Assembly (NCBI GenBank): GCA_023053575.1
Contig: JAKZAP010000013.1
Location: 19,749,689 to 19,813,688 of the forward strand
Direction of reading: 5' to 3'
DNA length: 64,000 nucleotides
Origin: Branchinecta lynchi
Lineage: Eukaryota; Arthropoda; Branchiopoda; Anostraca; Branchinectidae
The translations under genes were made by a program, and so were the position numbers. This document shows, piece after piece, positions 1 to 64,000 of this stretch. Under the pieces are notes generated by a model. The model was not told the DNA's origin and searched no databases. It saw nothing but the letters and a program-made list of their open reading frames with translations. Each line of letters opens with the position of its first letter. Within the stretch, counting starts at the first letter, position 1.

Positions 1-207
1 GGATATCATGCCACGGGCGATTCCGACCAATCAGTTTACAGATATGTGTAGTTACTACGCTTACTACGCTCCCGAGCATGGAAAGCAAATAGTAACTATT
101 AGTTACTATTTCGAGAAGGTTGGAACGGTCAGCGTAGTAACTTTTCGTGAGCATGGAATGGAAATAGTAACTAATAGTAACTATTGTTAGAAGGGTGGAA
201 CACGCTC
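1..207 (+). mobile_element. MITE family A, partial copy
   Basis: This is the 3' part of a roughly 300-bp non-autonomous element, cut by the window edge. It ends in GAAGGGTGGAACACGCTC. The same sequence appears inverted at 306-600 and in direct orientation at 12562-12882. Short tandem runs of AGTTACTA-like units lie inside. The short ORFs here are not coding. Confidence 0.7.
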
Positions 208-230
208 TTCTCATGGCCTGTCCTACAAAG

Positions 231-738
231 GATCTCTTGAATATCTCTAAATACTCCTTAAACCCAAGCTGACTTGGAAACATATATTCATACAGTGGAT
301 ACAAGGAGCGTGTTCCACCCTTCTAACAATAGTTACTATTTCCGTTCCATCCTCACGAAAAGTTACTACGCTGACCGTTCCACCCTTCTCGAAATAGTAA
401 TTACTAGTTACTATTTGCTTACCATGCTCGGGAGCGTGGTAAGCGTAGTAATTACGTATCTCTTGTAACGTGATTGGTCGGATTCGCCCCTGGCGTGAGA
501 TCCTGCTGAAAAATAGAAAGTCGTTCCAGCCTTGACGGCAGAAAGACAGAATTTGTGACGTCATGCGTAGTAACTACGGTAAGTAGGATGGAACACGCTC
601 AAAATCGTTGGACAAAAAAAATTCTTTGGATAAAAATCGATTGTCCCTGAAGTTTCGGCAACCTTCGCGAAGAAGGGCCGAAATATCGCTGCCGAAGCAT
701 CATAGCTGATGTTTCCGTTTTATCCACTGTATGAATGT
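231..738. mobile_element. outer MITE split by a nested MITE
   Basis: Two half-copies flank the element at 306-600. The left half (about 231-305) ends in ATTCATACAGTGGATA and the right half (about 650-738) carries its inverse TATCCACTGTATGAAT. The left half has the 'CCAAGCTGACT' block also found at 15827, 16661, 43030 and 51311. I read this as an older MITE into which family A inserted. Confidence 0.45.
306..600 (-). mobile_element. MITE family A, full copy (inverted)
   Basis: The copy starts GAGCGTGTTCCACCCTTC and ends GGATGGAACACGCTC, so its termini are inverted repeats of about 15 bp. It lies opposite to the copy at 1-207, so the two could form a long hairpin. No target duplication was recognised. 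Confidence 0.7.
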
Positions 739-1385
739 ACTATCTCTGCGTGACTGATGATGGCAATGAGGCAAGGGCAGGCTAAGAGAGACTAATCCGC
801 TTAGAGCGCTGAAGTAAGGTGTTCTTTAAGGTGTGCCGAAGCAAGGTTTCTACCGCGGCCCGTCCTTCAAAAACTACTACCTCCGTGTCAGCTGATACTG
901 TGAGGCAAGAGACGACAGACAGAGGCTAATCCACTTGAAGAACTGTGGTATATGGCCGATTACGTCAAGGTTTTTACTGCGGCCTGTCCTTCAATTAGTC
1001 TATTGTACTATCTGTGTGATTGATCCAGATAACAAGGCAAGGGCGGACACACAGAGAGACTAATCCGGTATAAGACTGATCTAAGGTGCTTCAAGGCAAG
1101 GTTTCTCCCGCAGCCTGTGCTTCAGCTAAATCTAATGCACTATCTCTCTGTGACAGATGCTGATAATGAGGCAAGGGAGGACAGACAGAGGCTAAGCCGC
1201 TTGAAGAGCTGAACTGTGGTATGAGGCCAATTATGTCAAGATTTTTACCGCGGCCTGTCCTTCAATTAAGTCTACTGGACTATCTCTGTGATTGATGCTG
1301 ATAATAAGGTAAGGGAGGACACACAGAGTAATCCGCTTGGAGCGCTGAACTGGTATAAGACGATTTAAGGTGCTTAAAGTCAGTG
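739..1385. repeat. minisatellite, units of about 125-140 bp
   Basis: Diverged tandem units carry the shared core GGCCTGTCCTTCAA, seen near 857, 982, 1112 and 1252. Each core is followed by CTATTG-CACTATCTCTGTG, then a GAGGCAAGG-ACAGACAGAGGCTAATCC block. The array resumes at 1765-2015 after an interruption. Confidence 0.75.
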
Positions 1386-1503
1386 TTGCCATATTACGCC
1401 AAACTGGTGATTAAAATTGTTTGGGTTCTATTGACAATCCTTGTAAGTTTTTGGAGTTTTCTTGCAATTTGGGGTGAACAAAAAAATTTGGCGTATTTTT
1501 GTA

Positions 1504-1681
1504 AAAGAAATAGAAAACCGTGATTTTCGGGTTTTTTATTCATCAGCTAATTATCCCTCTAGGATGATGTGCGAGGGATAAATATCCGAATTTATATTTA
1601 TCCCTCGCACATCATCCTAGAGGATAATTAGCTTATCAATAAAAAAAAAACACGAAAATCACGGTTTTCTATTTCTTTCGT
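1504..1681. repeat. near-perfect hairpin element (foldback MITE)
   Basis: Two arms of about 80-90 bp (about 1504-1583 and 1591-1681) are nearly exact reverse complements, including the CTAGGATGATGTGCGAGGGA block. Only a few bases of spacer separate them. The element interrupts the minisatellite around it. Confidence 0.8.
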
Positions 1682-1764
1682 AATGAATGGTCAGCTTGGC
1701 TTCAAACCTTATATTAAAAGACAGTACTGCGCCGTGTTTCTCGGATCACGATCTGGCAGCACTT

Positions 1765-2015
1765 CTTCACGGCAAGGTTTCTCCCGCGGCCTGTCCTTCA
1801 ACAAAATCTATTGCACTATCTCTGAGCAACTGATGTTGATAGTGATGCATGCGAGGACAGACATAGGCTAATCCGCTTGAAGAGAACTGTGAAGTGAGGC
1901 CAATTATGTCAAGGTTTTTACGAAGCTTGTCCTTCAATTGAGTCTATTGTACTATCTATGTGATTGATGCTGATAATAAGCCAAGGATAGGCACCGCGAC
2001 TTGTCCTTCAAATAG
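1765..2015. repeat. minisatellite, second block, abutting exon 5
   Basis: The TGTCCTTCAA cores continue near 1788, 1925 and 1997. The array ends about 10 bp from the splice donor of the exon at 2025-2192, so this intron begins almost directly in repeat. Confidence 0.7.
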
Positions 2016-2024
2016 AAAAGCTAC

Positions 2025-2192
2025 CTTTCTTTGGAGGACGTTGATCTTCCTATCCTTGATCTCCATATGATCGCGGATCTCGCTGAGTTCGTTGCTAAAT
2101 CGATTTCGCTCCTGTGTGGCCTGGAGTGCCGTCTGAGTCTTTTTCTCGATGAGCCGATTCTTTTCTTCTAAGCGTTGGCGAAGCTCCTCCAC
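2025..2192 (-). CDS. brp: ERC/Bruchpilot scaffold, coding exon 5 of the window
   Basis: This 168-nt, phase-0 internal exon encodes 56 residues of coiled coil, exactly eight heptads. Its acceptor is TTTGGTTTAG at 2193-2202 and its donor is AAG|GTAGC, with GT at 2024-2023. The peptide runs from VEELRQRLEEKNRLIEKK to KDRKINVLQRK and matches the segment that follows QTD in ERC and Bruchpilot proteins. These proteins build the presynaptic active-zone cytomatrix that docks vesicles and clusters calcium channels. The next exon lies beyond the left edge. The reading frame joins exon 4 without a gap. The ORF's apparent M is a GTG valine codon, not a start. Orthology is inferred from remembered family sequence. 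Confidence 0.93.
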
Positions 2193-3254
2193 CTAAACCA
2201 AAAAGTAGCGTTATTGACCAAAACAGTAAAGATAGCTAGCAAAGGTAAGGGAACGTTTTCGCGTGGATGGGCTGTAGAGCTGAATGTCTTATCCCGTCCA
2301 GGCGAAAATAAGAAAATTGATCGGGCGCTGAACGGCTGAGGAAGATGGGTTCCTTCTACGCGAAAATGCCCATTCAGCTGGATGGTAGCAAATGAGTGGG
2401 AAATAAATTAATTTTACGAATAAATTCCCCGATACGGGCCTGGTACCGGCTGAGAACTTCGTTGTGTTAAACGAAAACAAGTGGCTAAGGGGCCACTGTT
2501 CATTGCTCATCGAACAATTTTGCATTTTGAATGAATATGTTTATTACCCACCTTTACATAAAATGTCACTAATGGAGCATACAAAAAAAGAAATAAAGAA
2601 AGTGGAACAATGAACAACACACAAGATACAATTTTAACTTGGCAATACATAATTCAAAAAAAGGAGAAAAATACACTAAACACTATTATATATACACTAT
2701 TTCTGTAACCATTGTTTAATTGCTGGATCGAGGCTGTTTAGAGGGTCGAGGGATTCCAGAACTCGACCACGACGCTCTAAGACAGCCTCAATCGGATCTT
2801 TAATCCCATGATTTTTGGGAAACAGAGTGGCCGTCCCGTGGAACTCACTACCAAACGATGTCGATGGTGTAGAGATGGTCAATGAATTCAAAAAAAGCGG
2901 AGATGATCAATGAATTCAAAAAAGCCCTGGAAAAAGGACTGGTGCGCCCCGGAAGCAGCAACCAGAACATAGCACCATCATCATCCGCAAGCTACGCATC
3001 GGAATACAACATCCTTATTACTTGCAAGTGCAATTTAAGGTAATTCAAAATTTAAGGTAATAGCATTCATCTGGATGAGATGTTTTCAGTCTCAAAATTC
3101 CGTAAAGAGTTCTGATTTAGTAAGATTTCTGGTACCTAAATTTGTCTCTAAATTAGTTCGTCTTTTTGTGAAGAAAGAAGTGTGAAAGCATTTTTCAGTA
3201 TTATTTTTATTTATTTTATGGGTTCTATCGGTCATGTCGAATACATCAAAGGCT
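2193..3254. other. intron 4, unassigned stretch
   Basis: I recognised no gene. A 64-codon minus ORF at 2697-2891 has no recognised relatives. AT-rich sequence dominates 2560-2700. Confidence 0.5.
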
Positions 3255-3365
3255 TCAGCAAATTAAGAGAGACGATGGGACACGCGACGGGTATCCCTCG
3301 CTGAGCTAGTCACGCAAGACCGCAAAAAGTGGAAGAGCATTTATTTATTTATTATTTCCAAAAAC
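3255..3365 (+). mobile_element. LINE 3' end fragment
   Basis: In the + frame near 3272-3345 the translation includes RWDTRRVSLAELVTQDRKKW, followed by a stop and a TTTATTTATTTA tail. Basic '-AQDRKKW-' C-termini ahead of a short AT repeat are typical of RTE-type LINE 3' ends. Only the last few dozen codons remain. Confidence 0.45.
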
Positions 3366-4483
3366 GGTAAGCTATGTCGCTATATGCACGATGAAAAATC
3401 CAATGTTCGGCTTCGTCCGTTAGAATATTTTAAAAATAAACTGAATTGGAGATGCGTTACCGATCGGTGGATGCCACCAAGAGCTTAATATAGTATAGTC
3501 TGGATGGCATGCAAACAGCTTCAATTATTAGTTAATGTGCTTTGAAAATATTTCGCATGTTTTTCAGTGATTCTCTTAACTGCCTTCGATTTTAACTGAA
3601 AACTGATTTTTTTTTTCTTTTTTAATAATCTGAAACAGATCAAAAACTATAATAAGTGAGAAAATCTCACTTAGTTTATATAAGGTTCTCATATTTCCTT
3701 AAAACTTTTCAATTTTACATTATCCATGACACCAATAAATCTGAAAACCAAAATCGATCCGAAAATAGGGGAGATGGGGCGAAACTGACGATAAAACTTC
3801 TCAATCACCTATCTCCATTGTCTTTGGCATAATGAATTCAAAACTTTCGCTTGATGTGTGCTATATGAATGACATCTAGCAGTGATTTTCTGACTAAATT
3901 AGTTCAAAAACTTTGGACAGGATTTTGTCTAGGAACACGCTTGAGCGGGTCATAACAAAATATCGTCGTCACACAAGATAACATATAACACAATGATGCG
4001 CAACTACTGTTATCAAGCTTCTAACAGTGTATCGACAAGACTCTCCATCCTGGCTGCTTGAAAATCAGGTATAGCTTAGCCAGTATCCCCCTAAGAGAAA
4101 ATGTCAATTTTTTCCTACGAGGAATGTGTTATCACCCGATTAACCGAGTGACTAGGATAATCAACAAAGGTCAGCATATTCCGCCTATCCTGCTCCTAAT
4201 TTGTTGGCTGGGTTCCGAACCTGTTAAATAGTGAACATGCCTTAGAAAAATCAAAATCTGACACGACGCCTGGAGCACGGCCAAGAACAACACTGAACGC
4301 TCTGGCTTTTTACCGGACTTCTTATTTAAAAGGCCGTTAGGTCATTCACCTTGATCGTCACAGCTGGATTCTTGCGAACTCCAATAGGTCGTGAGTACCA
4401 CTGTACCGTTGTATACAAGTATGTTAAGCTGTATTTTGTTGCGATCTTTAACTTCCTTATACTTATTTTCCTATACTCTGCCC
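3366..4483. other. intron 4, unassigned stretch
   Basis: No gene recognised. A short inverted pair around 3985-4035 (ATAACACAATGATGCGCA ... TGTTATCAAGCTTCTAACAG) resembles the ends of the MITE family at 4775-5061 and may be a degenerate copy. Confidence 0.4.
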
Positions 4484-4669
4484 CAGGCCCATATCCAGGA
4501 ATTTATTTGGGGGGGGGGGTGCGTTTAGGTTTTTTTTTTGCCTGCTGGTCGGACAAACAAGTATAAAAAACACATAGATCAGAGGGAAAAGCCTAAACAA
4601 ATAATTATTTTTGTATCTTTCGGGGGGGGGTTAGGGTGTCGACCCCCCCCCCCCTGGATACGGCCTTGT
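4484..4669 (+). mobile_element. MITE family B with poly-G/poly-C ends
   Basis: It starts CAGGCCCATATCCAGGAATT and ends CCTGGATACGGCCTTG, which are inverted repeats, with G-runs and C-runs just inside the ends. A second copy with the same GGTCG-ACAA and GATCAGAGGGAAAAGCCTA interior lies at 16157-16345. Confidence 0.75.
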
Positions 4670-4774
4670 TCTGCCCACTGCTTGTATAGTTTTGACAGGT
4701 AATACATGTATATCATATCATACCATATCTAAGCAAGATTATTCGTTGGAAACAACTGCACGGACTAACGTTTC

Positions 4775-5061
4775 ATAACACAAGGATGCGCAGTTTCGAC
4801 AGACAATGGCAAATGACAAAACGTTATGCATTAAATGCTACGCAAAATAAGCATTGCCAGGACGTGCCGACAGAACGCCGAAAAAGCATCGGCTGACTTT
4901 TTTGTTTGACGTCATGATATCGGAAAAGTCAGCAGAGGCTTTTTCGGCGGTTTTTCAGCTCTTCTAGGCAACGTTTGTTCTGAATAACATTTAACGCATT
5001 CAAAATCACAACAGATTACAGCCCAAGTGTTGTCTGCTGGAGCTGCGCATCCTTGTGTTAT
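4775..5061. mobile_element. MITE family C
   Basis: The terminal inverted repeats are ATAACACAAGGATGCGCAG and CTGCGCATCCTTGTGTTAT. Subterminal GGC-GAAAAAGC blocks are also inverted around a central GACGTCATG. A second copy is at 18073-18393. The short + ORF nearby is not coding. Confidence 0.8.
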
Positions 5062-5515
5062 CTTTTAAATTTCTGACAGTCTAAGAACGACTGTTTTTAT
5101 GGCACTTGTTTTTCTACCTACGCTCGCGATCTCAAACGCATACTACCGTTTTCGTTTTTCAGCAATATCCCACTCTAAACAAATTTCCGCATTTCTCGCC
5201 AGTGAGGCGTGTGAGTCAGTGAGGTTCAATGAGGTTCCCTCAGTGAGGCGGACGAGACCAGGATTATAAGGAGGGTAGTCAACGTCAGTGAAGCCTGATC
5301 AGGTTTCACAGAAGATTACATGACTAGAACTTAGAGAGCAGGATGCCCTGGAGAATGAATAATCCGACGAATCAGAAGTCATATAAAAAAAAAATAGGTA
5401 GCGCACGAAGCTTTTTAAGGTTTATCAGTTATTTTATATGAGCTATTTTCATGTAGCTTTTCACGTAGCATTACTCACTAGGGACTGTAATGGTTTGCGA
5501 ACTTTTTTCACAAGA

Positions 5516-5590
5516 CCCTCGTTTGCTCAATATGTAAGAGCGTCGGTACAGCAAGTCGAAGGTTCAAGGTTCAAATCCCTAGGAATATTT
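5516..5590 (+). mobile_element. tRNA-derived SINE head or tRNA pseudogene
   Basis: A tRNA-like D arm (GCTC-AATATGTAA-GAGC at 5525-5541) is followed by a duplicated box B, GGTTCAAGGTTCAAATCCC, at 5561-5579. The anticodon and acceptor stems do not pair, so it is not a working tRNA. A C-run and A-run at 5636-5656 could be the tail of a SINE. Confidence 0.45.
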
Positions 5591-5689
5591 TTATTTTGCA
5601 GTTCACAACTACTGGCACTGCAGGGCTACCCTATCCCCCCCCCCAAAAAAAAAAAGCGAGCGTCTCACTTTACGGCATAAGCCTCGTTT

Positions 5690-6120
5690 CGCGACGGATG
5701 AGATTAAAACTTCTACGAGCCTACTAAAGTTCCCCCTCCCTAGTTTTGTAGACCGTTTATTCCTCACCTTTACATAGAAACAAATTTTTATCAGAGTAAT
5801 CACATCTTCGCATGGCACATCTTAAACAAATACGCGTCATTACCAGAGAAAACACTTTGTCACGCAAGTTTCGTACCCTGGACTTTCACATTAACAGTTT
5901 TACTCCGAGTTATCACATGTTCGCATAGCATTTCCAAACAAACTAGTGTCACCACTGCGGAAGAATTATTTTTATTATTCATAACTCGCATTTTAGTATG
6001 GCGGAGTAACACAGAATAACAAGCCCAAAGGCTTCGATGGGATCCCCAAAAATTTAATATATGATCCAGAGTCTTGTACATATCCGCTCCTGGCCAGACT
6101 CCTTAAAAAAGTTCGTATTA
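5690..6120. repeat. degenerate direct duplication, about 110 bp
   Basis: Blocks of the type 'CAGAGTAATCACATCTTCGCATGGCA' recur near 5788 and 5900. A 'GGCTTCGATGGGATCCCCAAA' block near 6027 resembles sequence near 44660. No gene was seen. Confidence 0.4.
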
Positions 6121-6124
6121 AAAT

Positions 6125-7060
6125 TTAGACATGGATAAGACCAATGGCTAGTCATCTGAGAAAACCAAGTTCAAATATGGATTCAGCATGTGTGTTTACC
6201 TACTTTGTCCAAATTGATCAAAACTTCCTGTCTTACTTCTGCCAAATTTCCGCTTTGGACCGAATTATCGAAAAACTACTTGTCCGGCAATAAACTAAAG
6301 CCCAAAATCGAATTTGACAGGTCTCCTTACCCCCTCATCGAGCCTCCAATCAAAGCTGACTGACTCTAATCAACTTCAGATAAGACTTTTACTTTTAACA
6401 AATTTGTCGGTTTTGGCTGGATCTCGGGGGAACTATTAGTCCGACGAGAAAATAATTGTCATATACGAATTAAGCATGTCTTGTTACCCCCAGCAGTGGC
6501 AAAACTAGCCCATTTTTGTGGGGGGGACAAGCCCAGACTTTACCAACATGGCTAGACAACTTACCTAGAAAACGCACCTTTCCTGTCACCACAAAAAAAA
6601 TCGCAAGGACAAACATTTCACACTTACTGATTTACCAACAAGTTTTTTGGCCAGAGGCAAGGCAAAGACTCTACTGAACCCAGTCCTTCGCGACATCCTG
6701 CCCCCCAACTTTACAACAGAAAGGGAGAAGCCTCAAAGACAAGCATCCTAACCAGTCCCTACCCTTCAACCAGTGTTTTGCCGACACGTGAGATACAAGA
6801 ATAGCTTTGTCCTCTCCTTTGTTTCCCTACGTAACAGAAATTAGTAGGTTATTATTTTACCCCTCGTTGTCTATTTCCCCAATCGTTACTTTTTATATTG
6901 TTGTTCTCAGTATTTTATATGAATTTCGGCCGTTGACAATTTTGGTTAGTCTTTAATGTATGTTTGAGGCTAGTCCGTAACTGGTGTTGAAATAAAACTG
7001 AATTGAATTGAATTGTGTTCCCCGTTTAACGACAAGACTTTCCCAGTCATTACCAAAAAG
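6125..7060. repeat. dispersed repeat family D, rearranged copies
   Basis: Recurring blocks include 'AACTACTTGTCCG', 'CAGCATGTCTTCTTACC' and 'ACTTTTACTTTTAACAA'. They recur at 7790-7950, 9430-9790, 10920-11770, 43760-44600 and 57430-57790. No ORF has protein similarity that I can see. Confidence 0.55.
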
Positions 7061-7770
7061 AGAAACAAATGAAAGGAGGATCTCGATTTGCCAACAAGGA
7101 TTTTGCCGATCATCGGCTTAATTTCGAGAAGGCTGTTGTAGGTACCAAAAAAGAAATCGTCCGAAGAATCAGACCGCTTTGGAAAGTCACAAGCAAACAA
7201 AAATAAGGGATCATAATCTGCCGAAAAGCTTCATCGGCTTTACCGATAAGGCTTTCCAGATCATCCGCTTTACCGACAAAGCTCTCGTCGGTTCCAGAAA
7301 CGGAACGAGAACGGGTTTATCGTTGCTTACGACTTACCGAGAAGGTTTTTTCCTATCCACGGAGAGAAGCAGGATCCCTCGAATGTGGGTAATTACTATG
7401 ACTACAAACGACCAACAGACGAAGCAAGGAAAATGGTTTGCCGGTGCCAAGTGCAGAGCCATATGAATTTTCCTGATTTACCAACAGAGCTCTTGTCAGT
7501 ACCAGGAAGGGAATCCACACCGACAAACACTGTCGATTTCCCGACAAAAGGTTTCCTGGTCGCACAACAAACATCGCCGATTTTCTCGAAAAAACATTCG
7601 TGATCACACGACAAACACTGCCGCTTTCCCGACAATAATTTATCAAATGAGCTTTTACGCTGCCAGAAATGGAAGTAGGAACGCGTTTGGCGGTGCAGCG
7701 CACCGACGAACGGTGCCGATTTACTGACCAGAATTTTCATGGAAGGGAATCTGCCCCCCTCCCCCACGTT
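7060..7770. repeat. degenerate minisatellite
   Basis: Many diverged units read roughly CGNTTTACCGACAAAGCTNTCGTCGGT-CCAG. The overlapping ORFs on both strands arise from this periodicity and are not genes. Confidence 0.55.
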
Positions 7771-7984
7771 TCGCCAATGCCCCAAAATCAAACATCTAAT
7801 CAGTTTCAAATAAAACTTTTACTTTCAACAAGTTTTCCGGTTTTGGCCGGATTCAGGGTGAACTATTTGTCAAATAAGAAAAAAAAATTCACATACATAT
7901 TCAGCATGTATTCTTACCTCTATATCGACTGTTCCGTTAGCTATTAAAAAATATTTTGTTCGACCACGTCTCTCCCTGTCTCAT

Positions 7985-9410
7985 CCAAACTATTGGCCTC
8001 CGTCATCTTGCAGCGTTTGCGAAAAGCATTAGCCGCAAATCTGCGAGAAGAGCTGCATGGTTTCAGAACTGGGAGATCATGTTCTGATCTAATATTTGCA
8101 CTGAGAATACTTGTCGAAGAATCAAAAGAATGGAACAAAAAGGTCTACCTCCTATTCATTGACTTCGAAAAGGCCTTTGACTCAGTTCACCGATATTGCT
8201 TGTGGAAAATCCTGAAATATTATGGAATTCCCGAGATAATAAAAAATGTGATTATAGCACTCTACGAAGAATCGGAATGTTGTGTCAACACCGAAAACGG
8301 TATAACCCGATTTTTCAAGATTATGTCTGGTGTCTGACAAGGGTGTGTACTTTCCCCTATGCTCTTTATAATCATAAAAGATTATGCCCTGAGATTCGCA
8401 TCGGGATACGGTGTAAAAGTAAGCAACAAGCAACTGTTCGATCTGGACTTTACGGATGATATTGTCCTTCTCGAAGAGTCTAAAGAACGGTTGCAGCGGC
8501 TACTTGACACTATCACTGAAAATGCAGAGAATGTAGGACTAAAAATAAACGAAATAAAAAAATAAAATTTTGTATGCGTCTGGCGTCGGCCGACTCGTCG
8601 GCACACCGTGTTCTTTTTATACGCAAGAGATGAAATCCTGCAAACATTTCTCGGGCAAAACACTGAAGAAATCGAATTCTGCATGCTTTTGTCATGCCTG
8701 GGTATTCTCGCCGGCACATCGGGTTCTATTTATATATATATATATAAATCCAAGAGCATGGCCATCACAAGCTCGCCGCTTGTTCTCCCTTGCGAAAACA
8801 AGGATCGAGAACAAGTCAGGAGTTCAAGTACCTGGGTAGCTGGGCTGATTGAGTTGGAGAGATATCGACCGAGATAAAACGTATACTTGGGCAAGCAACA
8901 GGTGCCTTCAATAGGTTGAAACCCATTTGGAGAAGCAACAACTATTCAGTGCGACTGAAGCTACGACTCTTCAACAGCAATGTACTCTCGATACTCCTTT
9001 ACGCAAGTGAATGCTGAAAATAAACACCCAGCTTGAAAAAAGGATCCTCGTATTTGAAAATATGAGCCTCAGAAGAATCTTCAATATAAGCTGGCAACAA
9101 AAAATCAACAATGCAGAAATACGCAGAAACAGGTCAGCCGTCTATCATCGAGCTGCTGAACACGTCCTTCGTATGGATGATAGCCGCCTTCCTCGAACAA
9201 CCTACGAGTGGAAGCCAGACGGGAGAAGAAAGCGAGGCCGCCCCAAAAACACATTGAGGCGAACATATGACCCAGATCTGAGGACGGCTGGTACCTCGCT
9301 AGTACCTGATTGGGAAGACGTCACCGCTGCGGCATCAATGCGGGACGAATGGAGAGGCTTTGCCGACGCCTTATGCGCCACCGATGGCTCTGGAGGAACG
9401 AAGGTCTTAG
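7985..9410 (+). mobile_element. decayed LINE with reverse transcriptase, interrupted by a nested repeat
   Basis: The reverse-transcriptase palm is readable from 7993. It has HGFRTGRSCSDLIFAL, then the catalytic LLFIDFEKAFDSVH motif. A TGA at 8335 stops the frame just before QGCVLSPMLF. The FTDD metal-binding box (normally Y/FADD) is at about 8449-8463. About 195 bp (8565-8760) of an unrelated repeat splits the coding sequence. The C-terminal part resumes and is clearest at 9011-9410, with HVLRMDDSRLPRTTYEWK and GRRKRGRPKNTLRRTYD, the usual tail of RTE/R-type invertebrate LINEs. The stops and the insertion mean it is dead. Confidence 0.85.
8565..8760. repeat. repeat inserted in the LINE, related to the 47.4-kb array
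   Basis: The block with ATACGCAAGAGATGAAATCCTGCAAACA and GAAGAAATCGAATTCTGCATGC is the inverse of units in the array at 47340-47930. A (TA)n run at 8731-8748 marks its right edge. Confidence 0.6.
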
Positions 9411-9424
9411 GTAAGGTCTGTTTC

Positions 9425-9830
9425 GCCACGTCCCAAAATCGAACAGTTCAAATAAAACTTTTACTTTTTACAAGTTGTCCGGTTTTGTCCAGATTCCGAG
9501 CGAACTATTTGTCAGCCAAGAACGTGTCGAGCATGTCTTCTTACCACTAAATCGACTGCTCCCTTAACTTTCAAAAAACATTCTGTTCGACCCTTAATCT
9601 GAACCCCCACCCCTAAATGTAGGGCTACAGAGCTCACCTACGAAATCGACCTGTCTCTTGACCCAAAGGATCCTCACACTAAGTTTCATCAAAAGATCCC
9701 ATTCCCTTCGAGCATTATAGTGCTGACAGACGGACGGACAGACGAACAACTTTTCCGAAGTCATAGGTCATAGGTATCCCACCACTTACATTCTGGGACC
9801 CCAAAAAGAAAAAGGCGCGATTGATATTCT
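9425..9830. repeat. family D copy
   Basis: The 'CAAATAAAACTTTTACTTT' and 'GAGCGAACTATTTGTC' blocks are followed by a GACAGACGGACGGACAGACG run and the GGGACCCCAAAAAG terminus, inverse to the copy at 57430. Confidence 0.6.
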
Positions 9831-10185
9831 AAACATTTAATCAAACAAATCAACGTTTTAACATTACATTTCGACATTTAATTTCACAGAATCAACGTTA
9901 CTCTGCTAGTAAAATCGAATCTTTCACATCGCAAAGCGATTGTTACTTTTGTTGTGAAGATTCAAGCCTTTGAAAATCAGCTCTTGAAGGCCATAGACTA
10001 GAATGCAGAATGTCGCCCTGGCCATTCTATTGCCTTTATCGTCGACTGTGCTGAAATGACAGATTATGTAGGGCAGTCCTGTGTTACTTGTGTCAAATTC
10101 TTGCCTTAGTGGTATTTTTCAATAGCTTATGTGATATATGTAGATAAATTGACTGATTGATAAATTAACTTTAAATAATAATAAT
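9831..10185. other. intron 4, unassigned
   Basis: No gene seen. The right end (10130-10190) is an AT-rich GATTGATAAATTAA-type tail that belongs to the LINE fragment on the minus strand next to it. Confidence 0.4.
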
Positions 10186-10560
10186 TTATTTCTTACCCAG
10201 AAATTCCAGAGGAATAACAAGTGGAGTACAATAAAGAAAAGAAAGGAAGAAAATACTAAAATAACCATACAAAAAACACCAGCACATAAACAGGGGGGTA
10301 AGGGGGTGGTGTGGTGAAAACCGAGAGTAGGCCGAACCCGACAGCTTCCTGTGTAGCATTAGTAATTTCTCCGAAATATCTGGAACACCGTACTTACGAA
10401 TAATTACCCTATTCCGATGCCAAGGGGGGAGGTAAAGAGGGAATTTACAGTAACGAAAATAACTTTTTCGGAGAGAAAGAAGGTCTTTCTTTTTAAGAAG
10501 AGGACATAGAGGACCAGAAACATAGAAAACAGAATGGTCGCAAAAGGTTGAAAATCGCAT
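10186..10560 (-). mobile_element. LINE 3' end fragment (CR1/L2-like tail)
   Basis: The minus-strand frame reads SLRKSYFRYCKFPLYLPPW and RNRVIIRKYGVPD. Such YF-RY-LYLPPW segments are the C-terminus of many CR1/Rex/L2-type LINEs. Related tails occur at 49020-49440 and 54150-54450. The frame has no catalytic domain left. Confidence 0.6.
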
Positions 10561-10914
10561 TCTTCCTTTCTGCTGTCGCCAGCAATGGTCTTTATTTCTT
10601 TGTTTGCCCTCCTTTTTTATAATTTACTTCGTCTTTTTGCGCACCGAAATGGAAAATAAATCTACAATAATAATTCCCACTTCATGCAACTTGCCTGACC
10701 TATCGAAGCGAGACTAAATACGAACCGGAAGAGGGACTACTCTTCGAAAAATAACGCATACGATATTGCAATTTCACTGGTTCGGGAATGGTTGTAAAGA
10801 CACTGAAGTGGTTGGTCAAACATAAGATAAGACTGGAAATCAAGTACTGGACCAGATTTGTTTTCATGTGTATTTGTTACAATGACAAAAAATCAATTAC
10901 TGGCTGCGTCCGAC

Positions 10915-11770
10915 TTCTTTTTGGGATCCCAAAACGTAAGTGAAGGAATACCTATGATTTCTTAAAAGTTGTCTGTCTGTTGGCACAATAACTGTCGAAG
11001 GATTTGAGATATTTTGTTCAAGTTTGGCATGAAGACTCTTTGGGTCAAACTACAGGTCAAGTGCGAAGATGGGCTCTGTAGGCTTATATTTAGGGGTGGG
11101 GGAGGGGTTTCAAAATAAGGGACGAAACAAAAATATTTTTAAAAGCTACTGAGGTAAACAGACATGCTGAATCCGAATATGAAAATAATTTTCTTGTCGG
11201 ACAAGTAGTTCACCCAGAATCAGGCAAAAAACGGAAAATTTGTGAAAATAAAACTTTAATCTTGATTAGAGGTTCAATCCAGGGTAAGGAGACATGCTAA
11301 ACACGTATATGACAATAATATTTTCGTCGGACAAGTAGTTCGCCCGGGATCCAGCCAAAACCGGAATATTTGTGTAAAGTAAAAGTTTTATTTGAACTTC
11401 ATTAGATATTCGATTCAGAAGTAAGAAGACATGCTGAATCCGAATATGACAATCATTTTCCACCAGGACATTTAGTTCACCCAGAATCCGGCTGAAACCG
11501 GAAAATTTGTTAGAAGTAAAAGTTTTATCTGAAGTTGATTAGAGGTTCGATATCGTGGTAAGGAGGCAAGCTATTCCGCATATGTAAATTATTTTCTCGC
11601 CAAACAAACAGTTCGTCCGGAATCCGCTCAAAACCTGAAAATTCGTTAGAAGTTAAAAGTTTTATCCGAAGTTGATTTGAAGTTCGGTACAAGGGTAGGA
11701 GATATGCAGAATTCTTTTTTTTAGCTTTTTTTAACATTCGCCTAGAATCTGACAGAAATGGAAATTTGGC
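10915..11770 (-). repeat. family D copy with tandem subunits of about 110-120 bp
   Basis: It opens with TTTTTGGGATCCCAAAACGT. It then repeats a unit holding 'GACATGCTGAA-CCG', 'GTCGGACAAGTAGTTC' and 'AAAAGTTTTATTTGAA' at least five times between 11160 and 11710. It is non-coding. Confidence 0.65.
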
Positions 11771-12561
11771 AGAACTAAAGGCAGCTGGAAGTTTTGATCA
11801 ATTTCCCTAGGATTATATGATGTATAGGGCTAAACACCAATCCTGAATCCATATCTGATGATTAGCCATTGGTTAATCTGTTTGTAAAAAAAAATTAATA
11901 GGAAAAATTTCCAATTTCCAAAATTTCTCCTTACCTTCTGTAAGACCTATTTAGGGGTCCATTCGAATGATTTGTATTCATCTTTTCCTAAAATACTGTG
12001 CTGGTATTTGTGTTTGTTCCAATTGTTAATCATCTTGTCCCAAAATTCTCGTGTGATTTTTTTTTGTTTTTTAACTATTAATATCTTAAGCTAGGATTCC
12101 GGCTACTTTTTTTTTTTATTTTTTTGTTACAAATTAATTAGTCAACTAACAAAGACCATTTGTATGTCATTTGAATGTCTGGTGCTTTTCTGTCATTTCA
12201 ATGTTACCGTTTTCAGTAAAAGTGTACCTTGCTTTAAAGGAGCCCTCTTACTTACTCCGCTTTTTATAATATACCTAACACCCATATGGAATTATAAGCT
12301 ACTAAAATTCCCACCTTTCCCCATTGTTTCGTTTTGTAACGACGAACTTTTAGCGCTGTTTCGGCCGTGCCGAGTTTTGCCCGTCACACAATGCAAAGTT
12401 TGCCGAAACTTCAACGTCTTCCGACAACTCTTTCACACAAAAGATATGAGAATCTTCTGTTTTTGATTTCTTTTATTTGATAGTTTTCCCACTTTTTAAC
12501 CACTGCACGTTCAGTTTTCAAACGCTTTGCGTCTGAAGAGTCGGAACGCTGGATAGACTCT
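11771..12561. other. intron 4, mostly unassigned
   Basis: AT-rich with T-runs near 12055 and 12110. The part at 12240-12450 (GCTGTTTCGGCCGTGCCGAG, CAACTCTTTCACACA) is related to 55990-56190, so it is a dispersed repeat. No gene was seen. Confidence 0.45.
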
Positions 12562-12882
12562 GAGCGTGTTCCATCCTACTTACCGTAGTTACTACGCAAG
12601 ACGTGACGAATTTTGGCTTCTTGGCGTCAAGGATGGAACGCATTTTTCAATGTTCCGCAAAATATTACTCCACGGTATAATCCAGCCAATTACGTTACAG
12701 AGATCCGTAGTTACCACGTTTACTATGCTCCCGAGCACGGTAAGCAAATAGTTAGGCTACTATTAGCTTGCCATTCGTTGCTACTTCGAGAAGGTTGGAA
12801 TGGTCAGCGTAGTAACTTATGGTGATGTTGTAACGGAAATAGTACCTAATAATTACTTCTGTTAGAAGGGTGGAACACACTC
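12562..12882 (+). mobile_element. MITE family A, complete copy
   Basis: It begins GAGCGTGTTCCATCCTACTT and ends GAAGGGTGGAACACACTC. The interior matches the copies at 1-207 and 306-600. Length is 321 bp. Confidence 0.75.
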
Positions 12883-13384
12883 TCGATAAGTGCTCACAGG
12901 AAAATCGCTAATTTTCGGTGGAAAGGAACGGTATTTCCGAACAAGTGCGCAAGCGCTCAGACGTGGAGTTTGAAAGTAAAACTTTATTACATTTTATATG
13001 CAAACAGTTTTATAACCAAGACATTTCACATTCCCAATAACAAAACAAGTATTGAAATATCCTAATTTGTAATGTAAACAAACCGCAAATATATATCCAA
13101 AGAAATGTTGAAGATCTTGCACAAACAGCTTGAGCCAGTCCGACCCTTCGAACCTTTTTTCCATTAGCAAGGCAATAACAAGTGCAATAAACCAAATCCT
13201 AGCAGCAGAATACCCCCTTTGTCACAATTTATTAAGAACGGCATATCATCGATCATATGACAAAATAGTCGAGTTTCCAACTGCTCATTAAAGATTAAAG
13301 TAGAACGCGTTGTGTCATTTTTTGATGTTGCACCAAAATCCTCATCCATAGACATATCTCCCAAATATACAAGAGTTGGACTTG
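12883..13384. other. intron 4, unassigned
   Basis: No gene or repeat recognised. Confidence 0.4.
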
Positions 13385-13810
13385 AGACCTGTCAAATTTC
13401 ATCGCCCTATCTCCAGTTATTGTCAAGTTAAAAACATAAAAATGGGTAATCTGGGCCCAATCGCCCCTGAACCAAGTGGGGTGGGGTTTGGGACCCGCAA
13501 AAAGGAAAAAGAGACCCCAATGCTAACAACCCTAACAAGTTTCGACTTGATATACGTTGATTCCTGTCACGAGTAACGAACTTTACTCCTGGGCAATCTG
13601 GGCCCAGTTGCCCAGAACGGGATGAGTGGGGGAGTTGCAACTTTAAAAGTAGTTTCTCAGCCCTAGGACCTACAAGTACAAAGAATTTCATCGCCTTATG
13701 GTCAACTCTAGTCAAGTTATGAACATTATTTACTGGTCAATGGGGGGGGGGGACCCCAAAAGGAACAACTAGACCCCAGTAGGTCAGTACCCATAAGTGT
13801 ACCAAGTCTT
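13385..13810. repeat. two diverged direct repeats of about 215 bp
   Basis: Each unit has a 'CAAATTTCATCGCC' block, 'GTCAAGTTA-GAACAT', a 'GGGCAATCTGGGCCCA' block and a 'GACCCCAA' run. A ten-G tract lies at 13741. The overlapping ORFs come from the repeat. Confidence 0.5.
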
Positions 13811-14131
13811 ACTACCAAGTAATACTTGCACTCGTTCACGAGTTCTGAGCTCACATATGGTGGAAACTGAAAACCGAAAACTGAAAGCGCTGCTACAGCG
13901 CTCGCAATAGTGGATTGTTCCAAGGAACACTCCACTAAAAACATTTTTTCTGATCCATTCCGTAGTGAAAAGATCATCTCAGTATGAGTTGTGCTTTAAA
14001 TTATTCGGCAAACACAGTAGGATGACCTTGAAAACGAAGGATCAAGCGATGTTAAGATGGTCAAGCGAAACGGACGTGAGGCTTTCTAGGACTTAGTATC
14101 CCCTGACTGTAAAACAAACTTTCTGACTCAC

Positions 14132-14299
14132 GTCGGTTTGTAGCATGTTGTAGTGCTCTTCCTTGGCACACAAGCTTTCTTTCAGCACCGCTATGTGGCG
14201 TTGATAGTCCTGTAGCTGCTCTTCAAGGGTTTTCATCTTAGCACCAACCCCCAAAAGCTCTTGGTCCCGTTTGGTAACTTCACCACGCAGCTCCTCGAT
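14132..14299 (-). CDS. brp: ERC/Bruchpilot scaffold, coding exon 4
   Basis: This 168-nt phase-0 exon encodes 56 residues. The acceptor is TTGTATTTTAG (AG at 14301-14300) and the donor is GAC|GTGAGT (GT at 14131-14130). The peptide opens IEELRGEVTKRDQELL and contains QDYQRHIAVLKESLCAKEEH, a block strongly conserved between Bruchpilot and ERC proteins. It is heptad-rich coiled coil that follows exon 3 directly and precedes exon 5. In vertebrate ERC a longer segment sits between the equivalents of exons 3 and 4. In Bruchpilot they are contiguous as here, which supports an arthropod source and argues that no exon is missing between them. The exon is too frame-limited to appear as a standard ATG ORF. 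Confidence 0.93.
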
Positions 14300-14338
14300 C
14301 TAAAATACAACAAGATTATAGCACATGGACAATGCAAA

Positions 14339-14705
14339 AGTTGCGTTTTGGATCCGAATTCTCCTCGCGATTCTCCTATTTCGCGTTTTTGGACTATTCA
14401 GATGAAGTGAATTCTCATTTTCTTGCGTTTTTGTCAGAATCGAGAACGGGGAAAGCCTCGCGATTCTGCAGAATCGAGAATTTGCTCCGATGGTGAATTG
14501 TCGATTCTCCTCTCTCCGTTCTCCTCCCTGATTGGTCAACAGAGTTCGGGTGTTCAATACGCATATTCACGTATACCGGGTTGCGGACGAGCTGCAAAAT
14601 TAGCGTTTTTGTCAAAAGCGAGAATGGAGAAGTCAGAGGAGCAAAAACGGTAATTTGTACGAGAATCGAGAATTCGGAACGAAGAATTCGGATCAAAAAC
14701 GCAAC
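14339..14705. mobile_element. MITE with GAATTCTC-rich ends, 39 bp from exon 4
   Basis: Its ends are inverted repeats: AGTTGCGTTTTGGATCCGAA on the left and its inverse (TTCGGATCAAAAACGCAACT) on the right. GAGAATCGAGAATT-type blocks are spread through both halves. It begins only 39 bp upstream of the exon 4 acceptor. The three overlapping ORFs come from the GAATC periodicity. Confidence 0.65.
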
Positions 14706-15826
14706 TATTCTAGAAAAATAGCGTGACAAGTGGGTCTGTATTCTTGCTTTTTGACAGCATTTCAAGGGCACATAAAAGAACGTCTGTTACGCTCTTTACA
14801 AGTTCACTAAATATGGCCCGATGATTCGTTAAAAATGGGTTTTTCCATTGCTTCGCTATTCCATAATAATATTTATTGTTATTTGTGTGGAAGATCTTAC
14901 AAGCTTATGGTAGCTCTATGTAATTTCAGACACTGGGACCAACAACTGCACCGAATTGCCAGCTGTCAATAAAGAAACTTCCTAGGCTGCTCTAGCTCTA
15001 GGATCCTTCTGAAATTATATTCCAGTAAGGCTTATATTTTTTCTTTGATTTTCTGTCGTGCTGGAAATTTGATTTTGTCCGAATGCCTCGAGGGATTTCA
15101 TCTTAGTACCCAGTCATGGGTTTTCGTCTTTGGTCACAATGGCGAAAGAGGTAAGATTCTTTCACTTTCTGATACCACTTCAAGAGCACATACGACGAAC
15201 AGGAACTATGTTGTGGAATTTAAAGCAAAAGTAGCAGTAGATTCAGAGTATTCCAATTATTTAACATACCCCTTTATGAAACTCTACTGCTATTTTCAAA
15301 AATAATAAACCCACCCCTGCTGTTTTCAGTTCACTCGAACCCCTTGGCTTCGATGACAAACATGGAGAATTTGCATAATTGGTATTTCTGACCAATGAGC
15401 TTCTCGGAATCAAATAAGCGCGGTCTGATTCGCGTCGAAAAATTCAAACACGGAGAATGCAAGAATCAGGGTAGATCGACGTTACTACATAGTAAGTCCG
15501 AAGTCTTGGATGGACGCTAGGGATGGACGCTTGAGTTGAAGGGACGAGTAATTGAAGTCCAACTTCCGGGTAGGCTATTATAATAATAATAATAATAGAT
15601 GTATTTAAACAAGCCCGAGGACCATACACAAGTTGTTAATACACACAGACATAAATATCTTTTGCGATCCAGTTTGATTTCCACGCTTAAAAGTGCATTT
15701 TCCCATAAGATATGCAGTTTGGCCGTTTAGCTTAACAATATTATAATACTCTCGATGACCAACTTTTCGTCCCGATGAAGAATCGCCGTGTGCACAACTA
15801 AGATCCATAATCGTCACGACAACAAA
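14706..15826. other. intron 3, unassigned
   Basis: No gene recognised. A short (TAA)n run lies at 15578-15597. Confidence 0.4.
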
Positions 15827-16075
15827 CGTTAAATATTCATTCAGCCCAAGCGGACAAGCGAATCATACTTGACAGTGCCAAACGGATACGTCAGCTGAAT
15901 TTTATATAGCTATATTTAGGGCCTTTCTGCATGGGCCCACTTTACGCTCAAGCTGGAAAATGAGCTTGAGCTGGATAAACCAGCTTGAGCCTGAAGACGC
16001 CCCTTACTAAGAAGGGCCGAAAAATAGCTATAATAAAATTCAGCTGACGTATCCGTTTGGCTGTGTCAAACAATA
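15827..16075. mobile_element. MITE family E
   Basis: The termini are inverted: CCAAACGGATACGTCAGCTG and CAGCTGACGTATCCGTTTGG. The interior has 'AAGAAGGGCCGAAAAATAGCT' and an AGCTTGAGC hairpin. A 5' lead 'ATTCAGCCCAAGC-GAC' is shared with copies at 16661 and 51311. Confidence 0.7.
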
Positions 16076-16156
16076 AACGTTGTTGATTGGTTTATACAGG
16101 ATTTGAATCAATTTTCGTTTCGTTTGGTTGACATTTCTTGTTCTTCCCGAGGTCCA

Positions 16157-16345
16157 CTGGCAGGCCCATGTCCAAGAATTTATTTCGGCGGGGGGGTGCT
16201 TTTCGGGTTTTTTTGCCTGCGGGTCGCACAAGAGTGTACAAAAAAGAAATGGATCAGAGGGAAAAGCCTATAAAAATGAGTATTTTTTTATGTTTCGGGG
16301 GGGGGTCAATCCCCTAAACCCTCCCCCCCCCCCTGGATCGGCCTT
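16157..16345 (+). mobile_element. MITE family B, second copy
   Basis: CAGGCCCATGTCCAAGAATT at the left and CCCCTGGATCGGCCTTG at the right, with nine-G and C-run subterminal tracts. It is colinear with 4484-4669. Confidence 0.7.
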
Positions 16346-16399
16346 GTTCACTGGCATGTTTCGGCAACCACGCTCAGTGATTTTTATGAAAATCTCCAG

Positions 16400-17660
16400 C
16401 CTGAACTAAGTCGAGTTCAACTAAAGGTAAGCAGCGTGAAGAGTGTTGTTACGAGATCTGCATTCCTCAAGAAGGATGCTCCGGTTATTGAAGATGTTGG
16501 TTTGAGTACACAAAACTGTGTTAAATTACTTGGTGTGTATAACCGAGTGACCTCAAATAGAATACTGATGTTTTTAATTTATTTTAATTTTAATTAATAA
16601 AGCAGAACAGATCTCTCGTGGGCAGAGCCCAAATACGATATTTTTTAGTCATAAACAAAAATAAAATAACTAAATATTCCTTCAGCCCAAGCTGACTGCG
16701 AATCATGTTAGATGGTGCAAAACGGATACGTCAGCTGAATTTTACTGGAGCTATATTTCGGCCCTTTTTGGTTGTTTCCAAAAGATCGTTTTTTCCAACT
16801 TGAGCGGTTTTGAGCCTGAAGAGGACCCTTGCCAAGAAGGGCAGAAATATAGCTCCAATAAAATTCAGCTGACGTATCCGTTTTGCACCATCAAAAAAAT
16901 AAAATTACTGTCAACAGACAAAAAATAATAGGGCAGAAAAATGCTCAAGATCATTATACTGCTCTACGAAGGTCGGGACAAAGCTTCTACTGTAACGCAT
17001 AATGTCACAGTAGATTGGGGTCAGTTTGGGAACCTTCTCAGCTACTTGTCGGGGGGGGGGACGATATCTTACAGGAACAAAGGGTGAGGGAAGTGACGCT
17101 CTTGTTAGGAATGGGTCGCATCTACTGAAATCTTTCTCGGTCCTGAGGAGATTTGCGATTCCCGTGAAACAGTTAGTCCTAATTTACTGCTCTTATGTCA
17201 GACTTTGTCTTGAATACTGCTGCCAGGTATGGCATCCCGGTTTGACTAAGGAGCAATCCAGTAGACTGGAGCTAATCCAGAAAAGAGTAATTAAGAGTTA
17301 TCCTTGGCCCAGTGTACGTTAGTTATGAAGAAAGCCTTTCAAGTCTCGGTCTCCCTTCCCTTGAGCAACGTAGGTACCATTTAACAACAAGTTTTGGCCA
17401 CAAATGTCTAAATTCTGAACTTCACAGATCAATGTTGCCTGAGTATGTTGAACAAAATAAAAACAGGCCCAACACGCGTACTCAAACCCCCTCAAAGAAA
17501 GCTAAATTAGCAAATTATCCAACGGATGCAACTGAAACTCATTGGTGCCGTACTTCGTTCGCTCGTTTAATAGTTCTTAGTCGTGTTTATCTGGTATTAT
17601 TTGTCATTTGTCATTGGCCATTTTATATCTGGCTGAAAGTGTTAGGTTGACTTACCTTTG
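16400..17660 (+). mobile_element. decayed CR1/Jockey-like LINE, C-terminal reverse-transcriptase region
   Basis: A first piece (about 16440-16560) reads VVTRSAFLKKDAPVIED and NCVKLLGVYN. A MITE (16661-16896) interrupts it. The second piece (about 17090-17320) reads LLKSFSVLRRFAIPVKQLVL then YCSYVRLCLEYCCQVWHPGL. A frame change leads to VSYEESLSSLGLPSLEQRRY (from 17312) and a short C-terminus ending near 17650. This order is the thumb and C-terminal region of CR1/Jockey-type LINEs. Frame breaks and the insertion make it non-functional. The element runs into the (TA)n tract. Confidence 0.8.
16661..16896. mobile_element. MITE family E, nested in a LINE
   Basis: The ends are GATGGTGCAAAACGGATACG and the inverse CGTATCCGTTTTGCACCATC. 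The interior has GGAGCTATATTTCGGCCC and its inverse. It splits the LINE coding sequence. Confidence 0.75.
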
Positions 17661-17669
17661 GTCAATAAA

Positions 17670-17670
<1 letters not shown>

Positions 17671-17734
<64 letters not shown>
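17671..17734. repeat. (TA)n microsatellite
   Basis: About 32 uninterrupted TA units follow the LINE 3' end. A shorter run is at 17862-17877. Confidence 0.95.
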
Positions 17735-17737
<3 letters not shown>

Positions 17738-18072
17738 TGAAAAACCCAAAGGCCATATACAGGATAAATAAACAACTCATAGGAAACTAAACATAATAAA
17801 AACTAAGAAACAGCACTTCTCAACTCGAGTGCTTTTTGCACAAAATTCCCAAAAGGGCAATATATATATATATATATAAAGTATTACTATGCTCTATATT
17901 TTCTGCGGACGATCTTGCGTACCACACCTGAAGAGAATCATTAGAAAACCGATGCCTGAGAAAACCGAACCTGAAGAGAATCATTAGAAAACCGATACCC
18001 GCATGTTATGTAAATGTCGTTTCTCAGTCAAAAGTTTAACCAGAGATACATGACACCTCACCACACTGTCAG

Positions 18073-18393
18073 AAGTTTCGCGTAACAGAGAACACAAGAA
18101 TGCTCGGTTTCAACAGACAACACCTAGGATGTAATATGTTATCGCAACAAACGTTATGTATGAAATGTTACGCATAACAAGCATTGCCAGGAAGAGCCGA
18201 AAAAATGGCCCAAAAAGAATCTGCTGAATTTTCTGTTTGTCGTCAAGATAAAGGACAATTCATCAGATGCTTTTCGGGTTTTTTTCGGCTCTTCCTGCCA
18301 ATGCTTGTTATGCATAACATTTCATGCGTAACGTTTGTCGCGACAACAGATTACATCCAAGTTGAATCCGCGCATCCTTGTCTTCTCTGTTAT
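18073..18393. mobile_element. MITE family C, second copy
   Basis: The central inverted blocks (ACGTTATGTATGAAATGTTACG / CGTAACATTTCATGCATAACG-like) and 'AGCATTGCCAGGAAGAGCCG' and its inverse match 4775-5061. The outer ends are AACACAAGAATGC and GCATCCTTGTCTT. Confidence 0.75.
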
Positions 18394-18542
18394 GAAGCTT
18401 CTGACAGTATATGTGCCTACTCACCATGGATCTCCTATCTATGAATGACATTAAGGATGACAACAAAATCGTCACACCATCAAAACACCACCACCTCCTC
18501 CCATCGAAGGTTTCGACCGTCATAGAAGGACCGGACGTCCCC

Positions 18543-18961
18543 TTAAAGTTTAACTGAAAAGCCAACTTATTTAGTATCATTTAACTGAATACACTGCATT
18601 ATTTGGAGTGTGTGAAGGGATTTTCTGTTTCGTTTGCTCTCGAATGACGTTCAGAATATCTACGGCCGTCCTTACGACGGAATATTCTACTATGACGCGG
18701 AAAATTTGAATCTCAATCGAAACTCGGCTTTTCAGCGGTCAGTGGTTATCTTGCGGAAGGTCACTGCGTGAACAATTAATTTTTGTAAATCGTTTTCGTC
18801 AAACATCCAACCAAGGTACAAGCGCATACAGGTACCACAAATCTGACAGGGAAATTCCAATATATGAAACTCGATTATCCGTGAATAGCGGAGCCTCTTT
18901 TAGTGAATAAGTGATGGAAAACTAGATTGTCCTATCTCAGCCGTTTTCGGTTAAAATTTAA
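18543..18961. mobile_element. MITE family F, copy 1
   Basis: The ends are TTAAAGTTTAACTGAAAAGC and an inverse CGGTTAAAATTTAA. The interior shows 'AATGACGTTCAGAATATCT' and 'TGAATCTCAA', shared with copies at 20709, 56278 and 60930. Confidence 0.75.
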
Positions 18962-20535
18962 CGACCGGGATACATGAAACAACTCGATCCGTTAGCTGCT
19001 ATCGCCAGGGACGACCTCAACAGCTTGCGTCCTGACACATGTAGGCTACAAATATGTTATGTTATCGTTATACTAACAGGTCATACTGTAATCTGGAGGC
19101 GTGTTACAAGAGAATTTTTAGGCGAGAGAGCATAAATCAGGCATTTGTCCAGAACCATTGCTGCAGTTTTGCTGAACTTGCTCGAAAAGCCCGGTCATCC
19201 TTGGTAGTAAGGTTATGGCGGTCGGAGAACTGACTTATTCTCCTGGCAGCAAACCTCATTTTCCATAATCTACCAGTCTGGAGGCATCTGCTGGAGACGC
19301 AATGATGTTGTACCATAGTGTTGTTTTTTGTTCTTTGTATGTTAGTTTATGGCGAAAGCTGAATTAAAAGTTAATAAATATATAAGAAATAAACAACAGG
19401 ATCCGGCTAATTCACACGCCTTTACTGGTGTGTTTACTTAATTTCTTTCCTGCTATGGTCACAAGCTCGGAACCATCACTTAAGCAATAGACTCGAATTC
19501 CCGGGTCAGATAAAAACTTTCTCCATTAGCAAACGCCCATAGCCCCCCAAAAAAGATAAGATACCGTCCCAAAACTACTAGCATCTGCCTCCTAGGCTAT
19601 TTCTTATGGATACAGGACATCGTAAAAGTTTTCAGACCCTGGGCTTTCGGTTCTCATAACTTAGGAGAAGAAACAAACAACTAAAATAGACCCTTGACGG
19701 GACCGGTCCCTGAGAGCCTTTCATGAATGAAATAAAAGGGAATGAAAGAGAAGTGGGGAAGTCGAGCTTGGACTATAAATGTCGCTGGAATCCGGGCATC
19801 GGAAAATCAAGGAAGCTTGTTGATAACTGTTGATCTACTTCAGAGAAGTAAAAAAAACCATTTGGTCTTAAAGGACCACACTCTTACTTATTCTACCTCT
19901 TATAGCCTATCGCTAGCTACCTACGGAATTAGAAGCTTCAGAAATCCCTTCCCGTCACCATCGTTTCGTTTCGAACTACAAGTTTCAACTCTTTTTTTTT
20001 GGGGGGGGGGGGGGGTCGAGCCGAGTCGCCGAAAGATTAAAGGTTCACTTAAAATTCTTTCAAAGATGAGGGAATGAGAAGCTAACGATTTTTTATTTTT
20101 TTTTATTTTAGAGACCTGGTTGGTCAACACGTCCATCTTGTTTTTCGGACTCCTTTTCTTTTGCTTGGCTTTTCCCACTTTAGCCACGTCGTGTAGAGTT
20201 TTCAAATTTTTGCTCCGACCTCCGGCTCGGACAGCGGGAAGTATGGACAGAGCAGACAAGCGCCATCAAGAAAATCACTAAATTAACGGTGCATTTACGA
20301 AAAACCTACAGAGCCTACCATGCTCTGAACAAAACTGACCCTACATGCAGAGAAAATGAGGGTGGTCGAAGGCCCTTGCTAATACTTAAGTTAATTCAAC
20401 TTATATGGACCCTCGATAAGAACTACTAGGGTACCGTGAGTTTCATTCACCAACACCGACAAGCTCAACTGATATCTTCAAACCTCGACCCCCACGGATA
20501 TCCTACCCTGACATCCCATAACGCCCTGAATCGGT
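18962..20535. other. intron 3, unassigned
   Basis: No gene recognised. An A+T-rich stretch ends at 19395. A T-run followed by a 14-G tract lies at 19989-20014. The minus ORF of 112 codons at 19921-20259 is basic but has no recognised domain and spans the G tract, so I do not call it. Confidence 0.4.
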
Positions 20536-20539
20536 GTTT

Positions 20540-20680
20540 CAACTTTTAAATTACAGAGCGAATCCGATTGGGCGAATCCGATCATGAAAGGATTCGAATC
20601 CAAATGCAAGGCTTGGTATGAATCCGAACCCGAATCCACCACTTCATGCTGAGGATTCAAATCCAACCTTAACAAAAGTC
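20540..20680. repeat. degenerate GAATCC/GGATTC repeat
   Basis: Many GAATCCGAA and GGATTCGAATCC units. A longer, related block is at 21340-21525. Confidence 0.6.
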
Positions 20681-20708
20681 AAATCATGTACGGTACATAT
20701 CTTATAGT

Positions 20709-21167
20709 TTAAAGTTTAACTGAAAAGCCAACTTATTTTTGATCAATTAACTGAATACACTGAATTTTTTTTACTGTGTTAATAAATTTTTTTGTTTTTC
20801 ACTATTTTCTCTAGAATGACGTTCAGAATATCTCCGACCGTCATCACAACGCAAATTTCTACTGTGACGCAGCCAAATTGAATCTCAGTACAAACGCGGC
20901 GTTTCAGTCGCCAGTGATCAGCTTACGGAAGGTAGCTTACTGCTTGAACACTTATTTTTCGTAAATCGTTTTCGTCGTGGATACGGCACTGTTACATGTG
21001 CATAGAGCATTCAAATCGGACGAGGAAATTTCACTATTTGAAAATCGATTATTCGTGAATAGCGGACCAACTGAGTAACGCATCTTCTCCGGGTTTTCAA
21101 GCTTCTTTAAACGAATAAGGGACAGGTAAAGATTTTCCTATCTAAGACCTTTTCAGTTAAACTTTAA
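20709..21167. mobile_element. MITE family F, copy 2
   Basis: TTAAAGTTTAACTGAAAAGC at the left and AGTTAAACTTTAA at the right. The interior is colinear with 18543-18961. Confidence 0.75.
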
Positions 21168-21339
21168 AATCAGTTCTGATAAAAAGCAATTATATCTAAG
21201 GTAATCAGATAACGAGATAGATTACTGAGGATGGTTGGTGGTGGAGACCAAAATGTTGGATTGCCTAAGCACACTGGTTAAAATTTGGAAAACGGAAATA
21301 GGAAGGACTAGAAATTTTAGCAGATTCGTTAGATTGAGG

Positions 21340-21525
21340 GTTTCGAATCCCGAGTCCAAATCCAAATCCAGCCTGAAAAGCAGAAGATTCGAACCCGGTC
21401 AAAGCGACGAGTCCTGGATTCGAATCGGAATCCGAATACGAATCCTGGATTCGAATCGAAATCCGGATTCGAATCCTGCCAAAAGGACTAATCCTGAATT
21501 CGAATCCGATTCGGATTCGCCCATC
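21340..21525. repeat. GAATCC minisatellite
   Basis: Short units of GGATTCGAATC/GAATCCGAA are palindromic at the unit level. The + ORF over it gives a low-complexity Asp/Ser/Asn/Pro peptide and is not a gene. Confidence 0.65.
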
Positions 21526-21604
21526 TCTGATGCCATTTAGCCTTCATGACAAACTAGCGTATCATTGATTTAGAAATTGTCTTTAGAAGTGCAGAAGTGC
21601 TTAG

Positions 21605-22751
21605 CAGAGGCGTCATTTTGCTGAAACCTAAGGGGGGCAGCAGCGACGGTGTCCAACGTGCGGATTGACGTGCTTGGCGGGGGGGGGGGAATACTCTAAA
21701 ATGTACTTGTCGGAAATACAGCTCGGCTGAAGAGACAAACGGTTTAGAAACAATAAACAAGAAATGTACTGCACCACATCCGGAAAACTAAACAAATTTC
21801 AAGAAACCAGTTTGTGAAAGGTAAAGGAACTCGCTGAAGAGCGAGGCCCCGCAGCAGCTTCTAACGACTGTGTAGCAACAAAATGCCAATGAGCGCCGCA
21901 TGCGAATTTTATTTGGATTTGCATGTTTTCTTACAAAATTTAACTACTTTCCGAACAGATTTTAGGTTTTAAAAGGGCCCATCCCCAAAATTCGAAGCCC
22001 AAACAGAGCGTACTACAAAAGACGCCGCATGCGAAAATTTTGAAATTCTTCTTTTTTTTAATCAACAAGTTTTAAAATCATGATGATCAGAGTATTTTTT
22101 TTTTTTTTATCACAAACTACCATAGATCCGCTCAAAGTGTTTGGTCCCGTACTATTTCAAATAGTGTGAGATTTAACTGAAAACTGGTAGGCTACACGAC
22201 GGTGCTTCAACTCGACCCTTTCCAAACAAAATGACCTTCCGAAATAAAAACTGAAAAAGAGTAGCCTTTGTTGCAACCCACCTTAAACAAAGGTTTAAAA
22301 CTTTTCTTACCGTTTACAAAATAAACAAGTTTGGGCTAGGAGGAAACAGCACTGAGTATTTTTGCAAACCCTCTCACCTTTCTACTCTTACATCTTGTCC
22401 TCCTTCGGAGCGGTGCCCCCACTTGAATTTTCAAGGGGGCACTCAACTATCCAGGAACAAATCGCTAAGTGACGCCTCAACTCGACGCCATGTTACAAAC
22501 ATATTTACCGCGCCTTGAAGACATTCGATTCTCGGACAATGAGTCATTATCTCGAATTTAAAAAGTTCAATTTTCATGAGTGACCTGGTTCAACTGATAT
22601 GGCACAAACCGATTTCACAATTTCTGACGAAAAACTGATTTTTAGGGCTATTTTTCTGTTTTTCCTGGGTAGCTCTGGACCCCCCTTGGCAGGCCAGAGG
22701 CTGCAGCTGCCCCCCTCCCCCCCCCCAAAAAAAAAAAAAATGACGCCTCTG
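21605..22751. mobile_element. hAT-like non-autonomous element with 8-bp TSD
   Basis: The 15-bp terminal inverted repeats are CAGAGGCGTCATTTT and its inverse. The element is flanked by an exact 8-bp direct repeat, GTGCTTAG (21597-21604 and 22752-22759). CAGNG-type ends with an 8-bp TSD are the hAT signature. The 1147-bp interior has no transposase ORF. It has G- and C-runs near both ends and two GCGCCGCATGCGAA blocks shared with 46.9-47.3 kb. Confidence 0.85.
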
Positions 22752-22901
22752 GTGCTTAGTTATTTTGTTACGGTTAATTAAACACTTTTCTACATTTTTA
22801 CATTCCGCTGTATTTTACAAGCGGGTTAAAAATGAATTAGTATTTGTATTAATTAAGATACACACTTGGACATGGGCAGGCAATAGGTAGAATAGAAGGG
22901 G

Positions 22902-23402
22902 GTGAGACTCACGTCTCCAAATCATGATTTCAAAAGGGTCCAATCTAGGTATTGTACCAAAACTGAACGTAACCAAGTAATTGAAGGACACCTGGACAAT
23001 GAAACCATACTTGAACACACCGTGGAGAATACATTTACAGACATGGCCGTGGAGAGCGTTCTTCTCCTGAGCGTGACGTTTTCAAAATAGGGATGTTCGT
23101 TTCTGGAGGTTTGCACATGCAGACTCCAAAATAAAAAGCGCAATTCATTCAAATCTTGTACAGCTTTGGCCGGATCGTATTGGAATTTCTTCAAGATATA
23201 CGTTTGGGCTTAACTGGTTAAACAATATTCCAGAAGAAGGGTTGATTGGAGACATTTGTTCACTTCTAAAATTGTTCGGTATTGAAATAAGGACAGATGC
23301 AAAATGGAGCAAAAATCATAGCTTGGAAACACTATTTCGTTTTTGGATTGGGTTTTCTGCAGGCAATGTTAACGGAAGTCATACAGATAGGGATGATACT
23401 TG
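22902..23402 (+). pseudogene. unassigned open stretch with one frame change
   Basis: A 62-codon ATG frame (22902-23090) closes at a TAG. The next frame (about 23073-23402) then stays open for about 110 codons with ordinary composition, including SSRYTFGLNWLNNIPEEG and HSLETLFRFWIGFSAGNVNG. Together this looks like a decayed coding piece of one protein of unknown family, probably from a mobile element. I recognise no domain. Confidence 0.3.
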
Positions 23403-23467
23403 ATACTCTTCATTCAGGTGTCCTTTAAGTAAATTAGTATAAAATACTGAACTTATTCTGATTTTAC

Positions 23468-23620
23468 CTGTTTTTGTGCGAGAGTCTGCATTTGCTGCAG
23501 CATTAGCCTCTCCTCTTCTTTACCCACGCCTTTAGTCTGGAGCATTTCAAGCAATTTCTTAATGCTTTCATCTCTGGCTTGTAAGGTCTGCTTCTGGGTC
23601 TCTATCCTTAGCTCAAGTTC
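23468..23620 (-). CDS. brp: ERC/Bruchpilot scaffold, coding exon 3
   Basis: This 153-nt phase-0 exon encodes 51 residues. The acceptor is a T-run plus CAG at 23621-23630 and the donor is CAG|GTAAAA (GT at 23467-23466). The peptide begins ELELRIETQKQTLQARDE and continues SIKKLLEMLQTKG, one of the most conserved blocks of the ERC/ELKS family. It ends in a Gln-rich MLQQMQTLAQKQ segment as in Bruchpilot. It lies between two very long introns, the upstream one carrying the Polinton. Confidence 0.95.
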
Positions 23621-23684
23621 CTGAAAAAAAAGATCAGTACTATTCATATACGGACGTAATGCGCCCGTCATTGATAGGGTAGCA

Positions 23685-24500
23685 TATCACGAGACAAGCT
23701 TTCACGAGACAATCGGCTTTTGACAAGTGTCACTAGGCAAATCCGGACGAGGCAATCAGAGCATTAGACAAATCTTCAAGAGGCAAGTATTCATTAGGCA
23801 ACCCTTCACGAGACAACCCGGATTAAGAAAAGTAGGATTGAGACAATCAGCTTAGAGCGAGCTACCGTATATAGAGCAGAGGGTGCATGTTAGGATAGTA
23901 GTCAGTTTTGATTTTGGAAACAGAATGTCAACCCAAATCTAGTTCGAAATGGTGAAAACTGCAAGAGGAGGGACTGCAGTTCATACTAGTGGCTACAAGT
24001 TCGTTCTGCTTTCAACATCTTGAGAAAGCAGCTACTACAGATGCTCTGACAAAGGCTGTCCAGTACGAGGGAAAGAGTGTAATCGCAAGTTTACTTTAAC
24101 TTCCACGGCTGACCACAACCCCCATACGTAGCCCTGCAGCGATTGTCAACTACAAAGCCTACCATCGGTGACTTAACCCGGAATTAGGGAGCCCTCACAT
24201 AGTATAGGGGCTATCTAAACGAACAGGAGGTGGAGCCAGTGCTCTGGGAAGTATAATTCACTTGCTGCAATTTATGGAAAGTCTTTATGCCGGATTTGTC
24301 TCATGGAAATTTGTCTTGAGCAAGGTTTGCCCCGTGACAATTTGTCTCCTGGTAATTTGTGAAAATTTGAAAATTAAAAAAAAAAATTACCATATGACTG
24401 ACTTGTCTCGCGAAAATTTGTCCAGAAATGTTTGCCTCGTGTCTCGTGAAGACTTGTCTCGTGAAGACTTGTCTCGTGAAGACTTGTCTCGTGATAGGTA
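23685..24500. mobile_element. foldback element with iterated GAGACAAG ends
   Basis: The left end (23685-23825) holds repeated TCACGAGACAA-type units. The right end (about 24285-24500) holds the inverse, including three perfect tandem copies of TTGTCTCGTGAAGAC. Such TIRs made of short direct repeats are typical of foldback elements. No transposase frame was seen inside. Confidence 0.65.
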
Positions 24501-25168
24501 GCCACTGATAGATAGATCACTTTTGTTCTTCTCGAAACTATCATGGTGAAATCCAAATTTGTCAAGATGTCAATTTATACATGAACACTAACAAAGATGA
24601 ACATTTTCAGGAATGACGGTACTAACGTTTTTCATATCGGGTTTATTTGTTGCAGTTTTGGGATCGCCACTGAGGCCGCTCTTGCAGGTCATCTGCGAGC
24701 CGTCTCAAATGGGTGGAAGTATATATTTATGAACAGTTCAGATATTTTGTTACCACTAGCCCCTGTGCTATTGGCCACGTCATATTTGTTTATTCATTAA
24801 TATTTTACTATAGATTTAGTAGGATAATTTTTTTTAAACGGTCAGCTGTTTATTTCTATGTAAGTGTGTGTGAGTTTGATTAGCATGTTGTTGTTTCTTT
24901 TAATATATTCCTCTTCAGCTTTGAAGGATATAAATAAATAATTTTAATAACAAATACTGCCGGATTGCTTATTTATTCGCCTCTAAGTCGTTTTCAGTAG
25001 TGTTAATTTATGAACAATCCACTCTTACGGCCGCTGTAACCGGTTTTCTGTTTTCACTGATTTTTTTATGGAGTTCATAACTCGTGAGCCATGAGAGGTA
25101 ACAAGTTGAAACTTAGTATTTATATTGGCATTGGGGTTTAGTTGTGCTCATGGAACGAAATTTAGAGT
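24501..25168. other. intron 2 flank of the Polinton
   Basis: Unassigned. AT-rich, with an AATAAATAAT-type tail near 24930-24955 that may be a LINE end. Confidence 0.4.
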
Positions 25169-25174
25169 CCCGGT
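25169..25174. repeat. Polinton target-site duplication, left
   Basis: CCCGGT lies immediately outside the left terminus and is repeated exactly at 38818-38823. Six base pairs is the standard Polinton duplication length. Confidence 0.93.
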
Positions 25175-25804
25175 AGTAGTTATATAAAGGGGGTTCTGGC
25201 CCACCCTTCCCCCAATTTCAAAACCCCATTTTAACATCAATTTCTTAAATTTTAACATCCTTTTTACCAAATTACCCCCCTTTTTAAGAACATTTTTATT
25301 TTCTTACTTCCAAAATAAAGGATACAAGAAATGAGAAATATTACCCTTTACTACATATAAAATACTACAATGTACACTACTTCTTTTTTTTTTTACATTT
25401 TTCATTTTTTATTCAAATATTACTGAGTAAACAGTTCTAAATCCACATATGTTTCTTTGTTCTTGTTTTCGCGTACAATAGGCTGCAAAACCAGATTTTT
25501 CTTTAAAAGTAATTCGTTAGCAATGGCATTATATTTCTGTGTTATAAACAAATCACATGGTTTGTCATTATGATTAATGACTACAACCAACTTATCACCG
25601 TATTTTGTCTTAGCAATTCTCATTTTAACAATAGTATATTTCAATCCTAGAACTAGTTCTTCTTTCCTGATTGTCTCATTGTATTTATTCATTCTGATTG
25701 TATTCAAGACTTCCTTTGTGGACTCCATTTATTAGGGGATGATTTTATTAAATAAAAATCCAGACTCACAAACTCACATACATATTTTTATTGATAATAT
25801 CTAA
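25175..25804 (+). repeat. left terminal inverted repeat, 630 bp
   Basis: It is the reverse complement of 38188-38817. I checked it by eye through the terminus, an 11-T run and the internal gene, and saw no mismatch. The inner boundary is set where CTAACG (left) and the inverse of ACATTAG (right) diverge. It contains a whole 102-codon gene and the last 39 bases of the capsid gene. Confidence 0.93.
25420..25728 (-). CDS. TIR-encoded small protein, OB-fold/SSB-like (left copy)
   Basis: This is a 102-residue protein inside the left TIR, with an identical copy in the right TIR. The central segment (about residues 25-60) reads VLGLKYTIVKMRIAKTKYGD followed by a KLVVVINHNDKPCDLF strand. Its strand spacing and 'TKYG' turn resemble small OB-fold-like, presumed single-stranded-DNA-binding proteins of other Polintons. 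That link is from memory and unproven. The start is in a CTAATAAATG context (25726-25735). A role in protecting displaced strands during protein-primed replication would fit a gene placed at both ends. The stop is followed by AATAAA. No signal peptide or membrane segment is seen. Confidence 0.8.
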   Translation of the reverse strand: MESTKEVLNTIRMNKYNETIRKEELVLGLKYTIVKMRIAKTKYGDKLVVVINHNDKPCDLFITQKYNAIANELLLKKNLVLQPIVRENKNKETYVDLELFTQ

Positions 25805-27139
25805 CGTAGCTTTTCTTTCATAATATATAACACAGTAAACATTATATGGTACGGGTTGATTATCTTTCAACGTTAAACTTATTTCAATATCAGCAGTTGT
25901 TCCATTATAAATATTTGACTCGTGTTTGGAAACATCGAAACAGAATAGTGGATATACTTCTTTAAATTCTTCTATACTAACAACACTACCAGTATCAAAT
26001 GCTAATTGTTTATAACCCAAATGTATGAACCTATTGTAAAGATTTGAGTATTTACATTTATCATCGCTAAAATTACATTTAAGTGGTTCTTCAGGATATT
26101 TATCCCCATTAATTCTAAGTTCTATGTCTGTTAAATTCATATGATCAAACACCATATTATTCATTAATTGATTGTTATGCTTTTCATTTTTCTGTAGCAT
26201 CACAACTACTTTTGTTGGATTGTTTCTCTCAGAAATAACTTTCCAAGTGTGTTCCTTATTTTGACTAACATCGCTTTTATAAGTATTACATGCTTCCCAC
26301 ATCAGATTATGCTTTTTATCCTTAGCAAGACCCTTTTCTAATTCACTCATCATTTCGATACTAGGAGCTACAATAGGAATCTTCCAGGATAAATACTCGA
26401 TTACTACTTTGAAATTAGTATTTCCATTTCTTATAATCATGTTGTTATCATCATTTCTTCTTAGAAATAATTTATGCGATGCACCTCTGAAGAATCGTTT
26501 GTTTCCTTTCAGAAATCCAAACAATTCTGATAATGGTAAATACATATTTACTAATTTACTGCTCTTTGTTCTGTTATATCTTTTTTCAAATCCTTTATTA
26601 TAATTATTATTATTTCTCAAACTGACTGTTCCACCCCCTGCTGCAGCCCCTGCAGCCCCTGCTACTACTGGAGTTGCAGTAAACGAAGCAATAACAGGAT
26701 TAATTTCTTTTCCTTGATTATAATCCTTATACCAGAAATGATTTCTTGCTGCACTTCTAGAATAATCATCAGAGTATTCAATCAACTTTGTAACGGTAGT
26801 TGTAATACCAACATGATTAATTTTTTCAACCGATTCATCGTTTATTACATATTCAGCGGTACTGAATAAATTAAATCCATTGTTCGTCAAAGTAGCAATA
26901 TCGGTTGCAGCTATATTATCTCCATTTTCTTTCACTATTCTTACACTAACATCAAGATAACTTTCACTTGGATAAAACCAGGAATCTAATTTCTTCGTTA
27001 CGAATTCAAACTCTGATTTATTAGATACATTCACATCTGTTTCTCGAATTTCTTTAAATTCGTATTTTACCACTGTATCATCCACAAGCGGTTCGTCAAA
27101 AATGTTCCATTGCGGACTGATAACTTTATTTACTGCCAT
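25766..27139 (-). CDS. Polinton major capsid protein (double jelly-roll type)
   Basis: This 457-residue protein begins MAVNKVISPQWNIFDEP. Mid-protein there is a LVNMYLPLSELFGFL segment, then FRGASHKLFLRRNDDNN and VVIEYLSWKIPIVAPS. That order (a PL-LFGF block, a K-T/F-L-L-R-DD turn, a W-P--P strand) matches the large capsid-like proteins of invertebrate Polintons as I know them. A Gly/Ala-rich loop (about residues 155-168) lies between strands. It would form the pseudo-hexameric capsomers of a virion, with the penton protein encoded two genes upstream. The start has TATAAATG (27137-27145). The stop is 39 bp inside the left TIR. At 457 residues it is short for the family. Structure prediction would settle the fold. 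Confidence 0.72.
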   Translation of the reverse strand: MAVNKVISPQWNIFDEPLVDDTVVKYEFKEIRETDVNVSNKSEFEFVTKKLDSWFYPSESYLDVSVRIVKENGDNIAATDIATLTNNGFNLFSTAEYVINDESVEKINHVGITTTVTKLIEYSDDYSRSAARNHFWYKDYNQGKEINPVIASFTATPVVAGAAGAAAGGGTVSLRNNNNYNKGFEKRYNRTKSSKLVNMYLPLSELFGFLKGNKRFFRGASHKLFLRRNDDNNMIIRNGNTNFKVVIEYLSWKIPIVAPSIEMMSELEKGLAKDKKHNLMWEACNTYKSDVSQNKEHTWKVISERNNPTKVVVMLQKNEKHNNQLMNNMVFDHMNLTDIELRINGDKYPEEPLKCNFSDDKCKYSNLYNRFIHLGYKQLAFDTGSVVSIEEFKEVYPLFCFDVSKHESNIYNGTTADIEISLTLKDNQPVPYNVYCVIYYERKATLDIINKNMYVSL

Positions 27140-27169
27140 TTATATAAGAAAGAAATTATTAAATAAAAC

Positions 27170-27526
27170 TTATTTCAGAATCTTTAATCCATTTCCAGTC
27201 ATTAACGTTTTGATCAAGTCCTGACTTCTTTGATTTAAAATCCTTTTATTTGTACCGATAAGATCCTTCATCGATTTTTTGTTTCCAATTACATCAATGA
27301 GTTCCTTCTTGTTTACATCGATCAGATCTTTCCCATATTCTATTGCTCTGTTTTTCAACAACTCAAATCTCGGTTTAATAATATTATTATACATTGACAT
27401 AGCCCCATCTTTTATTTGTTTTGCTGACGTTTGAAATAACTGGGAATTAACAATGTTTTTGAATACACTACCGATTCCACTTCCATACTGCTTTTTATAA
27501 AGTAATCGCTTATTATTAATCAACAT
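27170..27526 (-). CDS. small virion-type protein with adenain-like cleavage motif
   Basis: This 118-residue basic protein has the N-terminal segment YGSGIGSVFKNIVNSQLF (residues 15-32). The segment is glycine-rich then amphipathic, like membrane-lytic or core precursors of adenovirus-type virions. Near the C-terminus LMTGNG (about 109-114) fits the (M/I/L)xGx|G consensus of adenain-type proteases. This element encodes such a protease, so processing at maturation is plausible. The middle is helical and charged. The start has CTATAAATG (27524-27532). It sits between the penton and major capsid genes, which supports a structural role. The exact function is unknown. Confidence 0.6.
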   Translation of the reverse strand: MLINNKRLLYKKQYGSGIGSVFKNIVNSQLFQTSAKQIKDGAMSMYNNIIKPRFELLKNRAIEYGKDLIDVNKKELIDVIGNKKSMKDLIGTNKRILNQRSQDLIKTLMTGNGLKILK

Positions 27527-27558
27527 TTATAGGTAAATAATTTTATTTCACTAATCCT

Positions 27559-28281
27559 TTAAGCTTTTCTTAAATGCAGCACGTATCCAACGTTATCACC
27601 ATTCAAATCGATAGGTCTTCCCAACTGATCAGTAATTGTCATTCTCAAGGAGTAAATAAAGTCTTTTGTATTAATAGGAAGGTAGATTAATTGTCTAGGA
27701 TTCTCAACAATTTGACAACCCGGTTCTGTATTAGGAACAAATGTCCAAATGACATCTGATTTACTTTTGTTTACGATAGAACTGTTTACGAGAGAGCAGT
27801 GAATTTGAATTTTATCAACGCTTCTTGTTATATTCGGAAGCTTTGTACCTTCATTGATTTTCTTAGATATCTCACTATCCTTCTCAAATCCTAAAATCTG
27901 ACACAAGTCACTATTAAATCTAAACACATATTTTTCTTGTAATAGTATGACAAATCTCATAGATGCTGGATTGGATGAAATTACAATAGGACATTTATCT
28001 TTTGGGGTATCAAAATACTGACACAAAAAATAATTCAAACAATCATCGTTATACATCCCATTAGGAATAGTAACATTCATCCATTCTGTTGCATTATTAT
28101 CTTCATCTTTCCTGTATTGAAATGTATTATTTCCAAATTTATCACTTATATTATGCCACGAATACCACAAAGTACACTGATTCAAACCTATTTCATAATC
28201 CCAATTACGATTCAATTCGATTGGTTGACTAAATGTTATATCAATGATACTTTCATTACCTTCAATGTTTAACAACACCAT
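27559..28281 (-). CDS. Polinton minor capsid / penton protein (single jelly-roll)
   Basis: This 240-residue protein is rich in beta-strand. Early on it has WDYEIGLNQCTLWYSWHNIS, and near the C-terminus NPRQLIYLPINTKDF with the terminal strand pair LRMTITDQLGRPIDLNGD. The closing order (IYLP-N, L--TD--G--IDL-G, V-LHLR) is the hallmark of Polinton penton-like minor capsid proteins, which occupy the fivefold vertices. The start is in a CTAATAAATG context (28279-28288). It precedes the small virion protein and capsid genes. The length is normal for the family. Confidence 0.82.
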   Translation of the reverse strand: MVLLNIEGNESIIDITFSQPIELNRNWDYEIGLNQCTLWYSWHNISDKFGNNTFQYRKDEDNNATEWMNVTIPNGMYNDDCLNYFLCQYFDTPKDKCPIVISSNPASMRFVILLQEKYVFRFNSDLCQILGFEKDSEISKKINEGTKLPNITRSVDKIQIHCSLVNSSIVNKSKSDVIWTFVPNTEPGCQIVENPRQLIYLPINTKDFIYSLRMTITDQLGRPIDLNGDNVGYVLHLRKA

Positions 28282-28284
28282 TTA

Positions 28285-29109
28285 TTAGAAATATTTTTTA
28301 TATATTGAATTGTAATTTCTCTTCGTAAGAAATTTATTTCGCATTAACGAATCCAAAATATCAATAGCTTCATTTCTCACCTTGTCAGATGTATTTCCGT
28401 TTACTCTGCTACCTATCAAAGTGTATAATTTTGAAATCATTTCATCACAGTTCATAAATATTCCAGTTCCTTTTTGTTGAACTAAAAATGGGGAATTAGT
28501 TCGAATGCTGGTTAACCTCTCCTTGTATTCTCTTATAAATTCAAGGATTTCATCATAGCTAGAGTAACCTTTACCTTTTTTCCCGCCATAACTTTGACTT
28601 AGAGATGTCAAACGTTCTAGAGCCTCATCTATATCCGTATGATTCTTAATGTAATACGTAGGCATTTTAAAATAAGTATCAGTGCCACCCCGCGATTCTA
28701 CATGTTTTAAATTAATCTGATTTAACAACTCTTGGGTAATATCTTTATTCATATCAACGGATAGTGGTCCTAAATCGGGAGAAGGTTCTAAAGCGGGTGC
28801 TCGACTCACTTCCTCTGAATTTGGAATCTGTAAAGCTGTTTTAAATGTATCACCTAATCTGATAAACCGTCTTCTTGAATTATTATCACCTTCCTGTAGT
28901 TTATTAATTATCGTTTCAGCGTTCTCTTGTAATTTTTTGATGGTGTCTTTAGTGTTTTCTTTTTGTGCTATAATAACTGGAGCGTTTAATTCTGAAGCAT
29001 ATTCCCGAAATCCTGCCTTCTCCATCTCATTTTGTTGAACCTTGCTTCTCTGAATTTCTCTGTTCTTCACTATATCCGATAACATATCACTCAAGCGTCT
29101 TGAATCCAT
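28285..29109 (-). CDS. coiled-coil Polinton protein of unknown function
   Basis: A 274-residue, highly charged protein. Residues 1-85 form predicted coiled coil. Around residues 210-220 there is a 'KGTGIFMNCDEMISKLYTLI' element, then a helical C-terminus ending NKFLTKRNYNSIYKKYF. A G-G-F-x-(N/D)-x-L-L-I-GS helix pair followed by a -K--Y--I-K-Y- end is also found in unannotated proteins encoded beside capsid genes in other invertebrate Polintons (recalled, not searched). It may be a minor virion or scaffold protein. The start has GTATATAAATG (29107-29117). It ends 4 bp before the penton start codon. Confidence 0.65.
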   Translation of the reverse strand: MDSRRLSDMLSDIVKNREIQRSKVQQNEMEKAGFREYASELNAPVIIAQKENTKDTIKKLQENAETIINKLQEGDNNSRRRFIRLGDTFKTALQIPNSEEVSRAPALEPSPDLGPLSVDMNKDITQELLNQINLKHVESRGGTDTYFKMPTYYIKNHTDIDEALERLTSLSQSYGGKKGKGYSSYDEILEFIREYKERLTSIRTNSPFLVQQKGTGIFMNCDEMISKLYTLIGSRVNGNTSDKVRNEAIDILDSLMRNKFLTKRNYNSIYKKYF

Positions 29110-29125
29110 TTATATACAAGTAATT

Positions 29126-30097
29126 TTATTTCATAATAAATTTTGAAAGTTCTTTTTCATAAAACCCTCCTTGAATTAATTCCCCACTTTTGTCAGATAT
29201 TTCATAAGTAATGGGAATGGTAGGTCTGATGGTTGCTATCTGAAATACTTCATCCGTATAATTAGGTAAATATCCTTTATCGAAAATACTTTTTTCTTTT
29301 TTAATTCTGACTAAATCCCCTACTTTGACGTTTCCTGTGATTTTGTAGTCATCTACTGGAGGAAACAGAGCACTAAAAACCTTTTTCTGATTAACCTTTT
29401 TACTAGCATCAACTGGTTTCATTTGTATTGAACGGTGGTACGAGTTATTATAATTACTCACAAATAAAGGTAAAATATCAATCCAATTAGTAGTGTTATT
29501 GTGAGTGAAATATTTCCATAACTTTTCTTTAAGCGTTCTGTTGAATCGTTCTACAATTTGCGCTTTCAATTCGCTTTCAGATGCAAACCAGTGTATGCCG
29601 TTATTTTTCAAAAAAGTTTGAACATTTCTCATCACAAATTCTTTACCTTTATCAGTTTGTAGTTTCTTAGGAATTCTTTCTTTAAATATAACACTGAATG
29701 CTTTTATTATTTCAGCACCCGTTTTGTCTTTTAGAGGGATACACCAAGCATATTTACTAAAGCAATCAATAACAGTTAAAATGTAATTTGTTTTATTATT
29801 TTCTTTTTTATATTTCTGCATGTCAACTAAATCAGCTTGCCATTGCTCATCAACATAGTGAACATACACTCGCCTCCTTTCAAAGTTATGATAGGAAGGT
29901 TTGTGTAACGTATACACATTCTCATTTTGCAACACATTTTTTATTTTATCCTTGGAAACCTTAACACCATTTTCTTTTAATTTTCTGTAAATATCATCCA
30001 CACCTGAATAATTAGAATAATACGTCTTTAAAATATCTGTTTCTGCGTTGAGGTTTTTTTTAAAAAGTGATTTTTCCTCGATCCGCAAATAACACAA
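29126..30097 (-). CDS. retrovirus-like (DDE) integrase of the Polinton
   Basis: The frame gives 323 codons. The rve core shows D89 in EQWQADLVDM, D149 in LQTDKGKEF and E183 in IVERFNRTLK, a complete DD(33)E triad as in Polinton integrases. A C-terminal SH3/Tudor-like region (about 255-320, VGDLVRIKK ...) follows. It inserts the element and makes the 6-bp duplication. The N-terminal helical part (AETDILKTYY...VYTLHKP) is typical, but no ATG lies upstream of it in this frame. The frame opens after a TAA at about 30112-30114, and the nominal first codon is TTG. There is no TAAATG motif either. The likely route is a -1 shift from the zinc-ribbon ORF upstream at a T TTA AAA site, entering at about codon 14. 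Confidence 0.93.
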   Translation of the reverse strand: MCYLRIEEKSLFKKNLNAETDILKTYYSNYSGVDDIYRKLKENGVKVSKDKIKNVLQNENVYTLHKPSYHNFERRRVYVHYVDEQWQADLVDMQKYKKENNKTNYILTVIDCFSKYAWCIPLKDKTGAEIIKAFSVIFKERIPKKLQTDKGKEFVMRNVQTFLKNNGIHWFASESELKAQIVERFNRTLKEKLWKYFTHNNTTNWIDILPLFVSNYNNSYHRSIQMKPVDASKKVNQKKVFSALFPPVDDYKITGNVKVGDLVRIKKEKSIFDKGYLPNYTDEVFQIATIRPTIPITYEISDKSGELIQGGFYEKELSKFIMK

Positions 30098-30195
30098 TTC
30101 CCTTTCAGCATTGGAACATTATTTTTTTGTGACACTGCCTTAAACATTGATTCAGTGTCAGTGCTCTTTTTACATTTCATACAATAAATCTCCAT
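30028..30195 (-). CDS. small zinc-ribbon protein overlapping the integrase frame
   Basis: This ORF of 55 codons is too short for most gene finders. It starts at 30195 in a CTAATAAATG context. It has two CxxC knuckles, C5/C8 (YCMKC) and C34/C37 (NCVIC), 26 residues apart, in a basic protein. Such CxxC-CxxC mini-proteins ('MxCxKCxxxT') are widespread in Polintons and related viruses. Its end overlaps the integrase frame. Codons 44-47 form a T TTA AAA AAA run on which a -1 slip would place ribosomes in the integrase frame. The stop TAA ends at 30028. It may act alone, as an N-terminal zinc module of the integrase, or both. Confidence 0.75.
   Translation of the reverse strand: MEIYCMKCKKSTDTESMFKAVSQKNNVPMLKGNCVICGSRKNHFLKKTSTQKQIF
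30055..30064 (-). promoter_or_regulatory. candidate -1 frameshift site, zinc ribbon to integrase
   Basis: In the zinc-ribbon frame the codons read TTT-TTA-AAA-AAA, so T TTA AAA (30064-30058) is a canonical X XXY YYZ heptamer. A AAA AAA overlaps it. Slipping one base back continues exactly in the integrase frame. I saw no strong stem downstream by eye. Confidence 0.6.
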
Positions 30196-30226
30196 TTATT
30201 AGAAAACAATTTTTATAAACGAAAAG

Positions 30227-30559
30227 CTACCAACCCTTCATTTTCCGCTGGATGTAGGAAATGCAGTGAAAACCACAGTTTAATTCATCTATATTTTGAA
30301 CAGCAAGATTTTCATAAGCTATTTTTTTCTTTGAAGTTTTTAGATATTTAACTATTTCTTTTCCTGGAGGAATACCGAAAGAATCGAAAAATTCGACATG
30401 GGGATATTCAGGTAGATTACAATAGGCAACCCAATGTGTTCCAGGCATTCCACGTTTGTCATAGTTGATTACACCACATTCCGAATCGTTTATATGTTTG
30501 GGTAGCGTATCTAAAGAGAACACACCTCTAAACTGTGGTATACTCCCTAATGCATCCAT
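30227..30559 (-). CDS. adenain-like cysteine protease of the Polinton
   Basis: The frame has 110 codons from its only ATG. The catalytic order His-Asp-Cys is present: GTHWVAYC (His about 42), VEFFDSFG (Asp about 59) and ELNCGFHC (Cys about 93). The early block FRGVFSLDTLP is typical. The enzyme would cleave virion precursors. The conserved N-terminus that I expect before this (a PLTNFDI-type block) is encoded upstream of the ATG in the same frame, with no start codon back to a TAG at about 30625-30627. So the ATG at 30559 probably is not the real start. The frame is -1 to the basic virion protein upstream and is reached at an A AAA AAC heptamer, adding 19 codons before this Met. No TAAATG motif precedes it. 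Confidence 0.9.
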   Translation of the reverse strand: MDALGSIPQFRGVFSLDTLPKHINDSECGVINYDKRGMPGTHWVAYCNLPEYPHVEFFDSFGIPPGKEIVKYLKTSKKKIAYENLAVQNIDELNCGFHCISYIQRKMKGW

Positions 30560-30582
30560 AATATCAAAATTGGTTAGAGGTC

Positions 30583-31140
30583 CTACTTTACTTTTGCTTC
30601 TTTTTTGATGTCCCCGTTTTTTGACTTCCTAGGCCTTCCACGTACCCCATTACCCACAACTTTTTGTGTTCCAGGAAGTTTAAGCGCTCCACCTATGTTG
30701 ACATCATCGGTTTCCTTCCCACGTACGCCATTACCCACAACTTTTTGTGTTCCAGGAAGTTTTAGCGCTCCACCTGTGTTGGTCATTTTATCCATAATTT
30801 TCTTACCAGCGAATGTACCCAAAGCAGCAGCACCACTTGTTAAAGCTGCCTTACCAAGGGTAATTGCTAGCGGTATTAAAAATGGAAGTAATCCACCCTT
30901 TTGAATCGCTTCTTTCATCTGTTTGTATGATACATCAATATCACAACCCTTATTATTCATTTTACATGTTTCAATTTTATCAATTTGTCGTTTACTTAAA
31001 AGTAACTTAACTGGTTCTCGTTCATTTTGTCTACTATGACTAACACGTATCTGACATTTTTGTTTAGCACCAAAACATTTCTTCAGCTTTCCTTTCTGAA
31101 GCTTTGATAAATAAACTGTATACTCCATTGTTTCAACCAT
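30583..31140 (-). CDS. basic virion-type protein with hydrophobic segment and internal repeats
   Basis: 185 residues. Residues 8-80 are two similar basic units ('LSKLQKGKLKKC...', 'LSKRQIDKIETC...', 'VSYKQMKEAIQKGG'). A hydrophobic Ala/Gly-rich segment (about 82-115, GGLLPFLIPLAITLGKAAL) follows. Then GGALKLPGTQKVVGNGVRG occurs twice (123-141 and 150-168), and a Lys-rich tail ends the protein. Similar proteins with a KGG-LPFL...ALGALAG segment accompany Polinton capsid genes and are thought to be core or membrane-active virion components. The start has CTAATAAATG (31138-31147). Near its end the codons TCA-AAA-AAC create a slippery A AAA AAC, and the protease frame follows in -1. This mirrors a retroviral Gag-Pro arrangement. 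Confidence 0.75.
   Translation of the reverse strand: MVETMEYTVYLSKLQKGKLKKCFGAKQKCQIRVSHSRQNEREPVKLLLSKRQIDKIETCKMNNKGCDIDVSYKQMKEAIQKGGLLPFLIPLAITLGKAALTSGAAALGTFAGKKIMDKMTNTGGALKLPGTQKVVGNGVRGKETDDVNIGGALKLPGTQKVVGNGVRGRPRKSKNGDIKKEAKVK
30616..30622 (-). promoter_or_regulatory. candidate -1 frameshift site, virion protein to protease
   Basis: A AAA AAC, in frame as X XXY YYZ at codons 173-175 of the 185-codon ORF. This is the same heptamer used at the gag-pro junction of MMTV. A -1 slip avoids the TAG at 30583-30585 and stays open into the protease. A GGGGAC run follows directly. I could not find a convincing pseudoknot by eye. Confidence 0.65.
30639..30778 (-). repeat. 81-bp tandem duplication inside the basic virion protein gene
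   Basis: The block CCATTACCCACAACTTTTTG plus flanks occurs twice with an 81-bp offset (30641 and 30722) and few differences. It keeps the frame and encodes the repeated GGALKLPG...GNGVRG peptide. Confidence 0.85.
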
Positions 31141-31170
31141 TTATTAGGGAATAAATTTATCTTATAAAAT

Positions 31171-31785
31171 TTATTTACCAGCCATCATTTTTTCTATTCT
31201 GGTAACGAATGGTTTGTCAACAGGTTTTAGCTCTAGCTCTAGAAGCCTTTTTAAAATATTTACTACTGCTCTTTCAATATTATCGATACGAGTTTTTTGA
31301 CCAGCAATCTTTCCTTCAATTATACCGTTATGGGTGTGTTGCCCCAGAAGCTTTTTGTCATAATCTAAAAGATTCATAGTTAACGTTGCTAAATTAACAG
31401 CATCATTTTTGTTTCTAGGGTTTTGAACATTTGTTATCAACTTGTTTTCAGCGTTAATCTCTTTATCATTAACTCGAACTATTTCTTTTACAAATAACCC
31501 TTTATCTTTGTTCCTTACCAACGAATTATCAGGAGAATCATCTATCGCAGTTAATCTGTTGATATCTTCGCTAAAGTATTGGTTGGCTTGCACTTGTCCT
31601 GCAGTCATTTGTTCTTTAAATTGATTCATAATCACAGTCATAGATCTTAAGCTAATAGCATCCTTGTCTGCCTTGGAATCACCTAAATTTATAATTCGTC
31701 TATCATGTAGGTTAATGTTACCATTTTCGTCAGTAACTTTCGATTCGTTACTAACCTTTTTTCCAACACTACCAAATTTATTCAT
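31171..31785 (-). CDS. putative trimeric attachment fibre
   Basis: 204 residues. Two units have the phage/virus fibre pattern (I/L)-xN(L/V)xx-(P/S)xxxxDA(I/V)xL: RRIINLGDSKADKDAISL at 29-47 and KLITNVQNPRNKNDAVNL at 115-132. Such units build triple beta-spiral or trimeric shafts in receptor-binding fibres. Between and after them are heptad-like stretches (about 50-75 and 160-185, with ARTRIDNIERAVV-like spacing) and a QHTHNG turn that may bind metal. I infer a fibre-like or host-attachment protein, which would support the element being able to make virions. The start has TATAATAAATG (31783-31793). It sits between the ATPase and the basic virion protein. Confidence 0.6.
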   Translation of the reverse strand: MNKFGSVGKKVSNESKVTDENGNINLHDRRIINLGDSKADKDAISLRSMTVIMNQFKEQMTAGQVQANQYFSEDINRLTAIDDSPDNSLVRNKDKGLFVKEIVRVNDKEINAENKLITNVQNPRNKNDAVNLATLTMNLLDYDKKLLGQHTHNGIIEGKIAGQKTRIDNIERAVVNILKRLLELELKPVDKPFVTRIEKMMAGK

Positions 31786-31801
31786 TTATTATAGAAATAA
31801 A

Positions 31802-32479
31802 TTATCCGGTAAATTTTTCAAAGTTTTTCCTGTACTTAAGGGTTTTATCTTTTATTTTTAAATCTATGAAGAAAAAACCGTAGCCCTTGGTTGCCGTCTC
31901 GAATTGTTTGAGAAATTTTTCATTGTCTATACTGGATACATGGCTTTGTCTTATTAATTTTACTTCTTTTGGATTAGAACACTGAAAGAATGCAAAATAA
32001 TTGCACTGGAGCCTTACCACCTTTGGCGTTTTATGATAGCTCTGTGATAAATAAACAATCGAGGCATTTTTCTTTCTTCCTCTTATGAATAAATCTTCTA
32101 TTTTCTTCTGGTCTTTTTCAGTAACAAAATCGTCAAAGATAATCAAGTTTTGGTACTCGGGGTCTAAGTCGTCAACATCGACAATATCATCAAGATTGTT
32201 ACTTACTGTTAAGACTTTCGATTTGCATTGTGACTCCAAAGTGGTTAAATTGGTTATAAGGTCTTGATATTTATCTTCTTCAAGATCTTTAGCATACAAG
32301 TATATTCGGTTGAAACAAAGATATTCATAAATTAAATTCAAAAGAAGGTTAGTTTTCCCTGTTCCAGAACTACCACAAATTAAGAGTCTAAATGGCCACT
32401 GAGGTGCAAGGTCGTGCTTATTCTGATAAGTGTTCTTTTCACTAAAATCATAGACTTTGATTGGAGCCTTTTCATTCAT
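31802..32479 (-). CDS. A32/FtsK-like DNA-packaging ATPase
   Basis: 225 residues. Walker A is GSSGTGKT at 36-43, preceded by the RLLICG strand. Walker B is NLIIFDDF at 111-118. A conserved SQSYHKTPKVVR sensor-like segment follows at about 155-166. The size and motif spacing fit the packaging ATPases of Polintons and NCLDV-type viruses, which pump DNA into the capsid. The start is in a CTAAATAAATG context (32477-32487). The 21-bp palindrome array lies directly upstream, between this gene and the end of PolB. Confidence 0.92.
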   Translation of the reverse strand: MNEKAPIKVYDFSEKNTYQNKHDLAPQWPFRLLICGSSGTGKTNLLLNLIYEYLCFNRIYLYAKDLEEDKYQDLITNLTTLESQCKSKVLTVSNNLDDIVDVDDLDPEYQNLIIFDDFVTEKDQKKIEDLFIRGRKKNASIVYLSQSYHKTPKVVRLQCNYFAFFQCSNPKEVKLIRQSHVSSIDNEKFLKQFETATKGYGFFFIDLKIKDKTLKYRKNFEKFTG

Positions 32480-32511
32480 TTATTTAGGAAGAATTTTTCA
32501 TTATAAGATTT

Positions 32512-32750
32512 ACTTGAGTATTTTAAGTATATACTTGAAGTTTTGAAGTAGGTACTTGATTTTTTTAAGTAGGTACTTGAATTTTTTAAGTAGGTACTTG
32601 AAGTTTTGAAGTAGGTACTTGAATTTTTTAAGTAGGTACTTGAATTTTTTAAGTAGGTACTTGAATTTTTTAAGTAGGTACTTGATTTTTTTAAGTAGGT
32701 ACTTGAATTGATTTAAGTAGGGACTTGATTTTTTTGAAGGTGGTACTTGA
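32512..32750. repeat. 12-copy, 21-bp-phased palindrome array
   Basis: ACTTGA recurs at 32512, 32533, 32554, 32575, 32596, 32617, 32638, 32659, 32680, 32701, 32723 and 32745. The period is exactly 21 bp for ten units and then 22 bp. Units read AAGTAGGTACTTGAATTTTT, so each holds the inverted repeat AAGTA-GG-TACTT followed by a T-run. The array fills the PolB-ATPase gap and touches the PolB stop. Confidence 0.95.
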
Positions 32751-32752
32751 AT

Positions 32753-35700
32753 TTAATGTTTATAACCTAAAGGCAAAGTTGTAAATTTATCGCTTGTTAC
32801 TATCCTTTTATCATCCTTAGGATCTAACGCTTTTTTATTCTGTTCTTCTAGAAACATATTGTGCTTGTATGATCTTAAGTTATACTGGGTTATAGAAAGG
32901 TTTTCCGTTTTACCAAACAGTACATCCTTATAGTTTTGAATCGTAATTTTATCTTTAACTATATTGGTTTTTATTCCTTTCAGTTTTTTGCTAGCCTTTG
33001 AAGGGTCTTGGTTGTCCTTTAAATAAGCATATACTTTTGATCGTAATCCAACAAACTCTGTCATAACCTGTCCACCTAATTCATCTTTCATCATTCCTAT
33101 CACTTTCTTATTTACACTAGGAAACCTATATGGATTATCTTTCGCATAATCAGATGTATCGAACCTCTCATTCAAATCCTGTTTGATATCTTGATAAAAA
33201 TCTTCAGTTCTAATATCATATATGAAAGAATCAGTGTCCATATAACACAAATCAATTTTATCTCCATATTTAGGCTTCATATAATCATAATGGAATTCAT
33301 ACATCAATAACTTGGATAGTTCCAATACAGCAAAGCCGATATACATTGGTTTGTCTAATTTTATCTTTTCCTTCGACATTCTTGCCACTGAAAAGTTTTC
33401 ACTGAATATTATTTCAGATTTAAAGTTGGGTTTCTTTATTATTTTTTCTCTTGTTGCATCATCCGTTATTATTTCCATATCCGCTCGCTTCCTTACGTTT
33501 TCCATAGTTTTTCCAAAGCAAGCATTATTCATCAGTTTAAAGAAATCCTTTTCAAAATCATTTGTACCTTTAGTTCTAAGTGCTGTGTTGTGGTCTATAT
33601 ATCCTTTTAAGTAAGCACTTTCAGTGAATCCTAGTATTCTGTGTACTCTCTTCAATATCAAGCCTTTTTGTAAATAGAATTCTAGATTCCTGTGGTGAAC
33701 TACATAGTTGGTTTTATCTAATACTGTGGTACATAGCTTACCGTTAAAGTGTTCGGGTGCTAATGGTAAATCCTTGTGTAATTCGTGTAGTTCTTTTGGA
33801 TATTCTAAATCTACTTCATATATAGCACCTACATTCTGTAATTTCATTATCGAATTGATATGAGTTTTTAGATGGTTGTAATACTCGATTGATTCGTATT
33901 CATTCCTTTCTTTCAAATCATCCGGTATGGAAATGAATTGGAAATCATTCGCTGGTAAATTCTGCGACATTGCCCACCCATATAAATTATTAGCATCTAA
34001 ATACATTAAATAATTAGATGGCTTATTCTTATTATAATCACTTGTATATTTATTATTTGCTTTTGCGTATCTTTTTATACATTGGGATACACCACCTCTT
34101 ATTCCCTTTTCAATGAATGTATACATGTCTTCCTTTGAGAATAACGGCAAGTCTACTTTCGAATGCTTTAGGAAAGCATTCCATGTTAGTCCTGGAGCTG
34201 AGAAGTAATGAAGTGGATCCAGATCATAATTATGTATACAAACGTTCCTGAAATTCTCCACAACGTCTGATAGAATTAACACATCACTTTTTAGATATAA
34301 CTTGGTATAATCAAGTAATGTTTCACAGTTAAATTGCTTCCATATAGATACCGCTCTTTTATAATCACTTTTGTCAATACCTTTCCCTGTCAACCTAGAA
34401 TAAAAGCTTTCTATGGATGGTAAGTTTGTACAATTCATTTTATCGAAACTGTCTACGAATTCATACGGATATACCCCTTTTTTAATTATTTCTTTGAATT
34501 CATCGTCATTTTTGAAGCTGTTAGATGTGAATTTGAAATTCTCTCTTAGATGATTACAGGGTACTTTGCAATCACATTTTGCTAAATTTGCTGATAGTTT
34601 GTCTAAAGATGAAGCCATAAATCTAATCGAATCTATAAACCGGATCTCATATTTTATTTCCGTATCCGTCTTTCTTATACTTACTGATTTCGAGAATGAT
34701 ATGAAACTTTCTGCACTTTCAAAAATTCCGTTATCAGGTATCAATTCTCTAACAAACAGATGGGAATCATATTTAGATAAATTATGCATTACTACCGGGA
34801 TATGCCTAGGAATCCTGTATTTCATATTACATTCAGCATGAGCAAATCCCCTATCTTCTCCTGTCATGTGGTCGTGATCAAAGTGAGGATTTTCAGTAAT
34901 TTCAGTTGTACAGATGTGACAAGTCTTATTCATTAGATTTTTCCATTTTTCGGTAATTTCTGCATTGGTATAAGTATGGTTTCTTTGTCTGCTTTCATAT
35001 TTGTTTGCAATTTCTGTGGATACTTTTGTAATGGTTTTAACAAAATGTTTTGCAGCGTCTTCACCGAAATAATCGTAGTATTTGTTCTGGTTTGTATCAA
35101 AGGAACAGCATACCTGAAATCCGTAAGCAAATGGCTTCTGTTTGGCCACTTTTATTGTTTTCTTCCCGTTTACCTGATTGTATTCTTCGTTATAAGACTC
35201 AAAGTCTGCTATTATGCAATAAGGTACTTTCATTTGTTTTGCAATATTTTTATATTGTATACTTGAACCTTCAGGAGGCATTATTATATCAGGATCTTCG
35301 CAATTATTTTTACTTTCATGTTTTTCAAAGCATTCTTCCTTCTTAAAATGCCTTCCGCAATAAGTGCAGAGGTATGTCTTTGTTTTCTTTTTAGATATTT
35401 GAGGACCAACTAATCTGCTCAGATCCTTTACCAGTACATAATGATTATCGAAATACAATAAATGAACGATATGTTTTGCAGTTTTCCCATTAATTGTACT
35501 TTTTAGTATATGACTTCTGATAATTTTCTCTTTTTCAATTTGAAATAAACAAATCTTAATGTTGTATCTATTTTCAAATTTGTGTATATCTTTAGTATCC
35601 ATTGGGAAGTTGGTAACCCCTTCGAAATCAAATTCGTTTTCATATTGTTTATAATTTGATAGTCTATCAACATGATCCTTAGCTGGATGTAGATTTGCTA

Positions 35701-36817
35701 AGATAGACCAAAGGAAACATTTCTGGTCGTTATTTTTTATATTTATACACGCTTTTTTATTTTTTACGAAATCTGGTAGTATTTTAAACGTTCCTCCCAT
35801 GTAAGATTCTATTCGCGTCATCCTATAATCAATTCCTTCATACCGACTAAATTGTAGCCCAGATCGAGGGGTATTACTTAAAGAACTAAGTCTCTTGTTA
35901 TTATCATTCAAATGATTATGAGCAAGAATGCTATTTTTATTTAAAATCCAAGAAGTACTGTTGTAATATACTACTACTTCTTCATCATTCTCCTGTCGAT
36001 GGAAAATAACCCGAGTTACAAACTGAACTCTATATTGATTTATTTCGTTCATTCGCCGCTGTATATCTGCGAAAGTAAAAGCAATAAGAGTATGCTCCTC
36101 AACTCCATTACCTTGAACTGAAACGTTTACAGTGAATATATTCTCACTTTCGCTAAAAATAGTAGGCTGTTGTTCTTCTTCCGTTCTAAATACATGATCA
36201 GGAATTAATTTTTCTTGTTTAATTTTTTTCTTATTTATGAAGAGAGTTGATAAATCGACTACTTTTTCTTTATTGTTATCACTTCTTTCGATTTGAGCTC
36301 TAATGATATTACTATTTTTCTTTATAGTATCTTCGTGTTTTTTAATAATATTATTATAGTATTCTCCAACTCTTTTTAGTACTTCTTCTCGGTTTCCGCG
36401 AGTTGATAGGTTCTTGTTTTTCAGAAATCTTTTTAATTCGCTTGTCTCTTTTTCTTTGTTATCATTGTATTCTTGTTTTAGTTTTGTAATGGTGATATTA
36501 TTTTCTCTTATCTCATCTTCCAGAATGGTTCGTAATCTCGGTTCTGGTTTGTAGTCGGATGGTCTGTTCTTATTATGAGTTCTTTCGTTTCTGCGTTCAA
36601 TTTTAATTTTATCTTCTGCTATCAAAATATACTTATTAAGATGGTTTATTATATTATTTGTTATTTCATGTTTCTTAGCTCCATTTGTTTTGATTTTATT
36701 AATTTTCGCATAAGTCCGCAGTTCATTATATGTGTATAGCGACAATCTTTGTATAACCACTTTGTTGTTTGATATAACCTTTTTACAAAGCTGAATAACC
36801 TCTGCAGTATTCATCAT
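32753..36817 (-). CDS. protein-primed family B DNA polymerase
   Basis: 1354 residues. Exonuclease motifs are CIIADFESYN (D538, E540), MHNLSKYDSHLF (about 678-687) and YLKSDVLILS (about 841-850). Polymerase motif A is YLDANNLYGWAM (D941), motif B is KLMNNACFGKTMEN (about 1094-1107), motif C is YMDTDS (D1194, D1196), and LRSKVYAY is near 1258-1265. N-terminal extras are two SAP-like segments (about 25-62 and 125-155), a region with KCFLWSIL (C367) and DNHYVLVKDLSRL (H459) that recalls an OTU-like fold, a CTYCGRHF zinc finger (about 484-506) and an HNH/EndoVII-like insert (CHIC...DHDH...CN, about 633-664). It would copy the element from a terminal protein primer. The start is in CTATTAAATG (36815-36824). 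The stop touches the 21-bp array. Full length and intact. Confidence 0.97.
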   Translation of the reverse strand: MMNTAEVIQLCKKVISNNKVVIQRLSLYTYNELRTYAKINKIKTNGAKKHEITNNIINHLNKYILIAEDKIKIERRNERTHNKNRPSDYKPEPRLRTILEDEIRENNITITKLKQEYNDNKEKETSELKRFLKNKNLSTRGNREEVLKRVGEYYNNIIKKHEDTIKKNSNIIRAQIERSDNNKEKVVDLSTLFINKKKIKQEKLIPDHVFRTEEEQQPTIFSESENIFTVNVSVQGNGVEEHTLIAFTFADIQRRMNEINQYRVQFVTRVIFHRQENDEEVVVYYNSTSWILNKNSILAHNHLNDNNKRLSSLSNTPRSGLQFSRYEGIDYRMTRIESYMGGTFKILPDFVKNKKACINIKNNDQKCFLWSILANLHPAKDHVDRLSNYKQYENEFDFEGVTNFPMDTKDIHKFENRYNIKICLFQIEKEKIIRSHILKSTINGKTAKHIVHLLYFDNHYVLVKDLSRLVGPQISKKKTKTYLCTYCGRHFKKEECFEKHESKNNCEDPDIIMPPEGSSIQYKNIAKQMKVPYCIIADFESYNEEYNQVNGKKTIKVAKQKPFAYGFQVCCSFDTNQNKYYDYFGEDAAKHFVKTITKVSTEIANKYESRQRNHTYTNAEITEKWKNLMNKTCHICTTEITENPHFDHDHMTGEDRGFAHAECNMKYRIPRHIPVVMHNLSKYDSHLFVRELIPDNGIFESAESFISFSKSVSIRKTDTEIKYEIRFIDSIRFMASSLDKLSANLAKCDCKVPCNHLRENFKFTSNSFKNDDEFKEIIKKGVYPYEFVDSFDKMNCTNLPSIESFYSRLTGKGIDKSDYKRAVSIWKQFNCETLLDYTKLYLKSDVLILSDVVENFRNVCIHNYDLDPLHYFSAPGLTWNAFLKHSKVDLPLFSKEDMYTFIEKGIRGGVSQCIKRYAKANNKYTSDYNKNKPSNYLMYLDANNLYGWAMSQNLPANDFQFISIPDDLKERNEYESIEYYNHLKTHINSIMKLQNVGAIYEVDLEYPKELHELHKDLPLAPEHFNGKLCTTVLDKTNYVVHHRNLEFYLQKGLILKRVHRILGFTESAYLKGYIDHNTALRTKGTNDFEKDFFKLMNNACFGKTMENVRKRADMEIITDDATREKIIKKPNFKSEIIFSENFSVARMSKEKIKLDKPMYIGFAVLELSKLLMYEFHYDYMKPKYGDKIDLCYMDTDSFIYDIRTEDFYQDIKQDLNERFDTSDYAKDNPYRFPSVNKKVIGMMKDELGGQVMTEFVGLRSKVYAYLKDNQDPSKASKKLKGIKTNIVKDKITIQNYKDVLFGKTENLSITQYNLRSYKHNMFLEEQNKKALDPKDDKRIVTSDKFTTLPLGYKH

Positions 36818-36944
36818 TTAATAGGGGAACATTTTTATTAATGAATTTCCCAGTCTGCGTTTTCTCAGTCGTAAAGAAAATCATTGAATTTCTATTACCT
36901 TACTACTCTGTGAGAAAAATGTGTACACGGATTTCGCACATTCT

Positions 36945-37215
36945 TCACTACTCTTCATGTGACAAATGTGTGTGTGTAGTGGAATCCCACTTTTCGTACT
37001 ACTCTTCATGTGACAAATGTGTGTGTACTGGAATCCCACTTTCTGTACTACTCTTCATTTGACAAATTTGTGTGTACTGGAATCCCACTTTCTGTACTAG
37101 TCTTCATTTGACAAATTTGTGTGTACTGGAATCCCACTTTCTGTACTACTCTTCATTTGACAAATTTGTGTGTACTGGAATCCCACTTTCTGTACTACTC
37201 TTCATTTGACAAAAA
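36945..37215. repeat. 49-bp tandem array in the divergent region
   Basis: CTTCAT recurs at 36953, 37002, 37051, 37100, 37149 and 37198, a strict 49-bp period. The unit holds TGACAAATTTGTG, itself a palindrome-like CACAAATTTGTCA, and CTGGAATCCCACTTTC. It lies between the start of PolB (leftward) and the start of the membrane protein gene (rightward). Confidence 0.95.
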
Positions 37216-37340
37216 TCATATATTTTTTTAAACTTTGACTCACAAGCTAAAAAAAAAAGAGAACCATACTGTAAAAGTAGCCTAGATGGTGGGTGTGTGG
37301 AAATTCGAAAAAATCAAATAATTTTTCGAAACAATTTTAT

Positions 37341-37353
37341 TATATAATAAATG
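37341..37353 (+). promoter_or_regulatory. TAAATG initiator of the rightward gene
   Basis: TATATAATAAATG overlaps the start codon. Together with 38257-38266 this shows the motif follows gene direction, not one strand's base bias. Confidence 0.6.
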
Positions 37354-37773
37354 GAAGAATTAGAAAAGAAAATGTATGTTTACCGTCGCAGTTACAAGTA
37401 CTACAATCGTATAAGTAATAGCTTACTTGTATCCAAATTCCTCTTTTCGGCAGCAGGAATGTCTGCGTTTCTAGTGCTACCTTTAGCTTCTTTAAGTTTG
37501 GGTGCTGTTATCATCGAAATAATTGAAAAGCAGTTAAGCATTGCTGATAGAAAAGCAGAATTTAGGACAAATTACAATTTTTATACTGAGTTGTTCTCGA
37601 TGCTAAAATGCGGACAGTTAACAATTGAGGAGGTAATTCAGAGAGAAACAGAGATGCGTAAAACCTTTCGATTTTTTCCTCACGAAAAATACATGAAACA
37701 GGTTCGCTTGAACGGTTATAAATATTGTAAGAACGAAACTATCAAAATACAAGAAAATTTACCAAAAATATAA
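37351..37773 (+). CDS. two-segment membrane protein of the Polinton
   Basis: 140 residues, the only rightward gene outside the TIR. A helical N-terminus (LEKKMYVYRRSYKYYNRISN) precedes a hydrophobic hairpin at about 25-60 (LLVSKFLFSAAGMSAFLVLP, then LASLSLGAVIIEII). A charged helical C-terminus holds GQLTIEEVIQRETEMRK. A glycine/alanine-rich hairpin followed by a '(I/L)S/TDEEF'-like helix occurs in a common but uncharacterised protein of other Polintons. This one has the same plan in diverged form. It is probably inserted in a membrane. A role in envelope-less egress or entry is conjecture. The start has TATAATAAATG. Confidence 0.65.
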   Translation: MEELEKKMYVYRRSYKYYNRISNSLLVSKFLFSAAGMSAFLVLPLASLSLGAVIIEIIEKQLSIADRKAEFRTNYNFYTELFSMLKCGQLTIEEVIQRETEMRKTFRFFPHEKYMKQVRLNGYKYCKNETIKIQENLPKI

Positions 37774-38187
37774 AATTTTTTGCAAAACCTCCCACCCCAG
37801 ACTTTGAAGATTGAAGATGTTGTTAAAATATCATATCTACACACATATACATATGTCTGGGGTAGCCCCGTATGGGGAGGAAACTCATCTCAGAGTTTTT
37901 TTCGCCATCACTCACTATCAACGGATTGCTGGTAGTGGGATTCGATCTCACGACATCGTTGATACAATGGTTTCTAAGTTTGCACGACTTAGAGCATTCT
38001 GCCAACGGGGCCCGAAAAATCTCCGCAACGAAATGTTTTGTGATGTGAATCATCTAATGCGCAATGAGATTTCCTGTTTTTTGTTGCCTTAAGAGCTTTA
38101 TCAGTACTAGAGGTAGAATTGTTGGTTACATTGAGGAGATTTTAATTTGATGATGTGATGAATATCGATTTGGATTTTTTTTTTACA
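37774..38187. other. Polinton interior, no convincing ORF
   Basis: The ORFs at 37811-38092 (+) and 37823-38053 (-) have no TAAATG motif and no recognised content. They overlap the tRNA-like sequence. I do not call them genes. Confidence 0.6.
37926..38011 (-). tRNA. degenerate tRNA-Leu-like sequence in the Polinton
   Basis: On the minus strand, box A-like TGGCAGAATGCTCTAAG (from 38004) aligns with tRNA-Leu TGGCCGAGTGG-TCTAAG. An anticodon-loop-like CTTAGAA would give anticodon UAG (Leu). A possible long variable stem, CATTG...CGATG, and box B AGATCGAATCCC with CCCAC follow. The box spacing suits a class II tRNA. The acceptor and anticodon stems do not pair well, so it is a pseudogene or a tRNA-like element. 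Confidence 0.45.
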
Positions 38188-38817
38188 TTAGATATTATCA
38201 ATAAAAATATGTATGTGAGTTTGTGAGTCTGGATTTTTATTTAATAAAATCATCCCCTAATAAATGGAGTCCACAAAGGAAGTCTTGAATACAATCAGAA
38301 TGAATAAATACAATGAGACAATCAGGAAAGAAGAACTAGTTCTAGGATTGAAATATACTATTGTTAAAATGAGAATTGCTAAGACAAAATATGGTGATAA
38401 GTTGGTTGTAGTTATTAATCATAATGACAAACCATGTGATTTGTTTATAACACAGAAATATAATGCCATTGCTAACGAATTACTTTTAAAGAAAAATCTG
38501 GTTTTGCAGCCTATTGTACGCGAAAACAAGAACAAAGAAACATATGTGGATTTAGAACTGTTTACTCAGTAATATTTGAATAAAAAATGAAAAATGTAAA
38601 AAAAAAAAGAAGTAGTGTACATTGTAGTATTTTATATGTAGTAAAGGGTAATATTTCTCATTTCTTGTATCCTTTATTTTGGAAGTAAGAAAATAAAAAT
38701 GTTCTTAAAAAGGGGGGTAATTTGGTAAAAAGGATGTTAAAATTTAAGAAATTGATGTTAAAATGGGGTTTTGAAATTGGGGGAAGGGTGGGCCAGAACC
38801 CCCTTTATATAACTACT
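38188..38817 (-). repeat. right terminal inverted repeat, 630 bp
   Basis: Exact inverse of 25175-25804 by eye, the same length with no indel. The terminus reads ...CCTTTATATAACTACT at 38817. Confidence 0.93.
38264..38572 (+). CDS. TIR-encoded small protein, OB-fold/SSB-like (right copy)
   Basis: The 102-residue product is identical to that of 25420-25728. The start is at CTAATAAATG (38257-38266). Both copies are transcribed towards the nearest terminus. Confidence 0.8.
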   Translation: MESTKEVLNTIRMNKYNETIRKEELVLGLKYTIVKMRIAKTKYGDKLVVVINHNDKPCDLFITQKYNAIANELLLKKNLVLQPIVRENKNKETYVDLELFTQ

Positions 38818-38823
38818 CCCGGT
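38818..38823. repeat. Polinton target-site duplication, right
   Basis: CCCGGT, identical to 25169-25174. Confidence 0.93.
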
Positions 38824-38911
38824 GTCGCCGAACCACATTCAGTTCGTGAGCACAAGGGTTAGCACTTGCAACGTCCGGTCTTTCCAGTTGCTGTTGTTGC
38901 TGTTTAGCGTA

Positions 38912-41900
38912 GGGGAGCTCGGGGTTGGTCCGGACACCCGCGAAACAAATATTAAAATTTGTCGCTAAAATCTGAAAAAAAATTCTAACATCTGCCTTCT
39001 AGTGAACTAACTTCGTACCAAGGTTTCATGGTAAATACTTTTCAGCTCTTGATAAAAAGTTGTAAAAATTGGTTTTCTTGGGGTAAAACTTTTTAGCTCA
39101 TGGTAGGCTAAAAAGCTATACCAAGAAGATTTGTGGTAACTGGAAGGCGATTAAACGGTATTATATAGCTTAGTGATCAGGGTTTATAGCCTGCGTAGTA
39201 TTTTCGAGATAGGTCACTTAATTTTCCTCTGGTACGCCATTTTGTTATTTTAGTCAGGGTGGGGTTGCTTCGGACAGTTTTGAAGGGGTTGGTTCGGACA
39301 AACTTTGCCTAATGATACCCCATAAAACCTGAAACTGAGTTATAACAAGAGCTACGAGCTCATATGGCACTTGTACGAGTAGGCTGTACAAGAAAGTAGA
39401 TGAGAACGTCACAAAATACACCCGCCATCCAAAAAGGCGGTTCGGAAATAGAAATAGGATATTTAGTTTCACTCATTTCTGAGCAGTTCCGGCATCGTCT
39501 CGATTGTCCGTAGCAAATGCACATGACTGTTCAAACTTTCATCCCAATAAATCCATTTGTTTGACCCCTAGACGTGCTACACGATTTCCGGTACTCACTC
39601 TATTTCCACCTACCGTGGCCGAATCCGGTTCGGAATAAAAATAAATCGACCACCTAAAGCATCTTCGTTTATACCATCTACCAAGTTTCACTCGAATCTG
39701 AGCATTTTTGGAAAGTTCCGGTACCCCCCCCCCTTCCCACCAACGTTGTCGGAGCCGGTTCGGGCCCAATCTCTTAATTCCCTCATCAAGTTTGACTGAA
39801 ATTGGAGCATAGCCTATCTGCAAGTTTCCAGTAGCCCCCCCCCCCTACCTTGGCCGAATCCGGCCCGGACGCCAAATAACAAATCTAGGCCGCATAAACT
39901 CGGCACTGTCGAATTACATCTCATTCAGTCCATCCGTTTGGTTTTTGTGCATGTCAAAAGTCCCCCCACCCCCAATTCCCCTAATCGTGGTCGCATATGG
40001 TTCGAACGCATGTTTTACATGTCGAGGCCATCGATTCGTATCACCCATGAAGTTTCACTCGAATCAGACCACTCGTTCGCAATTTATAGAAGTCAATTTC
40101 CATATTTCTCTTCTCTTGCTCCCCCAAAAATGCTCGGATCTAGGAACGGAAGTTTCCGGGGGTATGTTGTGTCAGGTTTTTAAGTCAAGATAATTCGGGT
40201 CGCTAATATGCCTGCAAAGTTTCGTTGTCGTTTTACATCTGGAACTATTCTAACTCACGACTACCGGAATTCCAGGAAATCCCCTCCAACTCCCCCCACA
40301 GAGCCCCGAAACCATCTGGCTCCGTCAATTTCATCTAGGCCTAATGCTTGTTCCATCCATTAAGTTTCGTCCCAATCCCTCTGCTTTTAGAGTTTCTTGA
40401 GTTTTCCACCCCCCCCCCCCATCCCCACAGGTATCGGACCCGACCCGGACGTGACACTGAACGTCCGAGGCGATAGCTCACCAGACAAGTTTCATTCAAA
40501 TCCGATCACCCGTTCAAAAGTTATGCACGCCACTAGATTCCGGACTCCCCATCCACCCACTCCCCCCAGGATGGTCGGGTCGGGGAAACGGCTGTTCTCA
40601 AGTCAATCTGTTCGGATCCCTGACATACCTGCCAAGTTTCATCGCCCTAGGACATCAGGAAGTATGCCGAACTCGCTGGATCGCTAGAAATCCGGACCCC
40701 CACCCCAACTCCCCCACAGTGCCCTGATCCGGTCCGGTTATGTCAATGACGTGTCGAGGACCTGTGCTTGTTTTTCCCACCAAGTTTCATCCCGATCCCT
40801 CCACTTTAAGCGTTTCTCAAAATTTCCGGTTCCCTCCTCCAACTCCCCCAGTGTCATCGGATCCGGTCCGGTTATGTCAATGACGTGTCTAGGACCTGTG
40901 CTTGTTTTTCCCACCAAGTTTCATCCCGATCCCTCCACTTCAAGCGTTTCTCAAAATTTCCGGTTCCCTCCTCCAACTCCCCCCAGTGTCATCGGATCCG
41001 GCCCGGATTTAAAGTGAGGTGTCTGAGACACGAGGTCATCCTAAATATCAATTTTCATCAAGATCCGATCACCCGTTCAAAAGTTATGCACGCCACTAGA
41101 TTCCGGACTCCCCATCCACCCACTCCCCCCACGATGGTCGGGTCGGGGAAACGGCTGTTCTCAAGTCAATCTGTTCGGATCCCTGACATACCTGCCAAGT
41201 TTCATCGCCCTAGGACATCAGGAAGTATGCCGAACTCGCGGGATCGCTAGAAATCCGGACCCCCACCCCAACTCCCCCACAGTGCCCTGATCCGGTCCGG
41301 TTATGTCAATGACGTGTCTAGGACCTGTGCTTGTTTTTCCCACCAAGTTTCATCCCGATCCCTCCACTTTAAGCGTTTCTCAAAATTTCCGGTTCCCCAC
41401 CCCAACTCCCCCACAGTGCCCTGATCCGGTCCGGTTATGTGAATGACGTGTCTAGGACCTGTGCTTGTTTTTCCCACCAAGTTTCATCCCGATCCCTCCA
41501 CTTTAAGCGTTTCTCAAAATTTCCGGTTCCCTCCTCCAACTCCCCCCAGTGGCATCGGATCCGGCCCGGATTTAAAGTGAGGTGTCTGAGACACGAGGTC
41601 ATCCTAAATATCAATTTTCATCAAGATCCGATCACCCGTTCGCAAGCTAAAAATACCTCAAATTTTGGCTTCACCCTCCCTCCACTCCCCCCCCCCAGAT
41701 GGTCGAATCGGGGAATTGATGATTTCCTATTTAAGCTGGTCGGGTCCCAGACATGCCTGTCAATTTCCATCGTCCCAGCACATCAGGAAGCACGGAACTC
41801 GCGGGATCACTACAAATTCGGACTTCTCCCCCCCCCCAACTCCCCCAAAGTGAGCGGATCCGTTCCGATTATATCAGTCACGTATCTAGGACTTTTGCTT

Positions 41901-43210
41901 GTACATTCCACCAAGTTTCATTCGGATCCCTCCACTCTAAGTGTTTTCCAAGATTTCCGGTTTCCCCCTCTAACTCCCCCCAGTGTCACAGGATCCGGTC
42001 TGGATTTAAAATGGAGGGTCTGACATACGAAGTCCTTCCATATATTAAGTTTCATTAAGATCCGATCACCCGTTCGTAAGCTAAAAATATCTCATTTTTC
42101 CTATTTTTTTCGGATTCCCCCACCCTCCACTCCCCTCCAGATGGTCGGATCGAGGAAGCGACAATTTCTAATTTAATCTGGTCCAGTTCCTGATATGCTT
42201 GCCAAGTTTCATCGTCCTAGCTTATCTGGAAGTGCCCGAACTAGCAAAACCGGGACCGACAGACCGACTGACGGACAGAAATTACAATCGCTATATGGCA
42301 CTTGAGTAAGCTCAAGTGCCATAAAAATAGAAAAGATATTATCAGAATCCTTATCCTGTTATTTGTTAACAGAATTAATTATCAAAATCGAGAAAAATGA
42401 ACGCTAAAAAGGGTAAGCCACAACCAAAGAAAAGCAGTTCGTAGAATTGTCTACAAGAAAGTAAAAGATCAAAAAAGTTTGTGTTTAATGAATTTAATAT
42501 TTACGATGTTTTCAAGGAGGGAAGAAAAACGCGAATTCATCCTAGTGAAGTTCAATTCGGTAAAAGGTCAAACCAGTGTGTTTCTTATGGGGGAAAGTTG
42601 GTGAAGAAGGGAGTTTGTTTCAAAGAAAAAAGGTTGAGGGCGTGAATATATTCCTTCTGCGCCAGAGTGGTACTAAAATCATCTTTCTGAAGAATCTTTA
42701 CTTAAATAAGTTTGAAGTTACCTTGCTAGGTTAACTGAAAGTGCAAATGAGGGATTTTCATTTAATGCAACTTCGGCAATTGAAACATGTGGTTTTTTTA
42801 GTTTTGTATATTCTTTTGAGGTGTAATATTAACATTTCCACGTTTTAATATGTTTAAATAAAGTCGATTAAGAAATAGTGCATTAAATATAATGTCCGAA
42901 CCAACCCGGGGTCTGTCCGAATCAACCCCATGGGTACGGGGTTTGTTCGGACAAATTGAAAAACAGAAAAAAATGTTTCCTAAAAAACCTGATGGAGAAA
43001 AAAATTACCAGCTATTCTTCCAGACATTAAATATTCTTTGAGCGCAAGCTGACTTTGAAACATTTATTCAAACAATCCGTTGAAAACATTGTTTGAATAA
43101 ATCTTCCAGACATTCTACACGTTTGACAACAAAAACGATGTAAATCCGCCAAGAAATGGCGGCCTAGCAAGAAAAGGAAAATTAGTGTCCGGGTCAACCC
43201 TGAGCTCCCC
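38912..43210. mobile_element. 4.3-kb TA-flanked inverted-repeat element
   Basis: The left end GGGGAGCTCGGGGTTGGTCC is the near inverse of the right end GGGTCAACCCTGAGCTCCCC. Both are bordered by TA (38910-38911 and 43211-43212), as for Tc1/mariner-type elements. GTTCGGACAA-type blocks recur inside. There is no transposase ORF. Most of the interior is a tandem array (39350-42325). Confidence 0.7.
39350..42325. repeat. tandem array of about 135-150 bp, nested
   Basis: About 20 diverged units each have an AAGTTTCATC-(C/G)GATCC core followed by CCGGTTCCC...CAACTCCCCC and GGATCCGGTCCGG. Cores are seen near 40490, 40635, 40781, 40917, 41201, 41347, 41480, 41763, 41910, 42050 and 42206. A TATGGCACTTG sequence at 39363 and a TATGGCACTTG/CAAGTGCCATA hairpin at 42293-42323 bound it. 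The long proline/serine-rich ORFs in all frames are by-products of C-runs. Confidence 0.8.
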
Positions 43211-43212
43211 TA

Positions 43213-43755
43213 AATAGCTTATTTTGAGGCCCTAGTTAAATGGTTACGTGAAGTTCAAATTAAGCAATCTATAAGCAAAATAAGCAAATATTATTCGCAG
43301 CAGGCATGGGTGAAGGAATAGGAGACGTAAGCAATCTCCTGTCACTGGTGCTTTAACGTCTGCTAATAGCTTGGCCATACAGCTGTTTATTCAGTGGCTC
43401 CTATTACGGCAATATTTCCACAGAATCCCTCGGGCCTATTAGATGAGGAAAATAACTTCCCGAAAGCTTCCCAGTGGGAGTTAAAAGCAAACAAAAGAAC
43501 CATCCAGCCTCCTACACAAACTAGCTGTCGGGGGGGGGGGGGGGGGTACAGAATGCAAAAACTCTCAAGTTCAAGTCCCAGACGAGGATGTTTTCCTCTT
43601 CGTTATGTTTAATTGACACAGTTCTTGTTGTCGTGGTTTTGCAATAAGGGCGGGGGGGGGGGGGGGGTGTAGTATTTTTATCGCTGGGACATTCGTATCT
43701 TTTGTATTATCAGTTGCAGTGGCAAGAGTTTATATTCAAACATATGTAACTCCTT
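43213..43755. other. intron 2, unassigned with long G tracts
   Basis: No gene. G tracts of about 17 bases sit at 43530 and 43652. Confidence 0.5.
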
Positions 43756-44600
43756 TGAATTTAACCCAAAATTTAAGTAGAGGGATGCCTATGACATGGC
43801 AAAAGTTGTCCGTCTGTTAGCACGATAACTCTCGAACGGAATGAAATATTTTGATGAAACTTGGTGTGAGGATTTTTTTAGTCAAGGGCAAGGTCAGGTT
43901 CGTAGATGGATTCTTGCCTTACATTTAGGGGTGGGGGTGGGGTCAAATTAAGGGGCAAACAAAATATTTTAAACAGCTAATATGATAGTCGATTATCGGG
44001 TAAGAAGACATGCTGAACGCGATGGTGAAAACGATTTTCTCGCCGGACACGTAGTTCGTCCGGAATCCGGCAAATACGGAAAGTTGGTTAAAAGTAAAAG
44101 GGGTAAGAAGACATGCTGAAGACTTATGTGAAAAGCACTTTCTACCCGAACAACTTTTTCGCCCGGAATCCGGACAAAACCAGAAAATTTCTTAAAAGCA
44201 CAGGTTTTATTTTAAGTTGATTAGATGACAGATTTAGGGGTAAGGAGAGACCGGTAGTTGAAGTTGATTAGATGTTCTTATAGAGATAAGGATATACGCT
44301 GAATTCATTTCTGAATTTTAGATGACAGATTTAGGGGTAAGAAGAATCCCGTGGTAACCGAATTTTTTTGTTTATAACTTAAAGTTTTATTTGAAGTTGA
44401 TTAGATGTTCTTTATAGAGACAAGGATATACGCTGAATTCGTTTCTGAATTTTCTTGTTTGTGCTGGACAATAGTTCCCTCGGAATTCGCGGCCAAAACC
44501 GGAAATTTGGCAGAAGCAAAGCAAGAAGTTTCGGTTAGTACCGTCAAAGTAGATAAGGCTTATAGAGGTATATCCGAACTAGGTTTTCTCTGATGGTTAG
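43756..44600 (+). repeat. family D copy
   Basis: Starts at 'AGGGATGCCTATGACATGGC' and 'GTCCGTCTGTTAGCACGATAAC', then several 'AAGAAGACATGCTGAA' and 'GTTTTATTT-AAGTTGATTAGATG' subunits. The end contains the duplicated 'GATATACGCTGAATTC' block (44286 and 44427). Confidence 0.6.
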
Positions 44601-46340
44601 CCTGGCGAAGACTGGATCTGGCGAAGACAAGACTTAATTGTCTGGATCAAATATTATCTTTGGGATCCCATCGAAACCTTTGGTCTTGTTTTTAGAGATA
44701 ACAAAACCGTTTCGGCCGTCTTCAGCCTCGCGCAGCCCCCTTGGTGCCTTTGATGAGAAACACGGAGAAACTGACATAGCCGTTGCTTCTAACGGGTCTA
44801 GGCGCCCCCTCCCCAGTGCAAACCTCCCCCCTTTCGAAAACCCCTCCGGTACCAACTCCCCCCCCCCCCCCACCGTATGCAAATATAGAAAAATTATAAC
44901 TATCCTATTAAAAACTGGAATTCGGATCGCGAGCACTTAAGGATTTCCCTAGACACGTGAGCTAACAAGTGACGTATATATACTTTTCATACAAATATAT
45001 TTATTTTATTAACACTGTTTGGAGGGGGGAGGGTACTCAGGGGTGTCGAGGGACACCGGCTGGCCCTGGTCGGGTGCACCGGTGGGGGGGGGGGGGGTAG
45101 TCGGAACCCGTGTCTAACCAATGAGCATTGAAAATGATCAGGGATAATTATTTATGTAGGTACGACGGGTCCTTGAACTTTACCTTGCCCCAAATGGGAA
45201 CTGTAGAGTCACTGTCCGTGTCGTGACTATGACTACCATTCAGTTTAATACCAGACTACTAACAAGCAGAGGCGTTACTAGCCAAAATGTTTTTTTTTGG
45301 GGGGCAAGGCATTTTTACCGACTGTTTTTGTCATTTTTTTTAAAGAAAAAATCTACTATAAGCTATTTATGAAACAAGACCTATAAGCTCATATGGCACT
45401 CGCCACTGAATGTAGTAGGTAAGGGCTCTGTCAGATTGATCGGGTCCCTGATATGCCTGCAAAGTTTCGTCTTGAAAAACGTCATCGCAGGAATTCAGGA
45501 AGGCGCCCTCCACCCCCCACCCCACCCCCAAGTGCCCGGATCCAGTCCAATTGTGCAAACGATTTATCTAGAATAAAAGCTTGTTCTTCCCAGCAAGCTT
45601 AACTCCGATCCCTACATTCTAACCGTTTCTTGAGATTTACGATCACCCCCTCCCAACTCCCCATAGCTGTTGAATCCGCTATCATAAGTTGAATGAATCA
45701 TTTGATACAAAATACTTTTTGAATCTGCAGTTAACATGCGCACTTTAAGGGAGCTGGAACTTCTTTGACCCCAAACCCCTGTTAACAATGAACAATGATA
45801 TGTTGTTCTACAGTAGAGGTATGCTTCTTTGAACGTTAGTTAACTGTGAATAGTGTAGTTTTGGGGTAAACGGCAAATGGCAAAATGGATTGGAATTATG
45901 AATTTTAAACTGACATGTTCTGTAAATATGTTTGTTATCGGATTTTGTTTTAAAATTTTAAAATTATAACATATGTGATTATTTATGACTATGTCGACCA
46001 TGTATGACAATCCGCCACTATTTTTGTTAAAAGATGTCATGGAAATAAACGAATCTGAACTTGAATTTTGAAAATGAAGTCCCAAAACACGAATTTGAAT
46101 GTTCGTATACCGTCAGAAGTTTGATAACAGATATTTGGAGTTTCTCGGGTTAAACTTTATGACAATCTGCGACTGCAGGATCGTTTCTTCCGTTCCTGAA
46201 CGTTGACCCTGAAGTTCGACAGCCTGACGAGGACTGAAAGATAAAATTTTAAAGGGTCATAAGAGACAGATTCTCATAAAGTTTAAAACAAGGATGCGCT
46301 AACACGTCTTACCAAAGTTTTGACAGTCTACAAAACTTAC
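44601..46340. other. intron 2 start region, mixed repeats
   Basis: 44640-44935 is open in both directions on opposite strands (about 100 codons each), which reflects GC-rich skew and not coding. A CAGAGGCGTTACTAG MITE end lies at 45270 and a TATGGCACT repeat fragment at 45390-45670. No gene was seen. Confidence 0.45.
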
Positions 46341-46493
46341 TTTCACAGTATCCCGTAGTATTGCCACTTCTCTAGATAAATGCTCGTTCTCTGCGTAGAG
46401 GGATTCCATCTGTTGCCTGATTTCCATACTAGGGCCTTGCAAGCTCCGAAGGCGTAACTCTTCCTCCAGCTGTCGCACCAATAATGCTTGTTT
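46341..46493 (-). CDS. brp: ERC/Bruchpilot scaffold, coding exon 2
   Basis: A 153-nt phase-0 exon of 51 residues. The acceptor is TTTTTTTCTTCCAG (AG at 46495-46494) and the donor is AAA|GTAAGT (GT at 46340-46339). The peptide KQALLVRQLEEELRLRSLQG, then ESLYAENEHLSREVAILRD, continues the coiled coil from exon 1 (which ends SENQ) and leads into exon 3. These blocks match Bruchpilot closely. The Polinton lies in the intron downstream. Confidence 0.94.
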
Positions 46494-46749
46494 CTGGAAG
46501 AAAAAAAATCAAATACGTCAGAAATAGAAAACTTTTTGCACAAATGAGGGAACAAATTATTCCAATTTTTTCCGGAAGAAAACGGCTTGCCAGATCCAAA
46601 CAATAAACTTTTTCTGATATTATCCAACCTGTTAAAGTGTCCTTTTAGTGGTAGTGCCTTTTACCTTTAGGGGGGGGCGTCCGGTTTGGGCCGACGGACT
46701 AAAAAAACGTGCCGAAAAAACACGCCATTGCCGCTACGGCGTACATTTC

Positions 46750-47330
46750 CCGCCACATAATATAACCAGTTTAAAACTAACTGTAATACATAACTTGCGA
46801 TTATTTCTTTAATGTAATTTCGTATACTAAAGTAATTCCATATATTATATTTGGCTTTTCGTTTTATATTTTGCTAAAAAAGCAAAACCTATAATGACTG
46901 TACCCAGAACAAGTTAAAATAAGCGCCGCATGCCAAATTTTTTTAATCTGCCTTTTTTCTGGAAAAATTCTGCAATACATATCATACAAGTTCTAGCTTT
47001 AAAAGTGTTCAAACCCCCAAAAATTTAAATCCGTAAACGCCAACTAAATGAAACATCGTTCTTCCAAATGAGAATATTACAAAATGCGGCGCAGGCGAAA
47101 ATTTGTGTAAAACTAACTGTAATGCATCAGTTGAGATTGTTCCTTTAATGTAAATTTGTATATTTAAATTAACATATCCTGCTTTTCGTTTCAGCATTCA
47201 CAAAAAAATCAATTTTCCAAAACAACTTTCCCCAGGACAAGTTGAATTAAGCGCCGCATGCGAAATTTTTTAAACCTGTAGTTTTCTGGAAAATTTGTGC
47301 CCTACAAATGTTTGCAGAATTTGATTTCTT
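46750..47330. repeat. direct duplication of a CGCCGCATGCGAAATTT repeat
   Basis: Blocks 'AACTAACTGTAAT-CAT', 'GCTTTTCGTTT' and 'AAGCGCCGCATGC-AAATTTTTT' occur at about 46768-46990 and again at 47106-47300. A 'GCGGCGCAGGCGAAAATT' remnant lies between. It is related to 21890 and 22020. Confidence 0.6.
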
Positions 47331-47339
47331 AAGTATAAA

Positions 47340-47930
47340 AATAATCCGATATGCCGACAAGAATACGGACGCCAGACACCAACATTCAAAATTCGATTTG
47401 TGTCGAGTTTTGACCGACAAGCTGTAAAGATCTTTATTTCTTATGTGCAGACAGAAGCCGACGTACCGAAGAAACTTAAACTTTCATGATGGCCCGAATT
47501 TGATTTCTCGTTTAAAAAGATTCCGATGTGTCGACAAGAATAACGACGCCCCACAAAACCATACGGCATTTGATTTCTTCTGTACCTTGCCCGACAAGAC
47601 TGTACAGAACTTGATTTCTTACGTGTACAGAAAAAAATATTGTGCCGACGAGACTTGAACTTTCCAGGTGCGGCCAACGAAGTTTGCATAATTTGATTAT
47701 TACGTATAAATAGATGTGTCGCCGAGTCGATCGACGCCCGACAAAACCGTACAAAATTTTATTTCTTCTGTATTCCTTATGTATAAAAAGAACTCGATCT
47801 CCCAACGGGAATGTCGAGACCCAATAAAGCATGCAGAATTCGACTTCTTCTGTGTTTCGCCCGACAATTGTTTGCAGGATTTTATTTCTTGCGTATAAAA
47901 AGAACCCAATGTGCCAACGATCTTCCATCA
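47340..47930. repeat. tandem array of about 110-125 bp
   Basis: Units contain CGACGCC-GACAAAACCGTACA, AATTTGATTTCTTCTGT and CGTATAAAAAGAA-CCGATGTG, at least four times. ORFs on both strands follow the period. A single inverted unit sits in the LINE at 8565. Confidence 0.7.
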
Positions 47931-48130
47931 AACAAATCCGGAAAAAAACTTGCTTCACTCTCTCAAATTCTCCACTTCTCATCAAACTTGGGTAAATATG
48001 GGCCTGGTTGTGACTCTGTCCAATCAGGAAGAAAATTGTGTTTGCATCTAAACCTTACTCAGAGCTCCTGGAATCACCATTCGCTTTTTTGGCGATAATT
48101 ACTACAGGCACCATATATTTCTGCACTACC

Positions 48131-48302
48131 TACACTGGAAAAGAAATCTTGCAGTATTTACTAATGGGATTAATCATGTCTCTACTGAGATAAGATTATC
48201 TCTATTTCGGGTTAATTTTATCCCAGTAGAGATAAGAATAATCCCAGTAGCAAATACTGCAGTTAACTTTAATCCTTACTCGGAGAAACTTTTTACAGTG
48301 TA
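48131..48302. mobile_element. short palindromic MITE
   Basis: TACACTGGAAAAG and CTTTTTACAGTGTA are the ends. The interior TGCAGTATTT-ACT-ATGGGATTA and its inverse TAATCCCAGTAGCAAATACTGCA give a long hairpin. Confidence 0.7.
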
Positions 48303-48499
48303 GCTTGATTTTGAGAGCGTCTTCTTACAGATATTTCTACTATAGTGGAAATCGATGTTGATCTGTGTTGAACATCAGTATATAATAAGATGAAACATCC
48401 CTTCAGTCATGATCTTTGCTTGAATGTTCATCAAAAGCAACTATAAACTACAGAAGCTGCGTTCTTTGTCACGGGAGTTCTCACCGCTGGCCCCCGGTT

Positions 48500-48790
48500 A
48501 TTCTTATAAGGCGTTTTTGCATACACCGGTGACTACTCACTAGTCTTATAACCCGTTTTTGAACTAACCGGTGTCAGGTTTTATCTCACCGGTACGGACT
48601 AACCAGAACCTGATCGGTACCCCCGCTTTACCGAGAAGTTAGCAACTTTTCGTCAATTGACGGGGTTTCGTGCAAAACCCAGAATTCAGGTCGTTTTTGC
48701 ACTCACTGGTGAGTACCCACTGGTGAACCAAAAAAACATGCTACAAGAGAAGAACCGGACACCGGTGACAAAACACCAGACAGCCCGGAG
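48500..48790. repeat. inverted ACCGGTGA-type repeats
   Basis: Multiple ACCGGTGA/TCACCGGT and CTCACTGGTGAGTACCCACTGGTGAACC blocks. It is non-coding and possibly a decayed foldback. Confidence 0.5.
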
Positions 48791-49019
48791 TGCAACGAAC
48801 GTACCTAGAAGCTACCCACGCTGAAGTTCCGGACTGTTTTCATGTACTACTACCAACAGAGTTCACGATCTTTGAACTTTTTACGTTACGCTATTTATAT
48901 TTATCTACGGGTAACCCGCTGGAGGTTGGGAAATTTCACAATACAACTAGGGCTCTTACTCAGAAAGGTTTATACTGACTAGACAGACAGACGATGAAAC
49001 AGATTTCAGACGCGGTAGG

Positions 49020-49440
49020 CAAAGAGTGAGGTCTAAAATCCCGATTCTCAGGAAAAAAGACACTAATCGAACGCGATCATGTTTTTTCAAATATCTCAGT
49101 TTTCTACTGTACCTTCCTCTTCGCATGTGCAATCACCGAATCATGGAGAAGCTTTCTGTCTTGGACCCAACTGTCAAACTAAAAGAAATGAGTGAGCATC
49201 TTCTGCCATCACCCAACCGGCTTCCTGTCCATTGCCCAATGCACCAGCTAATGCAGTAAATTTGTTGTCCTATTCGTGTTTCGTTGTTTGTGTTTATTTA
49301 TATTTTGCTGTTGTTGTACATATTGTGATATTGCCGGTCTGTATTTCTTTTTAAGTGTTCATAACATATTCTTCTGTGTATCCTGTGCAAATGCCTTATT
49401 ATTAGGCTGCATGTAATAAATCAATTCATTCATTAGATTT
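49020..49440 (+). mobile_element. LINE 3' end fragment
   Basis: The frame 49026-49259 reads RSCFFKYLSFLLYLPLRMCN and EKLSVLDPTVKLKEMS. This is the C-terminal tail of a CR1/L2-like LINE, followed by UTR and an AATTCATTCATT tail. Confidence 0.6.
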
Positions 49441-49449
49441 TCACTAAAC

Positions 49450-50784
49450 CCGCAATAAACATAAATGCTGTAGGTTTAAGAATATAATATAATGTGCAAC
49501 GAGGGCCACAGCAAACAAAAATAAAGAAAACACCAGTAGGCTAATCCTAACACAAATCTTCAGTTTTTTGCTTCAGAAAGCCCAACCTCTGTTATGGTCC
49601 TTGGTAAAGAAAATTTTGATTCAATATTTTTTCCCCCTGTTTTTTCCAACAATATTCACTATTTAGTTGTGCAACCAGGAAAGTGTGAATAAATAAAAGT
49701 ACCATTCTATTTCATTCCATTCCAAAACGAGACAAGATCGAACCGAGATCAGGCTAAGCTTTCTCTTTTCCAAAAAAGAGAATTAACCCTACGAATCCTC
49801 AACTAAGATAGAATGCAAGCAATGCTTCTAATTCCCTAGGTAACCAGGAATCCACGTTTCAGAGTGGCGTCTGACCCTAATCTCCAACCCTGCCATCCGC
49901 ACCAATGCCTCACATCTGAATCACTGGAAAAACAACAATAATTAACTCTACACCTTTTCCCTCTTCGCGTACACATGTTAGCAATTTGTCCGATGCCAAT
50001 TTGGTGACGTCAAATTCCGTTCCTAATAATCCAAAGTAGGACTATCGACTTTGTTCTATATTCAGCTGTTTCCACGTGTTTTCCAGAGTCGAATGATCCA
50101 TAGTCAGAGGACCGCAATGCCCAAAAAGGAATAACCAAGGATACGGCACGCTTAGCATGCTATGGAAGGAAGAAAGGAAAACTAAAATAAAAAAGGGTTT
50201 TGGTATCGGAGAAGGAAATGAAAAGATCGTAAGAAATGCCACTGCAAAAGGGATTCCCCATGACGGAAGGGCATCCTTTGACGCAGGGAGTGCGAAGAGG
50301 TCGAACAAATTTTGTGTTGTTTTTGTCTCCAGGACAAAACCCCTTTTTTGGTTTGGTTGCAAAAAAATAACGAGGGATAGTATTTTTGTAAATATTAAGT
50401 TTTTAAAGAAGGAAAATTTTAAGGAAAGGAGATATTAAGGAAGGAAAACAAAGAAAAGGTTTTAAATATATGTTGAAATTGTAAAATGAGAAATAAGGGT
50501 TATTTAAAAAAAAAAAAAAAACGGAAGGAAGGCGTTCCAGTCTAAAGGCATTTTTCCAGGATTCCACAAAGTACTATGGCTCGAAAAGAGTAGCTGCGTT
50601 ATAGGCTAATTCTACATCCTTCAGTTAACCGACTTACTTACTACTATTTTCCGGTTTACATCCCATCCCGTTCGCCCGGCGATACAAAAACGGCCTATTT
50701 CGCATTCTCCAGCCTGAGAGATTTCAGATTTCCTGCCTCGGGACGAAAGTAAAGTACGGTAAGGGTCCTCAGTGCACAGTCATC
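49450..50784. other. intron 1, unassigned
   Basis: A CATTC-rich tail at 49700-49725 suggests another LINE end. A 15-A run is at 50507. The 106-codon minus ORF (50042-50362) has no recognised content. Confidence 0.4.
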
Positions 50785-51125
50785 AATCAATCAATAAATT
50801 TTATTTCAACCCTAATAGCACTAGGCTAACACGGGCGGGAATTGGTAGAGGCGTTACTAGCCGGGTTGTTCGGGGGGGGGGGGGAGGTATTTACCGACTG
50901 GCTGGTAATTTTTACCCAATGTTTTGAAGAAAAAAACCCACTGTTTTCAAGAAAAAATCGACTGTTTTCGAGAAAAATCGACTGATTTTCGCAGAAAACG
51001 ACTGTTTTCGTGAAAAGAAATCAGCTGTTTTGACAAAAAATTGGTTAGGACAGGTTATTTAACCGACTGACAAACGGGGATGAAAAAACAGGTTATGAAG
51101 ACTTAGGTCTGTTACCGAAGGAAGA
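50785..51125. mobile_element. LINE tail followed by a MITE G-family fragment
   Basis: ATCAATCAATCAATAAATTT (50787) is the inverse of a LINE 3' tail. TAGAGGCGTTACTAGCCGGG and a 14-G tract (from 50849) then begin a CAGAGGCGT-type element rich in GACTGTTTTC units. Confidence 0.5.
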
Positions 51126-51299
51126 AAACAGCTGTTAACTGGATGACGGTATAAAACACAAGCTATTTTTTTCTGCGGTCATTTGTCTGTCCTACAAGTG
51201 TGTTTCCGGCTCGCTTTGTCGCTCGAATTCGACAAACAACTGTTGAGGTCATTTTCGATTTTTTGGCTCAAATCAGGTGGGAAATTCAAATTTAACCAT

Positions 51300-51400
51300 A
51301 TTACTATGACCATAAATATTCCTTCAGCCCAAGCTGACTGCGAATCTCATTTGATAGTGCAAAACGGATACGCCAGCTGAAAGCGGCGAAGCCGTGATGC
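51300..51400. mobile_element. MITE family E fragment
   Basis: AATATTCCTTCAGCCCAAGC, GACTGCGAATC and GTGCAAAACGGATACGCCAG match one end of family E. Confidence 0.55.
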
Positions 51401-52622
51401 CCGTTCTATAAAATCTTTTGTCCCAGTGTTTCTAAATTGGGTGCTATAATGTGTTTATTTGTTCCCATTCTTTATCGAATTTGGTAGTTCATCCAATCTT
51501 TTTTCAGCCCGCATCAATTTCACCGCATTCGGTGCGTCCCTTCGTAAGCTCGGTGATTTAACGTGTTTATTTGCTCTCATTCGTTACCGAATTCGGTACT
51601 TAATCAGATTCATTTGGTCCTGTTTTGCGACCAAATTCTGTAATTCACAGGACTTTCATTTAGTCGTATCTAAGGTAAGGTAAGGTACAATTTTAATGGC
51701 AAATATAAATAAACCTGGTGTTTCTTAAAAGCATCAGACATGCCAGTGGCATAAAAAACGACGCATGGATGGTAACTTATCTATTACCAGACTTGCGAAA
51801 TTCGGTTCTTTTAGCTGGTCCTAAGAAGATTTTATTCCACTACACAGTTCGATTGCTTTACCGCTCCCGGTCTGTTCCTTACTTTTATTAGTTAGTGTTT
51901 TGGTTGTCCGATCATTTTCTGTCATTATTTGGAAATTTAATTGATATTTACTTAGCTCTTGTTCTCTACCATTTAACAGTAGCTTCAGCTGGTTACCATC
52001 CATTCCCTAACATTTACTTTTAAGGACTGCAGTACTTCAGGAATAAGCAAGTGCCTTAACGTGGAAACTAGCCTACTTTTGTTTGCTGTAAATTCAGATT
52101 AAATGTACTTTTGTATCTACTTCGCCCTGGATGGCTCTTTTTTCTGCCAGACAGCTCTGTGGCTTAATAGATACTCTTGGGATTACAGAAAGGCGCTTTG
52201 ATCATCAGTGTTTCCACAATATTTTGCCTGCACTGCATTTTGCAGTCTTCACTGTTTCGAAGATGGGTGCGTCACTTATTTGGCGTTTTAGGCTTGGAAT
52301 TTTGAGGGGCTTGAACCACATTAAAAGCTAGGAATTTGCATGGAAAGTACGATAGTTAAATATTTTTTTTCTGCACATTTTCGCGTTCTGTTGGCAAAAC
52401 TGGACGTACTCCAAAGGTAAAAGGCTAGTGATGGCATATCCCTGAAAAAAGAAGAAGAGGAGCGTGAGAATGCGCCTAATTTTCTATTTAGACTTGATTT
52501 TGTACATATAGGCAACTTTTAAATTGTAGCTTCCTGAAGGCAACTTGCTGTGTTTAAAAGAAAAAAAAAATAGGTCAAAATCAGGCAGGTGAATTTTATT
52601 TGATTAAGTGAATTTTAGGTTC
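51401..52622. other. intron 1, unassigned
   Basis: No gene recognised. The 'GGCGTTTTAGGCTTGGAATTTT' block at 52281 resembles 60050, so part is a dispersed repeat. Confidence 0.4.
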
Positions 52623-52922
52623 ACCCCCCCCCCCCAGTCTACCACAAATCCCTGATTTTTGGATACCCTATGCCAAACGCTGGATACCTGTTGGTAACCT
52701 AACCCTACCCCAGCCCTATCCTACCTCAATATAAATGAGTTCTCATTGGTTGATTTTTTAGCTTCACTCAATCATCAAAATTTTACTGGGTTACAGTATC
52801 CAGCACCTGGCATAGTGTATCCAGCACTAGGCATAGGGTATGCCAAACGCTAGACATATCAAAAGTTTAGTAGGGTATCCAAAAATCAGGGGTTTGTGAA
52901 TGACTGCCCCCCCCCCCCCCCC
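52623..52922. mobile_element. MITE with C-run ends
   Basis: Left ACAAATCCCTGATTTTTGGA and right TCCAAAAATCAGGGGTTTGT are inverted, with CAGTC/GACTG and C-runs just outside. 'TATGCCAAACGCT' units recur inside. Confidence 0.75.
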
Positions 52923-53192
52923 CAATGAAGAATGGCTCGGGGCGCCCCTGGTGGTGAGTGATGAGGTTGTTTTTGGCTGTTGGCAAAGCCAGTTGCTTAA
53001 TTTCCATAGCCGGTTGCTTAATTTCCGTTTTCAAATGCTTTTGAAGTTCATCTTTGCTTAGTTAGTGTTTTCATGACTCTGGCGATCCTTGACCTGTCCT
53101 TGACCAGTCGCCATTTCATCAATGTTTAAGCAAGCTTAGAACTTGCTAACTCCAAAAATTTGATGGTCATCAGAGTTTGAGGGACAAATTAA

Positions 53193-53925
53193 CCTGTAAA
53201 CAGCAGTCTAGTACACTAGCCCCTTTTCAGGCACAGTGCTCAGACGTCTAGCACCATGCCTGGGTGCTAGACGTTCAAGCACTGTACCTTGGATTTCATG
53301 TATGGTGCATGGATTTCAGTATACAGTGCATACATCAAAAACACAGTTTCTGTCATAACAACTGAGCACCAGCTCGGACAGGGCTGAAATTACTACCATG
53401 AATTAGAGAAATCAAAGACAATTCTTTATATATTTTTCACAACAAAAACAAAAGGGCTCGGCTGATGACAGATGTGAAAAACCTCATTTCCTTTTCTGGA
53501 TTGTCAAGGGTTTTGCATGCAAAGTGTCCTGTGCCTCAGCTTTTTCTACCCAGCAGCCAACCAGAATATTGGCTCTTGGGGAATAGATAGGGTAAATACA
53601 TGGAAAATAGATAGGGTGCTGTTAGGTTTTACCTGGGTTTTACATCTCCATCATCATTAGAGCCCTTTTGTTTTTGTTGTGAAAGATATATAAAGGATTG
53701 TCTTTGATTTCTCTAATTCATAGTAGTAATTTCAGCCCTGTCCGAGCCGGTGCTCGGTTGTGATGACAGAAACTGTGTTTTTTCTGTATGCACTGTATAC
53801 TGAAATCCATGCACCATACATGAAATCCAAGGTACAGTGCTTGAACGTCTAGCACCCAGGCATGGTGCTAGAAGTTTGAGCACTGTGCCTGAAATAGGGC
53901 TAGTGTACTAGACTGGTAAACAGGG
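53193..53925. mobile_element. foldback element with arms of about 255 bp
   Basis: The left arm (53193-53457) and right arm (53660-53925) are near inverse copies. They share GTCTAGTACACTAGCCC, the doubled TCTAGCACCATGCCTGGGTG hairpin, and AATTAGAGAAATCAAAGACA. A spacer of about 200 bp separates them. No ORF inside. Confidence 0.85.
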
Positions 53926-54089
53926 ACTGGCAACCAAAATCTGTAGTTAAAAAGTGATCTTTGAGCTTACTTTGATCTGTTGATCACAAACGCAACTTGT
54001 GTGAGTTTGATTGGTCTGCAGATCTGCTGTTGATTAAAATAGTCTAAAGTTCTATTTGTAGCCTAGGACAAACAATAATAAAAGAGAAA

Positions 54090-54455
54090 TTGCAGCAACA
54101 CGATGCACAACACGATGGCGATCTGCGCTCCTTCTATACTATTTCGTTCTGGTGTCACTCATGTTCTGCGAAAGAAGGAAATAAAAAAGATGAGATCATG
54201 TTATTTTAAATATGCAAAGCACCTGCTCCACTTGTCGAAATTATGCCATAACCATACTTTGACGGAGAAGTTAAAAATTCAAGATGCAAGTGTTACCCTT
54301 TTGGATGTTTCTTCGTCGCTATAAAAAATCATTGACCGACGATTGAAATTAAGTGTCTTTTTGTGTATGTTTATGTGTTTTATTTAATTTCTTCATTTAC
54401 TCCGCTTTCTGAAAACGGCAGGTTATAAATAAATTACTTACTTACTGAAATTCAA
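54090..54455 (+). mobile_element. LINE 3' end fragment
   Basis: The frame 54103-54324 reads RKKEIKKMRSCYFKYAKHLL and EKLKIQDASVTLLDV, the same tail type as at 49020. It ends in a TTACTTACTTACT repeat at 54434-54447. Confidence 0.6.
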
Positions 54456-56277
54456 CATAGCATTGCCAACAAGAAAACTGACAGTTTTGGCTAAAAGCGT
54501 GCCTTCCCCGGGCCTTCCATAGTTCCATAGTCCGACGAGAGTTCACGTTCCTCCACTTCCAAAATCTTGCCACTGAGCTGCGCGTTAATCTTTCAAGATG
54601 GCGAGTTCGTAGCTCTGATACTTTGTACTAGATGGCTCGGTCGTCGAGTCGAGTAATAGCAAGGTAATAGTATCCAAACGTATTTCACGCACGTATGTGA
54701 ACTTGAAAAGATCTCTAGCAATACAGAAGTATTTATATAAGAAACGGATCGATTTCTCAAATACGTCCGTAAAATAAGTTCGTATTTTACGCAGTGTGTG
54801 AATATAAGGCTTATTTCAAAAGTTCGTTTTCTATTTCATAATTTGTTCCATTCTTTTACCCATAAAGATGAACAGAACAGAGGCGTACACAAATGAAAAG
54901 CAAAACAGAAACAGCAGGATGCGTGGGGAAGCCAAGATATTAAAGGAGTTTGTACCGGGCTAAGGGGAGGTAGGTGGACCCTTGCTTACTGGTGAGAACT
55001 ATGACAGAGTGAGTGGAGATCTTCCATCTTCAAAGTTAGGGGAGGGCTCTCAAGAAATATGATAAACAATCGGTGAACCTATACGATACAATTTGTCAAG
55101 GACTTCTTTACTGTATTGTATTGTATGTATGGAACACGAGTTACTAAGCTCACAGTCGAACAGCTAAAAGTACGCATCCAACCTCGAGAGTTCTTAATCC
55201 TAGTCAAATGTTCACGTTTTGCTTCAGACAAACTAGCCAATATTCCACAAATATTCGAGTGGTACAGAGCAGTAGAGTTCAAGCAAGAGAGAAACCAAAA
55301 ATTAAAGAAGATAAGAGAAAAATTCCTGAGAATTAAAATTTATCAGTATGCTAATTAGTTTATTATTAATTATTATATATACTAATTATTCACATATTCA
55401 CACAAGAATCGCGGCTTCATGGAATTAGTAGAAAATAATTACGTCGATGAGTAAAGTGATAAGAGACAGCTTTTTCAAACACAAACACTGCATAGTTTTA
55501 GCCCGCTTTGATCATTATGGTTTTAGTCCAAATGCTACCCTCCCCTTTTGGTTTCAATTGAAGATGGTAATCAGAAATTCCTTTCAATTGGCTGCTAGGG
55601 TGAAGCATTTTTCAAGCCGAACACTAGATGAACTCGCTGAAAACGACCCCGCTTCGCACGCGCTCAGCTTTTGTTGACTTCTGAATATTTTCTTTGATCG
55701 AGAGGAACAGTCTTTCAATAACATTAAAGAAGAGCCGCAGGCCTCTTACGAAGATTGGGCCTGTTCCATATCTCCGCGGCCTGTCAATCAATAATCGCGT
55801 GTGCCTAGAAGAAGAGCCTCAAGGGATCCAGTGAAGATGGACGGGAAAAGGATGTCCAGCTACAAATCTATATTAAGATGACTCATTGGCAGTTAAGTAG
55901 CTGTACACAGCTAGGGATGAAGGGGGGGGGGGGGGCTTCAGAGGCAATATCGCAAAGCGAGAAACAATAAAGGAGGCCTCTTGCTTCTTCTGTTTGTTTT
56001 TTTTTATTATCGGAAGCTCCCTTATGGATCTTCTGAAATCTTCGCTTTTCGCGGTTCTTTCATTTTGAATCCACTTCTTTTAGCTGTTTTTCGGTCTGGC
56101 CGAGTTTTACCCGTCACGCGACGCAAACCTCGCTGGAACCTTCAAGGTCCGCCAACAACTCTTTCACTCATAAGAATATGAGAAGATTCAAAGTAAAGCT
56201 TCATTTTGGAAGAGATGGTAGATCATCATGCTTATCTTCTGTTTTGTAAATATTTTCTTAACTTGGTTTTCCCACTT
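54456..56277. other. intron 1, mostly unassigned
   Basis: An 80-codon basic ORF (55116-55358) has no recognised family. 55990-56190 is related to 12240-12450. A 14-G tract is at 55921. No gene called. Confidence 0.4.
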
Positions 56278-56738
56278 TTAAAGTTTAACCGAAAAGGGAT
56301 GTGATAAGACACTCTGGTTACCCATGACTTATTCCCTTAAATAGGCTTGAAGACCCGATGAAGATGCGTTACTTCGTTGCTCAGCTGTTCACGAATAATC
56401 GATTTTCAAATAGTGGAATTTCCCTGTCTGATTTGTGGTACCTCTATCCGTTTCTATATGTGTTGTATGCTTGACGAAAACGATTTGCGGAAAATAAGTG
56501 TTCACGCAGTGAGCCACCTTCCTCGAGCTGATCACTGACCACTGAAAAGTCGCGTTTGGATTGGGATTCAAATTTTCCGCGTCGTAGTAGAATTTTGCGT
56601 TGTGTGGACGGCTGTAGATATTCTGAACGTCATACTAGAGCAAATAGGGGGGAAAAGAAACCTTTAATACAGTAAAAATAATGCAGTGTAGTCAGTTGAA
56701 TGAAACAAAAATAAGTTGGCTTTTCAGTTAAACTTTAA
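56278..56738. mobile_element. MITE family F, copy 3 (inverted)
   Basis: TTAAAGTTTAACCGAAAAGG at the left and CTTTTCAGTTAAACTTTAA at the right. The internal blocks run in the opposite order to 18543-18961. Confidence 0.75.
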
Positions 56739-56998
56739 ACCACACCGCGTTTAGTTTTCAAATATTTTGCGCCCAGCTACCGTTTAGCAGAGTGTGAAGG
56801 ATGCTTAGTCGAGGAGTGCAAACAAGAAAATCTTCAATTTCGTGTCGAAAATAATGGTGTTTTCGAAAACGATGCTTCTGAGCCATTTCATCGTAAAAAG
56901 ATCATTTCTAGAAAGAGTTGTGGTTTAAAGGGGTTAAATCGGGAAACGTTCCAGTATTTGCTATCATTCAATCATTCTTATCCAGTGCTAGTTTAAAC

Positions 56999-57425
56999 CA
57001 TGCATACTTAACTTTTTGAGAAGAAAAAAGATTCAAAGAAAAGATTTACAGCAGGAACTTTGTAGTTATTTGTGAATAGTACAGCTTCTGTTTTACGTTG
57101 GTCGAAAGTAAGTTTGTTTTCTGCAGCCCATGCTTCAAACTTTTGAAATATTTGTTTCGCCAAATTTTCTAAAGATACTATATTTTTACTTGCATATGCA
57201 TATGCCTGAATCGTATATGCCTTGCATATGCCTGAATCGTACAATTTCCACCAAAATCCATTTCAAAAAGGTTATTTATATTGATTAACCATAAAAAAGG
57301 AGACAAAATTGATCCTTGCGGACAAGACTTTTCTAACTTCCAGGATCCATGATTTCCATATGATACCGTCCTATCCGACAAAAAACTTTTCACCAATCTT
57401 AACAATTGGATTGGACATTTCTTTT
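56999..57425 (-). mobile_element. LINE reverse-transcriptase fragment
   Basis: The minus strand reads LVKSFLSDRTVSYGNHGSW, then SCPQGSILSPFLWLININNL (RT motif 4-5 region). After a frame change come TIQAYAYASKN and FEAWAAENKLTFDQRKTEAV. A 22-bp duplication (TGCATATGCCTGAATCGTA twice near 57200-57242) falls at the A/YAD box and breaks the frame. Type: R1/Jockey-like. Not functional. Confidence 0.75.
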
Positions 57426-57790
57426 CCTTGAGCTTTTTTGGGATCCCAAAACGTAAGTGGAGGGATACCTATGACATCGCAAAAGTTGGCCGTCTGTCCG
57501 TCCGTCCGTCTGTCCGTCCGTCTGTAAGCACGATAACTTTCGAAGGGAATGAGATATTTTGATGAAACTTGGTGTGAGGGTTCGTTGGGTCGTCGGACCA
57601 GTCAAGTTCGTAGATGGGCTTTGTAGCTCTACATTTAGGGGTGGGGGAGGGGATTCAAATTAAGGGACAAACAAAATATCTAATGTGATAGTCGATTATG
57701 GGGTAAGAAGACATGCTGAACACGATGGTGAAAACCATTTTGTCATCGGAGAAGTAGTTCGCCCGGTTCCCACTGAAACCTCGGCCGAAA
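57426..57790 (+). repeat. family D copy, well preserved 5' part
   Basis: Starts TTTTTTGGGATCCCAAAACG, has a CCGTCCGTC-type run (57494-57522), GATATTTTGATGAAACTTGG and ATTTAGGGGTGGGGGAGGGG. It abuts the LINE fragment directly. Confidence 0.7.
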
Positions 57791-58716
57791 CTGCGAAAAA
57801 AATGTGTGGGCACAAATCGAAATAATGGAGAAAGGTGGGGATTTTAGAAGCTTATGGAGCCGGGTATAATATAAACGGCAGAATAAGCAAGAGGGGTCCT
57901 TTAAGTATAAGGACGTTTTTAAGTACTGTTACGTGTTTAAGTATTCGATTTAATTTTCTCTTGGGTATAACAGATAACAGATGTTACTGCAATATATTCT
58001 CCAAGTGGGCTTCGCCAAAACGCCGCCTAATAGTTGGCTTATCGTCTTTCATGTTGCTCTTTAATGTTGCTGTTCCTCCACGACGCCGGAGCCCCAGCAC
58101 GCTAAACCTATACTTTGAATATTCCCCTCTTTGACACATAAACCGTAAATCAAATTTCCTCCTAATATCTCCTGATTCTGATTTCTAGAAGTTCTCCTTA
58201 TAAATCTTCTGATTTTTTGGATTACTGAATCTCCTGATTTCTCCTGATTTTTAAACTATGTCTACGTTTTTTCAAAATTCTGGAGTGTAACTGATGGGGC
58301 TACCTGTTCTACTCCCATGGGATTTGGATCTGCATCACTTAGGTCTTTCAGATTTTAGCCTGTCAAAGTTACAATAGGTTAGTTGTTAAAGTGAAGTCTG
58401 ACTGGTAACATTGATATACCTTATAGACCAAAAGCGAGAGACAAGGTTATGTGCATTGATTGTTGGTCATCTTTGGCTATAAGTGACGAAAGAAGAAATA
58501 GAATTTTTAAACAGAACGGAAAAGCCATCAGAAATCAAATGACAGGAGACCCGCGAAACAAGTGTGTCCAGAACAGATCGAGAAATGTCAATTACAAAGA
58601 GAGGTTGAGGTAGGAACAACGCTTCACCCGAGATTCGGTTCCCAGGACAGGAGGGGTTCTGCAGACGCTGGAATACCTCATTCTAATCGGGAGGTAATTT
58701 TTGGCATCTATGCTAG
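57791..58716. other. intron 1, unassigned
   Basis: No gene recognised. The CTCCTGATT unit is repeated around 58167-58253. Confidence 0.4.
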
Positions 58717-59104
58717 CAGAGGCGTTACTATCAAAATGTTTGGGGGGGGGGGGGTAGGGGTGGAGAGGAGCCAAAACATTCCTTCAGTCCACGCTGACTG
58801 TGAATCATATGTATCACTGCTGACTGCGAATCATAGCACTATCAAATATGGGAGGAGCAAGGTATTTACCGACGGACTGGTTGTTTTTACCGACTTTTTA
58901 TGCGGAAAAAACGACTGTTTTGACGAAAATCGGCTGATTTAAAGAAAAACAGACCGTTTTTATGAAAAATCGAATGTTTCCCCAAAAAAATCGATTGTTT
59001 TTACGAAAAACCGCCGCGCTTCGCGCCGATTCAGCAATTTTTTACCGGCTGGCCGACAACATCGGGGGAGGGGGGGTGCATCCCCCCCATACGTGACGCA
59101 CCTG
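58717..59104. mobile_element. MITE G family (CAGAGGCGT ends)
   Basis: CAGAGGCGTTACT at the left and ACGTGACGCACCTG at the right are diverged inverted ends. G-runs and 'TATTTACCGAC' units lie inside. A family E fragment (58777-58850) appears nested. Confidence 0.55.
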
Positions 59105-59480
59105 TTAGTGTTAAAGCACATCTGAAAAGACTTCGTAAAATTCAGGGTGGACACTCATACAACTCGAAAATGATCTCTTTTATGGTTAAATTATTCTAAA
59201 AGCGAACTTCTCGCCTTCATTTGCTGTGTGTAGCATCTTCTGTCGCGCAGAATCAAATTGTGCAAACCAGTTTTAAGTTGTAATTCTTCAGATGTAGCTT
59301 TACCTGCTTTATTTTTCGACATGAAAGTACAGTCTGTCGAATGACAAATAAAACCGTACACTGTACTTTCAGAATGAAACAATAGTACATCAAATCACCG
59401 GAAAAGAAAACGCTACTGAAGTCTCGTCGGCGAAACCGGCGTCGTTTTCTATCTGTAAACTCCTGTCAGGCCAAGACCAA
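59105..59480. other. intron 1, unassigned
   Basis: No gene or repeat recognised. Confidence 0.35.
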
Positions 59481-59980
59481 AAGTTCGTTACGTCCGTAAA
59501 TCCGGATTTTTTTTTTTTAATGCACTGGCAAACCTGTTTTCCTCGTTTCCTTTCTGAGGAAGTGTGTTCGATCTGAACGTGAAAATTCCTTTTTTTGCTA
59601 TTAGTTCGGAGCAAATCTATTTTCTTTTCTATGGGCTTTATTTTGTCACTTTTTTCGATGGACAGAGTCGTGATTTCATAGCTATTCTTAACTTTTCGAT
59701 GGGATCGCTAAAAGACGCTCTGCTCCTCGGCTTACGTCCATAAATCCATTTGTTTTTCTTTTATGCACTGTCAAACTTCCTCGTTTTGTTTCTGAATAAG
59801 CGTGTCTTTAACGTGAAAATTACATTTTTTGCTTTAATTCGGAACAAATCTACTTTGTGTCTACTTTGTTTTCTACGGCCACAATTTTGTCACTTTTTTC
59901 AACGGTCAGATTTGTGATCTCAAAGCTATTTTTTCCTTTTCAATGGGATCAGAAAAAGACGGTCTGCTCCTCGGCGTTTC
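59480..59980. repeat. direct duplication of about 245 bp
   Basis: 'TTACGTCC-TAAATCC', 'GTGAAAATT', 'TTCGGA-CAAATCTA' and 'CTGCTCCTCGGC' each occur twice, 240-247 bp apart. Confidence 0.7.
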
Positions 59981-60417
59981 ATAAAATTTCGCCTGTGGGA
60001 CATTTCATAGTATTCTCTATTTAGAGGAACGGTGTGTCATTTACTTGTCGTTTAGGCTTGGAACTTTTTAGATTTGAAACACATAAAGGCTGGCTAGAAT
60101 CTTTTTAGACAAAGGCAGATTCAAAAATATTCGCCTGCGGCACTTGCTTTAATTTGTACCGGGTACAGGCGTTGAAAGCTTTCCTCTTTAGCGAAAGTTG
60201 AAATGTAAAGCTGAGGCTCTGAAGGTATCTATAAAAACAATTTGATTACAAGAATAATTTCAGCTGATGCATTGCAGCTAGTTTTACACCGGCTCTATTA
60301 TTTCTTGGTGGGGAATGTGCGCCGTATATTATGATCAAGGAGTCGTTGAAAATGAGGGGTCTCACCCCCCCCCCCCTCCCCCTGTTCTGAGTGCTTCGGG
60401 CCATCCCTGCTTGCATT
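59981..60417. other. intron 1, unassigned
   Basis: No gene seen. A C-run of 14 at 60366. Confidence 0.35.
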
Positions 60418-60615
60418 CAGAGGCGTCATTCAAGGGATAGGGACACCCCTCCCCCTAAGTGGTCGGCCAGTCGGTAAAAAGAAACTGGTCGGCAAGAAGG
60501 GCGCAATTTTTTTTTAAATAGTTATTTTTTCTTCAAAAAACAGTAGGTAAAAATTACCAGCCACTTGGTAAAAATATCTTGCCCCAAAAAAAGTTTTTGA
60601 CTAGTGATGCCTCTG
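60418..60615. mobile_element. MITE G family, short complete copy
   Basis: CAGAGGCGTCATT at the left and AGTGATGCCTCTG at the right. Internal 'GTCGGTAAAAA' and 'GTAGGTAAAAATTACC' blocks are inverted. No clear TSD. Confidence 0.65.
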
Positions 60616-60929
60616 CTGGTAATATTAGACTTTCGGCAAAACAAAATTAGTGAGGTTATATTTTGAAAATACAGATTAAACAGATTTTGGTACCTTCGCG
60701 TACCCTTTCGGGTACGTGTAGCACTGGTTGGGAACCACTGCTTTAAAGTTTCTTTTGGGGATTAATGCAAAATCTACACATGATGCACTTGTTCGATAGA
60801 ACCTAACGAGAGATCTCTCAAGACGGGAAGTGAGAAGAGTATTTTCGAATCCACATGAAGAAAATGCACTGTTGGATAGTTACAAGAGAAGAATTTTTCT
60901 TGAGGATCAGTACAGAGAGCGAAGACTAG

Positions 60930-61452
60930 TTAAAGTTTACATGAAAAGCCAACTTAAATTTGTGTCATTTAACTGAAAAAAACGGAATTATTTGGGTTCT
61001 GCTAAGGGATTTTCTTATTTTCCACTATCTGCTCTAGTTATGTCGTTCAGAATATCTCCGGTCGTAAATTTTGTAAATTCCACTATGATGCGGGAAATTT
61101 GAATCTCAACACAAACGCGGTTTTTCAGTGGGCAGTGGTGAGCTTGGCGAAGACTGCTGAAAGACTGGACAAAAAAGAAGTCATAGAAGACAAGAAGTCT
61201 TTAATAAATTATTATTATTATTATAATTTTTAAATTGATTGATTGACTGATTGATATACTTTTCTCGTAAGGCAAACAACACAGATGCAAGCGGACAGAG
61301 GCACCACAAAAGAAATTCCACTATTTGAAAATCGATTATTCGTAAACAGCGGAAAAACAAAGTAACGCATTTTCAGCGGGTCTTCAAGACAATTTAAATA
61401 GTTGACGGGTAACTAGACTGTCGTATCCTAGCCCTCTTCGGTTAAACTTTAA
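60930..61452. mobile_element. MITE family F, copy 4 with a LINE tail inserted
   Basis: TTAAAGTTTACATGAAAAGC at the left and CGGTTAAACTTTAA at the right. A (TTA)n plus TTGATTGATTGACTGATTGA run (61205-61255) inside is an inserted LINE end. Confidence 0.65.
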
Positions 61453-61822
61453 ATACATGTAGATGAATCGCACCCTAGCCAAACAAACTCACAAAGGGAA
61501 GACGTTGACATTTGGTATACGAGCTTTTGACTAAAAAAGTAAGGTCGACCAAAACGATGTGGCGATTGTACCGTCTGTCTTTAGCGTAATTTTACTTAGC
61601 CTTTTACCCCCTACGGAATCCATTCTTTATATTCATCCAGAAAAGTAAATGCATGAATACGAGAGTTTTCGACTGAAAACAGTAAGGTCGACCAATAGGA
61701 TGTGACAATTTTACGATCAGTTTGTACCGTACGCCCAGCGCAATCCCTCTATAGAAACCTACGGAGCCCATTCTTGACATTCAACCGGGAAAAGGTGTGC
61801 AAACTCAAGTTCAAGCTCCTAC
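61453..61822. other. start of intron 1, two diverged direct units
   Basis: 'AAGTAAGGTCGACCAA-A-GATGTG' near 61537 and 'AGTAAGGTCGACCAATAGGATG' near 61681 mark a duplication of about 145 bp just inside the donor. Confidence 0.5.
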
Positions 61823-62644
61823 CTGGTTTTCTGAGTTGAGCAACTTGAGCTGGTCGCTAATCAGTGAATATTTTGCCGATTCTTCCTTCCTTAAGGCTCG
61901 TTCCTTCTTCAATTCAGGACTCCAGAAAGTCTTTATGCTGTGCATACTCGAACTGAGTTTTTGATTAATGAGTTCAAGCTCTTTCTTCAGTGTTGCAAGC
62001 TCTCTCGACAACTCACTATTTTGTGTCTGGAGGTCCATCAGAAAACCATCACGACCAGGTGGCATCATCCCACCAGGTTTCATACCCAAATCCACCGCTG
62101 GCGACTGTCGCGCCGAGCGGCTGGACATTCCATAATTGCCACTAGGTGGACCGTCACGGTACATCATATCATCCTCCATAATGGCCCCCCGGTCCATTGA
62201 CCTCTCTCGCCTTGCCATCCCATCCATGCTACGGTCCATAGACCGTTCACTCATATCGCGCGGGTCACGGTCACGGGGGTCACGGATTGGTAGAAACTCT
62301 CGGTCACGGTCATGGTTATCACGGTCAAGGGAGTGGTAGTTTCGTCCTATGCCACCGCCACTCGACCGCGTAGCGGAGCGGGATCGGTGGTGGCTCGAAA
62401 CAGGGGCAAGCCCGCTTGGTGGTCCGCGTCTTTCCATAGAATCCATAGGCGATATCTCGTTATCCGCTTCCAAGTAATTACTATGATTCACTAGGTCGTT
62501 ATGCAGTGGCGAGTTTAAATGCCCTCTTCCATAGTTCGGACTCCCCCTCACATCGTTTCTACCTTTATCGTCACGAAAATCACGTCTTGTGGGCCTGGGG
62601 GATCGCCCGCTCTGTTGCACACTGTTATACGGGTCACGGGACAT
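61823..62644 (-). CDS. brp: ERC/Bruchpilot scaffold, first coding exon
   Basis: The ATG is at 62644. The longer ORF call begins at a GTG, and an in-frame TGA lies 15 to 20 bases farther upstream. The exon is 822 nt (274 residues) and ends CAG|GTAGGA (GT at 61822-61821), phase 0. Residues 1-185 are low-complexity, with Arg/Ser/Asp/Gly-rich repeats: HHRSRSATRS, a DREFLPIRDPRDRDPRD block, an ERSMDRSMDGMARRERSMDR run and SARQSP. From about residue 203 a coiled coil begins, with FLMDLQTQNSELSRELATLK and the signature MHSIKTFWSPELKKERALRK. The last block is near-invariant in ERC/ELKS/CAST and Bruchpilot. The RS-rich N-terminus and PIR-PRDR block resemble arthropod Bruchpilot. Confidence 0.95.
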
Positions 62645-64000
62645 CACCACCGGGCTTGGGTATCATATTTACATGGATAAAATATCCCGCTCCTCACGTA
62701 GTCAATACATACGGGTAACTGATCTGTAGACCTACATCTGGAGACACGCTCGTTCCAGTCGGAGAGAGCGGTTGCGCGCCCTTCGATCAATGCAGGGAAG
62801 ACTCGGAGATTTTTTGGAAATTTCTCCTAGATTAGCTGTTGTTACATTTTCCCACGTTTTGTGACTGGTCGTTGTTATTGTTAGCGGATTACTTGGGACA
62901 AGATGTCAATGTAAAATAAAGAATGTCTAGGTTTGTAGGCAGTATCGAAAATCAATAACTGCCCTAGGTCATAGAACAACAAGACCTTGATTCTCAACAA
63001 GAGCAATTGTTTCGACGGATCCCAAAAATACTTTTACTATGTTATGTATTGCTTCACTGTGATTAAAAAGCGGGTGACAAATAAAAAATTGATAAAACAG
63101 ACGAATCGCAGAAAATCGCTGAAAAAAATGGGGACTGACATATTTCTGAGCTTTTTCAGAACCCGTGGATATGTAATATAATCCTTCCGGACCCTTTGGC
63201 CATAAACAATACGTAATTTTGTTCACCGAAAATAACACCTGTTCACGGAAAATAATTTCGAACCAATAGCTTATTCGGGATTATGTGTAACTACGGAATC
63301 TCCATAAATATGCCGAAGAGTTCCCGCATCGAAAAATTACCAAATAATTTCAGTAAATCTTCTCACCAAGTTCGTGACAACTACCGAATACTGGCAGTTA
63401 TACTGAATCCCCGTCATTATACCGAAGAGATTTGTACAGATAGCCTATTTAGAATTTTGTATAACTACCGAATCCCCGTAAATATAGCGTGCTATCGAAA
63501 AAATACCGAACAATTTGTGTACAGACGGATGGACAGGACTGTCCATCCGAGGTGAGTAGTTCTTCCCTACTCGATCGTGCCTTTTTCCAGTGTCCCAACC
63601 TTCCAACCAGTTTTATTGGAGAACTCATCACTATATTTCGAAGCCTCTTCTCTTCTTTAAATGTCGAGTCAAAGTCCCACTAAGAACTCGGCCGTACTCG
63701 AGATGAGCCACGAATTTTCTCTCTCTAAAAAAAAGTAATAAAGTATTTCCAGACGTAAATCAACCAATATAGTAAACCTTTTCATAACAGAACAATCAAA
63801 TTATAGGGTGAAGAAGCCTATAGCAGCGCCAAACCTCCTCGAAATGTGTATCGAGCAAAATCAACTATAGCTTTTAGAGGCGAACCGTGGACCTTCGTAT
63901 CTTAGCACTCTACCTCATTCTGTTACAGTGCGAACACACGATCAGGATTGGGAGCTCCATATGGATTCCATATGGAAAAGTTGAAAAAATTTCAACTTAA
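62645..64000. other. upstream region of the ERC/Bruchpilot start
   Basis: Probably 5' UTR, promoter or an upstream intron. No core promoter was recognised. At 63255-63530 a diverged unit 'AACTACCGAATCCCCGTAAATATACCGAA' recurs three times, about 95 bp apart, followed by a GGATGGACAGGACTGTCCATCC palindrome at 63527-63549. Confidence 0.5.

Follow-up and report, generated by a model that had tools for sequence, protein, structure and literature searches.

The Polinton and its genes

An intact Polinton lies within the 64-kb stretch of DNA analysed here (the window), and its ends can be read directly:

25175-38817, no strand assigned: intact Polinton with terminal inverted repeats (TIRs) and a 6-bp target duplication

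The TIR arms (25170-25808 and 38184-38822) are 639 nt long and 99% identical, have the ends AGTAGT...ACTACT, and are flanked by the duplication CCCGGT at 25169-25174 and 38818-38823. Pfam searches identified an RVE integrase (PF00665, E 8.7e-15), a double jelly-roll capsid gene (PF21738, E 2.3e-27) and an A32-type ATPase (PF04665, E 1.9e-13). Together with an adenain-like protease, the long TIRs and the 6-bp duplication, these identify the element as a Polinton/Maverick. The ORF in the position of the polymerase (32753-36817, 1354 aa) has SAP and endonuclease VII-like matches and matches no polymerase family in Pfam at E 0.01; to judge from motifs recognized in it, it may be a protein-primed DNA polymerase B. 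All genes other than those of the protease and the integrase are intact single ORFs.

Each terminal repeat holds a 102-aa ORF (25420-25728 and 38264-38572), which is hence present in two copies and has no Pfam match. The ORF at 31171-31785 has a sub-threshold Pfam match (E 5e-5) to the N-terminal domain of the phage T7 tail fibre, and might possibly encode an attachment part of the particle. No Rfam family and no tRNA was found within the window.

The PX/protease junction

The protease is preceded on the minus strand by an ORF referred to here as PX, with which it overlaps in a different frame:

30583-31140, minus strand: PX, a basic/hydrophobic ORF of 185 codons, the zero frame of the first junction
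30616-30622, minus strand: slippery heptamer A AAA AAC in the phase of PX (S-K-N), read from the sequence
30583-30628, minus strand: overlap of the PX frame and the -1 protease frame, 46 nt
30227-30628, minus strand: adenain/vUlp1-like protease (Pro) in the -1 frame, with no start codon before PLTNFDI

PX has no Pfam match and its fold model is of low confidence (58.8); it is probably a minor virion protein. At the heptamer, the PX frame reads TCA AAA AAC GGG and the -1 frame GTC AAA AAA CGG GGA. PX reads ...RPRKSKNGDIKKEAKVK up to its stop at 30585-30583. The -1 frame, reading EVKKRGHQKRSKSKVGPLTNFDIMDALG..., is open from 30628, directly behind a stop at 30631-30629, until the stop at 30229-30227. 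A heptamer of the form X XXY YYZ is thus found in zero-frame phase within an overlap with an open -1 frame. Ahead of the conserved PLTNFD(I) block, the protease frame has no ATG, CTG, GTG, ACG or other near-cognate codon, and its first ATG (30559-30557) lies behind the block, in the ATT ATG with which PLTNFDI ends. The preliminary description had placed the protease in the -1 frame relative to the 185-codon ORF, with A AAA AAC in phase at 30622-30616, no start codon ahead of the conserved block and an open frame all the way through to the protease; these frames had been read correctly.

The structural model of the protease has a mean pLDDT of 84.8, and its best structural matches are adenovirus proteinases (best E 4.7e-7, TM 0.64-0.73). 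The Pfam C5 match is weak (E 0.059) and below the cut-off.

When the PX tail was resampled synonymously with the codon use of the element, AAAAAAC appeared in 4.5% of the versions and any in-phase slippery heptamer in 31%; taken alone, the heptamer is moderately unlikely by chance and is weak evidence. Past the stop, the -1 frame extends PX by 119 codons and DUF5679, the carrier at the second junction, by 301 codons, as compared with 3-21 codons at seven other gene stops.

The DUF5679/integrase junction

The preliminary description missed another junction of the same kind, in which a small zinc-ribbon ORF is followed by the integrase:

30028-30195, minus strand: DUF5679 zinc-ribbon ORF of 55 codons, the zero frame of the second junction, starting with TAA-ATG
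30193-30198, minus strand: TAA-ATG of DUF5679, the same motif as at the start of PX (31143-31138)
30055-30064, minus strand: second slippery site, with T TTA AAA (30064-30058) and A AAA AAA (30061-30055) in the phase of DUF5679
30028-30118, minus strand: overlap of the DUF5679 frame and the -1 integrase frame, 91 nt
29126-30118, minus strand: RVE integrase (Int) in the -1 frame, with no ATG before its conserved N-terminal part

The DUF5679 match (Pfam PF18930, E 6.8e-8) covers 30028-30180, and the start was put at 30195 because of the TAA-ATG motif and the longer N-termini of relatives. At the second site, the DUF5679 frame reads CAC TTT TTA AAA AAA ACC. Some slippery heptamer turns up in 74% of synonymous versions of the DUF5679 overlap, so that finding one there is by itself hardly informative. 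Near-cognate codons do exist ahead of the conserved part of the integrase, unlike in the protease, and a non-AUG start is conceivable for this enzyme. The evidence is weaker at the second site than at the first, which is the more firmly supported junction.

Start signals

All ten minus-strand genes that have a start codon carry an in-frame stop directly before it, as TAA-ATG. In the background of the element, 13 of 298 minus-strand ATGs have TAA in front of them, and the chance of finding it at all ten genes is 2e-16. The gene starts with this motif are:

25728, 27139, 27526, 28281, 29109, 30195, 31140, 31785, 32479 and 36817, minus strand: TAA-ATG gene starts
37351 and 38264, plus strand: TAA-ATG gene starts, one of the two being the other copy of the terminal-repeat ORF

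The motif, which often stands as CTAATAAATG, resembles the poxvirus late motif TAAATG and seems to serve the element as a start or promoter signal. The protease and the integrase lack it, as would be expected if neither ever started on its own.

Copies in the host genome

The host genome (G000, 576 Mb) is rich in the element, with 947 protease and 1815 integrase candidates at a first look, from which the best 150 and 115, respectively, were scored. The best 150 protease matches are 95-100% identical; the same 133-codon open frame is found in 147, while 3 have an internal TGA. A second Polinton family was not seen in this genome among the best matches of searches with the protease and with P0006 and P0079, relatives of PX and the integrase.

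For alignment, 79 copies were used: the 20 best and 59 from lower in the protease list, with identities down to 0.916. This set includes the window copy (L004) and excludes L041, which is a duplicate of L014, and the distant L001 and L002; L083-L094 were counted apart from it. A AAA AAC is found at the same distance from the position of the PX stop in every one of the 79, one of which (L077) has a stop just before the heptamer. A sequencing or assembly error in the A run was rejected for the first site on these grounds, and a single broken copy was rejected on the same grounds together with the purifying selection among copies described below.

Twelve further junctions came from the P0006 search and were mostly chosen for their odd frame lengths. 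Ten of these have the heptamer in phase; one of the exceptions has a longer run, and in the other the heptamer is lost and the protease also has a stop. PX and Pro are in register in two of the twelve, namely the one with the longer run and one of the ten with the heptamer. The same two copies are the only ones among the 150 PX matches scored with P0006 in which the PX frame exceeds 300 codons and is thus long enough to reach Pro.

The second site is more variable. T TTA AAA is in phase with an unchanged DUF5679 length in 70 of the 79 copies, the site departing in the other 9, and some in-phase slippery heptamer is present in 77; natural length changes put DUF5679 and the integrase in register in 2. 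PX is intact in 68 of the 79, Pro is open in 75 and DUF5679 is intact in 71, with TAA-ATG at the start of PX in 78 and at that of DUF5679 in all 79. PX contains a tandem repeat with a 31-codon unit (GGALxLPGTQxVVGxG...) that occurs in different numbers from copy to copy, giving lengths of 185, 216 and 247 codons.

Selection and diversity

Selection was gauged by pN/pS from distinct differences to the window copy, using 76 (PX), 78 (Pro) and 75 (Int) copies, without L004, taken by alignment score. PX has a pN/pS of 0.42. Pro gives 0.27 in its -1 frame versus 1.28 and 1.10 in the other frames, a value that is lowered because the copies were found by protease similarity; PX and Int are free of this bias, and Int gives 0.25 in its -1 frame versus 0.88 in one wrong frame. 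Third codon positions account for 42 of the 72 variable sites in PX, 23 of 39 in Pro and 10 of 14 in Int. The -1 codons of both the protease and the integrase are under purifying selection among copies that are nearly all split, and since nearly all of them share the split, the split frames must have been translated since the copies diverged.

From the heptamer to the PX stop, none of 40 sites varies in at least two haplotypes, whereas PX has 72 such sites among 515 and Pro 39 among 353 (P 0.004). If singletons are counted, 5 of the 40 sites vary (P 0.02), but 51 of 872 40-nt windows are then equally quiet. Six changes were seen in this overlap, one of them synonymous in the PX frame and five not. 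The DUF5679/Int overlap is not quiet, its diversity (0.0478) exceeding that of Int (0.0279) and of the DUF5679 sequence outside it (0.0088).

Relatives

A search at E 1e-3 found two homologues of PX, P0005 (86% identity) and P0006 (62%). P0005 ends SKNGETKKEAKVK. P0006 ends PKNVKRVKKEKIP; counting back from the stop by eye puts its K-N at the same distance in a changed tail, whereas the aligner chose another placement. The predicted form of the nearest protease, P0001 (86%), starts at the matching internal ATG, which is what the lack of an upstream ATG would lead one to expect, and the integrase P0007 (89%) also begins at an internal ATG. The heptamers of P0005-P0008 and P0079 are deduced from protein.

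The integrases P0008 (67%) and P0079 (51%) begin with MWLQEKSFFKK and MWLKKESFFKK. When the reading is moved one base on, either start can encode C-G-x-K-K-N/S-H/Q-F-L-K, which is the end of DUF5679. Among 126 proteins (42,091 positions), the tail can be encoded in a shifted reading in these two only, in both at residue 1; the motif had been drawn up with knowledge of the window and P0008, and P0079 was not foreseen. In the host genome, 114 of 115 matches align with P0079 from its residues 1-4 in the integrase frame, and the other from residue 17. The open frames of these matches (312-341 codons) are too short for an in-frame fusion with DUF5679. The overlap between DUF5679 and the integrase thus appears to be old, given its deduced presence in P0008 and P0079 and the P0079 alignments in the host genome. 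In P0008 and P0079, but not in the window, the overlap includes an ATG that is in frame with the integrase, so internal initiation is possible in these two.

Elsewhere, DUF5679 and the integrase are fused in frame. According to Pfam, this is so in 6 of the best 120 of 4708 integrase homologues (P0051, P0077, P0087, P0107, P0114 and P0118), from which it follows that a fused product makes sense. Apparent in-frame protease-integrase proteins are P0013 and P0065, in which the Pfam C5 match is below the cut-off, and, by eye, P0057, P0066, P0068 and P0084, the last of which has no protease match in Pfam.

In distant relatives, the enzymes start on their own: the proteases P0002 and P0003 have a Met upstream of the block, and the integrase of L001 likewise has a start of its own. 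The split layout is therefore not general to Polintons, but holds within this lineage. Scans of viral contigs with the protease, capsid and integrase found no relative, nor did a plasmid search. The scan of genome contigs found two distant adintovirus-like loci, L001 and L002, in a MAG filed as Ignavibacteria; their integrase has its own ATG, and the contigs are most likely contamination.

The comparison of the junction in related Polintons, which the preliminary description had put forward as a check, thus came out in two ways. The heptamer holds in the 79 copies from the same genome and, as deduced from protein, in the nearer relatives, and the arrangement breaks down in P0002 and P0003, whose separate protease starts are among the outcomes that the preliminary description had listed as speaking against its reading. 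Site and frame are probably conserved across the nearer relatives, to go by their protein sequences.

RNA structure

Many but not all known -1 frameshift sites have a stimulatory structure. At the sites tested here, no stem-loop or pseudoknot 5-9 nt downstream is supported, and shuffled sequences fold just as well as the RNA behind the two sites (z +0.34 and -0.09). A candidate pseudoknot can be formed 6 nt after the first heptamer, pairing AUCAAAA with UUUUGAU and ACCUCUAA with UUAGAGGU, but it is matched by 48 of 400 shuffles and has a mismatch in its second stem in 45 of the 79 copies. The pseudoknot that was to be sought after 30616 thus finds no support in either the fold or the shuffle tests. 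Frameshifting, if it occurs, may be modest or reliant on another stimulus.

Two proposed frameshifts and the alternatives to them

Our favoured reading, to which we assign a probability of roughly 0.8, is that two separate programmed -1 ribosomal frameshifts make the protease and the integrase; the ribosome as the agent, the efficiency and the packaging logic are the parts that we infer. For the first junction, a Gag-Pro-like -1 layout had already been proposed, and it is still the best-supported reading, considering the conserved heptamer, the selection, the low variation in the overlap, the lack of a protease start and the second -1 junction.

Under the two-frameshift reading, most ribosomes on PX would stop at 30585-30583, while a minority would slip one base back on A AAA AAC into the protease frame and produce a PX-protease fusion of about 304 residues (175 + 129). 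Most ribosomes on the DUF5679 ORF would likewise stop after 55 codons, with a minority slipping on TTT TTA AAA AAA A into the integrase frame to yield a DUF5679-integrase fusion of about 356 residues (46 + 310). Both enzymes would thereby be kept scarce relative to their carriers, and the protease could enter the particle with the virion protein, as it does in retroviral Gag-Pro.

The frames could also be joined by RNA polymerase, if it slipped on the A runs and added one A to a small share of the transcripts. The length of the second site, T5A8, makes this plausible, there is an A6 at PX/Pro, and the two copies with natural length changes have DUF5679 and the integrase in register. The run at the first site is just A6, however, and the heptamer there is in exact codon phase. 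A C after the run and a codon-phased heptamer are typical of ribosomal slip sites, and the first site has this form. Slippage by the polymerase is, in our estimation, unlikely.

It is quite improbable that a short intron joins the frames or supplies the protease and the integrase with a start. GT and AG dinucleotides in suitable phases can be picked out by eye around the junction, but the AG just upstream of the block is preceded by a purine-rich stretch (aaaaaagaagcaaaagtaaagtag) and no pyrimidine tract, and the other genes of the element, as noted above, are intact single ORFs. Complete vertebrate Mavericks also have intronless ORFs, according to the available passages of PMC8097293, and this was counted against an intron.

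With termination followed by reinitiation, ribosomes would resume 23 nt past the PX stop, at the ATG of 30559, and yield a protease that lacks the first block. Positions -3 and +4 of this ATG are A and G, and P0001 was predicted from the matching one. Even so, PLTNFDI is matched in P0002 and P0003, which start upstream of it; it stays open and contributes to a helix of the model (residues 20-27), and there would be no reason for its conservation if it were untranslated. The integrase would also be left unexplained, and we consider reinitiation very improbable.

That the family was amplified from a broken master copy, with protease and integrase supplied in trans by other elements, would account for the many near-identical copies that share the split (150 were scored out of 947 candidates), but is hardly credible: in diverged copies, the -1 frames of Pro and Int still change in the manner of protein-coding sequence, and relatives at 67% and 51% identity are deduced to have this integrase overlap as well.

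Comparison with known systems

Retroviral Gag-Pro(-Pol) uses -1 frameshifting, and MMTV, for example, has two sites. As in retroviruses, the Polinton has a putative structural protein first and the protease in the -1 frame behind A AAA AAC, with a second candidate -1 site for another enzyme, and the enzymes concerned are the protease and the integrase. Unlike retroviruses, the Polinton is a dsDNA element with two independent carrier ORFs rather than one polyprotein; the carrier of its integrase is a DUF5679 zinc ribbon, its protease is a cysteine protease of the adenain type, and no stimulatory RNA structure was found. The likeness would be in how the element works, and no claim of membership is made. 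On balance, and with less assurance than for the two frameshifts themselves, we think that this animal Polinton lineage makes its protease and integrase only via -1 ribosomal frameshifting at two independent sites, each in a carrier gene of its own, as a convergent dsDNA counterpart of retroviral Gag-Pro-Pol.

Polintons with in-frame fusions join the same domains, DUF5679 or protease, to the integrase. The fused parts are then made in equal amounts, and slippage is not needed.

The preliminary description knew of no Polinton with such a layout, and none was found in the accessible passages of the literature on Polinton, Maverick and adintovirus frameshifting, which describe no frameshifting for the protease or integrase of these elements (PMC11071308 was covered for the terms protease, fused, DUF5679 and zinc). 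The nearest case is PMC11071296, in the available parts of which KnotInFrame predictions place slippery sites close to where certain adintovirus penton genes end (3'), giving an alternative penton C-terminus. Like the case presented here, this is a predicted slippery site in a virion gene of a Polinton-related animal virus. It differs in that it leads to neither protease nor integrase, and the passages available contain no conservation or selection analysis (PMC11071296). The frameshifts mentioned in the corresponding parts of PMC10120064, PMC12721341, PMC8097293 and PMC12567637 concern decay, assembly error, search settings or an RNA virus.

Implications

Gene callers that depend on start codons would truncate or miss the protease and the integrase in such elements, whose intactness would then be underestimated; P0001 and P0007, which start at an internal Met, look as if they had been cut in this way. 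The TAA-ATG start rule offers a handle on how Polinton genes get switched on. If the two-frameshift reading is true, a large DNA transposon with virion genes sets the dosage of its enzymes, and perhaps their packaging, by a retroviral recoding trick, and the same recoding would serve the two types of enzyme that Polintons have in common with retroviruses.
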